Of a DNA stretch of 64,000 bases, positions 1-64,000 are shown piece by piece (position 1 is the stretch's first letter; every line of letters starts with the position of its first letter). The DNA is taken from NCBI GenBank assembly GCA_009801085.1, contig VNWV01000001.1, forward strand, positions 6,510,001 to 6,574,000. The letters run 5' to 3'. The notes below the pieces were generated by a model. The model had not been told where the DNA came from and ran no database searches. It saw only the letters and a program-made list of their open reading frames with translations. This DNA is from Lasiodiplodia sp. COLG20. Its lineage: Eukaryota; Ascomycota; Dothideomycetes; Botryosphaeriales; Botryosphaeriaceae. Both the position numbers and the translations under genes were made by a program.

Positions 1-100
1 TCTCCATAACGCCCAAGACCTCTCCATCATACGGGACCAATTGCGCCGAATAAGTGGATGCCGCCAAGACCGGCAGTCCTCGGCCAAGGATCGGAAAAGG

Positions 101-979
101 TTAAGGTGGGGTTGAGTCGGAAAAATCAATGTCCTCCACTCGAGTGATTTCTCCGGTCTTGCAGTCGTAAGCACGCGCAATTGCTAGACCCAGACCCTGA
201 GCAAACTTAGCATCAGCCATGGAGCCACCGTGTCGTACGATCCCTCGCGTATGCCACAGCGCCTGCACCGGAGAGTTGGAGCAGATCAGCGCGGCTGTGG
301 TGCACATTTGCGTCTCCACGTTCGACAGAATGGCGTCTTCACTGACCCACCATTCGTATAGCATTTGCTGGTTCAAGAGAGCTTTGCACTAGTCGTTAAT
401 GGAGGCTTTCTGGAAAGAATCGAGGTCTTACAGAAGTCAGGATGGTACTTCCGGTTCTTCTCCTGGTTTGCTTGTGCAACCGCAGGCGTCCATGTAATGT
501 CGAAATAATGCTGTCCTCGGGCCTCTCGTATCTTTGGATCCGCTCCTGCTCGAACCGCCTCCGACCTGCAAACCCCGACTTTTAGTGATAACGCGTAGAA
601 ACATCAAACTGAGACGAACCTTGGCCCGTATGTGTCAATCTGCTCATCAGTCCAAGAATTGTACATCGGGTAGAGGGCTTGGAGTGCTTTCGGAACACCG
701 TAAAGCATGCTTGTCTTCAAGACTGCCTCTTTCACTCGACGCTGGACCAATTTCTCCTTCTCCAGGGAAAGGCCGTCGGTGCAAAGTCTGTACAGCTCCG
801 GCGTGTCCTCGCTTGCACTTGCGGCCGCAAGCGCTGCAATCTGAGTTCTATTAGCTGCATTGTGATGATTTAAACACGATATTGTACTTGCTTACCGCAA
901 CGATATACCACCGTGCTACCAAGGGGTCTTTTCCATGTTCCTGCGCGCGGAATGGTTCCAAGATATCCGACAAGGCCAT
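101..979 (-). CDS. Carboxymuconolactone decarboxylase (AhpD-like) family protein
   Basis: Four exons join in frame on the minus strand: 979-896, 840-620, 565-432 and 381-101, giving 239 aa with a TAA stop. All introns are GT-AG and 49-55 nt long. The start is the ATG at 979 (MALSDILEPFR), the first good Met after an upstream in-frame stop, so one more 5' exon cannot be excluded. The C-terminal half carries the CMD-fold helices, with an ALICSNSPVQALWHTRG segment followed by a second helix ending LGLAIARAYD. The family includes gamma-carboxymuconolactone decarboxylases and AhpD alkylhydroperoxidases. The CxxC of true AhpD is absent (CSNS instead), so peroxidase activity is not expected. No signal peptide is visible, so it is probably cytosolic or peroxisomal. 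The substrate is unknown. Confidence 0.75.
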
Positions 980-1119
980 TTCGCGCGAAGCCTTTTGCGT
1001 AGGCTTTTTGTGGTAGATTCGAATGGCCTTGATGACTCTGGATTTGCGAATTTCGACATCTTGGATGCGGACCCTTTAAATAGAGGTGTCAATGTGGGGG
1101 ATCACTTAAAGTTTGTTGG

Positions 1120-1848
1120 CTAAAGCTTCATCCCTTGATTTCTATTATGATCGCAATCAAGGGAAAGCTTCGCCTTCCACATGTCAACATATCGTAAGCG
1201 CCAATACTGAAGCTCACATTGTATCCTACCTTTGCCCTTCCTTGTTCGTGAAGCTCACATTGTATCCTACCTTTGCCCTTCCTTGTTCGTGAAGCTCACA
1301 TTGATGCAGTCAATAAACTTCACTGTGAGAATTGCAAGCAATTTACCTTGTCCTTTAGGTGCAAAACTGTCCAGGATCTCGTAAGCCCGGATGCGGCGGC
1401 GGTAGTGAGGGTTCCGCATCATTCCGCGACCTCTGGTATATCCAATAGTTTTCGTTAGATTAGCAGGGTTCAACAACTCAGACGCAACATAAGCCTCTGT
1501 GTGCCCCGCATGCAGACATTGCCGTTCCTCAATTGCGGTACATGCGCGGCAAATCGTTGCATGCCTGAGACCCTGACGGTCCGTTCAAAGGAGCCGACAA
1601 CAGCTAGACCAGGCAGCGTGGCACGCGTGGCTAACTCCTTCGGTAAAGATTCGGATCGTGTTAGTGGCGTGACGTACATGTGGCTTGTTCCACCGCTCTA
1701 GGTGCTCAATTATCAGTGGCTGCCTTCATTGGTGTTCCTTACCTTGAAGGATGATCTTGGCGAATAGTGGTCTCCCAAGGAAGAGGCGCACAGCGTCATG
1801 GAACAAGTGCGGGACCGCAAAGGAAATGTTTCGTCGCCGTGAGGTCAT
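1120..1848 (-). pseudogene. Decayed gene of unknown function
   Basis: Protein-like sequence is seen on the minus strand in several frames. An ATG at 1848 opens MTSRRRNISFAVPHLF and runs to a good GTAAGG donor near 1743. Next comes a ~70-aa segment (YVTPLTRSESLPKELATRAT...). A segment in another frame follows (HTEAYVASELLNPANL... to FAPKGQG), and after a ~110-nt intron a C-terminal piece (YWRLRYVDMWKAKL...) ends in TAG at 1120. Joining the second and third segments needs a 1-nt shift in a run of four G near 1508, and the first splice does not give the right phase. I therefore read it as a frameshifted remnant, but a different exon structure could rescue it. I do not recognise the family. The last intron contains the 41-bp tandem repeat. 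Confidence 0.4.
1209..1303. repeat. 41-bp direct tandem repeat, 2.3 copies
   Basis: Two perfect 41-bp units at 1209-1249 and 1250-1290 are followed by a partial 13-bp unit at 1291-1303. Each begins GAAGCTCACATTG. The array lies in the putative last intron of the decayed gene. The lack of divergence indicates a recent duplication. Confidence 0.9.
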
Positions 1849-2102
1849 AGCAGCTTCATGATCAACATGTCTCACCAAGTCAGGGCAAGCATGAAGCAGC
1901 AGCAGCGATGCGCTCGCGCACCCTCATGCCGCAGAGAAACCCGACGAGACATGGCAAAACGCCCAACCATCCACAAATCACAACGCGTATCGGAAATTTT
2001 GGTAGGATTCAATGAAGTTCAATTAATGAGGAAAGTCGTTAGCTGCTACATTGGCAGCAGTGTCGTAGCCACATCGTAACCCCGTTGCTCGTCATCGCCA
2101 AC

Positions 2103-2488
2103 CTATGAGCCGTACTTCTTGTCCTTGTCCGCGATGGGGAACTCGGAGCCGGTGGTAGACTTGTACTTGGAGCGGATGAAGTCGGAGATCTGCTCGTCCT
2201 TGGCCTGCTCGATTGCGCTCTCGTTGTCCTGCGGGCCCTGGCCGAGGAACTTCTCCTGCACAAAGTCGACGCCTGTTGTCGCGTTAGCAGTGGAGCTCGC
2301 TTTCATTGGGATCTGAGAAGTGCAGGCTGACCCTTGTCGAGAAGGTCCTCGTTCTTCTCGCTCTCGCGACCGCCGCCAGCCATGCTGTTCATCTTGTCCA
2401 TGAAGCCGCCGCCGCTGCTGGACTGCTCGGAGGTCTCCTTCTTCTTCTCCTCGGAAGAACCGCCGGCGAGGTTCTTGACGAAGTCCAT
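2103..2488 (-). CDS. Small conserved fungal protein, function unknown
   Basis: Two exons (2488-2332 and 2272-2103) give 108 aa. The donor is GTCAGC, the acceptor is ACAG, and the intron is 59 nt. The protein is hydrophilic and Gly/Ser/Lys/Glu-rich: it opens MDFVKNLAGG, has a GGGFMDKMNSMAGGG linker, and ends in a conserved-looking VDFVQEKFLGQGPQDNESA segment with a charged C-terminus. It has no signal peptide, membrane segment or known catalytic motif. Small proteins of this form are widespread in Pezizomycotina and often annotated as stress- or DNA-damage-responsive, but I cannot confirm a function. The ORF is open upstream to 2647, but the codons before ATG 2488 look like leader sequence. 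Confidence 0.72.
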
Positions 2489-3159
2489 GGTGAAGGATTT
2501 AGTGAGGAACTGTTGTAGGAAGTTGGAGAAGGATGTTGCTTTGGTAGTAGTGTGGTGAGGGCTTTGTTTGTGTTTAGATGCGGGGGCGGGGTTTGAGGGA
2601 GCTCTTATCACCCACAGCCACTTGGCGGTGCTAATGACCTGAGCCAAGATTCAGGCGTCGGCAGGTGACATCATCGCAGCTTCCCAGCCGGTTTTCGAAA
2701 ACCAGACTTTCAGCCCGCGCGGTCGCACGAGAGGGGAAGCAGCAAACAAGAGTCAGAGTCCGCAGGAATAGTGAGCACTTAATGGGGTGATCTGCGCTAT
2801 CGGTTTCGAGTAGAGCGAAGAACCGTCTGCATCCACTATCTTCCTGCGCGCGCTATTGGCTGGAATCTAAGCAAGCAGCTGTCCCTGCACAGCTGATCGC
2901 AGCGGGGCCATGTGGGTACTCCACGCGTATCTGGCAGCTACGAACCAGGGCACAGCCACATCGCTTTAACGCCAAGTCTAGATGCCTACGTAGTTAGCGC
3001 GCCTATCAATCTTATCTGCTGTGACCGCTACTTAAAGACCACGGAAATTGCCTCATCAACGCAGCCAGTCATACAAGTACTACTCTGTGCATTCCTGATT
3101 TCAAAGAAATGATTGAGGTAAAACAAGCTATCTCCAGAAGCAAATGGTAGCTTTTAATT
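2489..3159. other. Intergenic region
   Basis: Presumed 5' leader and promoter of the small protein gene (minus strand) and 3' flank of the membrane-protein gene. No coding signal, repeat or RNA gene was recognised. Confidence 0.6.
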
Positions 3160-5129
3160 TTAGGCGTATGGCTTGTTCCGGTCGAGCTTCCCCAAATTGC
3201 CAACGTTTGCCAACACCACCAGTCCAGTCTCTGAATCTGGGGTTGCGTCACCCATTCTCACTACCACGCTCTTCAAAATCCTTGTTCTGTCATCTCCGTC
3301 CAAATACGACCCTCCATCATCTACTACTATTTGATTTTCTCTTGTTAAAGATGAGATTGTGTCAAGAACATCCGGAGCGTTACTTAGGCACTCGAATACC
3401 CCAGAGCCTATAGCCGTCACCATAAGGAAGAAGCTGCATGTGAAGAGGATTTGCAGCCACGGGGTGTGGCATTGCAAGAATTCCTCGTCCGCGTAAGATG
3501 TGCCGTTGGACGATGTTTGAACGTTGAAATTGTCATCCACAGATGCATTGAAATTCGCAAGAATGCTCCTCGGTGCCAAGGACGCAAGCCAGTAAGTGTT
3601 CAACAACTGACCCATTCGAATTGCCAGATCTTCCGGGGTGATTTCCTTGAGCTTGTCTTCAGGGATATCACCTGGTGAGCTTAGAAGACCCGTTGGATCC
3701 ACGAGATATTTCTGAAGGTTGGTGGGCGCTTGTGCTCTCTTGAGCGGGAATACGTCGAGGAAATAGTGGGTAAAGTACTTATATGTTGTCATATTCTTCA
3801 GCGGAGACCATGCAGTGTCTACTCCTGTCATGTTCTTCAATCTTCGAATAGCGGTTAATTGCCAGGGCCTGGAAGCAGAAGAAGAATTTCGCGAAACTTG
3901 CAGCTCAACGTAGTTCATGGTGACGTGGAACTCGGCTTTGATAAAGCCAAGACTCTTGTCTTGGTAAACCAGCCTTTGAGGAACCCCTGGTTGCCAGTGC
4001 TCATCGAAACTCGCATCCCACCATGTGGCAAGCACTACGTCTCCCTTTTGACTAGTGGAGTTACCGTAGCCTGCAGTCTTCTTCGTGGCGTTTTCAATAT
4101 ATTGAGGGCTCAAATCCCATGGTTTGTTCCGGATAAATGTCAAATTGACTGTGGTGAGCTGGAAATACGAGGTTTGGAAAGTGAAATCCGCTCTTTCGAG
4201 TCCCTTTCCAGTAAACGGAATACCAAGTAATGATGCATGTTGCGCCATGTTCAGTTCCAGGTCGCGAAACCACCCTTCCGCGTCTGGGGTGGAGGTGTTC
4301 TCAAATGTTTCAATGGCCGGCACCAGGATATTTGACCAAGGGTCGACACTAGCATTTTGCGTGGCACTGTTGGCTGCTATGGAAGCGGAGTATACAAGCT
4401 TGACTGTATCCCACTGATCCGTGTCCCCGATGGTAAGCGACCTAGGCCATGGCGAATTGGTGTCCAGTAGATCTATGGATATAGGAGTATCAATGACCCG
4501 CGACTGCCGGGAAATGGCCCGAAGAGCAGCCTGACTCCCCAGTGGCGACAGCGCCCACCCAAGGAACAGGCCCATCATCAAGGGAGTCATTGATCTCAGC
4601 TTCCAGGGAAGAAGAAGTGTGTTCATGATGGTTGTGCTTCCAAGCATTTGAGACAATGTTCCCAGGGTTAAGCCTTTCTCAGTGCGCCATTTGGCAAGGT
4701 TCTTTAAGAATCGAGCCAATGTTGCCGCAAAGACGTAGGGAAAGATTGTCGTTGCCTGAGAAAACATAAGATCCTGCCTGATAGATATTCGTAGGTACTA
4801 CATACCAGTGGGGATATTTTCAACAGAATATCTCCTTGCGTTTGCTCACGAGATCCTTTGGGCGAAAGCGCTAGACCATTCGATCTGGCGCACAATATTG
4901 CGAACACGAAGTATGCCAAGGCCGATAGAAACAGAAGCACGTCCAAGAGACAGAGGTTCCACTTTGTAGCATATTTTTGCAGGGGTCTGGGGCCCGGCCA
5001 TGTTCTGGAAATGCTAGATTTGACTTCGTTCTCCTGAATAGCAGCGCCTGTAGATTGGAGATTGGAGCCCGAAAGAAGCCTGAGCTCCACCTCGCTTGGC
5101 TGAGTCGAAGATTCTATGGTAGGAGCCAT
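3160..5129 (-). CDS. Multi-pass membrane protein of unknown function
   Basis: Two exons (5129-4806 and 4755-3160) with a 50-nt GTATGT...CAG intron in phase 0 give 639 aa. Hydrophobic segments lie at about residues 57-81 (LCLLDVLLFLSALAYFVFAI), 109-125, 150-182 (ending MMGLFLGWALS) and 540-563. Between the third and fourth is a ~350-aa domain with many N-x-S/T sequons (NSS, NMTG, NMTT, NGTS), which fits an extracellular or lumenal, glycosylated domain. The tail after the last segment is ~75 residues and probably cytosolic. The architecture matches an abundant uncharacterised family of Pezizomycotina membrane proteins. I see no transporter or enzyme motif. Confidence 0.8.
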
Positions 5130-5908
5130 ATCTTATGGAATTGCGACTGTTAATGGTCAGTATATATCCGATAAGAAAGGAGCTTGCACGTCGCTTGAAG
5201 CGAACAGCTAAACTGGTCAGCTTAAGAAGGCTGCTCATGACAAAAAAAGCAAAAGTCTAGTCTATTGTGGCACACAATTATGAATAAAGAGGTCGCACGG
5301 TAATCTAAAATAGCTTGTAGTTGCACAACCATGGAAGATTTGGGTACCACAAAGGAGGCTGAGCGATGCCGGTAGAATGGATTGAAAACTTCGAGGCTTG
5401 ACAACGACGTTGGTGCGGGTTTGTTCGATATCATTTTTCTCTACCGTGGACTAGATAACCAAAGCAATCCGCAATAACATCAATTTATACTTCCGGAGAA
5501 GCTCAGACAATTTAATTCAGTGTGGTTTGTCGGTGATACTGTTGTTGCTCGAAGTGCGGCTGAGTGCTCTCAACCCTCTCTTGGCTCCCATCCTGCAGGA
5601 TTAGCTCATAGCTCTAAGCGTTGCGTTCTACTCTAATTATATGCACTAGCCTTACAACTCTCGTAGATTCGTCGTCAGGATGGCTGAAAGCGGTGCTGGA
5701 CGGCACGAGTTAGGATGGCAGCCGCATTCGTGGCGCGTCTACCCGCTATGACGCAATTCACCTGTACGCTCACGGGCACTGACAGATTAGAGACTCACTC
5801 CACAGTCTTGGCCCATGAAAATTATCTATTTATAGGACATTATCAGAACACTCATCGTTGTCCATCAGATCAGCAATCCAGCAAAGCCCTACAATCTTAT
5901 CGCCTACC
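5130..5908. other. Intergenic region
   Basis: Holds the promoter of the membrane-protein gene (minus strand, next to 5130) and the 3' flank of the DDX60-like gene. Short ORFs here look random. No repeat or RNA gene was recognised. Confidence 0.6.
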
Positions 5909-8900
5909 TTAAGCCCACATAGCCTTGAACTTCCCGTTAAACTCCTCGGAAAGCTTCTTGAAAGCCGCCAACACGTCAAGTAGGCTGCCATCGCCATCAT
6001 CTTCCCAAGCCGGGGCGCTCAACACTTCGTCTGCACCAGCCTTACCAGAGCCACCAGCACCATCAGCACCAGCACCAGCACCGGCACCAGAACCACCACC
6101 ACCGACACCACCCCAGCTTGCACTATCCTCATCATCAGCATCAGCAGCAGCATCCGCCTTAGCCTGGGCATCAGCCTCAGCATCTTCCTCCCAGCTTTCA
6201 AGGGTGCCCGTCCGATCGGCCTTTGAATTCCTTCTCGGCATCACCTGCTTCTTCTCAATCTTGCCCGGCGCACCAACTGCACCTCCCTCCCACAGTTTCT
6301 CTTCTTCCATCTCCTCACCACCGCCGCCCGCCATGGCATCCATAGCCCCATCATCGCCACCCGCAACGAAGCCCTCCAAACTCGCCACGATCGTCGCCAG
6401 CACCATCGAGAAGTCGTTGAGCACGAACCACACGTCACCGCGACGGATGCCATTAGCCGCAACGAGGGCAGACGCGTCGCCATGCTTGAAGAAGTCGAGG
6501 AGGTAAGCATTCAACGGCAAGTCCTTGCCCTGCTCGTTTGCGCCCGAGGCCGGCTGCGGATAATCGCAAACCGGCATGTAAGGAATGACAGCTTCCTCGA
6601 GAAAAACGCCAGCGCGCACGGTGCGGCAAAGCTCGCCAACAGACGTGATGCCAGCGTCGTCAGCATGGCCAGACAGCGCGACGAAGGCGGAGCGGACGTT
6701 GGGCCGCGTGCATGCAGTGTTGGCGCCATCAGCGCTGCCGTCGCCGCCGCACTTGACGCCCGTCAGCGGCAGCACGCTGTCGGGCTCGTTCACGTGCTGA
6801 GCGACGTAGGTGCGGACGTACGTCTTGAAGACGTCGAGCGTGTCGTTGTTGTGCGCGCGCAGGATGGTGGCGGCGTCGGCGGGCAGCGGCGCGAGGATGA
6901 CGGACGACGGCGACGTCTTGACGACGGCCTCGACGAACTCGCGGTCGACGTGGCGGCAGTAGCGGCGGCCGAAGATGTGCGAAAGTACTAGCATGATCGT
7001 GCGGAGGATGCGCTCGGTGGTCTCGGGCTTGTGGCGGATGCCGGCGCAGAGGCGCTGGAAGTAGCCGTCTTTCAGCAGCGCGTGGAAGGCGAAGCTGGCG
7101 TTCTCGGTGTAGTACAGGTGCGAGACGCAGCCGGCGAAGTTGAGCGGCGTGCCGCGCTGGTCGAGCAGGAACTGGCGCCGGAGGTACTCGAGGGAGAAGC
7201 GGAGGTGGTGCAGTACGGTCATGCGGTTCTCGTCGCCGCCGAGGTAGAGGCGCGGTTGGGAGAGGAGCGCGTCTATGGAGCGTAGCGCGAAGGCGGAATG
7301 ATTGGACTCGGAAAGTAGGGTGCACAGCCTGAGCACCAGCGTCGTCGTGATGGGGAAGTGTCCTGTGAGCTCAGGCAGGCGAGAGCTGAGCAGACGGCAG
7401 ACCTTCGAGACAGGGATGCCGTGGAAGACAACGTTGCCGAGAACATCGAATCCACGGCGACCAGCACGGCCGGCTGCTTGACGGAAATTGAGCGCGGTGA
7501 GGAATACCGAATCACCGCAAAAGACAACCGTCTTGCAAGGCATGTTGATACCCAAAGCGAGCGTGCCAGTGGCTACAACGACCCGCAAGTAGCCCTTTCG
7601 GAAGAGTAGTTCGACGATGTGCCGGTATTTCCTGTTCATTCCAGAATGGTGGACGGCTATGCCGCGACCAAGCGCTTCAATCAACCAGTCTGGGACGCCG
7701 CGCCACCGAAGCTCCTTAGCATACTCATCCAACTCAGACTGCTGGAGCTTAGCACCATCTTTGAAATGGAACCCGTCAACGGGCGCCTCTGGGTCAAAGC
7801 TTTCCCATGTGTCCAGTGCAATAGCGGACTTCTCCCTCTCAAGATCAGCTTTGCTCATACCTTCCTCCTGCATCTTCCCAGACTTCTTTCCAGCTTTGAT
7901 TTTGGATATTTCCTTGCGGTTCTTCTTCCACGTCTCCCAGTCAGCCAACTTCTTGGTCCATACTGAGGACGTTTCTTTCCACTTCTTCTCAGCCTCCTTC
8001 AGCTCAGCCATTACAGCTTGGCAGATAGACTCACAGTTGCCGCGGTCATAGTTGAACAGGATGGCTGGAAGAGCAGATTGTTCATGCAGACGACAGAGAA
8101 GTGAAAGAGCAGTCTTGCACAAGCCCGCATTGTCCAGCCCAATGTCACTCTCGCCTTCCAGTTCATACAAGCTCCTGCCAAGATCTTGGATAACAGCATC
8201 ATACGGAGCATCGCGTTCTGTCATCCATTGCTCGAGCAGTTGCTTGAGTGACTTGCACCAGCTGATTATGTCAGCTTGAGCAATGACATCTGGGAGAGCG
8301 TACTTAGGGTCGAGCGTATCTGGAACCTCGTGTGTCTCGCTCTCGTGAGATTTCATAGCCTTCCATAGTGTGAAGCAATCACGAGCTTCGAGCGAGAAAT
8401 CTTCAGGCATTCCACGAGATCGGTTCAGTAAGCTCGCGACCGGATGCACGAACCGGAAATGTTCCACGCCCTTGTCCAAGTCCACACGAGGGATAGTCGG
8501 AGCTTTGGGCAGCCCCTCAAAAATTAGGTCATCGCGTGGGGTGAAGACATACTTCCGCAAATCGGAATAACGGTGCGGATGGTGAACCATGGCAAGATCG
8601 TGGCCTGCAGCTTTCTGCGCTGACGCAAGCCAACTGCGGAACGCTTCAGGATTTCCAACAGTTGCGGAAAGTGCGATGATTGGACAGGGAGACAGCAACA
8701 GGAGTTGTTCCCAGACAATACCATCATCCGCCTGGCCGATGCAATGAACTTCGTCGAAGATGATCCGCTTCACACGAGACGACCATGAGCTCGCATTGAC
8801 AGGGGCCAAGAGCATGATCTGGAGAATGTGTGGCACCGTTACCAAGACTTGGCAACCAGTTGGATTGTTGACGCGGTAGTCGCGAGTGTGAATTGCCCAC

Positions 8901-11417
8901 ACTGACCTGCCAGCGTGATTGTACGTCTTGGAAAATCGAGCTTGGATCTCTGCCGCAATCTGGTTGACGAGTGCTTTGGTGGGCGCCACGTACACGATGA
9001 CACCGTCGTTGGAACCTTCGAGTATCTTCTTCATAGCGTAGAAGGAGATGAAAGTCTTACCCGCACTCGTTGGAGCTACCACGAAAAGGCTCTTGTCAGC
9101 GTCAATGGCATCGAGCACTTCACGTTGCCATCCATCGGGAAGGAACGGAACTCGATCGTCGTGTGCTGAATCCATCTTTCGATCAAAGTATGGACCGCAA
9201 TGAAGAAGTTGGAATTCTTTGGATGGAAGAGGTATCTTCAAGCTTGGGTTCCGTCCAGATAGTGCGAATTCGAACGGCAGCTTTCTGTCCGGAGCCAGTG
9301 CTGCGCGAATAGTGAAAGGTAGCCCAAGCGAATCCACAGTGCGTCGAAGCCTCTCGTCCATGGTCTTTGTGATGCTGCTTCCAGTGCTTAGGCGATGGGT
9401 AGCGTCCCAGATTTTAGCTGCAAGTGGCAGATTGGGAGCCTTTGGACTGATCGAGGTGGACACTTTCCAAAGCTCAAGCAGGCAGTGCAGTGCGTAGAAC
9501 TCGATCTCAGAGCCGACAACAGCCTGCTTCGTAGTTGGAAGAGAGCCGAGGAACTGAAGAGCCTTGATGTAGCGCATGGTGGTTTGCTGCTCCCGCTGTA
9601 TGTCTTTGCAGACCACATGCCATGAATTGAACACTTTCATGTTCTGGGCCACTTCCTTCTTCTCTTGTTCGGCAGCAAGCTTTTCCATCCTCGCTTGCTT
9701 CTGCTTATTTTTGCCACCACCTATCTTGGAAGTCTGACTTGACTGTTGTTGAGCTTTGGCCGTGTGCGATGCAGCGGGTGGTCCGTCCTGGGTGACAATA
9801 GTCTCAGGTTCCAGGGCTTTCCCAACAGCGTTGGTCAGACTTGCAGCGTAAGCCATCATTTCAGCCATGAAACGTTGGTCTCGGCGGCGCGCATAGAAAG
9901 CTGCACGGTCCTTTGCGGCTATCATGGCTTTACGGTTCAACGGACGTTTCGCATTGTGCCAGTGTGTCAATTCGCGAAATGCCTTTGAAGTATTGTAGCT
10001 TGGTCGCTGAAGCGCGTCATCATCGACATCCAGCTTGACGGGTTGAAGGTGCTTGTCGAACCCTTCGGCAGCAAACGGAAGCAGTCTGCGAAGTGTCGCG
10101 AACTTTTCCGCAGGGCCTGTTAAATCATTTTTCACATGCGAGTGTTGACTCTCGGGAACGATGGTGTCCAGTGTGACCAACGAATTGACGATCCTTGCGA
10201 AGTCTCCTTTCAGCTCCGGCAGTGGAAGCTGTCTGGCGAGGACCATGTTGAACAATCTTCCATCAACGAGGTCGCTGATATCGCACGGGAGTTGTACCTC
10301 GCTCACAAACGCCTGCCATAGTGGGCTCTTCATAATGGCCAATGCAGTTTTAGAGAACTGCAAGAGAAAGTTCTGTGATGCCTCGGAGGATTGAGTAGAC
10401 TCGAAGGAGCGGAATTCGAGCGAGAGCTGGCTTTGAAGGACTGTATGCAGAACGAAAGACGCAACAACGGGTGAAGGCAAGTCTCCATCGGAGACCAGGT
10501 TCGCCGTGGTGGCGATGACAAGGTATAGACGCTCCGAAAGTTTCAGGTCCCCACGTTCGTGATGATCGACAAAGACTGTGTATAGCTCATCTCCAAACAC
10601 GAGCTTATCGAAGTTGGTATCCTGGCCAGCTGGAGGAGACTGGTTCAGAGCAGGACGCTTGGTTCTGTGCGACTTGGACATGCCCTCGATTACCGCAGTA
10701 ATAGCCTATGGTACCGTTAGCATCAGGATGACTCTGTATGTTGATATCAGCGCGAAAGCAGACTTACTTTAGTATCTCTCCATTCCAGTCCATTGATCAA
10801 CGCGACACTATATCCGCGCGTAATAAGCGAGCAGATTGCAAGGCGAAGATCGAATTTTGCGTCCATATGAGGGATACAGTGGCAACAATCGGCAGCACCA
10901 TCGTTCATCAAGACAAACATGTATGAACCAGTGGTAAGCGCAGTGTTGAATGACTCGCTCGTCAGCGAGGGGAAGACAAGAAGCTTCATGGGAGAAGATC
11001 CACGGGCGAGGTTGGCCTGGAGATGGCGTATGACAACGGCACGAGCGAGGTGGTACTTGGCCGATTGAGTCTCGTTCGCATGGGAAGGTATGCACAGGTG
11101 CTCTCTGTCGTCAAAGAATGCCAGGTGGAAGTTGCAGTTGCGCCGATGGAGATTTTGCAGGAAGTCCTCGATGAGCCAAACGGCATGCAGCATCTGGAAG
11201 CCATCTGCGAGGGTCAGCACAGCATCCGTACGAGAAGATGAGAGGACGAACCGTCGAAGTCAAGAAGCTGGTCAGAGAAGCAGTGAAGCAGAAGCGAGTC
11301 GCCTTCGACGAGGAAAGGCTCACTACCGGCATAGTCGCCGACAAGGTCAACACGGCGGGAGTATAGCTGGCCATAGAATTCACCCCAGTCAGGCGGTTGC
11401 GGAGAATCGGAGGACAT
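5909..11417 (-). CDS. DDX60-like Ski2-family DExH RNA helicase
   Basis: Three exons (11417-11252, 11204-10768, 10705-5909) with introns of 47 and 62 nt give 1799 aa. The N-terminal ~200 residues match the DDX60 amino-terminal region (YGQLYSRRVDLVGDYAG...; NGLEWRDTK at the end of exon 2). The SF2 core carries motif I APTSAGKT (about residue 742), DEVH (about 850), SAT (about 881) and, in the second RecA domain, motif VI GRAGRRGFD (about 1279). A Lys/Glu-rich insertion lies between the lobes. The last ~120 residues are acidic and Gly/Ala-rich, ending in a short amphipathic tail. Animal DDX60 is an interferon-induced cytosolic factor acting on viral RNA; the fungal role is inferred. The gene is transcribed divergently from a ZNFX1-like gene across a shared promoter. 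The segment 6750-7310 has much higher third-position GC than the rest of the gene. Confidence 0.93.
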
Positions 11418-11472
11418 GCTGGAGGGAATACTTTCTTGCAACCGTTGGTGGTATGCAGCTCGAGAGGTGTGT

Positions 11473-11508
11473 AGTGGGAGGGAGGGAAATGAGGGCGGGC
11501 GATATGCA
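11473..11508 (-). promoter_or_regulatory. Mirrored promoter/leader element, DDX60-side copy
   Basis: Read on the minus strand it starts with the 15-bp core TGCATATCGCCCGCC (11508-11494) and continues CTCATTTCCCTCCCTCCCACT. The core ends 76 nt before the DDX60-like ATG. A CTGCTTG heptamer lies 17 nt upstream (11526-11532), as it also does 11 nt upstream of the other copy. Confidence 0.8.
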
Positions 11509-11701
11509 TAGCGAGCGACTGCCGACAAGCAGGTTATCCGCTAGGCACCAGTGAGGCCATGCAAACAGCGCGTGGTGCGGTGCGGCGCGTCGCGTCGCGT
11601 GGCGGGTGTGCGTTTGCTTGTTCGCGCCTGCCATATGCATCAACACTTTCCTGCGCGCCACAAAATTTCTACGTATCATAATTTTTTTGTAGAACAATCC
11701 G

Positions 11702-11801
11702 ACTTATGCGGGCACTGGAAGCTATCGTGCGGACGTAAATGTGGAATTCAAAATTGTACATCCATGTCCGGACGATAGCTTCAACTGCCTATGACATGAG
11801 C
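11702..11801 (+). repeat. Foldback (MITE-like) element, copy 1
   Basis: The ends form an imperfect inverted repeat whose strongest arms are 11718-11734 and 11766-11782 (17 bp, one mismatch; GAAGCTATCGT[G/C]CGGAC), separated by 31 bp. The whole 100 bp aligns without gaps to 50340-50241 (minus) with 77 identities by hand count. It is non-coding, and no clear target-site duplication could be assigned. Confidence 0.8.
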
Positions 11802-12046
11802 GTCAAAAAAATATTGACGACGAGGGTGATCTACACTGGTGAAGTACATGCGGCTCAGCGAGGCAGCATGGCGCCGTTGTGGCTGTGCATGATGCGGCGC
11901 GCGCTGGTGCCTGTTGCGGCGAAGCATTCGCAGCCGATTGCCAGCACATCGCCTTCCCCGCAGACAAACAAAAACCTACTCACGCGCGCGCCGGAACCTT
12001 CTTCAGTTCGTTGCGCGTGGCGTCTCATCTGCTTGAAGCTAGTTAT

Positions 12047-12083
12047 TGCATATCGCCCGCCTTCATTTCCTTCCCTCCCCACT
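12047..12083 (+). promoter_or_regulatory. Mirrored promoter/leader element, ZNFX1-side copy
   Basis: Carries the same 15-bp core TGCATATCGCCCGCC at 12047-12061, followed by TTCATTTCCTTCCCTCCCC and ACT. The core ends 41 nt before the ATG at 12103. It differs from the DDX60-side copy at two pyrimidine positions plus one extra C. Confidence 0.8.
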
Positions 12084-12102
12084 GCAACCCGACCGTACCG
12101 CT

Positions 12103-15100
12103 ATGTCCAAAAAGAAACAACCATGCCGTTTGTTCAACCGGCCCGGAGGCTGTCGTTATGGAGTTTCCTGCAGATTCTCTCATGCAACTCCTTTGACGGC
12201 CTCAGCCGAGACTCCTCGACGCCCAACTCAAGAGAAGAATCGCGGCCTATCCAACACTGAGGTTGAGTTCCGTAATTGGAGATTCATGATTCCGATGGAC
12301 GGCAGCCCACCCGCACCTCTGGGCCCCCAACTTTCAACATTCCTCCGGAAGGGCGCTGAACTAGTAGCCTCTGATCCAGGAATTCGTCAGGATGTAATCT
12401 CTCGACTGGCGTCCACTGGCGGTCTGGCGCGCGTTAGAGAGCTAGCGGAGCAAGACTTTTCATCGCTCAGTGACAGCATGAAGCTTCGCAGGTTCCTCAG
12501 CCACCATGTCCCGTTCTTCCAAATCATCACGCATCCTGATGTACTTTGTTCTATCCTCTTGGAGCAACCGCTCGGTGACCTGTTCACCTTCCTCTATGGC
12601 ATCAATGGCCAAAGAGCTGTGCCGTTCTTCTCATTCATTGCTCAAGTTCTCTCGGACACTATCGCCACGGCATTACCCGCGACATCTCCCTCAAGGGAGG
12701 AGATTTTCCAGCTCACCTTCTTTGCCTTGGCCAAAGTCATCGACATTAATGGCAGTGCTCAGATTAACCCCGACATTGTCAACCTTACCGGAGTCTTCTC
12801 AGTCTTGCTCACCCAGTTAGCCGAAGCGCACGGTGAAGCAGCATGCGAGAAGCCACTTGCTTCTCTTACCAGAATCCAGCAGCGACTGGGAATTGGAGAC
12901 GCAATACCGGCAATCACCACCAAGCCCAAGAGTTCAGCCAAGCAGACGTCCTTTACTATTCCGATTGACCCACCGGGCCACCTCTCACCTCAAGGACCGC
13001 GTCACAACAACGACCATGCGGATATACAAAAGATCGAGGTGCTTCCAACTTGGCAAGAGGTTCAATCGCTGAGACCAGAGTATCTTCCTGTGAAGGATCC
13101 ATCCACCTGGCACAAGCCAGGAATTCAAGGTCTTCTCGACAGAAACTTCCGGCTACTTCGAGAGGATACTGTCGGTCAGCTTCGGGATGTCATTCAGGCC
13201 GAGCTGGTGCGCATGCAAAGCCCTGGAAACAGTGCGATTGGTTGCAACAAGAATCAGCAAGGCGTTCGCACTTACACATATTACGGCGTCAGTGTCTCAG
13301 ACTTTTCAGTTGACCGCAGGGACGGATTCCGTTGCCAGGTCTCATTTCCACAGCTGCAGCATGTCCGAGTAATGAGCGCAAGAAAGAGAGCAGAGTGGTG
13401 GGAACAGTCACGGCGTTTGCAGACAGATGCGCTAGTATGCTTACTAGATAAGACTGGTCTGCTGCTCTTCTGTTCGGTGGTCACCGAGGCGACGGCAGCG
13501 GCGAAGCCGAATACAACTTCCAATCATGCTGGCAACGAGTCGGCTGGGATGAAAGAACGGAGTCTCCATTCAGACAGCGAAACCGCATATCTGAGGCTGT
13601 GCTTGGTTGAGCAGAGTGACGAACACATTGACGACCTTTTGCGTCGTTCATGGAGCACCCGTCAAATGTGCCTGGTTGAATTCCCAGGTGTGCTTCTGCC
13701 GGCTTTCCAACCTACACTCAAGGCTTTACAACAGATGTCATCGAGCGGTGATGTTCCATTCTCCGAATTTCTCGCACCAAGCCAAGAGGTATCAGGTGTT
13801 GTGCGCGTTCCGCCCCCCGCTTATGCCAGACGTCCAAATTTCCATTTCGATCTTCGCAGCATCACGAATGGAACTACGAGGATTCAACTCTCGCCCCAGG
13901 GAGGATTTTGCATCAGTGAGCTGATTGAAAACTCCTCACTCGATGATGCACAAGCAAAAGCAGTGGTAGACTCGCTCACGCGTAGTTTCGCGCTCATCCA
14001 AGGCCCACCCGGCACCGGAAAAAGCTATACCGGCGTCGCTTTGATCAAGGCTCTTCTCGACAATCGCAACGCGGCAAACCTTGGTCCCATCGTGTGCGTC
14101 TGCTATACCAACCACGCGCTCGACCAGCTTCTTGAGCATTTGGTGGACGCAAACGTTCCACAGATTATCAGAGTTGGATCACGGTCGAAGTCTGAGGTGT
14201 TGCGGCCTCTCTTGCTCCGCGAGGTCTCCAAGAAAATGGACAAAACTAAAGCCGAGAAGGCCGCTGCTTGGGAGCTCCGGACTGTGATGGAGACAGACGA
14301 GAAGGAGATTGATGATCTCATTTCTGCCCTTGACAATGCAGACTCGTGGATGTTGATCAAAAACCATCTCCAGCGATACTCTCCACACCAACATGATGAT
14401 ATCTTCGGCTCTACCTTTGATGAAGACGGCTTCATGTTGGCAGAGAGGGACCCAAAGAGAGACCTTTCGCGTTGGCTTCGTGGGGGATTTTCGCTCAACT
14501 CAAACCAGTCAGAGCGCACCATCTCTGCCCTCCAATCCTCCTCAGTCTTGTCTTTGTCGCGTGGTGAAAGACAAAAGCTCCATCGCTACTGGGTCAATCA
14601 GTCGCGCGATAGCGCACGTCGCAATCTGGTGCACGCCCTGCGCGAATACAACAATCGAAGAACCAAGTACCAGCGCAACCACTTGGAAATGGACCTTCGG
14701 TGTCTTCAAGAGGCACACATCATCGGTATTACTACCAGCGGCCTTGCACGTAACCTCGAAATCCTTCGTCGTGTTAGGGCAAAGGTCATGATCTGCGAAG
14801 AGGCTGGTGAAGTTCTGGAATCGCACACTCTCACTGCGATGCTTCCTTCGATCGAGCATACAATCCTTATTGGCGATCACGAGCAACTGCGGCCTCAAAT
14901 CCAACGATACGACTTGGGAAGAGAGCATCCTCGTGGTGAGCAGTATTCGCTGGACGTATCGCTCTTCGAAAGACTGGTACGCCCGAACGATGATACGGCA
15001 ATCCATTTACCTTACATCACCCTCGAGACGCAGCGCAGAATGCACCCGATGATCTCTCAACTTGTTCGCGAGACGATCTACCCAAATCTTCAGGACGCGC

Positions 15101-17895
15101 CGTCAACAGCCAATTACCCATTGGTTCCGGGCATGAAGGATCGACTGTTCTGGTTTGACCATCGCGAGTACGAAGCTGGCGCGGACGAGTCTCAGTCGAC
15201 AAGCCACAGCAATGACTTCGAAGTTTCCATGACGGTGGGCCTTGTATCACACTTGATGAAGCAAGGCGTCTACCGCGCTGAAGACATTGCTGTGCTAACT
15301 CCTTATCTGGGGCAGCTTCACAAACTCCGTACCAGGCTCGGTCAGATGTGGGAGCTTATCATCAACGATAGGGATCTTGACGATCTTGAGAAAGCAGGAA
15401 TCTCGAGTGAACAAGTTAGCAAGACATCCGCTCTTAATGCGCTGAAAGTTGCAACCATCGACAACTTCCAAGGAGAGGAGGCAAAAGTCGTCATCATTTC
15501 CCTTGTCCGCTCCAACAAGATGAACAAATGCGGTTTCCTGAAGACATCAAACAGGATAAATGTCCTTTTATCACGCGCACAGCATGGCATGTTCATCATC
15601 GGCAATTCAGAGACCGCAGGAAGCATCCAAATGTGGGCGGATGTTCTCGACATCTTGCGTACCAGCGGGCAAATTGGCAATGCCTTCGAGCTTCAATGTC
15701 CCCGTCATCCGGATAAGCTAATCACAGCTGCCAAGCCGGACGACTTCACTCAGTTCTCCCCTGAAGGAGGGTGCAACCTCAAGTGTGACCGGAGGCTGGG
15801 ATGTGGCCATTCCTGTATCAACAAATGCCACTCTGACCTGCTGCACGACGCTGTCGTGTGTTTGGAGCCTTGTCCCAGACCCTTCAAAGGTTGCGACCAT
15901 TCCTGTCCTCGCACCTGCGGTGTGGCCTGTCCGGAGAAGTGCAAGGTCATTGTATTCGACGCTGCCAGAACACTTCCTTGCGGACATAGAAAGACAGAGT
16001 TGCCCTGCTGGCAATCTCAAGACCTCTCAACCGTGACATGTCAGGTGAAGGTCTTGCGCACCATTACGGGCTGCAAGCACAAAGTGGAGCTTCCCTGCCA
16101 TGTGGATTTCCGGTCCGATAGCTTCTTATGCCCGGCACGCTGTGACGAGCTGCGTCCATGTGGTCACGCATGCACGCATAGATGCCACACATGCAAGACT
16201 CGGGCGAACGAGGTCATTATTGAAGAAAATCACGGCATCTGCCAGCAGGTGTGTGACCGTAATTACAGCACCTGCCACCACAGTTGCAAAGAGACGTGCC
16301 ATGGCGATAAGCCATGCCCTCTCTGCCAAGCTCCGTGCGAAGTCTTCTGCGGCCATTCAAGGTGCAACAAGAAATGCCACGAGCCATGCGCACCGTGTGC
16401 CGAACAAACATGCGCTTCGCATTGTCCCCACAGCAAGTGCAGCCTTCCATGCGCTGCGCCATGCGACTGGATTCCCTGCTCAACGAGGTGCGAGAAGCTA
16501 CTCTCGTGCGGCCACCAGTGCCCGTCTTTGTGCGGAGAAGCCTGTCCGGGCCCCAAGTTCTGCCAGATTTGTGCTGCCGATAGCGTCAAAGACCAGCAAG
16601 TCGACTTCATCGAGATGCTTACATACAGGGAAGTGGACCTTGATGAAGATCCCTGCCTTTTCCCTCCATGCGGTCACATCATGACAATGGCCAACATGGA
16701 CGGTCACATGGACATGTCCAAGCACTACGTCACGGCACCGGATGGGAGATTTGTTGGGCTGAAGCCAGCGCCGCCATTCTCAAGCGACGAACTGAAGGCT
16801 TGCCCAACCTGTCGTGCTCCGCTCCGCAGTATCGCCAGATACGGACGTATCATCCGCCGTGCATTATTGGACGAGTCAACCAAGAAGTTCATCCTCTGGT
16901 CCCGGGAAGATTATCTCCGACTCCAGACGCGATTTCAAGACGCGCACTCAGCGCTCACCAGTACGGCCGATACAGTCGTTGTCCGCGCAGTCGTCCCGAT
17001 GGGGCTCAAAATAGCAACAGGTGGACCCTCAGTCCATTTCAAGTCTATGAAAGCAGCCGCCAACACGCTATCGCTCGAAGGCCGTTACAAGACCATCTTC
17101 TCCCTCCGCAGCCAGATCAACACGCATGTCAACAGAGTCCAGCACGAAGAGCAGCCCTTCCGCAAGGTCCACGACTTCTGCCAAGACGCCCGGCGCAGGC
17201 GCGAGGTGCAAGGCTCCTTCACCTTCTCCGAAGAGATCCTCCAAACGCGCGCACACCTCCTCGCCTCCTCGCTCCTCATCCGCTGCGATCTCGCCATCCT
17301 CTCCGACCTCGTCGCCGTCTGGCGCGACAAGCTGCCCGCCCTACTACGCGGGGACAGCGCCGTCGACCTCTCCGGCAACCGCCGCCGCTGCCTCGAACTC
17401 CTCCAAGAAGCAGACGCTGTGGACAGCCCGGCGCAGAAAGTCGAGGCCCTCCTCTTCTACGCGCAGCACAACGCCATCGAGCGCCTCTTCGCCGCCGCCT
17501 CGCCGCCGAAGCAAGATCAACTCCGCGAAGAAGCCCTCGCCCACGTCGCCACCGCGCGCAAGATCTGCGAAGCGCACCAGGGCACCACCGCCGGCCTGCT
17601 GGACGAGGTTGACGCCGTGGGGAATATGCTGCGCGGAGACACGTTCTTCAGCGTCGTCACGTCCGAGGAGCGCCGCGCGGTGCTGGCGGCCATGGCGACG
17701 GAGTTTCGTGGCACGGGGCACTGGTATTACTGCCAGAACGGCCATCCGTTTACTGTTGGTGAGTGCGGGATGCCGATGCAGCTGGCGAGGTGCCCGCAGT
17801 GCGGCGCGGCGGCTGGTGGCGCGAATCATCAGCCGGCGGAGGGAGTGAGCAGGGCGGAGGATTTGGAGAGGGAGTTGAGGGATTTGCATTTGTGA
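12103..17895 (+). CDS. ZNFX1/Hrr1/SAD-3-like SF1 helicase with CCCH, NF-X1 and RZ zinc fingers
   Basis: One uninterrupted exon of 1930 aa; the start ATG at 12103 opens MSKKKQPCRLF. A CCCH finger (C-x7-C-x5-C-x3-H) lies at about residues 8-27. The UPF1-like SF1 helicase has Walker A GPPGTGKS (about 633), the EEAGE Walker-B box (about 899), GDHEQLRP (about 923), QRRMHP (about 976), TIDNFQGEE (about 1118) and LLSRAQHG (about 1152). A Cys/His-rich NF-X1-type array follows (about 1200-1490). An RZ-type finger (YYCQNGHPFTVGECG...CPQCG) lies at about 1871-1906. This is the architecture of animal ZNFX1, an RNA-binding antiviral and small-RNA inheritance factor. Relatives are S. pombe Hrr1 (RNA-directed RNA polymerase complex) and N. 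crassa SAD-3 (meiotic silencing). A cytosolic or perinuclear RNA-silencing role is inferred. The last ~650 bp are unusually GC-rich at third positions. Confidence 0.93.
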   Translation: MSKKKQPCRLFNRPGGCRYGVSCRFSHATPLTASAETPRRPTQEKNRGLSNTEVEFRNWRFMIPMDGSPPAPLGPQLSTFLRKGAELVASDPGIRQDVISRLASTGGLARVRELAEQDFSSLSDSMKLRRFLSHHVPFFQIITHPDVLCSILLEQPLGDLFTFLYGINGQRAVPFFSFIAQVLSDTIATALPATSPSREEIFQLTFFALAKVIDINGSAQINPDIVNLTGVFSVLLTQLAEAHGEAACEKPLASLTRIQQRLGIGDAIPAITTKPKSSAKQTSFTIPIDPPGHLSPQGPRHNNDHADIQKIEVLPTWQEVQSLRPEYLPVKDPSTWHKPGIQGLLDRNFRLLREDTVGQLRDVIQAELVRMQSPGNSAIGCNKNQQGVRTYTYYGVSVSDFSVDRRDGFRCQVSFPQLQHVRVMSARKRAEWWEQSRRLQTDALVCLLDKTGLLLFCSVVTEATAAAKPNTTSNHAGNESAGMKERSLHSDSETAYLRLCLVEQSDEHIDDLLRRSWSTRQMCLVEFPGVLLPAFQPTLKALQQMSSSGDVPFSEFLAPSQEVSGVVRVPPPAYARRPNFHFDLRSITNGTTRIQLSPQGGFCISELIENSSLDDAQAKAVVDSLTRSFALIQGPPGTGKSYTGVALIKALLDNRNAANLGPIVCVCYTNHALDQLLEHLVDANVPQIIRVGSRSKSEVLRPLLLREVSKKMDKTKAEKAAAWELRTVMETDEKEIDDLISALDNADSWMLIKNHLQRYSPHQHDDIFGSTFDEDGFMLAERDPKRDLSRWLRGGFSLNSNQSERTISALQSSSVLSLSRGERQKLHRYWVNQSRDSARRNLVHALREYNNRRTKYQRNHLEMDLRCLQEAHIIGITTSGLARNLEILRRVRAKVMICEEAGEVLESHTLTAMLPSIEHTILIGDHEQLRPQIQRYDLGREHPRGEQYSLDVSLFERLVRPNDDTAIHLPYITLETQRRMHPMISQLVRETIYPNLQDAPSTANYPLVPGMKDRLFWFDHREYEAGADESQSTSHSNDFEVSMTVGLVSHLMKQGVYRAEDIAVLTPYLGQLHKLRTRLGQMWELIINDRDLDDLEKAGISSEQVSKTSALNALKVATIDNFQGEEAKVVIISLVRSNKMNKCGFLKTSNRINVLLSRAQHGMFIIGNSETAGSIQMWADVLDILRTSGQIGNAFELQCPRHPDKLITAAKPDDFTQFSPEGGCNLKCDRRLGCGHSCINKCHSDLLHDAVVCLEPCPRPFKGCDHSCPRTCGVACPEKCKVIVFDAARTLPCGHRKTELPCWQSQDLSTVTCQVKVLRTITGCKHKVELPCHVDFRSDSFLCPARCDELRPCGHACTHRCHTCKTRANEVIIEENHGICQQVCDRNYSTCHHSCKETCHGDKPCPLCQAPCEVFCGHSRCNKKCHEPCAPCAEQTCASHCPHSKCSLPCAAPCDWIPCSTRCEKLLSCGHQCPSLCGEACPGPKFCQICAADSVKDQQVDFIEMLTYREVDLDEDPCLFPPCGHIMTMANMDGHMDMSKHYVTAPDGRFVGLKPAPPFSSDELKACPTCRAPLRSIARYGRIIRRALLDESTKKFILWSREDYLRLQTRFQDAHSALTSTADTVVVRAVVPMGLKIATGGPSVHFKSMKAAANTLSLEGRYKTIFSLRSQINTHVNRVQHEEQPFRKVHDFCQDARRRREVQGSFTFSEEILQTRAHLLASSLLIRCDLAILSDLVAVWRDKLPALLRGDSAVDLSGNRRRCLELLQEADAVDSPAQKVEALLFYAQHNAIERLFAAASPPKQDQLREEALAHVATARKICEAHQGTTAGLLDEVDAVGNMLRGDTFFSVVTSEERRAVLAAMATEFRGTGHWYYCQNGHPFTVGECGMPMQLARCPQCGAAAGGANHQPAEGVSRAEDLERELRDLHL

Positions 17896-18894
17896 GAAAA
17901 GGGTGATGGTGTTGATTGAGTTCTATGTAGTGTGTGGCATCGGGTGAGCGATGGGCATCACTTAGCTAAGCGTATCGAGAGAAGTTAGATAGATTAGAAA
18001 ACAAGAGAGACTAGAAAGCAAAGGAGACTAGGAAAGAAAAGAAAGTAGAATAGAAAAGAGACTAGAAAATGAAGAGAATTGTTGAAACCTGGTTTCGACT
18101 TGACTGTTAGCCTTTTCGGCCATTGCCTGTCTGTTCTTGATACGAAGTTGTTCCTGGTTCCAGCCCTGTGTGCCGTGATAGAGCGGCGATACGAGACAGG
18201 ATTTTCAAAGAGGGTGAATTCTTTTTCAGGGGCAATTACCAGATCCAACGATTGCCGGCTAAACCCAACAATCGTCGGCCAAACCCAACTTCTTCACCAA
18301 AATCCACCATCATTTGACCGCAGCAGAACTTCAACGAAATTAAGATCTAAGTACTTTCTTACTACTATAGCAATAGTTAGGCCTATAGATATCTATTGAC
18401 AAGTTTTGTAAAAGAGAAGGTTAACCTGCACGGTCTAAGAGTTGAGTTTGGTAATTTACCTCCTTTTTAACTCACGTTATAGGTAATTGAAGCTATTATA
18501 GAACGTAATTCTAGATTAACTATTATACACTAAGATCCGGATTATAGCATGAACTGCACACATGTTCTGTATGTCTTTGTTGTTGTTTTAAGAAAAAGGA
18601 AATAGCCAAGGTATTAAAACTGTATTTAATGATCTTGCTATTTTTCGCGGTAATGTTAGGAATGATCCTGTCCCAGCGGCGTCCCCAAGTCATTATTGTA
18701 GATTAATACTGATCTTTCATCCACTGCGATTATTTTTTCTTTTAAAGAAAGGCAATGGTGAACAGGTTCTCAACTGTCAATTCGAAGTAGCAAAAGTTGG
18801 GTGCGATGAGTTTGTATTAAAAAATACTCTATAGTCTAGTGATACATATATCGGATTACAGTACAACACATTAGGTAGACATTGACGATGACGC
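17896..18894. other. Intergenic region with polypurine tract and AT-rich block
   Basis: Lies between the 3' ends of the convergent ZNFX1-like and phiA-type genes. It contains the polypurine tract entered separately and, at about 18330-18560, an AT-rich block full of TA dinucleotides (TATAG, ATTATAC, TAACTATTATAC). That composition is typical of old repeat-induced point mutation, but no parent element is recognisable. No coding signal was seen. Confidence 0.55.
17976..18079 (+). repeat. Polypurine tract with repeated GAGACTAGRAA motif
   Basis: About 100 nt are almost all A and G on the plus strand, broken mainly by the T and C of three recurring GAGACTAG motifs starting near 18007, 18023 and 18058. 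It begins ~80 nt after the ZNFX1-like stop codon and so probably lies in its 3' UTR. Confidence 0.7.
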
Positions 18895-19509
18895 TTAGTT
18901 GTAAACGCAGACAGTAGCAGGGGCCTCGACCTGGTTGACCTTGACCTCGAAGGAAAGGCACTTGTCCTTGCCAACGGCCTTGCTGTACATCTTGGCGGGG
19001 TAGATCATGTACTCGCCAGCGGCCTCAGTAGGGCAAGCCAGCCAGTTGGACTCGCCGTCCCAGAACAGCTTGATCTGATCCTGCTCGGAGCCAGCCATGG
19101 AGAACTTGTCGGCCAGCTGGGAGGGGCTGGTGAACTGGTCAGGCAGAGTGAAGCCGAGGAGGCCATCGGCAGCGCCGGAGATGTCGACGAAGCCTGTGGG
19201 AAAGATGTTAGCGTTGTTGGATGTTGAGAGAGAACTGTCTCGTGACTTACCCTGCTGCTGGTTCTGCTTGCCATCGGCGTGGAAGGAAAGAGCACCGGCG
19301 GAGCCGACGGTGACGGCGGGGGAAACATCGCCGCAGGTGGAGGTGGTGGCCTTGCCGAGGTACCACCAGCCGCCGCTGACCTTGAGGGCGGCGCCGTCGA
19401 TGGTCTGGCCGGAGGCGGAGGCAACGAGGTTGTAGTAGGTGGTGGCCGGGGCGGCGAGAGCGCTGCCAGCGCAGGCGAGGGCGGAAGCGAAAACGGTGGC
19501 GGTCTTCAT
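18895..19509 (-). CDS. phiA: PhiA-type secreted cell-wall protein
   Basis: Two exons (19509-19251 and 19193-18895) with a 57-nt GTAAGT...CAG intron give 185 aa, matching the usual length of this family (Aspergillus PhiA is about 185 aa). The intron length is a multiple of three and contains no stop, so the reading frame runs through it; the consensus splice sites justify removing it. The N-terminus MKTATVFASALACAGSALAAP is a clear signal peptide. The mature protein starts TYYNLVASASGQTIDG and ends with two Cys near the C-terminus (KCLSFEVKV, TVCVYN). PhiA is a cell-wall protein needed for phialide and conidium development in Aspergillus; the exact role here is inferred. A TATA box lies upstream. 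Confidence 0.88.
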   Translation of the reverse strand: MKTATVFASALACAGSALAAPATTYYNLVASASGQTIDGAALKVSGGWWYLGKATTSTCGDVSPAVTVGSAGALSFHADGKQNQQQGKSRDSSLSTSNNANIFPTGFVDISGAADGLLGFTLPDQFTSPSQLADKFSMAGSEQDQIKLFWDGESNWLACPTEAAGEYMIYPAKMYSKAVGKDKCLSFEVKVNQVEAPATVCVYN

Positions 19510-19624
19510 GGTGAAAGTTGGAGTTGGAGTTGGAAGTTGGTGGTTGGTGGTTTGAAGTGGTAGTGGATGAGGAGGCTGGTTGATTGCTGTGTGGATGGCT
19601 GGTGGAAGTAGACTTTGTTGTGAT

Positions 19625-19631
19625 CTTTATA
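19625..19631 (-). promoter_or_regulatory. TATA box of the phiA-type gene
   Basis: TATAAAG on the minus strand, about 115 nt upstream of the ATG at 19509. This is a usual distance in strongly expressed fungal cell-wall protein genes. Confidence 0.55.
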
Positions 19632-20420
19632 CTTTTTTCTCTAGTGCATTTGTTGTATTCTTAGAATCGCAGACCCCTGAGAGTCGGTAGGGCTATGCAC
19701 GTCATGGTGGCTCGGCCGGAACGTGCGGGGTGTCCGTTCGCTCGTATTTACTTGGCGTGCAACCGTGGGGATTAACCGGTCAATCCGACGGCGCCGAGCT
19801 CATAGGGCTGCAATAGGAGCGATGAACTTAATGCGAACACGCCTACAGCAGCGTTCAACTAGAGGGACTATCGATTCCGAAGAGGTCAGGTGTGGAGGTG
19901 CAGCGGGATCCCCGGGAAACCACTCAACCACCTTTCCATCCCGCTATTGTTCACACTAGCTATAGCAGATACCCTACCCCACCTTGCCAAGTGCAAAGAT
20001 GTTTAAGGAGAAGTTCCAGAAAGTCTCAAATACGAATTGCGTTGTCGATGCGGGCCATAGCCAAGCCACAAGCTACGTGCTTCGAAGCGTCGTAAGCTCC
20101 TTTTGACCAGATTGGTTACGAGAGACTAAGCTTTAAGCTCCACTATCTTCTTATCCTCATATTGTATAGGGGGGATCTGTGTTCGTGTTTTGCCCTGTAG
20201 AAGCAACTGTGGAGCGGGGCTAGCTGCATATGGACCAACCCCACAATATGTGGAGAACAACACCTTGGGAGACATCGCGGTCTACTTGCCCGCTTGGTCA
20301 AAAAAATTGCTCAACAAAAGCTCGGGGAAGAACTCAAGTCACAAATGGCAGATACCCCGAAGGCCTCTGGTGGTGATTCCGTTTCGCTGTTTGATGTTGT
20401 CCGCAGCCTGTGGCGTTGGT
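19632..20420. other. Intergenic region
   Basis: Holds the distal promoter of the phiA-type gene and the 3' flank of the GMC pseudogene. No recognisable gene or repeat. Confidence 0.5.
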
Positions 20421-22593
20421 TCAGAATGCGGGAGCTTTCTTCAAACCCTTAATCAAGTTGACTGTAAGGAGAGCTTTTGCTCTCAAAATTGTAGAATACA
20501 TAGTTGAACGTACCTTCTCAGCAGCCGCATACACCGTTGAGCAAGTATGAGACGCATGAACCAACGGCATTACGCTGGCATATACTATGCTCAGGCCTTG
20601 AACACTGTACACCTCAAGATTGAATATCACGACACCGCCCTCCTCACGTCGCATCATAGGGCAAGTACCTGCGGGATGGTTATCTCCAGGTGAACCTTGT
20701 ACACGTATCAATGCGGTGAGCTCTTCATCGCTCTCATCACCTTTAGAATCAGGGGCCGATAAGACCTCTACTGTTTCGTCACCAAACGCTGCTCTCGCTG
20801 ATTCCGTCTGCATCAGCTACCGCACTCTCCGAATACTGGCGATCAACACAGCCACGTTGCATGGCCCCATGGACCCTCCGAAGTCAATGACAGGAGGGGC
20901 AAGGGGCGGGAATTGTGCTATTGCCGCTGCCACGAGACCGCGGGTTAGTGGCTTTTGCGTGTACATAGGAATTTTAGGCGCTGTGTTGAATGCAAACTCG
21001 GAACTGAAGCATCGGTTGAACTGTATTGGTGGAGGAGAGCAGCATGTTGCGCATCCCAGCCAGCACGAACGGCCTCGGGCGTATCGGCTCGGAGATAAAC
21101 TTCCTTGGATGTCGTGGCAGCAGCGAGTGCCAAGATAGACGGCGTGACATTTTTCGAGGCGGTGATAAGATTGATAATAGTGTTACCTCTGCCGATCACA
21201 TAGGGACCAGTACGTGATATCAAGTACTCGGCCAGTCCTTCGGCCGCGAGAGTGCTGTTCGTATAATGGTCGATGTAGGTTGGCCTAAGAGTAACAGAGA
21301 CGAAGACCAAGGGGCATTAGCCAAGAGACTAAAGACCTCTTAAAGAAGAACGAGAACGTACAATTCCACAAAGTCACGGCGTATGCATGGTTTTGGAAGT
21401 TGTAACCCACGCCAGGCAGATCAACAACCACTTCCACCTTGAGTCTCTAAAGAAGTTGCTCATCGACGATTCCAGAAACCTGTCGAGACTGAGGGATGTG
21501 GATGGCTCCAGCAGCCAAGATGATCTCCTTACTCGTATTTACGGTAGTGACTTCTCCGGTCTCCCTCGACGCAAAGACAGCGCCGACGGTTCGCTTCTCC
21601 TCGAAAAGGACTTTGCCCACGTGATGCAATGGGAGGAGATGATAGTTCGGACGCTTCTCCACAACACGGTCGTAATGCGCTGTGTGAGCATATGAACGGG
21701 TCCGATTTTTAGGGTCCACTGTCGACGGCACCCAAAAGACGCCCCGTTTCATGGCAGCATTCGGGTCCTTGGGCATTGGCACACCTAGTTCAGGGCACCC
21801 TAACGTGAACCCCTCTAGATAAACTCTAGTTGGGGTCAAGTAGGTGCACACCAGGTTCGGCAGTCGTGACTTACTCGCCGCGGGAAATTGGTAATTTTGA
21901 TAGCTTCCTTGGATTGAGCCGATTGAGTCGTGCGCAGACATGTCCCAGGAGATATTCCACTCTGCAGCGAATGCGATGTTAGGAGGCGTGAACGTCTCGC
22001 TCTGGTGCGTGTGAATGCACGAAGAAATAGCTTCATCCACGAAAGGGCTTCACCTTTTTGAAGTATGGGAATAAGCCGTTCCATCCCCAACCAGGGTTTC
22101 CGGGTTCCTCCCAAGCATCATAGTCCGGAGTACCTCCTCGATCGAAGACTATTTTATGATTGTGGGCCTTCCACTTACAACACGTGCAACTGTGACATCG
22201 AAGGTGTTGTTCGCCATCTGGGCTGTAGCAGGCTAGTGAGGCCTGGGAACCAGTATGGAAGCGTGAGGCTCGTGTTTGTCAAGCCAGGCACAAGAGCTTC
22301 ATTCTCCTGATGATCAAAAGGCCCGTCCTCAAGAACTAAAACTGCAACTACTATCTCATTAGCAAGCCCCAATAATACTTCGTATAAGAGAACGAAAGTA
22401 GAATAGCGCGATCTCGCTCACCGTTTGGATCCTCGGTCAAACGGTCGGCAGTTATCAGCCCGCTTGTACCACCACCTACAACAACAAAATCGTATGTTTC
22501 TTGAAGTGCGATGTCGCGTCCAACGAGGCCTGCAAGGTTACCGAAGCTCGCGTGCACAACAGCCGCAAAGAGGAGTAATTTTGAATGCATCAT
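20421..22593 (-). pseudogene. GMC (glucose-methanol-choline) oxidoreductase pseudogene
   Basis: The whole GMC fold can be followed on the minus strand. The ATG at 22593 gives a signal-peptide-like MMHSKLLLFAAVVHASFG, then the FAD-binding YDFVVVGGGTSGL. A valid intron (about 22427-22343) precedes VLVLEDGPFD. Later blocks are DRGGTPDYDAWEEPGNPGWGW, DLPGVGYNFQNH and NHPAGTCPM with the catalytic-His neighbourhood. The frame is broken at least twice: a 1-nt loss after LLQP near 22224, and a damaged VVGG...NGM region near 22180-22150. A TAG stop at 21449-21447 (LL*RLKVEVV) sits where family members normally continue. Residues near the second active-site block are also degenerate. Intact relatives are secreted aryl-alcohol or choline-type oxidases. 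Some lesions look like G-to-A changes, so RIP is possible. Confidence 0.85.
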
Positions 22594-23574
22594 CCCTTTT
22601 AAATTTTTGACAACCAGGTACGAAAAGTAGAGGCAGGTCTTGCGCTTAAAGGATTTGTATCCGTGCTGACCCCGCCATGTGTTCCCCGGAGTTTCTTTTT
22701 GGCGATTTCTACATACAGTAATGCTCAGCGAAGTAGCGCATCCTCCGAATCCTGCGGCGGGATCATCCCGCAGCACGCGAGAACACCTATTGGCAGTGCG
22801 TTAATTAATGTGAGCCCATCAAGTTGTTGTAGCACCTTGATGCTGCCCGAGCAGTGCTGACGACGGAATCCCATCCTACCGAACCCCCCGAGGCCGTACC
22901 CGGGGGCCGGAATTTCAGTGAGGTCCTGGAATTCCGTTCCCATCTTCTTTCACCTCTCGCGGCCTGGGAATGGCCGGATTGGATCAAGGATAAGAGATCC
23001 AGTTCCAGACCTCTTAAAGTAGTTAGACACAATTATATCTATTGAAAATAATTGATGGGTTCAAACAGGCAGTTCGAATTCCACCCGCGAGCGAGGAAGT
23101 GACCAGTTTTTGCAGAAGAGTTTAAGTGTCAGTGAAGCGACAGGGAGGCAGTTCTTCGATCAATAACTTATGATTGGATGTTCCAGCTGAAACACCAACC
23201 TGCATCGAGGCTGTCCATCCGGAACATGTGATCTGCAATTGTCTGAGGAACTTTCTTCGCTGAATTAGTATTCACACATCCAGCATGGTATTGATAAATC
23301 TAACATATGTACACCTTGTACACAAAATAATATGTCACTCAGCGGACCATGAAAGCGAAATTTGACTACACGTGATCAGAATTGTAAGCCATACAGATCC
23401 CAGCAGTCATGCATCTGAAGCTTGGGCCACAGCGCACCTTGTTACTCTCACAGCCTTGCATCTCAAACACCTTATTTCTCAACCAGCCAACTCCGCAATA
23501 TATGCATATATATCCTCACCTCCGATATGACATGACGCTATCGCCATTATCTCTTTTGTCAACCTCAGACCACC
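22594..23574. other. Intergenic region
   Basis: The first half (22700-22960) is GC-rich with small palindromes such as CGGGATCATCCCG near 22757. The second half is the promoter of the homeodomain gene. No gene was identified. Confidence 0.5.
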
Positions 23575-25844
23575 ATGACCGACATAACAAGTTGGCTGGG
23601 GAGTGGCGACCCACCCCCACTGGACTCACTCTTGGACCTTTCGGACACTTTCGGTCACACCGAGAGCCATACAACCCAGAACGTGGACGTCTCTTGGCTT
23701 GGTAATGAGACATCCATTGATGGATATTCGCTGTTCGATGGATGCGATTCCTTGAATCCGATCGGCCCCGATAAACCTGCAATTCAAACGCAATCAGAGC
23801 TCGTTTCAAGCAACTTTTTGCAGGAAACAAGTTTCCCTGGACTCAAAGATCTTCCTGGAATTTTCGTTAGAGAATCACATGATTCAATTCTACATGGATC
23901 GGGCCCACAAGTCACAGCAAATTCGGGCGTGGATCAGACCACGACGAATGAACAGAGAAAGAAGAGGCCTGGAAGCCCAACATTACAGTCACCTCAACCA
24001 AGAAAGAAAACCAGTGTGGCTATACCAAAGTCTTGGAAACACAGGGCAAAGTTGTCTTCCAATGCAAAGAAGGTGCTGGAAGATTTCTTCAAAGTCAATA
24101 TCTATCCAGAGCCAAATGACGTCGCCGGACTCGTTGAACAGACCGGTATTGAGAATCAACAAATCAAGACATGGTCTCGAAACCAAAGAGCCCGGAAACT
24201 CAATGTCGGTAAGTATTTCTGTAATTTGTAAGCCACCTCTCGACGCGTCTAATTTTCAAAGCAGACATGAGCGGTGGCTCAGAAGGCATTCCGCAATCAC
24301 CCTGTGGGCCATCGGAACAGACTTTCGCAACAGCCTTAGCTGATATCCCACGTATTGATCCGAAATCCTTGATGGAAAAGTACCTGGGCGTCCCGCTTGA
24401 TCAAGACCATCGCATGCCAACCACAGCCACGCCAGTGGCCGAAAGAGGGGAGTATCAGGCGGCGGCCGGTAGTGACAGCTCCTGGAGCAGTTGTGGCTCG
24501 CAGAACAGCTGGTCGTCCAGGCGTGGAAGAAGGAAGGCGAACGGACCTCGCAGAACTGGACTATACATGCCCATCTCCGTTACATCTCCGTTCCATTGTA
24601 CATTTTGCGATGAAGGCCTCAAAGATCGATATCAGTGGAAACGTCATGAAGAGACAAAGCACGCTCCTCGCACTGGCTGGATCTGCAAAGATACAGCGTG
24701 CGCCAACAAACCTATCGAGGATTCGATATTCTTTCGCGAAGACTTGTTGACACAACACCGCGCCAAACACACCCCACATCAGCAACCATCGACGAAGTTC
24801 GAGATTGTCTCAGCCAACCCGATACCTGAAGCTCATCACGCTCTCCAGTGCAGGTTTTGCGGCGATCGGCTACCCGATTGGGCCGAACGCGTCGACCACA
24901 TCGCTGCACATTTCGAGAAAGGTGCAAACTTTTCCAGCTGGTGGCTGAAGCGAGCGGAATTTTTTGCGGAAACAAAGGGCCCTCCGATCGTATGGCCCCA
25001 CAAAGATTTTAAAGCAGTCTTACCGAACTCCGTTTTTTGCATATACTGTAAGCGCCTCTATTTATCACTTGAAGATGCAGAGGCTCGTCATCAAGAATGC
25101 ACAGTATGGTCCTGTGGTCTATTCGAAGGAATACTGGCCGCTTATGAGGAGCTTGAGGATCCATTTTGGTCTTGCACATACTGCGACGAGATCATTGTTG
25201 AGAATTCTCCTGACCATTCCAAGCGTCTGAGCCATCTGATCATGGAACATGCCTACCGCAGCTGCACTCCTAGGAGATTTGTTGAGCTTTCGCATTTCCA
25301 GGACCATCTGATGTCCCACCACAAAGCTTTACTCGGCAAGGCCAGAACACTAGAGTCTGCCTGTCGGTTGACGAGAAGGTCCCAGTTCAGGTGTGCCACG
25401 GACTTTCCTAGTGTTGATCTCACGCAGCTCAACGCTAGATGCTTTTCTTATCCATTTCCATACGTAGAAGTCGACATCTTTGGGACCTTTCGAGGCGATT
25501 TACGCTTTGCATTCCTGGTGGCCTTTTTGGATCCAGTGTCTCCACACAACACAATCAGCCTCGAATATGTTCGATTACTTCGACAAATTATTGATCTACA
25601 GATGGACGAAAGCGGCGATGTTGTCCTTGATACTTCGGCGGGCCATGTTGGTCATGTGGTCATCCAATGGGCTGGTGATTGGGGAGCTCAGTGGAGAAGT
25701 GTGTTTCTGCCAGTAGCTCATGGGGTACACACAACTAGGTTTTTCGTGGTAGATCATGGGTCTAAATTGACGCTAGCTTTTGGTCGTGCTGCGATGGAGG
25801 AACTCAACATGGTTGAGAAGCACCCACCTCTTATCTCAGTATAG
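23575..25844 (+). CDS. Homeodomain and C2H2 zinc-finger transcription factor
   Basis: Two exons (23575-24208 and 24265-25844) with a 56-nt intron give 737 aa. A basic stretch (QRKKRPGSP...PRKKT) precedes a homeodomain at about residues 153-210, whose recognition helix reads IKTWSRNQRARK; the usual WFxNxR is WSRNQR. C2H2-type fingers follow: CTFCDEGLKD...H-x4-H at about 323-344, a CKDTAC...H-x3-H finger at about 352-380, and CRFCGD...H-x3-H at about 407-427. Further CxxC pairs lie at CIYCKRLY and CTYCDEII. The ~150-aa C-terminal region has no recognised domain. Such homeobox/C2H2 fusions form an ascomycete transcription-factor family; the target genes are unknown. A nuclear location is inferred from the basic region. 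Confidence 0.87.
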
Positions 25845-26473
25845 TACCATGCTATACGGCTCTTATGTTTCATTCGTTTGCCCCGTCATCATGTGTCACT
25901 ATTCACTGTGTTTAATTGAAAACGTCTTGGTTCCAACCATTCTCGATGTTTAATTGCCGTTGATCGTGACATTTTGTTATTATGAATCGAATGTCGGATG
26001 CGTTCGCTATACAATGAGACCGTAGAAGTCAACCTTTTACAGACATCTTTCATATGATAGTATCCGGCCTACAAGCTCGAACTAGCGAAATAACCTTCGA
26101 AGATTATTCCAGGCTTGCGAAAATGTCAGAAATCAGGAAGTCGATGGAACACAGCAACTCGATGGGTAGCTTGAACAATAAGGCTGTGACGCCAGGTACT
26201 GGGATCCCGGCAGTATAAATCTTTGAGGCCCTGCGGGATCATGGATAAGAGAAGTACCTCTGGAAGCTTCAGTTAAATTTCAATCCTATCACCTGAGAAG
26301 TGAAACAGCTAAACGGGCAACGCTGGCCAGGACATGGCAGCGAAAATAGAACAGAAAGGCTCGAAAAAGAGGCATAACCATCTACAGGACAAGTACTGGT
26401 CGAGGTTCTACCCCAAGAGCGATCTGCATACCTTGCAAACACCGTAGACTTCGAGAACACTCTATACTTGCGT
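25845..26473. other. Intergenic region between convergent genes
   Basis: 3' flanks of the homeodomain gene and the HET gene. Apart from the short hairpin at 26203-26240, nothing was recognised. Confidence 0.55.
26203..26240. repeat. Short imperfect hairpin
   Basis: GATCCCGGCAG (26203-26213) can pair with CTGCGGGATC (26231-26240) with a one-base bulge and a 17-nt loop. It lies between two convergent genes, and a role in 3'-end formation is only a guess. Confidence 0.4.
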
Positions 26474-29026
26474 TCAATTCAGAGCAATTATTTTGAACTC
26501 TGCGCCTACTTCCTTCCATCCCTTCAACATGGCCTTTCCCAATCCCACGCGACAATACCTTCCGTTGTGCTTCGTCACCAGCATGACATTGAGCAATATC
26601 AGCGGGGATCGAACAAAGTTACGGAGGAGACTTCCAGACTCTGGCAACCAAGAATAACGCAATACTGGAGATCGGTCGTGAAGCATTTCGGGAATATTTT
26701 TGAAATCATCCCAATCTTCTTCTGTCGCTCGAGCAACTGACAGAGCAAGCACTTCCACCTTGGGTGGACTGTCATTTGCACTGTCCATATAAACAGTGCC
26801 AGTTGCTGGATTGTCAAAAGAAGCCCAACCACGAAGGATGCCATCTCCAGTTCGCAGAAGAAATGGGCCACGCTGATGACTGGTGAAGCCCCCAAGCCGT
26901 TCGAGATTGAGAGTAGCGCATTGGGTGTGCACCAGAAGTTGGCCTGGGCTTTCACGTAGTTCCCAATTGGTCCTCGAAGCTTCTTCAGCAAGGACATCTT
27001 TCAGATACGGATTTTGCGGTCGGGTGGCTTCCCAAAATGCATCGTATGTTTGCCATTTGGCATAGACCTGCGCTGATAGCTGCTCCCAGGACATGGCTGA
27101 ATTGAACTCTGGTAGTGAGCGAGCGAAGCAACCTTCTCTCCATGCCATGATGGAAGTTGCATGCAGAAGTTGTGCTATTCTACCATAGTCTTCAGATGGA
27201 TCCCTGCAACCCCAGAAGAGACGGAGACAGCTCGGAGTAGAGACAATACGTTTAGAGACACTTCGTTTCACAAAAGAACCTAGTGTGGTGTCATTTGTAT
27301 AGAAGCTCCATGTTGCGATAGCGGCCCCAAGACACTTGTAGTGGTACGTGTTGTAATCGATCGCGCGGGCTGACGCCCATGACCAGGATGGAAAGTTAGA
27401 GTTCCTGGATGTTGCCATGGGGGTCCAAAGTATTGCGTCGTCAAATTCACGGAAAGGTATACCGTGCAGGTGGTTTTCTCCGACAATGGAATTCAACATT
27501 CCCATAAAGGCTGCCACTTTATCCTGGGAAGATGTGAGATCGCGCCGACTATATCGAGAGATATGTGGCACCAAGTTGATCCAGTCAAAATGCCCTCTGG
27601 ACGACCTCTCCTTTTTCACGTCCAGGAAAGGATGATACTTTCCAATGTAGAGTAAGCGCTGAGAAAAATACTCTTCTTGGTATGTCCAGCCACGGGTTTT
27701 CCACCTCATACTTCCACGTTGATCTGGGTGGGTCTCGATTTCCTCGACAAGGCGCATTCCGGAGACTCTCACTTCGAACGGCAGCATCTGGCCTCGAGAA
27801 ATTCCGGGAAGCCCCTGCAGGGCATCATCATTGTCCGATGCAATGATCGTGAGAGCAGAGCCTCTGTAGATTTTGTCCATGACCCTTATCATCTCGCCGG
27901 GGTTATCTTGCAAGATGCATAGGCGATCGACCCATAGATACCGCATGGAGAGTTTCTCGCATGCGGTCATGGCGTCTCTGATAGTAGCTGGGATGTTCTG
28001 AGAGTTTAGGTATCCCGGTGTCTCCAGGCTCTTGATATTGGCGGATGTTGCTTTTAAACTCTCCATTGCTGCACCTGAGGCCCCCCAGACGTAGCTAAGG
28101 GCAACATATTCGCATCTTAGTGGAACCATCGTGACACAAGCATCCCGCACGTCAACGACTCTGAGACCTCTGACTCCATGGTAGTTCAGTGATGTCGAGC
28201 ATTGAAGCTGGGATCTTAGTGCTCTCCAATCACTCTCGTCAAGATATTTCTCTTCAACTGTGGTAGTGTCCGCATTGGGTATTTCGGGATCGTCCAGGTA
28301 GATCCGGAAGGTCGGAAAGTATCCCTTCCAGTTTTCGCTAGCGGTGCCGTATCCAATTTGCAGGAAAGCCTGTACCGTGGAATCATTTGGGGAGTAGAGA
28401 TCAAATTCCAAATCAAAGGTTCCTTCCTTGGGTTGGTCCATAGGTTCACGCCGTGCAATGCGCATTCGAATAGCTTGGCACGCAGGGCATTCTTGACAGA
28501 TGTCTATCTTGCGGAAAACGATGTACGAGCGGTGGTTGAGGCATTGGTATAGGTGTTTGAGACGCAAGTGTGTCCAAAAGGAGCAGAGTGATGAATCTGC
28601 CAGGAGAGTCGATGAACACTTATCGCAATCTCCATGAAAGGCTTGCGGAAAGATCCTGGCTGCAGCCGTGAAACCGCGATCGAATGACTTGCAGTACACA
28701 CAGGTACCGACTTCGCATTCGGACTCTGATTCACTGTCTTCTTCACTCATGAGTACATTCTCGGTATCGGAGTTGACATTTATGACATGAGAAATGAACG
28801 AAAAGAGAGACCTGCAAATGAACACAGCAATGCAAAAATGCTGGAAACGTGGTGATTCAGCGATGTCAAGGATAAGAGAATAGTAATAATAAATGAGAAG
28901 TGGCATCACGAAAGTTAAAGTGTATGACATAATGGGAGAATCGAGGAATGAATATATAATTTGAAAGGGTAATGGAGCCATGGAAGAAAGGGGGACTTCA
29001 TAAAGGAGGAATTTACTCGCGCGCAA
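26474..29026 (-). CDS. HET-domain (heterokaryon incompatibility) protein with N-terminal membrane segments
   Basis: One exon. The ORF from 29026 gives 850 aa; an alternative start at 28750 (MSEEDSESESE) would give 758 aa. The longer form adds two hydrophobic stretches (about residues 33-55 and 63-83), which would make it membrane-anchored. An N-terminal Cys-rich block follows (CVYC, CDKC, CQECPAC), possibly zinc binding. The HET domain starts at YVALSYVWG (about 307) and includes IPATIRDAMTACEKL, RYLWVDRLCILQD and the IYRGSALTIIASD block. The C-terminal ~350 residues match the usual tail of long HET proteins. HET proteins trigger cell death after fusion of unlike individuals or in response to non-self. 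The partner that would trigger this one is unknown. Confidence 0.9.
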   Translation of the reverse strand: MRASKFLLYEVPLSSMAPLPFQIIYSFLDSPIMSYTLTFVMPLLIYYYYSLILDIAESPRFQHFCIAVFICRSLFSFISHVINVNSDTENVLMSEEDSESESECEVGTCVYCKSFDRGFTAAARIFPQAFHGDCDKCSSTLLADSSLCSFWTHLRLKHLYQCLNHRSYIVFRKIDICQECPACQAIRMRIARREPMDQPKEGTFDLEFDLYSPNDSTVQAFLQIGYGTASENWKGYFPTFRIYLDDPEIPNADTTTVEEKYLDESDWRALRSQLQCSTSLNYHGVRGLRVVDVRDACVTMVPLRCEYVALSYVWGASGAAMESLKATSANIKSLETPGYLNSQNIPATIRDAMTACEKLSMRYLWVDRLCILQDNPGEMIRVMDKIYRGSALTIIASDNDDALQGLPGISRGQMLPFEVRVSGMRLVEEIETHPDQRGSMRWKTRGWTYQEEYFSQRLLYIGKYHPFLDVKKERSSRGHFDWINLVPHISRYSRRDLTSSQDKVAAFMGMLNSIVGENHLHGIPFREFDDAILWTPMATSRNSNFPSWSWASARAIDYNTYHYKCLGAAIATWSFYTNDTTLGSFVKRSVSKRIVSTPSCLRLFWGCRDPSEDYGRIAQLLHATSIMAWREGCFARSLPEFNSAMSWEQLSAQVYAKWQTYDAFWEATRPQNPYLKDVLAEEASRTNWELRESPGQLLVHTQCATLNLERLGGFTSHQRGPFLLRTGDGILRGWASFDNPATGTVYMDSANDSPPKVEVLALSVARATEEDWDDFKNIPEMLHDRSPVLRYSWLPESGSLLRNFVRSPLILLNVMLVTKHNGRYCRVGLGKAMLKGWKEVGAEFKIIALN

Positions 29027-30242
29027 AATAGGGATCGGTGTGGTTAGCGAAGCGATGATATGGCGTAGATGGCGAAGAGTAGAAAAAGAGGCATGTAAGG
29101 CTGGATGCGGGGTAGACGTACATATTTATCAAGTCGCTGCGGATCAGGCTATGCACAGCCTCAGCCTCGTGTCCATGCACCTGAAACAAATGCCTTTCAA
29201 TGAGCGCGTGGCTGTGTTTTCACCAATTTCGCACTAGCGGTCTCAATTTTTGTCGCACTAGTGTAGCTATTGAGGCACACAAAAACAAAAACGCTTAAAT
29301 ACGAGACTAAACTCCGCCCGATTACAGGGTAATACCCAGGACAGAACAGCAGAAAGATAGTAAAATGTAACCTTAGTCTCTGCCCGTATTTTAGTCCCAG
29401 GTTCTTCAATATTTTCGATAAGGGCCAAGTTGACAATATATGAGACTCCCAAACGCGAATTTCATAGAGCCAATGTCTGCAGAAAATGACGTTCTCACTA
29501 CTGGATGAAGAACGCAATCTCTCATAGCCATGATCCGTGGGTCGAGCAACACATCATCCAGCATCGTCCTGAGAAGTGGAAATCATATATCATGTTGAGC
29601 GCCAATAGTAAATATGTATACACCATCGGGATCTCTTGTTCAGGAATCGAACAGGCCTTCTGATGGCAATGGAGGTGTGGCACAAGGTGAGCCGATGGCA
29701 TACTTTGGAAGAAATTGGTAGCAGCGGCTGTCAAAGCATCACATTAAAGCTACTATGTAAGTAGGTAATCTTCATGACCCTCCTGAGTCCTGAATATAGG
29801 CAGACCAACGCGGCAGAGTTTTATCAAGATGTCCATCGCATAATGCGGCAGCGGGGATGAACGCGAAAGCTGCAGGAAAGAGCAGGGTGACTGGATGGAA
29901 GCAGTCAAGTCCAATGGTAGATTGAAGTGGTCGGGGTACGGCCAGCTCGGGAAGCGAGTTCTCGCGAAGACCGACAGCCGGTGGCGAGGCCGAGGCCGAG
30001 GCTCCAGCTACTGTGCAAGTAACTACTATGTAACCCCCACAAATATTCAACCAGACCCTGCAAGCTTCTACTTAGTCATCTAGTTATGCACTGATTCAAT
30101 GCTTATGTGGCTTGACCGACATGTCCGCTCGGCCTTAAGGTGCTCGTAAATTCCGTCTACAGCGAGGCCGCCTACCATCTACCTTCTTTTTCGGATCACT
30201 TCCCAATTCAGGAGGGACTGAACAGGTAGTATTTTCGATGGT
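29027..30242. other. Intergenic region between divergent genes
   Basis: About 1.2 kb hold the promoters of the HET gene (minus) and the hydrolase gene (plus). Short ORFs have no protein-like character. No repeat or RNA gene was recognised. Confidence 0.6.
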
Positions 30243-31610
30243 ATGGGATACAAAAAGGCCAAAATGTGCTCGATGAAAGCAACAGAGAACTTTCAAGTTC
30301 ATCATCTTCCTTTCTCAGCACTACTTGATTTCCAACACATATCTTATGACATGGGAGACTTCAAGCTCTTTGACGACGAGTCTTTTCATTTTGAGACTTT
30401 GAGAATTCTCCACGGGGCGACGTCAAATGGCGCCGACATCGCAGAGGTCTTCATGACCATCCCCAAGATCAAGACCGGAGACTTCGATTCCTGGGCGAAA
30501 GCTTGGTATGATCTGGCCGTGCGTGTTGAGACACAGGCACAACGCTCCGACATCTCCGCGGCCAGTGGTCGAGTCTCAGCGCGCAATGCGTACTTCCGAG
30601 CTGCGTGCTACTACCGCTCGGCTGACTTCTTCCTCCACGGCAACCCCTCCGACCCGCGCATCATGGCTTTCTGGAAGAAGCACATGGAAACCTTCGACGC
30701 CGCCATCGCGCTGCTCCCCATCCCCGGACGCCGGATTGACATTCCGACCCCGTACGGATTCCACGTTCCCGCCATCTTTTATGAGGCTTCAGGGACGTCT
30801 GATGGTACGCCGAAGCCGACGATGACTCTCGGTAATGGCTATGACGGCAGTCAAGAGGAGATGTATCATGCCATCGGCGCTGCCGCGCTGGAGCGTGGTT
30901 TCAATGTTATCTCTTACGAGGGTCCCGGGCAACCAACCGTTCGGCGATACCAGGGCCTTGGCTTCATACCCGAGTGGGAGAAGGTGCTGACGCCTGTGGT
31001 TGACTATCTTCATAAGCATGCAAGCGAAATGCATGTTGATGTAAGCAAGCTTGGTCTGTGGGGTAACAGCATGGCAGGCATGTTAGGCTTACGCGCCGTG
31101 GCGTTCGAGAGACGAATCAAGGCGTACATCGCCTGCGATGGCGTCTGGAACTTGAACAGCGCGTTCCCAGCCGAAGCCAAGGCCCAAATCCAGGCTGGCC
31201 ATTCAGACGAGATCTGGGACAGCATCAAAGATGGCTCTGCGCCCACGGGCCTGCGTTGGATGATCACGCATGGGTTGTGGGCAATGTACGACGAAGGGCA
31301 GAACATGGCTTTGGAGTCGGCATCACACGTTGTCGAAGGCTTTGTCGCTGCCATGGGAAAGTACAACGTCGAAGATATCGTGGGAATGGTTGATTGCAAG
31401 GTTTTCGTTGGAGAGGCTGAGGAAGACATTTTCTTCAAAGGACAGCCCAAACTGGTCGCTGATGCACTCGGCAGCAAGGCTACACTGTATTATTTCAGGT
31501 CCGAGGATGGTGCTGGGGCGCATTGCCAAGAAGGAGCGGCGCACTTGCTCTCGCAGGCCACTCTTGACTGGTTCGAGGATGTGATGCGGGGTAAGGCTCA
31601 GAAGATTTGA
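30243..31610 (+). CDS. Alpha/beta hydrolase, Ayg1/DUF1100-like
   Basis: Single exon of 455 aa from ATG 30243; the in-frame Mets at residues 8 and 11 are possible starts. An N-terminal helical domain (about residues 1-170) precedes an alpha/beta-hydrolase domain. The oxyanion region is TLGNGYDGSQEEM. The nucleophile elbow is LWGNSMAG with Ser276, where the usual second Gly is Ala. Asp395 (EAEEDIFF) and His427 (GAHCQEG) complete the likely triad. The layout fits the DUF1100/2,6-dihydropseudooxynicotine-hydrolase group, which includes the fungal melanin enzyme Ayg1 that shortens a heptaketide. No polyketide synthase is present in the window, so a link to melanin is unproven. No signal peptide, so probably cytosolic. 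The gene converges on the arylsulfotransferase gene with 155 bp between stops. Confidence 0.85.
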   Translation: MGYKKAKMCSMKATENFQVHHLPFSALLDFQHISYDMGDFKLFDDESFHFETLRILHGATSNGADIAEVFMTIPKIKTGDFDSWAKAWYDLAVRVETQAQRSDISAASGRVSARNAYFRAACYYRSADFFLHGNPSDPRIMAFWKKHMETFDAAIALLPIPGRRIDIPTPYGFHVPAIFYEASGTSDGTPKPTMTLGNGYDGSQEEMYHAIGAAALERGFNVISYEGPGQPTVRRYQGLGFIPEWEKVLTPVVDYLHKHASEMHVDVSKLGLWGNSMAGMLGLRAVAFERRIKAYIACDGVWNLNSAFPAEAKAQIQAGHSDEIWDSIKDGSAPTGLRWMITHGLWAMYDEGQNMALESASHVVEGFVAAMGKYNVEDIVGMVDCKVFVGEAEEDIFFKGQPKLVADALGSKATLYYFRSEDGAGAHCQEGAAHLLSQATLDWFEDVMRGKAQKI

Positions 31611-31765
31611 ATCCTCAGTGGTTCTCCAACATTCACCTTCTTGACTGTCCTTCATCACATTCATTCATGCTCATTGAATTGAAAAATCACAATTTGACAT
31701 TTTGACTATTACATAAACCTCTCCATATCACTCTTAGGCGTAATTGATCATAGCTCTTCCCAAGG

Positions 31766-33496
31766 CTACTGGCCGTAACCTATGTTGAGAAACTGCTGCT
31801 GTTGCTGCTGACGGTCCCTGCCCCTGTGTGGGATTGCTTTCAATACCTCCCGCTCCGGTGTGATCAGACCGGTCGTCCTCAAGACTCTGCCATTCCGGTC
31901 CACTGCATCCGCCACAACTTTCTTGACTCGGCGTCCAGGCAACTTCAGAGCCGTCTCGAATCCCTCACGCTCCGCCTCTCCAAGCAGCTTCTTCGATCCG
32001 CTCTCTCCTATGATCTCGAAGAACCTCCACGTCCTCGTCTCCGTATCGCCATTCCACGACACATACACCGTCGTCCCCGAGCCATCTGCATTCTCCAACG
32101 CCACGATCGCCGGGTCCTCGCTCGGCAGCCCGGTCCAATTGTACCTGAAGCCACGGTAATTCTGGACGCCCTCGCCCAACGCCCCGCTATCAAAGTACGT
32201 ATGAAAAATCGGCGTACCGTCCGGCAGGTACTCCGTCAGCGCGCCCTCAGAGCCCCAATTAACGACAACATTCCCATTCGGCAGCACCTGCGTCGAGCCC
32301 TGGCTCTTGGACAGCAACCCCGTGCCGGGCGGCGGGTAGAAGCCCTGGACGAGCTCGGCCGTCCAGTCCGTCGTGTTGAGGCGGAGGATCTTGCCGCTGG
32401 ACGTGGGCGCCGTGTGCACCTCTGACCCGCCGTCGTGCTCGGTGCCGTGCGCCGAGTTGTCGTACAGCGAGATGAACTCGACGGCCGGGTCGCCCGTCGG
32501 GTTGGGCAGGAAGCGCGCGTGGTGCTGGAAGCAGAAGGTCGCGTTGGGGCCGAGCGTGAACGACGAGTTTTTGCCGTCTAGCCGCCACAGGATCTCGCCG
32601 GTGCTGCCGGAGATTTTGTGCACTGAGCACGCGTCGCGCGCGGAGACGATGTAGTTGCCGTCGGTGTCTTTGTCGACGCTGTTGATGTGGAAGTAGTCCC
32701 AGGCGTCGGACGAGTTGTAGCCGGAGCCGGCTTGGCCGGGGTTGAGGGGGAGGACGGCTTCTGCGAACAGTGTTACTTTGGTCGAGCTGCTGGAATATGA
32801 GATGAGCGCTTACCATCAGGGGTTACGTGGTCGAGGCTGGCCCATTCGAACAGTAGTTCGCCTGTTTCGATATCGAGTTCTATGTATGTGTCAGCGACTT
32901 CGTATTTATGAGAGTATCGGGGCCATGATGGTACCTTGAATTATAGCATTGACAATCCATTGCTGCTCCTCACTTGCTCCCCACGGCGTGAGATCTCGAG
33001 GAACCGGCTGATAGATCTGGATCAGACCTGTCTTCTCCCCAATGATATGAAACTCATGCTTATCGGTAAGCTTGTGGTTCCCGGCCCTGAGCTCTCTAAT
33101 GGTGTCATAGTGCTTGTTCAGGATTGTCGTGTGTCCATGGCCATGGCCATATCCGGGATTGTGGTCTCCCTCAAAGCTGAATAGAATGTCCTCTCCTTTC
33201 CATCGGCCAGCTTGGAAGTTTGTTGCCCAGATTGAGTAGATGCCGTATCCTGACCAAATGAGCTCCCCATCATCTCGAAAGATATAGGGTCCGGCTTGGC
33301 GTGGACCATGTTGCTCGGTAGGAGTGTCTGGAAGCCCCGCGAAGGGGGCAACAAACAAGTATCCTTTTTCAACAGTGGGAGCTGCGGGGATCGTAATGTT
33401 GAGGCGTGGTGGGGCAAGGTCGGGCCGTGATTTGAACTGCCAATCAGCGCTGGCAAGAGAGAACAGCCAGAAAAGGCCACTTATTTGCCGGTACAT
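31766..33496 (-). CDS. Secreted arylsulfotransferase-family protein
   Basis: Three exons (33496-32935, 32879-32814, 32760-31766) with introns of 55 and 53 nt give 540 aa. The start is ATG 33496, because MYRQISGLFWLFSLASADW is a good signal peptide; the ORF upstream of it lacks one. The mature chain shows the beta-propeller repeats of the fungal arylsulfotransferase (ASST) family, including HNPGYGHGHGHTT, DKHEFHIIG, DAWDYFHINSVDKD and CFQHHARFLPN. Several conserved His could act as the sulfate acceptor, as His does in bacterial ASST. Several NxT sequons are present. The tail has a run of seven Gln. The physiological donor and acceptor are unknown, and many fungal members have unproven activity. 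Confidence 0.86.
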
Positions 33497-34407
33497 TGCG
33501 TCACGGGTGCGCACTGAGTGAAAAGATGGTATGGAAGCACTCAATTGTTTCTTAGGAAGTCTCCTTTTTCTTTGCAACAGCGATATTATTTCAGCTTTAT
33601 TTCTCTGGTGAATGCAAGGCCCTCAACCCCTCAGATCTTCCACGGTTTGATCACGCATTCCTACCCCGCCGTAATGCAATTGGAACACCGGCTGCATAGT
33701 GGGGGAAGTGCTGCAGAAAGTCAGCTCCTCCAAGTCCCTTTGAGGACCATACATATCGAGGCCACAAATTCTATCAAACAATTCTAGGCCCAGGTTTCGT
33801 GCTTGGGGGGACGACGTAATGGCAGATGAAGCAACCGTTAGGATTGGACTCCGGCATCACTCCCGTCCACAACGCATTAGCGCATCCCCACCTGTCTGTT
33901 CCTACGTCATCAAATAGGCGACCCAGCCTTTGAAGATCTCTAGAGAACGTATGAAAATCCTTGAATCTCCTCATCCAAATTTACGGTGCCTGCACATAAC
34001 GATTTCTTTCTGTCTTCGATTCGGCTTAACCACATGCTCCGTCAGGACTGAAACAGATCTTCAAAATGATCTCCTTGTTCCGCAGTGCGACGATGAACCC
34101 TTGTCTTACATGTTCCTCGGCAGCTGTCCCGAACGTTAGTCTAACCGTGAAAGTTAAGTGGCCCGAGCCCCTGCAACTCGCGAGAAGCATCGCAAATTGC
34201 GTGCTGTCGCTGATCTCGATGCGTGCCCGGTTTTGCTGCGCTAGCAGCCCTTTTCCCATATGGATGCTCTTATTCTTTTCGTGCTGATCTCAGGATTTCA
34301 TGGCTAATAAAATTCAACGTAAAAGCGCGTGACCACATCGATTCAGCGCAAACGAACTCACGTTATCCTACCATTTGAGCTAGATACTGCCAGATCCAGC
34401 TCAGCAA
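33497..34407. other. Intergenic region between divergent genes
   Basis: About 0.9 kb with the promoters of the arylsulfotransferase (minus) and MFS (plus) genes. No supported gene. Confidence 0.6.
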
Positions 34408-36258
34408 ATGGCAAACTACGGGACATTGGTGTCCAATGACGAGGAGAGTCCCGACCTCGCGGATCACCACGTGTCAGAGCATGAGACGCAACCGTTGCTC
34501 AAACCGCCCGAACCGGACGACTCATGGCGACCACCACCGCGCTTCATTTGGATCGAGATGGCCATATTCGCCAATGTCTTCCTTTACGGCTTCGATAGTA
34601 CCATCACTGCGGCAACATATGCCGTCATCAGCTCAGAGTTCGGCGCCGCAAATACTGCTTCCTGGCTTACGACGTCGTACCTCGTCACCAGCACTGCGTT
34701 CCAACCGCTTTATGGCCGCTTCTCGGATTTGTTTGGCAGACGCATCTGCTTCTTCGTCTCAACTATTACCTTTGCCATTGGATGTCTGGGATGCGGACTC
34801 GGACGGAGTATTGTGGTCGTCAACATCATGCGAGCGATTTGCGGATTCGGCGGAGGCGGTCTCATGACGATGGGTAAGTCCTTCTCATGCTCCAGTAAAT
34901 TGAATACTGACACTTGCAATCCTAAAAGCTACCATTGTCAATTCCGACATGATACCATTTCGAAAGCGTGGAATGTACCAAGCCATGCAAAATGGCATGT
35001 TCGGCTTCGGCGCAATCTGCGGTGCTTCATTCGGCGGTTCCATTGCAGATTACATCGGATGGCGCTGGTGTTTCTTACTGCAGATTCCTGTTTCCGCCAT
35101 TGCCCTGTTGTTGGGGGCATTGGTGATTAAGAATCCAATCGGACACCTCAGCCTTCATCAGTCATCTCTTAAGGATATCTGGAAGAAGGTTGACTTTTCC
35201 GGATCACTTCTGCTAGTCTCAGCCATTTCCATTCAGTTGGTTGGGCTGAGTCTCGGCGGCAATGAGTTACCTTGGAGCAACGGGTGGGTTATCGGCTCAC
35301 TTGTCGGCAGTACAGTCTTACTTGTTCTGTTTGTGGTCGTCGAAGCCAAGACCACCGCCATCCCCATCATACCGCTACGTATGCTCAAAGGCCGTCTTCC
35401 GGTTTCTGCTCAGACTGCCAATGTTTGTGCAGGACTTGCGGCGTATGCTGTAAGATTTTCAGCTTCATACCTTGAATCACCTTGCTGATGGAATATAGTA
35501 CCTCTTCATGCTCCCATTATTCTTCCAGGTTGTCCTCTTAGATTCTGCAACCAAAGCAGGCGCACGCCTGGCATTGCCCTCCTTGGCAACGCCCATCGGT
35601 GGTCTTATTTCCGGCGTTGTCATGTCACGTTGGGGCAAACTCTTTTGGCTTGTGCGCTCCGGCGCCTCTCTGATGGCGTTTGGAAACCTACTCGTCTTGA
35701 CACTGGGCTTCCATGACCAAGCTTGGAAATATCTGGTCTTCACCTTCCCTGCCAATCTTGGTCAAGGAATCATCTATCCGGGAATCCTATTCACGTCGCT
35801 TGCAGCGTTTGATCATTCTGGTATGTTCAGCTAGCATTTCCAAGGAAAGTACTATTGATGACTGACTATTCGAAGATCATGCTGTTACGGCATCAACAGT
35901 CTACCTCATTCGCTCTCTAGGTTCCGTGTGGGGTGTGGCCATCACTTCAGCTGTTCTACAGAATACCCTGAAGAAGAAGCTGCCTGTTGCTTTACCCGAT
36001 GTGCCCGGCAAAGATGAAGTAAGACGTCCTTAGTATTTACAAACTGCTTTTACTGAACTTAATCAGATCATCGACCAAATCCGCCACTCGGTAACCACGC
36101 TGCGAGATCTGCCACCCGAGCTGCAATATCCCGCCAGACTTGTATACTACGACGGCATACGCTACGCCTTCATAGTTTCCACAAGTGTTGCTGCATTGGC
36201 AATCGTCGCATCTTTGTTACTCAAGAAAAATGGAGGGATGCGTAGCACACAGAAGTAA
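34408..36258 (+). CDS. MFS transporter, DHA2-like (14 TM, Vba/drug-exporter type)
   Basis: Five exons (34408-34873, 34929-35449, 35499-35820, 35876-36018, 36067-36258) join in frame to 547 aa. A hydrophilic N-terminus with ETQPLL (an acidic di-leucine-like motif) precedes the first helix, which contains FLYGFDSTITAATY. The loop 2-3 signature is GRFSDLFGRR. IADYIGWRWCFLLQIP is the typical fifth-helix motif of the DHA2 group. The helix count is compatible with 14. Close family members are vacuolar basic-amino-acid transporters (Vba) and multidrug or siderophore exporters; the N-terminal sorting-like motif would fit the vacuole, but this is inference. It converges on the DUF7708 gene. Confidence 0.88.
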
Positions 36259-36427
36259 CTGTTGATCGTCGGGTATTATTTACCACGGAAGCCCTTTTCC
36301 CGGAGACATTTTCAAGAACTGTTCCGAAGTACATATAGACAAAACACTTTTTCAGGGTTATATGAAGTAGAGAAAACAAAGCAACGAAGACTGGTATTTG
36401 AAGCATTTTGCATAGACCCGGGTATCA

Positions 36428-38651
36428 TTACATAGGAGCATGCTCGCTCTCTCTCATCTCCCTGTTCATGCGCTCCTCATTTGGCGCGTCAGCAATCCGT
36501 GGCAAAGTACCGACATCAAGGATGAGACCATCCTGCTCAAACGCGGCCCTCACCACGTCCGTACCCGGCGTGCTCGCGAACAACACCTTAACAGCAGCCG
36601 GAACGCTGGGATCAGACGCCAGCCGCAACAGGCTGGATAGCGCGGGCAGCGCCTCAGCCTGGAACTCATCGCGCTCAAAGAGCACCACGCCGTCAATGAT
36701 GAACACCACCGTGGTGCTCCGGGATAGGCGCCGCACCAGCCAGTCCAGCAGCTTCGTCAATCCTTCAGAGCTGCCGGCTTGCAGTGTGGAAAGGTCGACC
36801 TCGTGGTGCAGTGGGCGCAGATCGAATTCGCATCGTCGGAGGAGCTGATCGACCAGGCTGGGAAGCATATAGCGGGCGCCGATATAGGTGCTGTCGTCTG
36901 CATCGGCGGCATCGACGTGCCGCCCGCAAAACCACAGGAGGGGCAGAAAACGTGGACCTCTGGCTTGCAGCGCATGCGCCATGGTAGCGCAAAAGACTGA
37001 CAGCGGAGAGGTGCCAGCAATTATGCGCGGAGGTGTTGGAAGGTCCCACTGCACGAGCACTCGAGCCGATAGTGGCGATATCATCCACTCGCGGAAGAGA
37101 GACGTATTCACAATTTGCTCAGCTTGAGCAATCTGCCGCGGAGGTAGCTGTGCCTTCTTGTTGACTACAAATGTAGTGTCGATGAGGTCGAGTTCAGGGA
37201 TGTCGAGAATCCGCCGCAAAGCTTCCTGACTGATGGACCACTCCGTGATCGATGGAGGCGGTGGAGTCAACCTTCTTTGCTCCAGCATTTGATTCTGAAC
37301 CTCAAGGTGCATTATTGTCTTGTGTGCAGCGTCCAGCTCTGCTTGTAGGCCTTTTTCGAAGTCAGAAACACGGATGGGCCGCGGAGGAAAAGCCAGATAG
37401 TAAAAAGCTTACGTTCTCTTGACCGTTCATGATCCGTTAGAAGGTGATTGAAATGGTTGAATAATCCACCCGCCAAATCCTGTTGAAATTGTCTCTGTTC
37501 TTCAAGCAGCTGTTTCTGAAGCCTTTGCGACTCCATTGAGTCTTTATGTTTGAAGTCTTGTCAGAATAGAACATTTCAAAGAGGAATGCCGGGGGAATGC
37601 ATACACATATGAGATTCGCGAATGTGCGATTTGAGAGCCTCTTTCATCAGGCTCTCACTTTTCTTCTCGATGTTCGTCAGGCTCTGGAGCAAGTCCGACT
37701 GGTAATCTCCGCCACGGAAGAGTGCACTTGCTCCCTTTCGTACTGTGCGTGTTGACGTTGGAAATTAACTTTAGGTGCGTCGAAACGAGACATCTAAGAC
37801 TTACAGTCACTACTTAAAAAGAAGACAATGGCGCGCTCCACTGCTTCGAGTGTTGTAAGTGTCAAATCCATAGATGCGTTCCAGATGTAATGGTCCTGCT
37901 CAAAAGTTCCTAGAAACAACTCAACATCTGAGAAGATATGAACGAGGCCATCAAATCCTTCTAGAACTTGGTTGCGCACCCGTGCAGCGTTCTTTACGGC
38001 CTAATATTCCTATGTGTAAGCAATCTGGTGCTTTTGCTGACATGCTTTGGGCTGGAACAATCTTACGTCCAAGACAACCTCGACGGCGCCCAACACAGGT
38101 GTCGCATATGGATCATTGGGAGCAATCTTGGATGCAGCATGGGCAATTTCTACCGCAGGCCCAACGCTGTCGGCAGCCTTCCGTCGCACCTTTTGGAGCA
38201 GTCCTACCATGCCTCCCTTCATCTGGTACTCTGTACGTGCCGCCAGGAGCATGTCATAGATGGAGTCCCAGTCGTCTTTGTCTCGAATGTTGTAGCCTAG
38301 TTTAGGCCCACCTTTCAGTCCAGGAGTTGACTTAAACCTAACCATTGCTTGTGGAAATATGCCATTCCAGATGCGCATGGCACTGGTAGTTGTCCAGATT
38401 GGCCTCGCAGGGAGACCACCGCTATTCTGGAGCGCGACTGCCGAAGTGCCTGTTGTTGTGAGAACGCCATGATTTTGGGCTGGTGCAGAAATCAGGCTGT
38501 TGTGCTTGTACTTTCCCGACATGGGATCGTAATACACTGGAGGATTGACAAACGCGCAATGGTGTTTCGCAAGGCGGTTGTCGATAAAATCGACAGAGGC
38601 GGGTTGACGGCTGAGGTCAGGAACGAAAGTCGGATCTGCCATGGTCAGCAT
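36428..38651 (-). CDS. DUF7708 STAND-like protein with degenerate nucleotide-binding region
   Basis: Five exons (38651-38067, 38000-37805, 37742-37605, 37541-37413, 37338-36428) join in frame to 652 aa; Met4 is an alternative start. Residues ~110-300 match the fungal STAND N-terminal DUF7708 domain (DMLLAARTEYQMKGG, GPAVEIAHAASKIAP, FSDVELFLGTF). A coiled coil follows (SQRLQKQLLEEQRQFQQ...), and then a region resembling a NACHT-type fold: a strand ending RIIAGTSPLSVFC stands where a P-loop should be but has no GxxxxGK[ST], while a Walker-B-like TTVVFIIDGV strand remains. No ankyrin, WD40 or TPR repeats follow. It is probably a non-hydrolysing signalling relative of fungal NLR-like proteins. 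The exon-3 donor could be GTGTATG or GTATGC; only the latter keeps the frame. Confidence 0.78.
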
Positions 38652-39586
38652 CCGATGACAAGGGTGGGGCGGACAGGACTTCGTTTGCCAGGCTTAAGAA
38701 TGATGGTAGTGATGGTTCCGTTTGATTTTCGTGGCGCAACATGTACCAGATAAGGGACTTTTGTTAGGCAAATTTGTTGCGTCAGGCTTGATGAAACACT
38801 TTCCCATGCAAATTGCAAATAGTCGAGGCATTTGTAGCTAACGCCCATAGCTATCTTGTAGAGGAAAGATCGGCATTTGTCGAGCTGACATGCAGCTCAG
38901 GATAAGCGCTAGCAAGGTCTGAGAAAAGTGCTCGTTCGTAAACGGCGGCTTGCAGGTGTTTGGCATGCAGTGCAGCTTGTAATCTACTACACGTCAAGGA
39001 ATTATGGCTCACGAATAAGCAAGTCTACCTGTATGTACATATTATAGCAACGATAGGCCAGAGTTCTAATGTATTCAAGGAAACGACGCCATATATGCAT
39101 CCTGGTGTAAAACATTCTTGTCAGCAATCCCGTCTAGCAGCGCGTTATTAAAAAAAAAGAATTAAGAATAAGAGTCCTGATTGCATTGCACATGCGTCTA
39201 TGAATTTGGTTGGGTTATCATGCGCGAGGTTACGGCTGAAATGCAGCTGCATGCTGCATGTCTGTCCGAATGCAAACACGCACTATCGATGGCTTGCATA
39301 GTGATGGCTTATGCTTTCAGGCTCAAGAGGAAACCAGTTAGATCTTTTCTCAGCCTTGACTATGCGCTAAAACTAGTAGATAATTACGCGCCGCAGCCCA
39401 CAGCCTTCACCATAGTTCATCAGCCTTGTGTGTTCAAAGGACCCGTCGATATCTCTCTTTCAAGCCAGTTGACGCTGGCCCGAGTCCAGTACTTTGTTTT
39501 GCTAAATCAAGTTGATTTAAGCCAAATTTGCTCTTACAGGACTTCGGCTCTCAACCCGGGTCTGGCCTGAGCCAAGACTATCAACA
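38652..39586. other. Intergenic region between divergent genes
   Basis: About 0.9 kb with the promoters of the DUF7708 gene (minus) and the AAA gene (plus). A run of nine A lies near 39150. No gene was recognised. Confidence 0.6.
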
Positions 39587-42500
39587 ATGGACTCGAATGA
39601 AGCTGATCCAGAGGTCCCTGCCCCCGACCACCATCCAGAGACCGATCGTGCGATACCATTAGCTCGCAATCCTGCTATTGAGAATGAAAGTGTGACGGAC
39701 AAGGCTGAACAACCCGACGCCACGATAAGAGACGGTCATAAGCCTCTGGAACATGGCTCTTTCGATCTTGACGAAGAGATCCAGGCCTTAAAAGCCAAAA
39801 TACTTGAGCTAGAGCAGCACGCCAAGGCTATTCCAGATGTCCCCATGCAAGAAGCTTCTCATCCGCAGTTGACTGCGGAAATGGAGCAATACAAACGGAT
39901 GGAGGCCTGTCTTTACCGGCATCGAAAGGAATGGGAGAAAGCCGGTGGGCCCGAGTACTGGGACATGGGGCGGTTGGATGATAGCGACTACACTCCTCTT
40001 CAAAACAATGGTCGGCATGGACCATGGAATTATCAATGGCCTCTCCGGTTCTCGAAAAAATATAGTCGCCCCGACCCGTTCGACCCCTCCCATGTATGTG
40101 CAGATGATCAGCACGACACTGGGTCTCCTCATTTCGATGACTTCGATCACGCCATTGATTACGGGGCCCGCCGCGAGAGGGTTCGCCGAAATTTTGAATG
40201 GGACGTGGACCGCCTCTATTTAATTGAAGAGATGGAGCGTCGTAAGAAGGACAAGAGCCTGGAAAATCAAACACCACACGATGAGAAACCCAACCAAGAG
40301 GGTCAACCAGAGGAGCAAGAGCCTAGTCCTCCAACCGCAAACATCACTCGGCTAGAGTGGCTCCCTTTCAAAGAAAGGCCATCAAATGGTGAAGGCGGTT
40401 TCGTCATCGAAATTCTCGAAGGAGAGCCGATCCTCAATGAATTTGGGCCCTATCGGTCTTGGTACGGTTATTCTGGCCGTAGAGCCCGTGGAGAAAACAG
40501 ACCACTTGACCGTAGGGTACCTCCCTCAACACTGCCAGAGCAGAGACCCTTGCCTGAAAGGATTCGAATTCGTTCTCCAGTACTTCTACAGATACTCCGC
40601 ACCATATCGGGATCTGAAAATGAACGCCAATGGTACAGCAATGAGGTAGCCGTGCTTATCAGGCCTTTCAAGGCACTCATTTTTTGCGAAAGGGCCTTAC
40701 GGGATTGGTGCTCTGCTCTGGAGAAAAAATTCCAAGCACTACCGATGACAAAAGGAGATGATCCAGTTGTTAGGAACAACTCTGCTACACCGTCGCAAGA
40801 TGAAGACAGCTCCATTCTACACCGTACTCAAAACTATGCGGGTCAAGACTCAGAAATAGAAGATACTATGGCTGAAAAGCTTTCCGCCGCCAAGTCAGAC
40901 TCTCAAGGATATGAGACATCACTTGCCCAAAAAGGCGATCACAGTCTACGAAGAAGCACATCCGAACAGGGCCAAGAAGGCGAGGTAGACGAGGAGGAGC
41001 AAGAAGCGGGAAAAGATGGCGATCATGATGATGGAAAGGACTTGACAAAGTCACCAATGGCATTAGATCATTTGAAATGTCTCCTGAGCTTCATTGACTC
41101 CGATATCTCGGCTCGTCAAAAATACCTGGACAACCCTTCATGCCGCAAAATCGTATTTTCCGATTTATGGCTGCTGTTCCGCCCAGGGCTTGAAGTCATC
41201 GGGAGCGACGGCAAGCAGGCCTACCGCGTTATCCACACAACTAGCGCAAAACATCGTGTTATGCCCGCTTGGCAGAAATGGCTGAATCATTCAGCAAAGA
41301 AACGCAAAGACTCGCCCTTCAGCATTAACTGTGTCTATATAGACTTTGATGGGAGAGATTTTGGGCCTGTACAGAGAGTGTTTGATTTCAAAAGATTCGA
41401 TGGGGAGACTGAGATCAGCTCATTAGAGGTCTATCCTCTTCGATTTCATGCTGCAAAGCAAACAAATTTCAACGAGGTGGAATGGAAGAAGCTCAATGCT
41501 CTTCCTGTGGAGCATCGTCACCGCCAGCGACTGATAGATCGTGGGGCCAAGTTTCTTGATGTGGCCGCGGTGAAGCATATGTACTACGCTGGACCAACGA
41601 TTGAGGAGCGGGATGACGTTGAAAGCCAGGTTGTCATTGATTTCGAAACGGCATTTTCAAAAGGGGGAGATATAGGAAGATCGTGGAAGCCCGAATTGAG
41701 GCCGCTGATTGGCCTTCCAGCCGTGGAGGATGGTGAGGAGAAGGAGGAGGAGCAAGATTACCCATGCCGTGCAGAATGCTGCTCCCATCAGTGCGTCCAT
41801 GATGATACTTATGTGGATCAGAAGCAAAGAGATGAGTATGTCGAGAGCCTTTTACCCAAGACTAACGCACCAGATGAGCAGCCGTCGATCGCTGTTATTC
41901 CCCGACCATTGAAAGAACTACAGGCGAGCTACCACCCACATCTCCCTCTATCTGATGATGAGCTCGTCATTATGTCATATCGGGTCTTTGGGTTTGTTCT
42001 GCGCACTCGAAAATGGGGTATGTGTCAATTCTAAGTCCTTTACATTTGACTTTGCTCGCATAAAGTGCTGATGGTCTTCGCTACAGCCAAATTGGACCTC
42101 TCTCACTTGACTGAAGCTCATCCCCCCAATGAACTGTCTACAGAGTCTATATCGAGATCACAAGGCATGATTGGAGGAAATGATTCGGCCACTGCGTTCA
42201 ATCGCCTCGTTCTCGAGGAGGGACACAAGCCTATGATTGAATCGTTGGTAACCCAGCATTTCCGAGATAAGCAAAGCAAAACTGGCCGGAGGGAGGAATT
42301 CGATATTGTGAGAGGAAAAGGTAAATCTACTTCCCGTTGGCGGTTCTTAATACTGTGATATGATGCTTATACCGATCGCAGGGAAAGGATTGATCCTGCT
42401 TCTTCATGGCGCTCCCGGGGTAGGGAAAACGTCAACAGCTGGTAAGCCAAATCTGACTATATTCTCTTGATCCATTTATATGAAGGTACTAATAACTCTT

Positions 42501-43941
42501 TTCAATTAGAGGGGGTAGCTGAGATGTTCAGAAAACCGCTATTTCAAATCACCTGTGGTAAGTTACACTCTACCCGCATTGCCATTCTCTCTTCCTTTTG
42601 ATAAATGTCCCCAAAACGCAAGGTTTCAATAGCTTGTTAATTTATTACGGCGCTTAGGTGACCTCGGAACGACTGCAACAGAAGTTGAGGAGGCACTTGA
42701 GACGAACTTCAGCCTTGCAAACCGATGGGACTGCATCCTTCTCCTCGACGAAGCTGATGTGTTCCTTGCGGAGAGAAGCAAAGAAGACTTCAGAAGGAAC
42801 GGGCTTGTGGCAGGTAAGTCTTACCGAGCAGTGAAGCAACGTTTACACTACATTGAACCTAATCATTCCAGTGTTTTTGCGAGTAATGGAATACTATGCC
42901 GGTGTTCTTTTCCTAACAACCAACCGCGTCGGAGACTTTGATGAGGCTTTCACCTCGCGCATCCACATAAGCCTCTATTACCCAGAGCTAAGCCGATCAA
43001 AGACAGAGTCAATCTTCAAGCTCAATATGGACATGATTCAGGAGCGCTTCAAACAGAATGGACGGAAGATCAAAATCAACCCATTTGACATTGGCACCTT
43101 CGCGACAAAACACTTCTCGGATCATCCGGAGTCACGCTGGAATGGCCGACAGATCCGCAACGCTTGTCAGACAGCACTAGCACTGGCGGAGTATGAAGCT
43201 CAGGGTAATAGCCACGCCGCTACACCCAGGCCAGATGTTGAGGTCGAACTGAAGGTCGAACACTTCGAGGTCGTACGAAATGCCTATCTCGAATTTACTA
43301 AGTACATGAACGACCTCTACGGTACTAATGCAGCGCGTCGTGCCAAAGAAGCTCGGCTGCGCGCTATGTGGCTCGCCGAGAACGACAATATTTTAGGAGG
43401 TGGTAAGGCAATGGATAGAACGGCTTTTGCACTTGCATCGCAGATTCAGCACCAGCAACAACCACAACAGCAACATCATGGATTCCCTCCAGCACCCCCT
43501 TCTCACTACCATCAAGGTGTGTCACCGCAAATCGTGCACACCCAGCCCCAGCAGGAACAACCATACTCTCCCTATCAGAACCCCGCTATGCATCAGTCCA
43601 GATATCCTGAGGGAGGCCGCGTAGGAGGTCCACCGCAAAATCCCGCTCCGGGCCAGTACAGGAGCAACGTAACAGGCAGTATGGTTTATCCATCTTTTGA
43701 TGGGCCCCGGGAAGGGTATGATCAGAACTACGCCCCTCATCAGCCATCGCCGATGGCAGCCCCGGCTGGACAACAAGAGCATCCAACAAACCAGCCTTGG
43801 CTAAGGGACGGCATTCGCTCTATGTATGAGCCCTCGGGAGACCGAAATCCCGGACAGGCGCCTCCTGGCAGCGTTTCACCCGGGCCGGCTGGTTACACTC
43901 AGGGCAACCCTATCTGGGGACCTCCGAGGTCACAAGTTTAG
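39587..43941 (+). CDS. DUF7025-containing AAA+ ATPase
   Basis: Six exons (39587-42017, 42087-42320, 42382-42441, 42510-42557, 42658-42813, 42872-43941), all in the same phase, give 1332 aa. The N-terminal half is charged and low-complexity with a coiled-coil-like segment (EIQALKAKILELEQ) and a Glu-rich acidic run. A DUF7025 domain follows at about residues 490-640 (HLKCLLSFIDSDI... VFDFKRFDGE). The AAA module has Walker A GAPGVGKT (about 898, in the 60-nt exon 3), Walker B ILLLDEAD (about 950) and sensor-1-like LFLTTNRVGDFD. The last ~190 residues are Pro/Gln/Gly-rich and probably disordered. These ATPases are very common in Pezizomycotina and uncharacterised; they resemble Bcs1/26S-type AAA modules. 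The two short exons encode the P-loop and the segment after it. Confidence 0.88.
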
Positions 43942-44512
43942 GTCGGGTGGTGCAAGCTGTTCCAAGATCTTGGCGGTTTATTTACTTTTATTTGATGATC
44001 TTTAACGACCTCTACGATTTCAATTTTGTCTCTTTTTACCTTCCAACACACTCATTTGCCCTATCCAAAACCAGGGAATCAACCCTTTTTCTGCTTCTCC
44101 TTTTTGGGCTATGTTTTCTTATGCTAGCGCACATGTTTCTGTTTTATGCTTCATCTGGATCGTTCTTGAGTTTGAATTCAGGTTCGATAGATTGAATGAA
44201 GATCATGAATTGTTCTCTGCAGCTTTCCAAGTAATGCTCCGCAATTTTTACCATTAAACGTTGATACTCCGCCAAATTCACTACCGGAGCCAGTCCCAGC
44301 GGTAAAACAATCACTTCGAGCCATCACATCACACAAAAAAATGTTTAAAAAAAAAAAAAGAACAAATGAGACAAGAAGGAAAAGGGAGGTATAGCGCAGA
44401 TACGCTTTGAGAAGGTTCTAAGCACCGTCTCCCAACAAGCTCATTCATAGGAGAGAAAGAAAAAAAAATAAAAATAAAAAACGCCAGTAGACAACCCCGC
44501 CAACCATCCCCC
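43942..44512. other. Intergenic region between convergent genes
   Basis: 3' flanks of the AAA and SDR genes. It is T-rich then A-rich, with an A-run near 44340-44360. Nothing else was recognised. Confidence 0.55.
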
Positions 44513-45378
44513 TCACCCCATAAACAACCCCCCACTAGCCTGAATCGTCTGGCCGGTAACCCACCTACCCGACGGCTCCGCCAGCATCGCCACCACAAGC
44601 GCAATATCCTCCGCCGTCGCAAACCGATGCTCCATGGGCGTCAACGCCTTCTGCGCCTCCACCGCCTCGCGCGGGATGCCATCCACGACAATCCGATCAA
44701 TCATATCCGTCATCGTGTAACCCGGCGCAACCACATTCACCGTATGGCCCTCAGGCCCCAACTCGTGCGCCCACGCGCGCGTCAGCCCTTCCATCGCCGC
44801 CTTGGTCGCGCAGTAAATACTACCAGCGGGAATCCCGACGCGGCCTAGTAGGGAGCCGATGCTGACGATGCGCCCCCCACCGCCGGCGGGCAGGTGCGGG
44901 AGGACGGCCTGCGTGGTGAAGACGAGGCCGCGCACGTTGGTGTCGAAGGCGCGGGCGAAGACGTCGGGCGTCGTGTCGCGCAAAGTCCCGACGATTTCGG
45001 CGCCCGCGTTGTTGACGAGGATGTCGATGGTGGGGCCGAAGGCGGCGGTGGTGGCGGCGACGATTTTGGCGGGCGAGCTGAGGTCGCAAGTGTCGGCCTG
45101 GATTTTGATGGCGCGGGTGGAGGAGCCGCTGGCGGAGGAGGAGTCCGCGATGGAAGAGATGACGTCGTCGGCGAGCTTTTCGCTGCTGGGGGAGACGTAG
45201 GTGATGGCGACCTGCTCGGTGTCAGTGTGGTGGTTGATTTGGCAGTTGCTCTACTTACGTTCGCTCCGCGTTTGGCAAGCTCGATGGCGATGCCGGCGCC
45301 GATGCCTCGAGAGCCGCCTGTGACGATTGCGACTTTGCCGGCCAGCGTCAAGGACTGGTTTTGAGAAGAAACCGTCAT
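44513..45378 (-). CDS. Short-chain dehydrogenase/reductase (SDR)
   Basis: Two exons (45378-45259 and 45211-44513) with a 47-nt intron give 272 aa, a classical SDR length. Motifs in order are the cofactor site TGGSRGIG (residues 20-27), NNAG (107-110), a Ser near 160 and the catalytic Tyr173-x3-Lys177 in SIYCATKAA; the C-terminus ends TGQTIQASGGLFMG. The pattern fits the 3-oxoacyl-ACP reductase/tetrahydroxynaphthalene-reductase type of NADP(H) oxidoreductase. The substrate cannot be told from the sequence. The region after the first strand has a Ser-rich insertion (about 60-73). No targeting signal, so probably cytosolic. Third-codon GC is high through exon 2. Confidence 0.9.
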
Positions 45379-46018
45379 TTTATTTTATTTTTTTTTTTGG
45401 TGGAGACGTGGAGTAAGGGAATAGATGGTGGGATGATTGCACAGAACTGCTGCGGGCATTCACTATTTATGCCACATCATAATTAGACTTCTGACAACTA
45501 TCCCAGTAGTGCAGAAAATCAAAGTGTGGTATGCGGTCATGCGGCCGGATCATCCCGAGTCTCGTTGTTCGCGGTTGACCGAGAGCGAAGAGGTGCATGG
45601 AAATGATCTGTAGTCAGCTTATCCGGAGGTGAGAATCTTACTTGACCGAGTTGCCTATTCGGTGTATGCTGAAACAAATACCAAGAATACCAAGAAAATC
45701 ATCTCTCAGCAGCCGACGATTTGCGAGCGACCTGAATTCACAGTATCACCTTTACCAATCTTGAAGCGCACAATCCTGTAAATAACAAACGGGCGTCAAA
45801 TGGACGAATCAAAGGCGTTTGATCACTCTGTATTCAAATTTGAGCCCATCTCGTGCGTAATTCTGTTCAAGAGTGTGAATGTAAAGCATTGCGGCGTCTT
45901 TTTCCCCGCGTCAAATTGTCTCACTAAGCTGACCACGCCACACCAATAGTTCCCTGCCAGTCTTTAAGGTTATCCTTTGGACCCCGCAATGTGCAAGAAA
46001 ATAAGCCTGCATCCCAAC
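45379..46018. other. Intergenic region
   Basis: Promoter of the SDR gene, with a T-rich leader at 45383-45400, and 3' flank of the HAK gene. No gene was recognised. Confidence 0.55.
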
Positions 46019-48825
46019 TCAAATCTCCCTCACGAACCCCACCTCAACCAACTTGTCAACCGGAATATTCATCTTGGCCACCTTTGCCCTAGTATTATCC
46101 CTGAACCACAAGAATATGCTCAGCACAACACGCTTGAAGAGGCCGTTCTTGTTCTCCAGTAACCGCAGCTGTTCCTTGCCGACGATGTACACAACTTGCG
46201 TCGCATAAGCCGACTCCAGCGCCGCGAGCCGCTCCGATACGGTCGGACGAAGCCAGTTGCCATCGCGGCTCTCTACCGGTGAGTAGGAAAGACCAGTGGA
46301 ATGTCCTGCGATATCAATGGGGTCGTAATCACCTGCAGCAACTTCCGCTGTCTCCGCGACGGCAGCGCTAGCAGAAGCATCCGCACCCGCATTCGCGTCC
46401 GCGTTCGTGTTGTTGCCCGGAATTGGTGTGGTCGCAGTCGCAGCAGCAGCAACAGTAGGCGGTGCGGCAACAGCAGCAGCAGGGGAGAACGCAGACGACT
46501 GAATCGCCTCGCGCAGCTTCGCGTAAACGATGGCGCCCAGGTCAGCGTTGACGGGGTGGTCGTTGTAGCCGTGGCGCAGCACGACGCGGTAGCAGCTGGG
46601 CTGGCGCGTGGCGGCGATCTCGAAGCGGTCCTCGTCGGCGACGTGCGGCACCTGCAGCGCGCGCAGGTGCAGGAAGACGTGCACGTCCTGCTGCGCCTGG
46701 AACTTGCGGATGAACTCTTCGTACACGGCCGGCATCTTGGCGCCGCCCGCCTTGTCGAAGAAGATGCCGAGGCCCTTGACGGTGAAGATGTCGCCGCCGC
46801 CGAGCTTCTCGGCCAGTTTCGTCTTGCCGGTTCCGTCCTTGATGAGGAGGTCTTGCGGCCGCAGGTGGTGCTTGGCTTCGCACTTCCATTGCTGCTCCTT
46901 GCCGTAGCGCCAGAGGATGAAGAAGCTGGCGAGGATGAGAGCGAGGACGAAGGTGAACCAAGCACCATCCACGAACTTGGTAGCAGCCGAAGAGAGGAAG
47001 AGGCCGTCCAAGGTAACAAAGATCAGCCACACTGGGAGCACTATCCACCAGTGTGTGCGCCAGACGATCAGTGCCACGAGAGCGACGAGGCAAGTTGTGA
47101 TAAATGTGACTAGGACGACGCAGAATCCGTAGGCATGGCCAAGCTTGGTGGTCTGGTTGAGGAAATGGTTAGCGAGTGCTATCATTGCTTTGCTTTCAGT
47201 TGTAACATACGTTGTTATAGACAGCGGTAACAATTACCGTGCCGATCATGATCAGCCAGTTGGCAAACGGGATGTAAACCTGACCATGGAACTTGTCGCT
47301 GGTATAGACCATCTTGATCTGAGGGAAGTAGCTGGTGTTCATCACTTGCGCCAAAAGCTGGAATGCCGAAGTGATGAGGGCCTGGGAAGCTACGATAGCC
47401 GCCAGAATAGAAATGACCAGTGAAGGATAAAACATGCCCGGCGGTACAGACTCAAAGAACGGATTGGCATACGCTCCCTCGTTCTCTGAAATGTATGCCG
47501 CCTGGCCAATGTACGCAACAAGGAGGCATGGGTATGCAAGGCACAACCATGACAGTTGAATCGCTCTGTTCCTTATCAGCACACAACCAGGACCATATGA
47601 AGATGAGTATCTACCTTTGCGAAAAGGCACCCAAGTCCGCGAAAAGCGCCTCAACACCCGTGAAAGCCAGCAAGATGCCTCCCAGAGCGAGCCATCCATC
47701 CGTCTTGTTACGTACGAAGAACTGCCCGGCAAAGTACGGAGAGAATGCCTTCAACACTGATGCATCGTACTTGGCCAAGTTGTAGACACCGAAACAGAAG
47801 TTCAGGAGAAGCCAAACAATCACCACTGGTGCAAATCCGCTAGCGAGCCTCGAGATTCCCAGGGGCTGCAGCATGAAAAGCAAGACGAGAATGGCACACG
47901 AGACTCCGACAATCGTGTCAGTTCCGATGTCCTCTCGGACCACCTTCAGGCCTGCAGAACAATCAGTTTCTTTCAGTTCCATGCCATCTTCCGATGTGTA
48001 CGTGGGTTACCTTGTACAGCTCCCAGCACCGACTGTGCTGGGGTCAGAATACTGTCTGCCAGAATAAGGCTGACGCCGAAGACGGAAAGCGCCTTGAGGA
48101 GGCCATGCATGGCACGGCTGTTCTCCAGGAAATTTCTGATTTTCAGGTTGCTCGTCCGGAGCTCGTGTGTGTGCCATCGTTTCAGCTGGTATGAGGATTT
48201 CTTCTTCGGGTCTTGCTTCGTGATGTGGCACTGTACATCTGTTCAGTATGGGATAGAAAATGAAACCGCGGCAATACGTACGTAGCGCGCAAGCAAGCTG
48301 TAGATGGCAAATGTACCACCTTCACCCTCGTCATTTGCGGAAAGAACGATGAGCACATATTTGACGGTGACGATGAGAGTGATGGCCCAGATGATCAAGG
48401 AAAGTGCGCCAAGAAGGTCGTCATGCGATGGCTGCGAACTGAAGGTGCTGGAGTAAACATAGAGCGGACTTGTTCCAATATCACCATAGATGACACCGGT
48501 AGATTGGTACGCCAGCCTTGCTACTGTTAGTACGACAAGCGGATCTGGAGATCAGGCAGCTTACAATAGAAGAGTCCACCCAGAGAACACCTTGTCGCTG
48601 TCAGCTAGTGGGTTCGCCATGGCACCAAGATATGCTTACCTGCTTGTGCTTTAGATCTCGCTCCTGCGGCTGGATATCAATGCTAGCTTCCTCGTCGTAG
48701 TACTGATCGACGTCCTTCTCGTCCAGGGGCGCGTTGCGGTCAGGAGGGCCACGAGGCCGTAGAGCCGCGTGGTTGGTACTCTGGGAAAGCGATGATTGCT
48801 TCGAGGAGGTGTTTTCTCTTTCCAT
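46019..48825 (-). CDS. hak1: HAK/KUP-family high-affinity potassium transporter
   Basis: Seven exons (48825-48640, 48590-48565, 48516-48282, 48230-48011, 47951-47615, 47565-47211, 47152-46019) join to 830 aa. Exon 2 is only 26 nt; using it restores the family block [16 protein letters not shown], followed by the signature [17 protein letters not shown]. About twelve membrane segments follow, then a cytosolic domain of ~330 residues with an Ala-rich, low-complexity insertion ([19 protein letters not shown]...). The protein ends [13 protein letters not shown], as fungal HAK proteins do. HAK transporters bring K+ into the cell at the plasma membrane, mainly under potassium starvation. Exact splice sites of introns 2 and 3 were chosen by frame and family similarity. 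Confidence 0.9.
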
Positions 48826-51149
48826 ACCAGGATTAATGCGGAGTGGTGCGAAGTATCTGCAGAAAAGCGCTCAGGCTAACCTTTGACGGTGATGTTGCGC
48901 GAATATCGGAAAAGGCCTCACGATGCAAGAACAGCAGCTGCTGCCCTCTTAAAACCCGACGCAGGCAACAACTGCTTTTCCTCTTTCAGTCGCCTCAGCC
49001 ACTCGGGAGGTGAATGAAATTCCTGTTGTCGCGATAAGACGCGGCATGCTATCCGCAGATCCAGATTGGATGATAAATCGCGCATCTCGACCTCCGCGTC
49101 ATGTGTTGTACTATATCCCGCACGGCGGTCTCCGCACATGCTTACACGCGAACCTCGGGAAGGATGCTTGACCGGCGAATTTACCGTTCCTCCCACAGAT
49201 CGATGTGCTACTGGGGCGCTCTGTCCCCACGCTACGCGACGACATTCCACATGCGGCAAATTAGCCGTCGCAGGGTCTCTGTCTTCAAGCTTGATCAGAC
49301 GTCGACTGCCGAAATTTTCTTTACCACGGCTCTCTTTGCCCCATAAATAACGACCAAAATTCCCGCATACTCTTGGCTTTCTGTGCCAAGGTAGACCATC
49401 GCGGATAATGTACGTATATACATAACCAAAGACGCTCGGCTCCCACCAAGACCGGCCGCCATTCCTATCGTGACGGTCAGCCCAGACATTCTTTCCCATT
49501 TGCGCTTCGATGCCCCCGCATTCAGCCCCAATCATCATCTCCCCACATTCCTGCGAAAACCCAACATTCCTCAAGACATTGCTTTTTAGAAAGCTATCCT
49601 GTAGTTTCGTCACCAGCAGTAGTAAAATCTGGGCTATGAAGACAGTGAAAGATCGCTTCAACTCTTTAGCCTCCCACGCTCATGAGAACTCGTTACGCAG
49701 AGCCTCCACGTAGCAGCGTCCACGACCAACTCACCCAAGTTAATCCGGCTCTGGCCAATGCAACAACATACATCTCGAGTAGGCAAGGCCAACCTCTTTG
49801 CTCTTACTGACTGTGACTTTGATGGCACTTTCGTTTCCACCGGGAAGGAACCGCGAAAGACCTTTAGCAGTTTCCATAAGAGTTAAACAGTAGCCTACCC
49901 TTACGTTGGGAGCAACTGACTTGAACTCTATTCACGCCAACGCGCAACGTTCCTCTATCGGACGTGATCTCTAGTAATTCCAAGATCAACACTTCAAAGA
50001 TATTTATTAGTCTAATAGCCGGTCTTGATCGCGTCTTCTTACATGTTTCGCGTATCGTCCTGCAATAAATCCTTTTCGTTTTTTTTTCTTCTTTCATTGA
50101 CGCTGCCCAAGTCTTTCCAGTCTACTCCGTCCATCGCTTCTTATTTTTTCTTTCACAGTGATCACCGGAAAAATTTAAAAAGTAAGACAAATGGATCGCA
50201 CATGTTCTGCAGCCAAAATTTAGCGCAAATTAGTTTTTTTGCTCATGTCATGGATAGTTGAAGCAATCGTCCAGACGAGAATGTTTCATTGTTAATTCCA
50301 CATTCACATCCTGTCAATAGCTTCAACTGCCCACATATGTTAAATGCTGAGGCATAGTTACCCTAGGTTCTAAAGCCCTTCGCACTAGCCTTCGGCTACC
50401 ATGCCCCTCTATACCTACATAAGCGGACGAGCGGACAAGCTCGACCGATTGCCCGGAAGTGGGGCCCCGCTCCCCACAGAAGTACGTACTCTTGCGAAAC
50501 CCAAGAGCAAGAGCCTTAACGCACCTGCTCCTATTGCTGGGAATTTTCTTTTAAAGATCAACACGAATACACGAACTAAAACTTCTTCGCAACCTGCAGC
50601 GCCCATGTTATCAATTGGGCCTCAAGCAATTATCGCTCACCATACTGCAGATATTGGCCCCCACGTTGAAAAGAAAAAGCTTACGACAGCTGAAGGATCC
50701 AATTCAGATCTAAGATGTCTCACTGTATTTCGCCGATCGACTTTTGGCGAGTCGCATTGACCCGCACCCGATACTCTACCCTTGCAACGTTGGCGAAAAT
50801 AGGCAGCAAAGCCGTGCTAATTCCGTAAACAGATAATCCTACCCAATCGCAGCCCTATGCACCACTTCACTATACTCTAGAAAGACTAGGACCAAACCGT
50901 AACTCTGGGAGTGGTGGAGGCGTAGAATCTGTGCCGCGCATCTCACGCCATTGTCTCCGTGCCGACTTCGGGACTATTGCTCCATACGTATACCATGTAG
51001 ATGCCTTATCTTGACGTCCATGTCTGAGAAACGTGGGGATACTCAAAATTCTTTCTGGTCCTGACTTCGCGACATATCATCCACATCAAAAATGACGGCC
51101 AGTGAGCTTACGAGACGGCAGCAACTCGTTGTTCCTTATCAGCTAATCA
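48826..51149. other. Intergenic region between divergent genes
   Basis: About 2.3 kb separate the HAK gene (minus) from the FMO gene (plus). It contains a stop-free 744-nt minus-strand stretch at 48918-49661 without protein-like features, probably HAK leader and promoter, and foldback element copy 2. An open frame at 50401-50760 has no recognisable domain. Confidence 0.55.
50241..50340 (-). repeat. Foldback (MITE-like) element, copy 2
   Basis: It aligns gap-free over 100 bp to 11702-11801 with 77 identities by hand count. Its own ends are inverted repeats (AGTTGAAGCAATCGTC at the left end, CAATAGCTTCAACTGCC at the right). The neighbouring A-run is present at both copies, but a target-site duplication is not evident. 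Confidence 0.8.
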
Positions 51150-53410
51150 ATGATAGAAACCACCACGGTCTCAATTCACGATGAATACCCTCCGCGGGCT
51201 GACCTGCGGAAAATGATGGACCAGAATCCTCTGCCCGTTATTGCTCCAGGAACCGTAGACTCGGATGTTTTGGCTGGCGATGAACCAACCAAGCAGGCGC
51301 TCAGTGTGCTTGACAAACTCAACAATGCTCTGGCCACCGACGATCCCGAAGCGCTGGAGAGCTTGTTCTTTACCAGTCAGGCATTTTGGAAGGATACATT
51401 GGGGCTGACATACCATCTACGCACATTCAATAAGCCCGCAACAATCACCGCAAATCTTCTAGAAACTAAACGAATGAGGAGTCTTACTGAAGGCATCAAG
51501 CTTGATGGGTCTGCCCGATTCATGCCAGCTGCCCCGACTCTTGTGAGGATTCCTCCTGAATCTTCGCCTCAATGGCAAAAGTGATCAAACTGACAGTCGA
51601 TGCAAACAGCAATTCATTGATTGTGATGTTACTTTCAGGACTGAATCGCCAGCTGCCATATGCAAGGGGAAGATGCTGCTTTTGCCGGCCAAAAGTGGGC
51701 TTGGAAGCGCTGATGAAAAAGTCGAATGGAAGATATGGATTTTGAGCACCAGACTTGAGAGCCTCCACATTCAACCAGAGGATGAGACATTATTGCAGTC
51801 TCCTGGCAAAGGCCTGAATGGCCTGGAGCATTTGGAGACAGACGTCTTCATCATCGGAGGCGGAAATGCGTGAGTGAAAACACGAGTGATGAAAGACAGT
51901 CGAACGTCTCAGAGAACAGCTGACTAATTCAAAATAATCTTTCTCTACAGCGCTGTCGCCCTTGCTGCACGCCTCAAGGCATTGGGTGTTGAGAGCATCA
52001 TGGCCGAGCGAAATGCCCGGGTTGGCGACAACTGGGCTCTCCGCTACGACTCAATGCGATTCCACATCCCAACGTCATTTTGCGAGTTGCCCTTCATGTG
52101 TAAGTAACAACTCGGTTTTGGTCGAAATCATCCGATTCCGTCCTCCTAAATGATTCTTCTGTGTAAATGAGCAAAGAAAACTGATACTCCATCTCTCAAC
52201 AAGGTTATGACAAGGACCTCCAAACACCACATCTTCTCACCAAGGACGAGCTTGCCGACCAAGTACGCCGATACGTAGCTGCCTTCAACCTCAACGTCAT
52301 CAACTCGGCCAAAATCAAGTCAACGCTTTACGACCAGTCAAGCAAACGGTGGACCATCAAGTTCGAGACTCCGGCGGGCCAACACACGGCCATCGCCAAA
52401 CACCTCGTCCAGGCAACCGGCATAGCATCGCAGAAGCCCTACCTCCCCCCGATAGCAGACAGCCATCTGTACAAGGGCATCAGCATCCACTCAGCGCACT
52501 ACACCAACGCCACCAAACTGACCGAGCAAGGCGCCAAAGTAAGCCGAACCATCCCACTCCACCCGCACCCCACCCATCCTAACAACCACAGACCGCCCTC
52601 ATCATCGGCTCCGCCAACACCGCCTTCGACATCCTCACCGACTGCTGCCACGCCGCCAACCTCTCCACCACCCTCGCCGTCCGCACCCCCACCTACATCG
52701 TGCCCCTCTCCTACGTCTGCCACCCACTCAGCCTGGGCGCCTACGACGCCATCGGCGTCGCCGCCGCCGACCAGCTCTTCCTCACCCTCCCCGCCGTCAT
52801 CGACGCCCAGCTCGCCCGCAACCTCTTCGCATCTTTCGCGGCGCAGGAACCCGATCGCTACGCCGCGCTCGCCGCCGCGGGCTTCCCGGTGGTTGATAGT
52901 GGGGACAGCAGTGCGGTGCTGATGCATAACTTGATCGAGCGCGCTGGCGGGCATTATGTGGATGTCGGGGGTACCGCGTTGCTGGCGGAGGGGAAGGCGG
53001 CGGTGAAGGCGGGGACGGAGCCGGTGGCGTGGACGGAGGGGGGCCTGAGGTTTGGGGATGGGAGCGAGGTGCAGGCGGATGCGGTGGTGTGGTGCACCGG
53101 GTTTGCGGATAGAGATGCTAGGGAGACGGCGGCGGAGATACTGGGAGGCGGGGAGGAGGGAGGAGAGGAGGGTGGGGCGGATGGGCTGCTGGGTCCGCGC
53201 GAGATTGCGGCGAGGCTGGATTCGACGTGGGGCGTTGATGCGGAGGGCGAGATCCGTGGTATGTGGAAGCGGCATTTGCGCGCTGAGAATTATTGGGTTA
53301 TGGGCGGGTATACGCAGCAGCATCGATGGCATTCGAAGACGTTGGCGCTGCAGATCAAGGCGGCGCTGGAGGGGATTTTGCCGCCGGCGTATCGGGAGAC
53401 CAGGTTGTAA
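51150..53410 (+). CDS. Flavin-containing monooxygenase with N-terminal NTF2-like domain
   Basis: Five exons (51150-51542, 51610-51869, 51951-52099, 52204-52538, 52592-53410) give 651 aa. Residues ~45-200 form an NTF2/SnoaL-like domain (LNNALATDDPEALESLFF...; FIDCDVTFRTESPA). The FAD-binding Rossmann motif is FIIGGGNAAVALAARL (about 212). The FMO fingerprint YKGISIHSAHY lies at about 358-368, and the NADP-binding motif ALIIGSANTAFDI at about 381. The region ending WCTGFADRD is the conserved ATG-type motif near the C-terminus. Such fusions are common in ascomycetes and are predicted to oxygenate N, S or aldehyde/ketone substrates using NADPH; the substrate is unknown. Exon 5 is very GC-rich at third positions and carries a Gly/Glu-rich insertion. 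Intron 1 uses a GTGAGG donor, with the acceptor chosen by frame. Confidence 0.86.
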
Positions 53411-53675
53411 GCAGTGTTGGAGGAGTTAGAGTAGTGTGGAGATAGTATTCACATATGGCTCGTAAAAATACTGGATGCTTGCTCGTATACCCCGGAATGA
53501 ACTAAGCTGTGGGATATCTGAAACTCTCCAAAGGTGCTTCAAGCCTATAAGAGAACCAAAAGTGTAGATTTAAGACTTTCTACAGCATTCTATTTCTATG
53601 GAAGGGAAAAGGATAATGTGAGACCTGACATAGCTTTCCAGCCGAGTCAACTCAGAACTTGGCAGAAACATGCAG

Positions 53676-54583
53676 TTACTTGAACTCCGAGCAGGTGCCA
53701 TCGTAGTTGAAATACTTGCAGTTTGGCTGGCAGTTGTACTCTTCGGTAGTGGCGAGGGGGCCACCGGGCTCGCGTAGGGCCTCCCACTCGGTGCAATTTC
53801 CCGGACTAATGGTGGCGATGCTGAATCTCGGGTGGACGTCTTGGATGGATGCGAGGGAGACACCACTATAAATCAAAAATTTCTGTATCAGTATGGAAGA
53901 CCATTTTGAGTATGCCGCGGGATTTCACTTACTTCCAAAGGCTTCCCGAGATGACAATGCCACCTGGCGCAGCGGTCTCCAGCTTATCCAGCGTGAGTCC
54001 ATTCAGGTAAAGGTTTTCCGACACTTTGAGGAGACCATTGACGCGTTGGAGGTTTGGTGCCTGCAGCTCTCCCAAGTAGTGGTTGCCGTAAACGATGAAA
54101 TCACCGTCAACGGTAGTCAGACTCGGCATCAGGACATGCTGCAGGCCTGGCCGCATCTGGTTGGATTCGGTGAAGGAGATGCCGCCGCCCACGTAAGCCA
54201 GCTTCGGGAAATCCATCGTTACCGTATACGAGTCATGGTTCTCAAAAGAGCCTCCAATGCGCTCCAGGGAGCTGGCTGTCACTTTGTTCCAGTCGTGCGT
54301 GGTCAAGGTGCCTGTGATCTCCTTCACGCCTTTCAGCTCGACTGCTGAATATAGAGGTCCATCTGCAAGTGAAATGCTTCCGGTAAAGGTTGGACAGGCA
54401 GCGATGCTGTCGGCATCTTCCTGGCTGCTTATAGTCTTGGTGGCCTGGGAAGAACACACTAAGCTGGTCAGTCATCCGACTTAAGCAGTATGTTGAGTTT
54501 GGAGAACTACCAGTTGCGTTCTGACCCACGACCAGGGCCGCGAGGGTAGAAATGAGAGCGAGATGGAGCGATTTGGGTGCCAT
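53676..54583 (-). CDS. Ecm33/Sps2-like secreted receptor-L-domain protein
   Basis: Three exons (54583-54511, 54458-53933, 53865-53676) give 262 aa. It opens with a signal peptide (MAPKSLHLALISTLAALVVG). The body shows leucine-rich-like beta-helix turns typical of receptor L-domain/Ecm33 proteins: GSISLADGPLYSAVELKGVKEI, SLERIGGSFENHDSY, MPSLTTVDGDFIVYGN, NLQRVNGLLKVSENL. The C-terminus has a Cys cluster (NCTEWEA..., YNCQPNCKYFNYDGTC). Ecm33 proteins act in cell-wall organisation and are usually GPI-anchored and ~400 aa; this one is shorter, with no hydrophobic GPI signal, so it is probably secreted free. The gene converges on the FMO gene with 265 bp between stops. Confidence 0.82.
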
Positions 54584-56250
54584 ATTCTCCAGAGAGTGTC
54601 TGTGCTAACAAGACCAAGTCTGAGGTTGCGGTTGAAACGGAAGGCTGAAGAAGAGAAACCTGGACGAATTTAAGGAACTTCAAAAATGCGGTTGCTAGAA
54701 GTCCACCTCTAAGCCACGATGCAACTTCCCTTCCTGGTTAGGAGCCAATGTTCTGTGTCCATATCTATACGAATAAGCGAGCCAGATACGAGAGTATCGA
54801 AAGACTTATTGCATGCTTGTGCAACCAAATTGAAGAGCTACGCTGGCATCATAAAGGCAAAGTCACATTGATCTGGTATTTATCTATGCTCTTGCTGCTG
54901 AAAAGCGCCCATTCGGATTCCCAAAGGCTTTTTAATCTGATATACCCATACGATCATAGATTATTCATGCGCCACATTGTTCACAGCCCCAATTGTACGA
55001 TGCCTGGTGCCTGGTGCCTAGTGCCAAGCTTCGGCTACACCGCAGGATTCCGCCCCCCAGAAACGCGCAGCCAACCAGATAACCAATTTTTACAATGTGG
55101 TCTCATCATGGATCCCAGCCCAGCTCAGCTCGATTCGAAGCGGTTATCCGCACGGAATCCCGGTGCCGGTCGCACTACTGTTACACTGGAATAATTGAGG
55201 CGACGCTCAACAAGTTGACCAAGCTTGTCTACGCTTTTTTTTTTTTTTGTTTTTTGGTACCGCTGTTCGGCCAAAGTCTCCCTATAGAAAAACCATGACG
55301 CAGATTATAAGCAATTGGAGAAAATGATACATGTATGTGATCAACAGTACGCAGCTCTTTATTAGACGCGGCCCATAAGAGTCCTCGATGAACAAAAACT
55401 CGTCATCAGATTTAGTTGTAAAACGCTGAAGGCGAATGACTTCATCTCCCAAATCCTCTTTCCACCAAGTTGGTCGTGGATGCCATATTCCCAGAAAACA
55501 TTTTGTGTTCTCAGAAGAATTGGGGATTTTCTGAACTGGTTTACTTAGGACGAGGAGCGTGACTAAAGTTTTATCGTTGTGTGGGCGAGAACACTCTCAA
55601 ATTTCTATGTGGGTGATGTTGCATTAGCTCTTCTTCTGGTTTGCAAATTCACTCCTCACCATTCCCAGGAGTCGGAGAGCCATGATATAGGGACAGACAT
55701 GGGAAATCCCTGCCAGCGTTAAGCTCGGACATGATGGTGAAAAGAAGATTTTGTGCCCTCAATTATGTACCTGGATTCCGCTTCACTATGAATCTCAAAC
55801 TCCCTCGCCGGGAAGGTATTCAGTGGGCGCATGAACTTGAGCGACGTCATTTTCCCAGAGTATCTACGCACATGTTATCTCACAACGAGTAAACGAAGTG
55901 ACGTAGCACACATGAATTGATACGAAGTCGTTTTGCGTAAGAGCCGCAGGCAGCCGTCGGCCAAATAGGCGAAGTGCAGCGACTTTCGCCGGAGGGCACG
56001 GTTGGCAGTTCGAATACGTTGACGAATTTCATTTTGTCAACGCCGATGGCATCTTTGCCCCTCTCCACACTCTTCCCCGGCTTTTTGAGTGGCGGATGGC
56101 AAGGGTGGGCGGCGACAGGGACCCAAGTGCAGCATGATTGGCACCATTTCTTTACACTCTGCCTTTCGATTGACAAAAATGCTTATATACTCTCTGGGTT
56201 TAAAAATGAAGAAACATTAAATACGCTACATGGATATATGGCTAGACAGA
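54584..56250. other. Intergenic region
   Basis: About 1.7 kb with the promoter of the Ecm33-like gene and the 3' flank of the amine oxidase gene. It contains a short tandem TGGTGCC run near 55005-55025 and a poly-T stretch at 55236-55255. No gene was recognised. Confidence 0.55.
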
Positions 56251-57810
56251 TCAAAGCTTGGTTGTGGGTGGCTTCCCCATGCCCACTTCTCTCAGGTCTT
56301 TGACCCGCTCACCAGGGCGAGAATCATCATGACCCCATGGCCTGTTGTGCCATCTCCATTCCGGCTTGAGGCCTCTCTCTTTCCCTTCGACCGCATCGGC
56401 AATGTAGCTTCCAATGATGGGAAGGAACTTGAATGCATGACCGGAGTCTCCTGTCGCAAGCAAGAACTCCTTGGCGGGGTATTTCGGGTGGTAGTCAAAG
56501 AGGAAGTGGCGGTCGGCCGTGTCCTGCAAGGCCGTTAGAAAGGACAGTAAGGTCATTGGCCGAATTACTTACGGTGCACCAGCAGATGGAAGCGCCATGG
56601 ATCTTCCGGCCAGAAAATTGAGGAATCACAGCATCTATCAACTTATTGATACCATCCATAGCCTCCTTCGGGATGCCTTCGCCGGGATGCTCGCTCGCGT
56701 AGTATGGCACAGAGTACTGAAGTGTCTTATCACCATCTTTGTACTCGCCAACACGATACTGATATCCTTGGAACTCGTTGCAGATTTTGATCCAGCGGGA
56801 CTCTGGGTCAGGCTCGAAGAAGAAGCCAAGTTCTCGGTTGTCGACTACCGGGCAGTTCTTGAACTGGGCGAGTTCTTCATCGGTAACCTCGACGTGACCG
56901 AGGGTCCAGCACTTGGACCAGAGATGCGGTGCCAATTCGGGAAGCACGGCCGGGGACGCGGCTCCCGTACAGAGGATGTACTTGGACGCGGTGTGAATCT
57001 TGCCTGATGCGACTTTGATGCCCTTTACCTTTCCGTTTTCTTCTTCAATGCCGACCATTTGTCCGTCAGGGCCACCGATGAACTTCACGCCCATCTTCAT
57101 GGCCTTTGGGGAGCGTCAATGCATACGATTCTCAGATGCGGGGTAAGTGGCACGGCTCACCTCACCACCAATTTTCTCCAGTGCTTTTCTGGCATGGGCC
57201 CATCCGGCCTGCGGATTCCAGAAGCCCTTCCACTCGTCGATGCCCTTGGCAGCTGCGAGCTGCGGGACGTGCTTCACGATGTCTTTCTTGGTCTCAACGA
57301 ACTCGACGCCTTCTGCCTGGCCTCTATCGACGAGATTCTGATAGGCTTGGCGGAGGCGTTTGGCGGCCTCAGGGTCTCCGCTTGTGGTGACAAGCCAGCC
57401 TTGGCGCAAAGCTTAGCGCATGCTTGGATGGATGCGGCTGACAGCACTCACCCGTCTCGTGGAAGATGTCATCAAACAACGGCTGCCTCCATGCCTGGAT
57501 AGCCTCGATGGCTGTTGGAAGGTTAGTGGTGGATGGGGAAGGGCCCGTGCTTTGACGCACCCATGTCCGAGTACAGCGGCTCGTCATACTCGGTGCGGAT
57601 GATCTTGTTCAGGTCATAGGCGGCGCTGTCGACGGACGGGAAAGGATTCTTGTCGATGCAGGTGATGTTGGAGTAGCCCCTCTTGGCCAAGTGGTAGGCG
57701 GTCGAGGCGCCGAAGGTGCCGCTATCCAAAGTAGGTCAGCGCTCATGCGTCGACCGGAGAATTTCTGTGTCAAGGATTTACCTGCCGATGATAAGAATTG
57801 GGGAGTCCAT
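56251..57810 (-). CDS. FAD-dependent amine oxidase (fructosyl-amino-acid/pipecolate/sarcosine oxidase group)
   Basis: Six exons (57810-57782, 57721-57561, 57511-57452, 57411-57161, 57103-56573, 56523-56251) give 434 aa, the usual family length. The first exon is 29 nt. The N-terminal FAD motif is PILIIGSGTFGASTAYHLAKRG, followed by the family block AAYDLNKIIRTEYDEPLY. The C-terminal GDSGHAFKFLPIIG motif is typical of fructosyl-amino-acid, saccharopine and pipecolate oxidases, which carry covalent FAD (usually on Cys) and release H2O2. The protein ends TTKL, a possible weak PTS1 peroxisomal signal. The exact substrate cannot be assigned. It is divergent from an oligopeptide transporter 310 bp away, which suggests uptake and oxidation of amino-acid-derived nitrogen or carbon sources. 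Confidence 0.86.
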
Positions 57811-58120
57811 TATTCGTTGCGGCTGAATGCGCAGGCGACCGGCGATGCGGGCTTCTTATGTGGCAATGGACGGCGGCGATGGCACGACTTTTGGCGGCTT
57901 CGCTTGGACCTTCTTCGCCTGGACCTGCTGCAAACCCCCGCCCGCCCTCACCCACGCGACTCAACATCCCTCAACTTCAACCCCCCGCAATCCCATTTAG
58001 CCTCCGAGATAAACAGATAGGACTGTCTATCCGAGGTTTCCAAAACCCTATCGACCCGTGTATATAAGACACACGTCAATTCCGCCACAATGGAGTCGGT
58101 CCCGTCACGCCTGCTGCACC
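57811..58120. promoter_or_regulatory. Short bidirectional promoter, amine oxidase / OPT
   Basis: 310 bp separate the two divergent ATGs. A TATATAAG box at 58061-58068 is 60 bp before the OPT start. The region is C-rich toward the oxidase side. Sharing of control elements is inferred from the spacing. Confidence 0.6.
58061..58068 (+). promoter_or_regulatory. TATA box of the OPT gene
   Basis: TATATAAG, 52 bp before the A of the ATG at 58121 counted from the end of the box. Confidence 0.6.
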
Positions 58121-60758
58121 ATGACTTCCCACGAGCCAAAGGCCAAAGATATCGACACCAGTCCGCCGTCTGACGACTATGTCTCCGACACCAAGGAGCC
58201 CGAGGTCGGCACCACCACCGTCCTCGCCGCCCAAAATGGCCTGACCGACGCCGAATTCGCCACTACCGGCGCCATCGAGAACATCGAAAAAGAGTACACC
58301 ATCGATTCCGACAACTCACCCTGCGCCGAGGTGCGCGCAAACGTCCCCAACACCGACGACTACCATCTGCCCGTCAACACCCTGCGCATGTGGGTGTTGG
58401 GCCTCCTCTTCACAATTGCGAGTCATGCCCAAGTCCCGCCTGCCTAATACGACCAACCCGCTAACTATATCTCCCAGGTTGGTTCTGGCATCAACCAATT
58501 CTTCTCAATGCGTTATCCCAGCGTGACAATCACGTCACTTGTTGCCCAGCTGGTCTCTTACCCGCTGGGATGTGCCGTGGCTAAGGCTCTTCCTGTCAAG
58601 ACGATCCGCGTCTTCGGCTACCCGCTCGTCATCAACCCGGACCATTCTTTCAACATCAAGGAGCATGCCGTCATCACCATCATGTCCAATCTGAGCTTCG
58701 GCACCTCCTGGGTATGTCTCCGTTCCGAGTTGTCTACTCTTTTGGCCCGGAACACGAATTGACGGCTGCTCGCCACAGGCTACCGACATCATTCAAGCCC
58801 AGAAAGCCTTCTACCACACCGATGCCGCCGTCGGCTACCAATTCCTGCTTGGTCTGTCCATGCAGTTGTTCGGCCTCGGTTTGGCCGGCCTCTGCTACCG
58901 CTTCATCGTCGAGCCGCCGCAGATGATCTGGCCGTCGACCCTCGCCAACGCTGCCCTCTTCGAGACGCTGCACAGCCGCGCCAACCCCATCGCCGACGGC
59001 TGGTCCATCTCGCGCTACCGCTTCTTCCTCTACGTCTTCGTCGGCGGCTGGTGCTGGTACTGGTTCCCCGGCTTCATCTTCACCGGCCTCAGCACCTTCG
59101 CCTTCATCTGCTGGGCCGCCCCGGATAACAAGATCGTGAACAATCTGTTCGGCATGTCCACTGGTCTCGGGTACCTGCCGACCACGTTCGACTGGAGCCA
59201 GGTCGCCTACAACGGCTCTCCCTTGGTCGTCCCCTTCTGGGCTCAGGCGAATGTGTTCAGCGGTTGGCTCTTCCACTTCGCTCTCGTTGCTCCCATCCTT
59301 TACTACACCAACACCTGGTGGACGAGCTATCTGCCGCTGTCTGGCTCTGACTCGTACGACAACACTGGTCAGGTTTACAATGTGACAAAGATTGTCGATG
59401 CCCGGGGCAACTTCCTGAAAGAGCAGTATGAGGCCTATTCGCCCATCTTCATGCCTGCTACGTTCGCCCTGAGCTACGGTCTCTCATTCGCCGTCATGGC
59501 TTGCTTACCCGTCCATATCTTCCTTTACTATTGGCGCGATATGTGGAATGCCGTCAGGGGAGACAGGAAGAAGGATATTCACGCACGGCTGCTTACTAGA
59601 TACAAGGACGTGCCATGGTGGTGGTTTGGAATTATCACGGTAAGCTCAGACGCAGTTTCAGATGTGCTTGAAGATAGACTGACGTTATCGCAGATCATTG
59701 TCCTCGCCATTAGCATCATATGCATGGAAGTCTACCACACTGAAATGCCTGTGTGGGGCATCCTCGTTGCCTTCGGCATGGCCATCGTTTACATCATTCC
59801 CGTTGGCACCGTATACGCCGTCGCGAACCTCAACGCCAATGTGTTGACTGTGCTCGGCGAGATCATTTCAGGGTACCTGCTTCCTGGCAAGCCCATCGTC
59901 ATGCTCATCTTCAAGGTGCGTCTACGAACCGGATTCCACCTGCCAGCCCACCGTACTGACATTCTCTCACCCCCAGTTCTACGCCTACACCGCCCTCAGC
60001 CAAGCCATGAACTACTGCTCCGACATGAAGCTCGGTCTCTACATGAAGATCCCCAAGCGCACCCTCTTCGTCGCGCAGCTAACAGCCTGCATCCTAGGCT
60101 CTCTGACCCAAAGTCCGTATCCCCCCTCACTCACTCTCCCTCCCAACCCCACTAACGCGCCCTCTCCACCACAGACGCCGTCCTCCTCTGGATGCTCGGC
60201 AACATCAAAGACATCTGCTCCTCCGACCAGCCTAACGGCTACACCTGCCCGCAAGGCCGCGTCAACTTCACGTCCTCCATCATCTGGGGCGCCATCGGCC
60301 CCGCCCGCCTCTACAGCATCGGCAAGATCTACTCGGGGCTGCTGCACTACTTCTGGATCGGCGCCCTGCTGCCCATCCTGACCTACCTCCTCAAGAAGAA
60401 ATTCCCTGCCCGCAAGTGGCTCGGCGCCATCCACTGGCCGCTCTTCTTCGCCGGCACCGGCAACCTGCCGCCTGCGACGGGGATTAACTACACGACGGCT
60501 TTCGCGGTGAGCTTCGTGTTTAATCGTGTGCTGAAGCGCCGCTGGCCGCATTGGTGGGCCAAGTACAATTACGTGCTGTCGGCTGCGCTGGACAGCGGGG
60601 TGGCGGTCAGCGCGATTGTGATTTTCTTCACGGTGATTTTTCCGGGCGCGGAGTTTAAGTGGTGGGGGAACACTGTGAGTGGGACCACGGTCGATGGGAA
60701 GGGGACGCCGTGGAAGGATGTGCCGGCGAGCGGGACGTTTGGGCCGAGTCGGTGGTAG
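58121..60758 (+). CDS. OPT-family oligopeptide transporter
   Basis: Six exons (58121-58417, 58478-58711, 58779-59639, 59694-59915, 59977-60112, 60175-60758) give 777 aa. The frame is open upstream to 58058, but ATG 58121 (MTSHEPK) is the first Met downstream of the TATA box at a sensible distance. A charged ~90-aa N-terminus precedes about 14-16 membrane helices. OPT features include VGSGINQFFSMRYPSV in the first helices, a Trp-rich loop (GGWCWYWFPGF), the KIPKR motif (LYMKIPKRTLF) and a C-terminal FGPSRW tail. OPT proteins import tetra- and pentapeptides or glutathione-like peptides with protons at the plasma membrane. Intron 1 (58418-58477) needs a GC-AG splice (GCGAGT donor), since no GT donor keeps the frame. 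Confidence 0.9.
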
Positions 60759-63700
60759 GGGTGGGAAGGAGGGTGGGGAGGTGAGTTGGGGTCATGGTGG
60801 GGATGGGAAGATGGGTGTTCTGTTTTGCTTTTGTTTAGGGTGCGGATACCCAGTGTTTAGTCTAAATGATGGTGTTCGTCTGTTTATACTTGATGATGTG
60901 GGGCTCACCATTGGCGTTTTGATGAGTGGATTGTGTCCTTGTTTGTATGTGACACGGAAGATTTTCAACCGAAGCACACAAAGTAGTGTCTCCGTGTTCG
61001 AAATTACAGGAGAGTGAGTGTACCCGCCTCGATATCACCTCAAAATGATGCCGAAAGATCGAGGCTCTAGCAAGGTTCTTATACCACATCAGTTTCCTCA
61101 ACACAGTCAACTCCCCGTGCCACACACGGAGAATGCACCCCGCAAGTCATCAGGTACCTGCCAAAGCTCGGTCTACTACCTTTCGTAATTGCACATAAGT
61201 AATCTCACTTCAACACGCCTGCTCCTCCAACGCCGGGCCCTCAAACCGACTGAGACGACCAAAAGGCTTGCTCTTGTACCTCACTCACTTCGTCCCCCTC
61301 GCTCTGCTTTCGACTCTCTACCAATATTCACCGTGGCTCAAACTACATACTTGCCTTCCTTTGCTCAATGTGAATTTATAAGACATGGTAGTATCATTAC
61401 ATGCCGAATTTGCTCAGCATTTCGAGCTGATGCTGAGCGAATTCTTTTTTACAAAGCGTCGAAGGATGGTTCGAGGAGCGGAGAAGAGACTACGGAACGC
61501 CGAGTTCCTTACACAATCCGCACAGAGAAGGCAACCGAAGAAGTCTCGCCCGACTTGCCCTGCCTTCAATTTGGTATAACAGACCCGTGTCTGAATGGAG
61601 CTGAAATTGAGGATCTCCAACCACTGGTTTTATATCCGTCGCCCGACTGCACCCGCATCCGCTCGGCCCATCGATCCCGTGCCAGCGAGCGGGCCAGATT
61701 TTGGCACATGGACGTTTCTACCGTGGTGCATTCTGTATGCGACCTGGCATATAGACTCTGACATGTGCGTGGCGGCGTCTTGTGCATGCAGCAGCGGCGA
61801 CATGGCCGACGCTTTTAAATTGGAAGGCGCTGCTACGGGGACAGGATAAAGTTTTCCAAAGACACATTAGGAACACATCGCAGGCTTAATCAACTTTTAC
61901 TTGGTTGCGCGCTCCTCGGTGTTTCAAGGGCAAGGCGGGTCCGTATGTTGCGAACTGATGGTGCAATGATGAATGGGTGAAATGATCATCAGCATCAGTA
62001 AAAATTCAGTAGGATATCCAAACTTTTAAATTTTTAATTTTCTGCATACCCATAAAAAGGGACTGGTGAGTAGTCGGAAGGGGTTGCTCAGTCCACTTGG
62101 AGTGAAAGGGGGCCGTACAAACAAAAGTTTCAAGTTGTCAAGCCGCCCTATCCTGCGAACAATCCCAAGGTTTATTCTAGACTGTGTGAGGAAGACTACT
62201 GGCCAATATATAAGTTCTGCTCCTTTTGGACCCTGCCCGTAGATTTGTCATCGAAACTTCCCAATTTATGGCTGTCACCACGAAGCATTTTGCGCCATGT
62301 CATATACACGAGGTCTGTTCACTTAGTACTGCAACAGAGAACAGGCAGTTAAAGTGGTCACCTAAGCATGTATGTACAACGAATATGTGGGCAAGAGAAT
62401 CCGTATAGTAGTTTCGGATATCTCGTGTTTGTTGTAACATCAAGTGGACCGACTTAGTACTATGTGAAAACGCTGAACTGCTTCCCAAGCAAAAGCCGAT
62501 GGCATTCCCCGCATAATGTTTCAGTTCTCCAATTCATTCTCATCAATCCATTTTCCATCAAACGCTATTGGAATAAATTGACACGGCCGTGCGATAAGCT
62601 TGCAAATTTTTGTTTGTGATAGACTTTAGAGCTTCCTGATATGTGAAATCTTACTTTCACATTGAATTAGTTTCACACTACTTCGCTGCGGCTGTTAATT
62701 GATAAGGTGACCCAAATTTGGCAGCTGGAGTCTGCAAGCTCATTGTCAAATTGTCATTTTAGAGGCGCGCTCTGTATTTTATGCTTGCATATACTGGGAA
62801 ATAGATATTTCTAGAACCATTGTTTTCTAATACACAATAGCTCATTTACCGGCGCATGATTACGTTGGAAAGATCTACCTCTTAGGCCAGTAGCCAGACC
62901 TTCTCTAATCAATAAGCTCTCCGATGTATTTCCCACAGCTTCGCCTGATTGTTTAAATCGTAGATTTTAAAGCCCACAAGAAAACCTGCTGACCAGCACT
63001 TTGCTCCGCGATTCTCTTCAGCATCATCAAAGCGTCCTATTCACCATGTTACTATAAAGATGGCACAAACTACTTAGGTCTGGGTAGCCGAAGAGGTCAC
63101 TTGGCCATGAGACAAGGAGACAGTAGAAGTGACCAGGGACAGACCAAACGACGAAACAGTGAATCCGTTCGCATTATAGCCAGAATCTCTCTGGGAAGAA
63201 TTCATGCACTTCATGTTTCAATATTTCCAGTCAAGGCATCGCTGGACTTCAATCTATATGTGAATTTCATCAGAACATGCCAGGTCAGTAGACTGAAAAC
63301 GCGCTACGATTGATTTTCGCGAGGCAGGTGACGCACCGCCCTCCAAAATTTCGAGACTTTTTGGTATAAACTTAAATCAAATCAAGCTCAATGAGATGCG
63401 GAGACTTTTCAAATGATTTAAGCGTACTGCTTTCCCCATACTAAGGTATGCGCTCAGAATGAAAAGATGAAGTCGACTTTTGCCATTGTATGGCTAGGCT
63501 TGTTCTACTCATGCGATGTATTTCATCAAGTGATTCAAATGATGACATTCATTCCAGAAAAACGTAGATATTAGGCATAATGCAGACAACGCACCATCAC
63601 ACGGTGGGTTACGAAAAACATACTTCCATGAGCTAGACCACCTATTTCTCGTAGAAGTGTTGTGATCCAGTTATGATGTAAGTCGCTAAATTCCATAGAC

Positions 63701-63941
63701 TACAGCTTTGAACTCAACCACCGACCCACGAAGGAAGCAGTGGCTATCTTTATACCGAGCTTACATATTGTTCCTACGCGTGACACAGCCCGTGCTGCTT
63801 CAGCACACCTTGAAGTCATCTGCACCCGATAGTCGGCCATTGCTCTCACGCGATCTGACATGCTCATCGGCCGTCACGAGCGGGACGAGTCTGGAAGATG
63901 TACTTAAGAAGCCCCACATCTCTCCCACAACATCGACAAGA
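60759..63941. other. Long intergenic region without recognised gene
   Basis: About 3.2 kb. The first 300 bp are the OPT 3' flank. A frame open at 61189-61761 lacks a good ATG and any domain. The rest (62000-63800) is AT-rich with many stops in all frames. No repeats, tRNA or transposon sequence was recognised. Confidence 0.5.
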
Positions 63942-64000
63942 ATGGCATCTAAGGTCAATTACTGGGTACAACGCGCGCGGCTTACTCGGACGTGTTTTTG
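63942..64000 (+). CDS. Possible start of a gene cut by the window edge
   Basis: An ATG in a good fungal context (ACAAGAATGGC) opens MASKVNYW, followed immediately by GTACAA, which could be an intron donor; the frame otherwise stays open to the edge. The preceding ~80 nt (ACTTAAG, then a C-rich CATCTCTCCCACAACATCG leader) look like a fungal promoter and leader. The product cannot be told from this fragment. Confidence 0.3.
   Translation, partial: MASKVNYWVQRARLTRTCF

What the first reader, a model, noticed from the sequence alone, without database searches (positions are those of the whole stretch)
5909..17895. Head-to-head pair of DDX60-like and ZNFX1-like RNA helicases: a candidate fungal antiviral/RNA-surveillance module
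Seen: two very large genes, 1799 and 1930 aa, are divergent with only 685 bp between ATGs. One carries DDX60 N-terminal blocks and Ski2-like motifs; the other has CCCH, SF1 helicase, NF-X1 and RZ zinc fingers. Known: in animals both DDX60 and ZNFX1 are interferon-stimulated RNA-directed antiviral proteins, and fungal ZNFX1 relatives (S. pombe Hrr1, N. crassa SAD-3) belong to RNA silencing. Inference: physical pairing of the two in a fungus suggests a co-expressed unit sensing viral, transposon or unpaired-gene RNA, possibly older than the interferon circuit.
Basis: partly seen in the sequence, partly recalled or inferred. Interest (0 to 1): 0.9.

Follow-up and report, generated by a model that had tools for sequence, protein, structure and literature searches.

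The report
Paired fungal RNA-surveillance helicase genes
In a Lasiodiplodia-like fungus, relatives of two animal virus-fighting RNA helicases, DDX60 and ZNFX1, sit head to head and carry a mirrored copy of one rare DNA element in front of each gene, which hints that a shared RNA-defence switch may exist outside animals, although this is untested.

Summary
A DDX60-type Ski2-like helicase (1799 aa, two introns, minus strand) and a ZNFX1-type helicase (1930 aa, one exon, plus strand) diverge with exactly 685 bp between ATGs. The fungus is Lasiodiplodia or close kin (43.5 Mb). The ZNFX1-like protein has the parts of animal ZNFX1: ARM-like domain, helicase core, NF-X1-like fingers, a RING-like stretch and an RZ finger. 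New here: each leader carries the same element (36 of 40 aligned columns match, mirrored). Its 15-nt core occurs exactly twice in the genome, both times here; it was not found before the two unpaired paralogues. The SAD-3/Hrr1 analogy fits another gene of this genome better (1379 aa, no RZ found, C78). Best reading: a co-regulated pair for RNA surveillance, ZNFX1-like as an RNA-triggered RZ-type E3 and DDX60-like as a translation-linked helicase. Identity is shown; co-regulation is inferred; antiviral function is inferred from relatives only. Main rival: chance neighbours with a local inverted duplication.

The parts
5909..10705 (-). DDX60-like gene, exon 3 (1598 codons and stop): DEAD core about 9127-8648, Helicase_C about 7684-7451
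10706..10767 (-). intron 2, 62 nt, GTAAGT..ATAG
10768..11204 (-). DDX60-like gene, exon 2; PIN-like_DDX60 domain match about 11196-10900
11205..11251 (-). intron 1, 47 nt, GTTCGT..GCAG
11252..11417 (-). DDX60-like gene, exon 1 with ATG at 11417; holds the conserved Asp40 of FLVEGDSLL
11418..12102 (.). 685-bp shared intergenic region, putative bidirectional promoter
11470..11508 (-). leader element, DDX60 copy (33-nt ungapped core 11476-11508)
12047..12086 (+). leader element, ZNFX1 copy (33-nt ungapped core 12047-12079)
11701..11803 (.). fold-back (MITE-like) repeat inside the shared promoter, ends approximate; dozens of related copies in the genome
12103..17895 (+). ZNFX1-like gene, single exon, 1930 aa
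12124..12183 (+). CCCH finger (residues 8-27; Pfam 19.7 bits, below cut-off 29)
12274..12894 (+). [not shown]
13015..13782 (+). [not shown]
13939..15609 (+). SF1 helicase core (AAA_11 and AAA_12, residues 613-1169)
15781..16542 (+). Cys/His-rich NF-X1-like finger array (about residues 1227-1480); best PDB match of the C-terminal model is the FAP-80S chain 7zw0_sh
16561..16812 (+). RING-like Cys/His stretch (residues 1487-1570), named by its spacing only
17692..17853 (+). RZ finger (residues 1864-1917), aligned to RNF213

Best explanation
A divergent pair of intact RNA-surveillance genes driven by one bidirectional promoter. SHOWN: a full-length DDX60-type helicase and a full-architecture ZNFX1-type helicase, 685 bp apart, with a near-identical ~40-nt element mirrored in front of each start codon and not found at this likeness anywhere else in the genome. 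INFERRED, likely (about 0.6): the element is a shared control or core-promoter site, so the genes are expressed together. INFERRED, about 0.4: the products act on foreign or aberrant RNA. The ZNFX1-like protein would bind RNA through its SF1 core and use the RING-like and RZ modules as an RNA-triggered ubiquitin ligase that clusters or tags the RNA. The DDX60-like protein would act on RNA at the small ribosomal subunit, helping to deny translation. The paired ZNFX1-like protein is probably not the fungus's SAD-3/Hrr1-type silencing helicase.
Against: Linkage absent in 5 of 7 other comparable species. Linkage in the related genus may only be inherited synteny. No expression data. The leader element could be a local inverted duplication; its conservation in other species was not testable. 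The PIN-like match passes by only 0.7 bit, and the Pfam ZNFX1 domain is below cut-off while another helicase of this genome (C78) has it at 113 bits and scores higher against 9q9z, 420 against 378 bits, so C78 may be the nearer ZNFX1 orthologue. kDDX60 and FAP relatives point to translation or ribosome quality control as well as to viruses.
Confidence: 0.5

Rival explanations
1. Coincidental neighbours: two separately acting RNA quality-control genes brought together by one rearrangement in the ancestor of Lasiodiplodia and Diplodia and kept by ordinary synteny. The mirrored element is a leftover of a local inverted duplication and does nothing.
For: Different contigs in 5 of 7 other comparable species. 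Paralogues of both genes not seen paired. A fold-back repeat shows that mobile DNA has visited this promoter.
Against: Two copies that match in 36 of 40 alignment columns, both close to a start codon and in the same sense relative to each gene; the local alignment of the two leaders stops there.
Confidence: 0.33
2. An RNA-silencing unit: the ZNFX1-like gene is the local SAD-3/Hrr1 and works with RdRP in meiotic or transposon silencing, the DDX60-like gene assisting.
For: Same broad helicase family; RdRP and Argonaute genes present. SAD-3, Hrr1 and RnhA act in silencing (PMC5384783, passages), and a paper on C. elegans calls Hrr1 the S. pombe orthologue of ZNFX-1 (PMC9276528, passages).
Against: SAD-3 1160 aa, Hrr1 999 aa, RnhA 1231 aa against 1930 aa with RZ here. 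The C78 helicase (1379 aa, no RZ found, one NF-X1-like finger by eye, ZNFX1 domain 113 bits, 420 bits to 9q9z against 378) fits that type better. No RdRP or Piwi match lies in the window.
Confidence: 0.08
3. Ribosome-linked quality control without an antiviral role: both proteins police stalled or faulty translation.
For: Best solved relatives are kDDX60 (that it sits on a 43S initiation complex is recalled) and, for part of the C-terminal model, the FAP-80S chain.
Against: Mammalian relatives act on viral RNA (PMC13270118 and PMC11494928, passages). Ustilago maydis and budding yeast, recalled as lacking RNAi, have no DDX60 entry in the helicase table of PMC12511879 (passage), which is odd for a general ribosome factor.
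Confidence: 0.09

Closest known systems
Animal ZNFX1 (SF1 helicase and RZ-type E3; structures 9q9z, species not printed, and 9eve, human ARM domain)
   Same: ARM-like domain, pre-helicase region, SF1 core and RZ finger, with a Cys/His finger array between (RZ in animal ZNFX1 is recalled)
   Different: Fungal protein has an N-terminal CCCH motif; Pfam ZNFX1 domain below cut-off; no interferon system; E3 activity untested
DDX60 family (human DDX60, kinetoplastid kDDX60 7ase_f)
   Same: PIN-like N-terminus and Ski2-like core with the motifs searched for
   Different: Low-complexity C-terminal tail in the fungal protein (seen); function unknown; PIN-like match marginal
SAD-3 / Hrr1 / RnhA silencing helicases
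   Same: Same broad SF1 group
   Different: 999 to 1231 aa against 1930 aa with RZ; C78 is a closer counterpart in this genome
FAP-80S chain 7zw0_sh (yeast Fap1, an NF-X1 protein; name and nature recalled)
   Same: Part of the C-terminal model matches it, Foldseek E 2.9e-5, 216 columns
   Different: Recalled to have no helicase core; low TM-score (0.16) over the whole model
RNF213 RZ finger
   Same: RZ finger aligns over 55 residues with matching Cys and His
   Different: No giant AAA core here

Membership tests
DDX60 family | PIN-like_DDX60 N-terminal domain (PF23002) | tested here: met
   27.7 bits against cut-off 27; narrow. Precomputed PF23002 on the 16 best-listed homologues
DDX60 family | Ski2-like helicase core with motifs I, Ia, II, III, V, VI | tested here: met
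DDX60 family | Closer to DDX60 than to Ski2, Mtr4 or Brr2 | tested here: met
   kDDX60 298 bits, next a SKI2 chain 127 bits
DDX60 family | PF26076 domain carried by listed homologues | tested here: inconclusive
   precomputed on the homologues, not reported for the window protein by a different Pfam copy
DDX60 family | Virus- or interferon-type induction | not testable with these tools
   no expression data
ZNFX1 family | SF1 helicase core closest to ZNFX1 among solved proteins | tested here: met
   378 bits to 9q9z, next 93 bits
ZNFX1 family | ARM-like N-terminal domain | tested here: met
   [not shown]
ZNFX1 family | RZ zinc finger with conserved Cys/His | tested here: met
   77.7 bits, cut-off 27; alignment to RNF213
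ZNFX1 family | Pfam ZNFX1 domain PF25396 above cut-off | tested here: not met
   14.9 bits, cut-off 27, though some RZ-bearing fungal homologues carry it and the region matches 9q9z by fold. By this one feature it is a diverged relative, and C78 (113 bits) is closer; the claim kept is ZNFX1-type, not orthologue
ZNFX1 family | RNA-activated ubiquitin ligase activity | not testable with these tools
   reported for ZNFX1 in PMC13270118 (passages)
SAD-3/Hrr1/RnhA | 999 to 1231 aa helicase of the silencing type | tested here: not met
   1930 aa with RZ; sizes from PMC5384783 (passages)
SAD-3/Hrr1/RnhA | Grouping with real SAD-3 and Hrr1 sequences in a tree | not tested
   those sequences were not obtained
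Conserved co-regulated gene pair | Linkage in other species | tested here: inconclusive
   linked in 2 of 7 comparable other species, both Diplodia; 5 further species could not be resolved
Conserved co-regulated gene pair | Joint expression | not testable with these tools
   no transcript data

The most novel reading that the evidence does not exclude
A two-gene innate antiviral unit of fungi: one inducible bidirectional promoter with a unique mirrored element switches on an RNA-triggered RZ-type ubiquitin ligase helicase and a ribosome-linked DDX60 helicase together, so that foreign RNA is both clustered or tagged and barred from translation. It would be a fungal counterpart of the interferon-stimulated pair, built without interferon and independent of SAD-3-type silencing.
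Probability: 0.2. Interest if true: 0.8.

Novelty: new variant of a known kind. Interest (0 to 1): 0.47.

Why it matters
If true, two proteins known mainly as interferon-stimulated antiviral factors would be shown to work as one switchable unit in a kingdom without interferon, making it testable whether their partnership is a property of the proteins and not of the interferon circuit. Fungi with gene knock-outs and resident RNA viruses would then be simple systems in which to ask what ZNFX1 and DDX60 do to RNA. Even if the pairing is accidental, an RZ-bearing ZNFX1-type protein beside a separate SAD-3-like helicase in one genome separates two roles that are often merged.

Tried and rejected
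Twelve named species appear in both kinds of list. Seven could be compared (two of them, Aspergillus heteromorphus and Viridothelium virens, without visible proof that both records are of one strain). Five could not, because the listed records may be of different assemblies: L. theobromae (650,325 and 179,680), Macrophomina phaseolina, Phyllosticta citricarpa, Aspergillus niger and A. tubingensis; the same holds for other D. seriata assemblies.

Second pair: the paralogues on short contigs looked at first like a second head-to-head pair. Upstream of the C86 DDX60-like gene I saw frames that look like a pogo-type transposase (by eye), and the second ZNFX1-like gene (C69 end, C87) has a dynamin-type GTPase frame upstream; no pairing was seen. 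These contigs are 10 to 23 kb long, so distant linkage is open.

General promoter motif: the leader element as a common core-promoter motif was rejected, since outside this locus the 24-nt pattern with up to 3 mismatches gave one place, with 3 mismatches, on C17 (not looked at further), and nothing was seen before the paralogues. Of the 14 other places with one mismatch to the 15-mer (reversed control 0), 6 were looked at; they lie in stop-to-stop frames of 136 to 243 codons, which settles nothing.

RZ-less paralogues: several homologues ending near residue 1473 looked like RZ loss; in this genome the C87 copy continues in a second frame with RZ, so an intron is the likelier reason.

Papers: searches. 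None of the titles and abstract starts listed showed a fungal DDX60 and ZNFX1 pair; most lists were cut at 8 to 20 rows and subscription journals are mostly not held. Passages were read in PMC13270118, PMC12511879, PMC9276528, PMC11494928, PMC5384783 and PMC10089162, no paper as a whole. That Neurospora has a dsRNA-induced gene programme is recalled; the paper tried for it was not held.

Full report
What is there. The window lies in a 43,524,824-base genome of 88 contigs. Its nearest named protein relatives are from Lasiodiplodia theobromae: the DDX60-like exon-3 frame is 92% identical, the ZNFX1-like protein 84 to 88% over the parts aligned. So the fungus is a Lasiodiplodia or close kin (Botryosphaeriaceae; placement recalled). 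The DDX60-like gene runs from ATG 11417 to stop 5909 on the minus strand in three exons, 1799 aa; the ZNFX1-like gene from 12103 to 17895 on the plus strand in one exon, 1930 aa; 685 bases lie between the ATGs.

Identity of the DDX60-like protein. Pfam gives PIN-like_DDX60 (27.7 bits, cut-off 27), DEAD and Helicase_C; the helicase motifs looked for are present. Among solved proteins kDDX60 comes first with 298 bits, then a SKI2 chain with 127. That kDDX60 sits on the kinetoplastid 43S initiation complex is recalled.

A mirrored leader element. The repeat finder reported a 33-nt inverted repeat, 94% complementary, 11476-11508 and 12047-12079. Aligned in the sense of each gene the likeness extends over 40 columns with 36 matches, one gap and three transitions; score 57 against at most 26 in 300 shuffles. 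My scan of the whole window, with a 12-nt exact seed, found no other inverted repeat of 24 nt or more within 2 kb. In the whole genome TGCATATCGCCCGCC occurs exactly at these two places and with one mismatch at 14 others. A 24-nt pattern with up to 3 mismatches finds 3 places, two of them here and one on C17 with 3 mismatches. It is not seen in 1550 and 1325 bases upstream of the two unpaired paralogues. In the DDX60 leader an ATG overlaps the 5' edge of the element and opens a frame that overlaps the gene out of phase (read by eye), so transcription more likely starts inside or after the element; this is inference.

Is the pair kept elsewhere? In D. seriata the two genes are SLS54_000486 and SLS54_000487, contig length 1,213,100 for both; in D. 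corticola both have contig length 454,120. Contig lengths differ in Aplosporella prunicola (660,631 and 1,115,350), Aspergillus cavernicola (448,729 and 405,933), A. ibericus (502,011 and 222,913), A. heteromorphus (936,261 and 588,181; strain of one record not visible) and Viridothelium virens (111,835 and 430,946; strains not visible). So 2 of 7 comparable other species show linkage, both Diplodia; 5 more species in both lists could not be resolved, L. theobromae among them. Orientation and distance there are unknown. Trees of 22 DDX60-like and 23 ZNFX1-like proteins put both window genes in Lasiodiplodia+Diplodia clades with 100/100 support, the ZNFX1 clade with one unnamed protein added.

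Paralogues. C86 carries an intact DDX60-like gene, 1772 aa, three introns, 58.6% identical to the window protein, grouping with Neofusicoccum at 92/98, which is under the starred level. A second ZNFX1-like gene lies at the end of C69 (residues 1-119) and on C87, with RZ; both parts are 99% identical to one database protein, P0012. Neither is seen paired with the other family. PF20173 is found at three places: the window, C87 and a partial match on C12.

SAD-3 question. SAD-3, Hrr1 and RnhA are 1160, 999 and 1231 aa (PMC5384783, passages). In this genome a 1379-aa frame on C78 scores 420 bits to 9q9z and 113 bits to PF25396, with no RZ found and one NF-X1-like finger. I take it as the likely SAD-3/Hrr1-type helicase; no SAD-3 sequence was at hand. 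A C. elegans paper calls Hrr1 the S. pombe orthologue of ZNFX-1 (PMC9276528, passage), so by descent C78 may be the nearer ZNFX1 orthologue, while the window protein is the type with RZ. The silencing analogy should therefore not be carried over directly. RdRP matches occur at 5 loci and Piwi matches at 6 places (2 of these with stops inside, which may be introns), so RNAi genes are present.

Mechanism. Shown: two intact genes, one short promoter, two copies of a locus-specific element. Inferred: joint expression; action on foreign or aberrant RNA; ZNFX1-like protein as RNA-triggered ligase; DDX60-like protein at the small ribosomal subunit. That both have relatives solved on ribosomes (kDDX60 recalled; FAP-80S) suggests translation as the meeting point, which also feeds the rival of plain ribosome quality control.

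Chance. The leader element is the stronger evidence, and its conservation is the cheapest decisive test.

Noticed in passing
G000:C19:7643-12775 (L060): RdRP exons are followed, 52 nt after the end of the last frame, by an 830-aa SF1 Upf1-like helicase frame on the same strand: a possible RdRP-helicase fusion or tandem.
   Followed up: partly
window:11701-11803: Fold-back MITE-like repeat in the shared promoter; related copies at dozens of places in the genome; folds at -59.8 kcal/mol, z -7.6.
   Followed up: partly
L024:4374-5894 (G000:C69): Dynamin-type GTPase frame (PF00350 107.8 bits) upstream of the second ZNFX1-like gene; Mx-like by analogy only.
   Followed up: no
window:26477-29125: HET-domain (heterokaryon incompatibility) gene about 9 kb from the pair.
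   Followed up: no
G000:C86:2879-8350 (L023): Second DDX60-like gene has a 49-nt intron inside helicase motif I that the window gene lacks.
   Followed up: yes
L028, upstream of the C86 DDX60-like gene: Open frames that look like a pogo-type DDE transposase by eye.
   Followed up: no
window:10768-11417: Acidic residues Asp40, Glu68 and Asp157 of the DDX60 PIN-like region are conserved at 97-99% in 77 rows, so a working nuclease is conceivable.
   Followed up: partly
G000:C12:3983318-3987712 (L057): 1465-aa ZNFX1-type helicase with NF-X1-like fingers and what looks like a degenerate RZ (by eye).
   Followed up: partly
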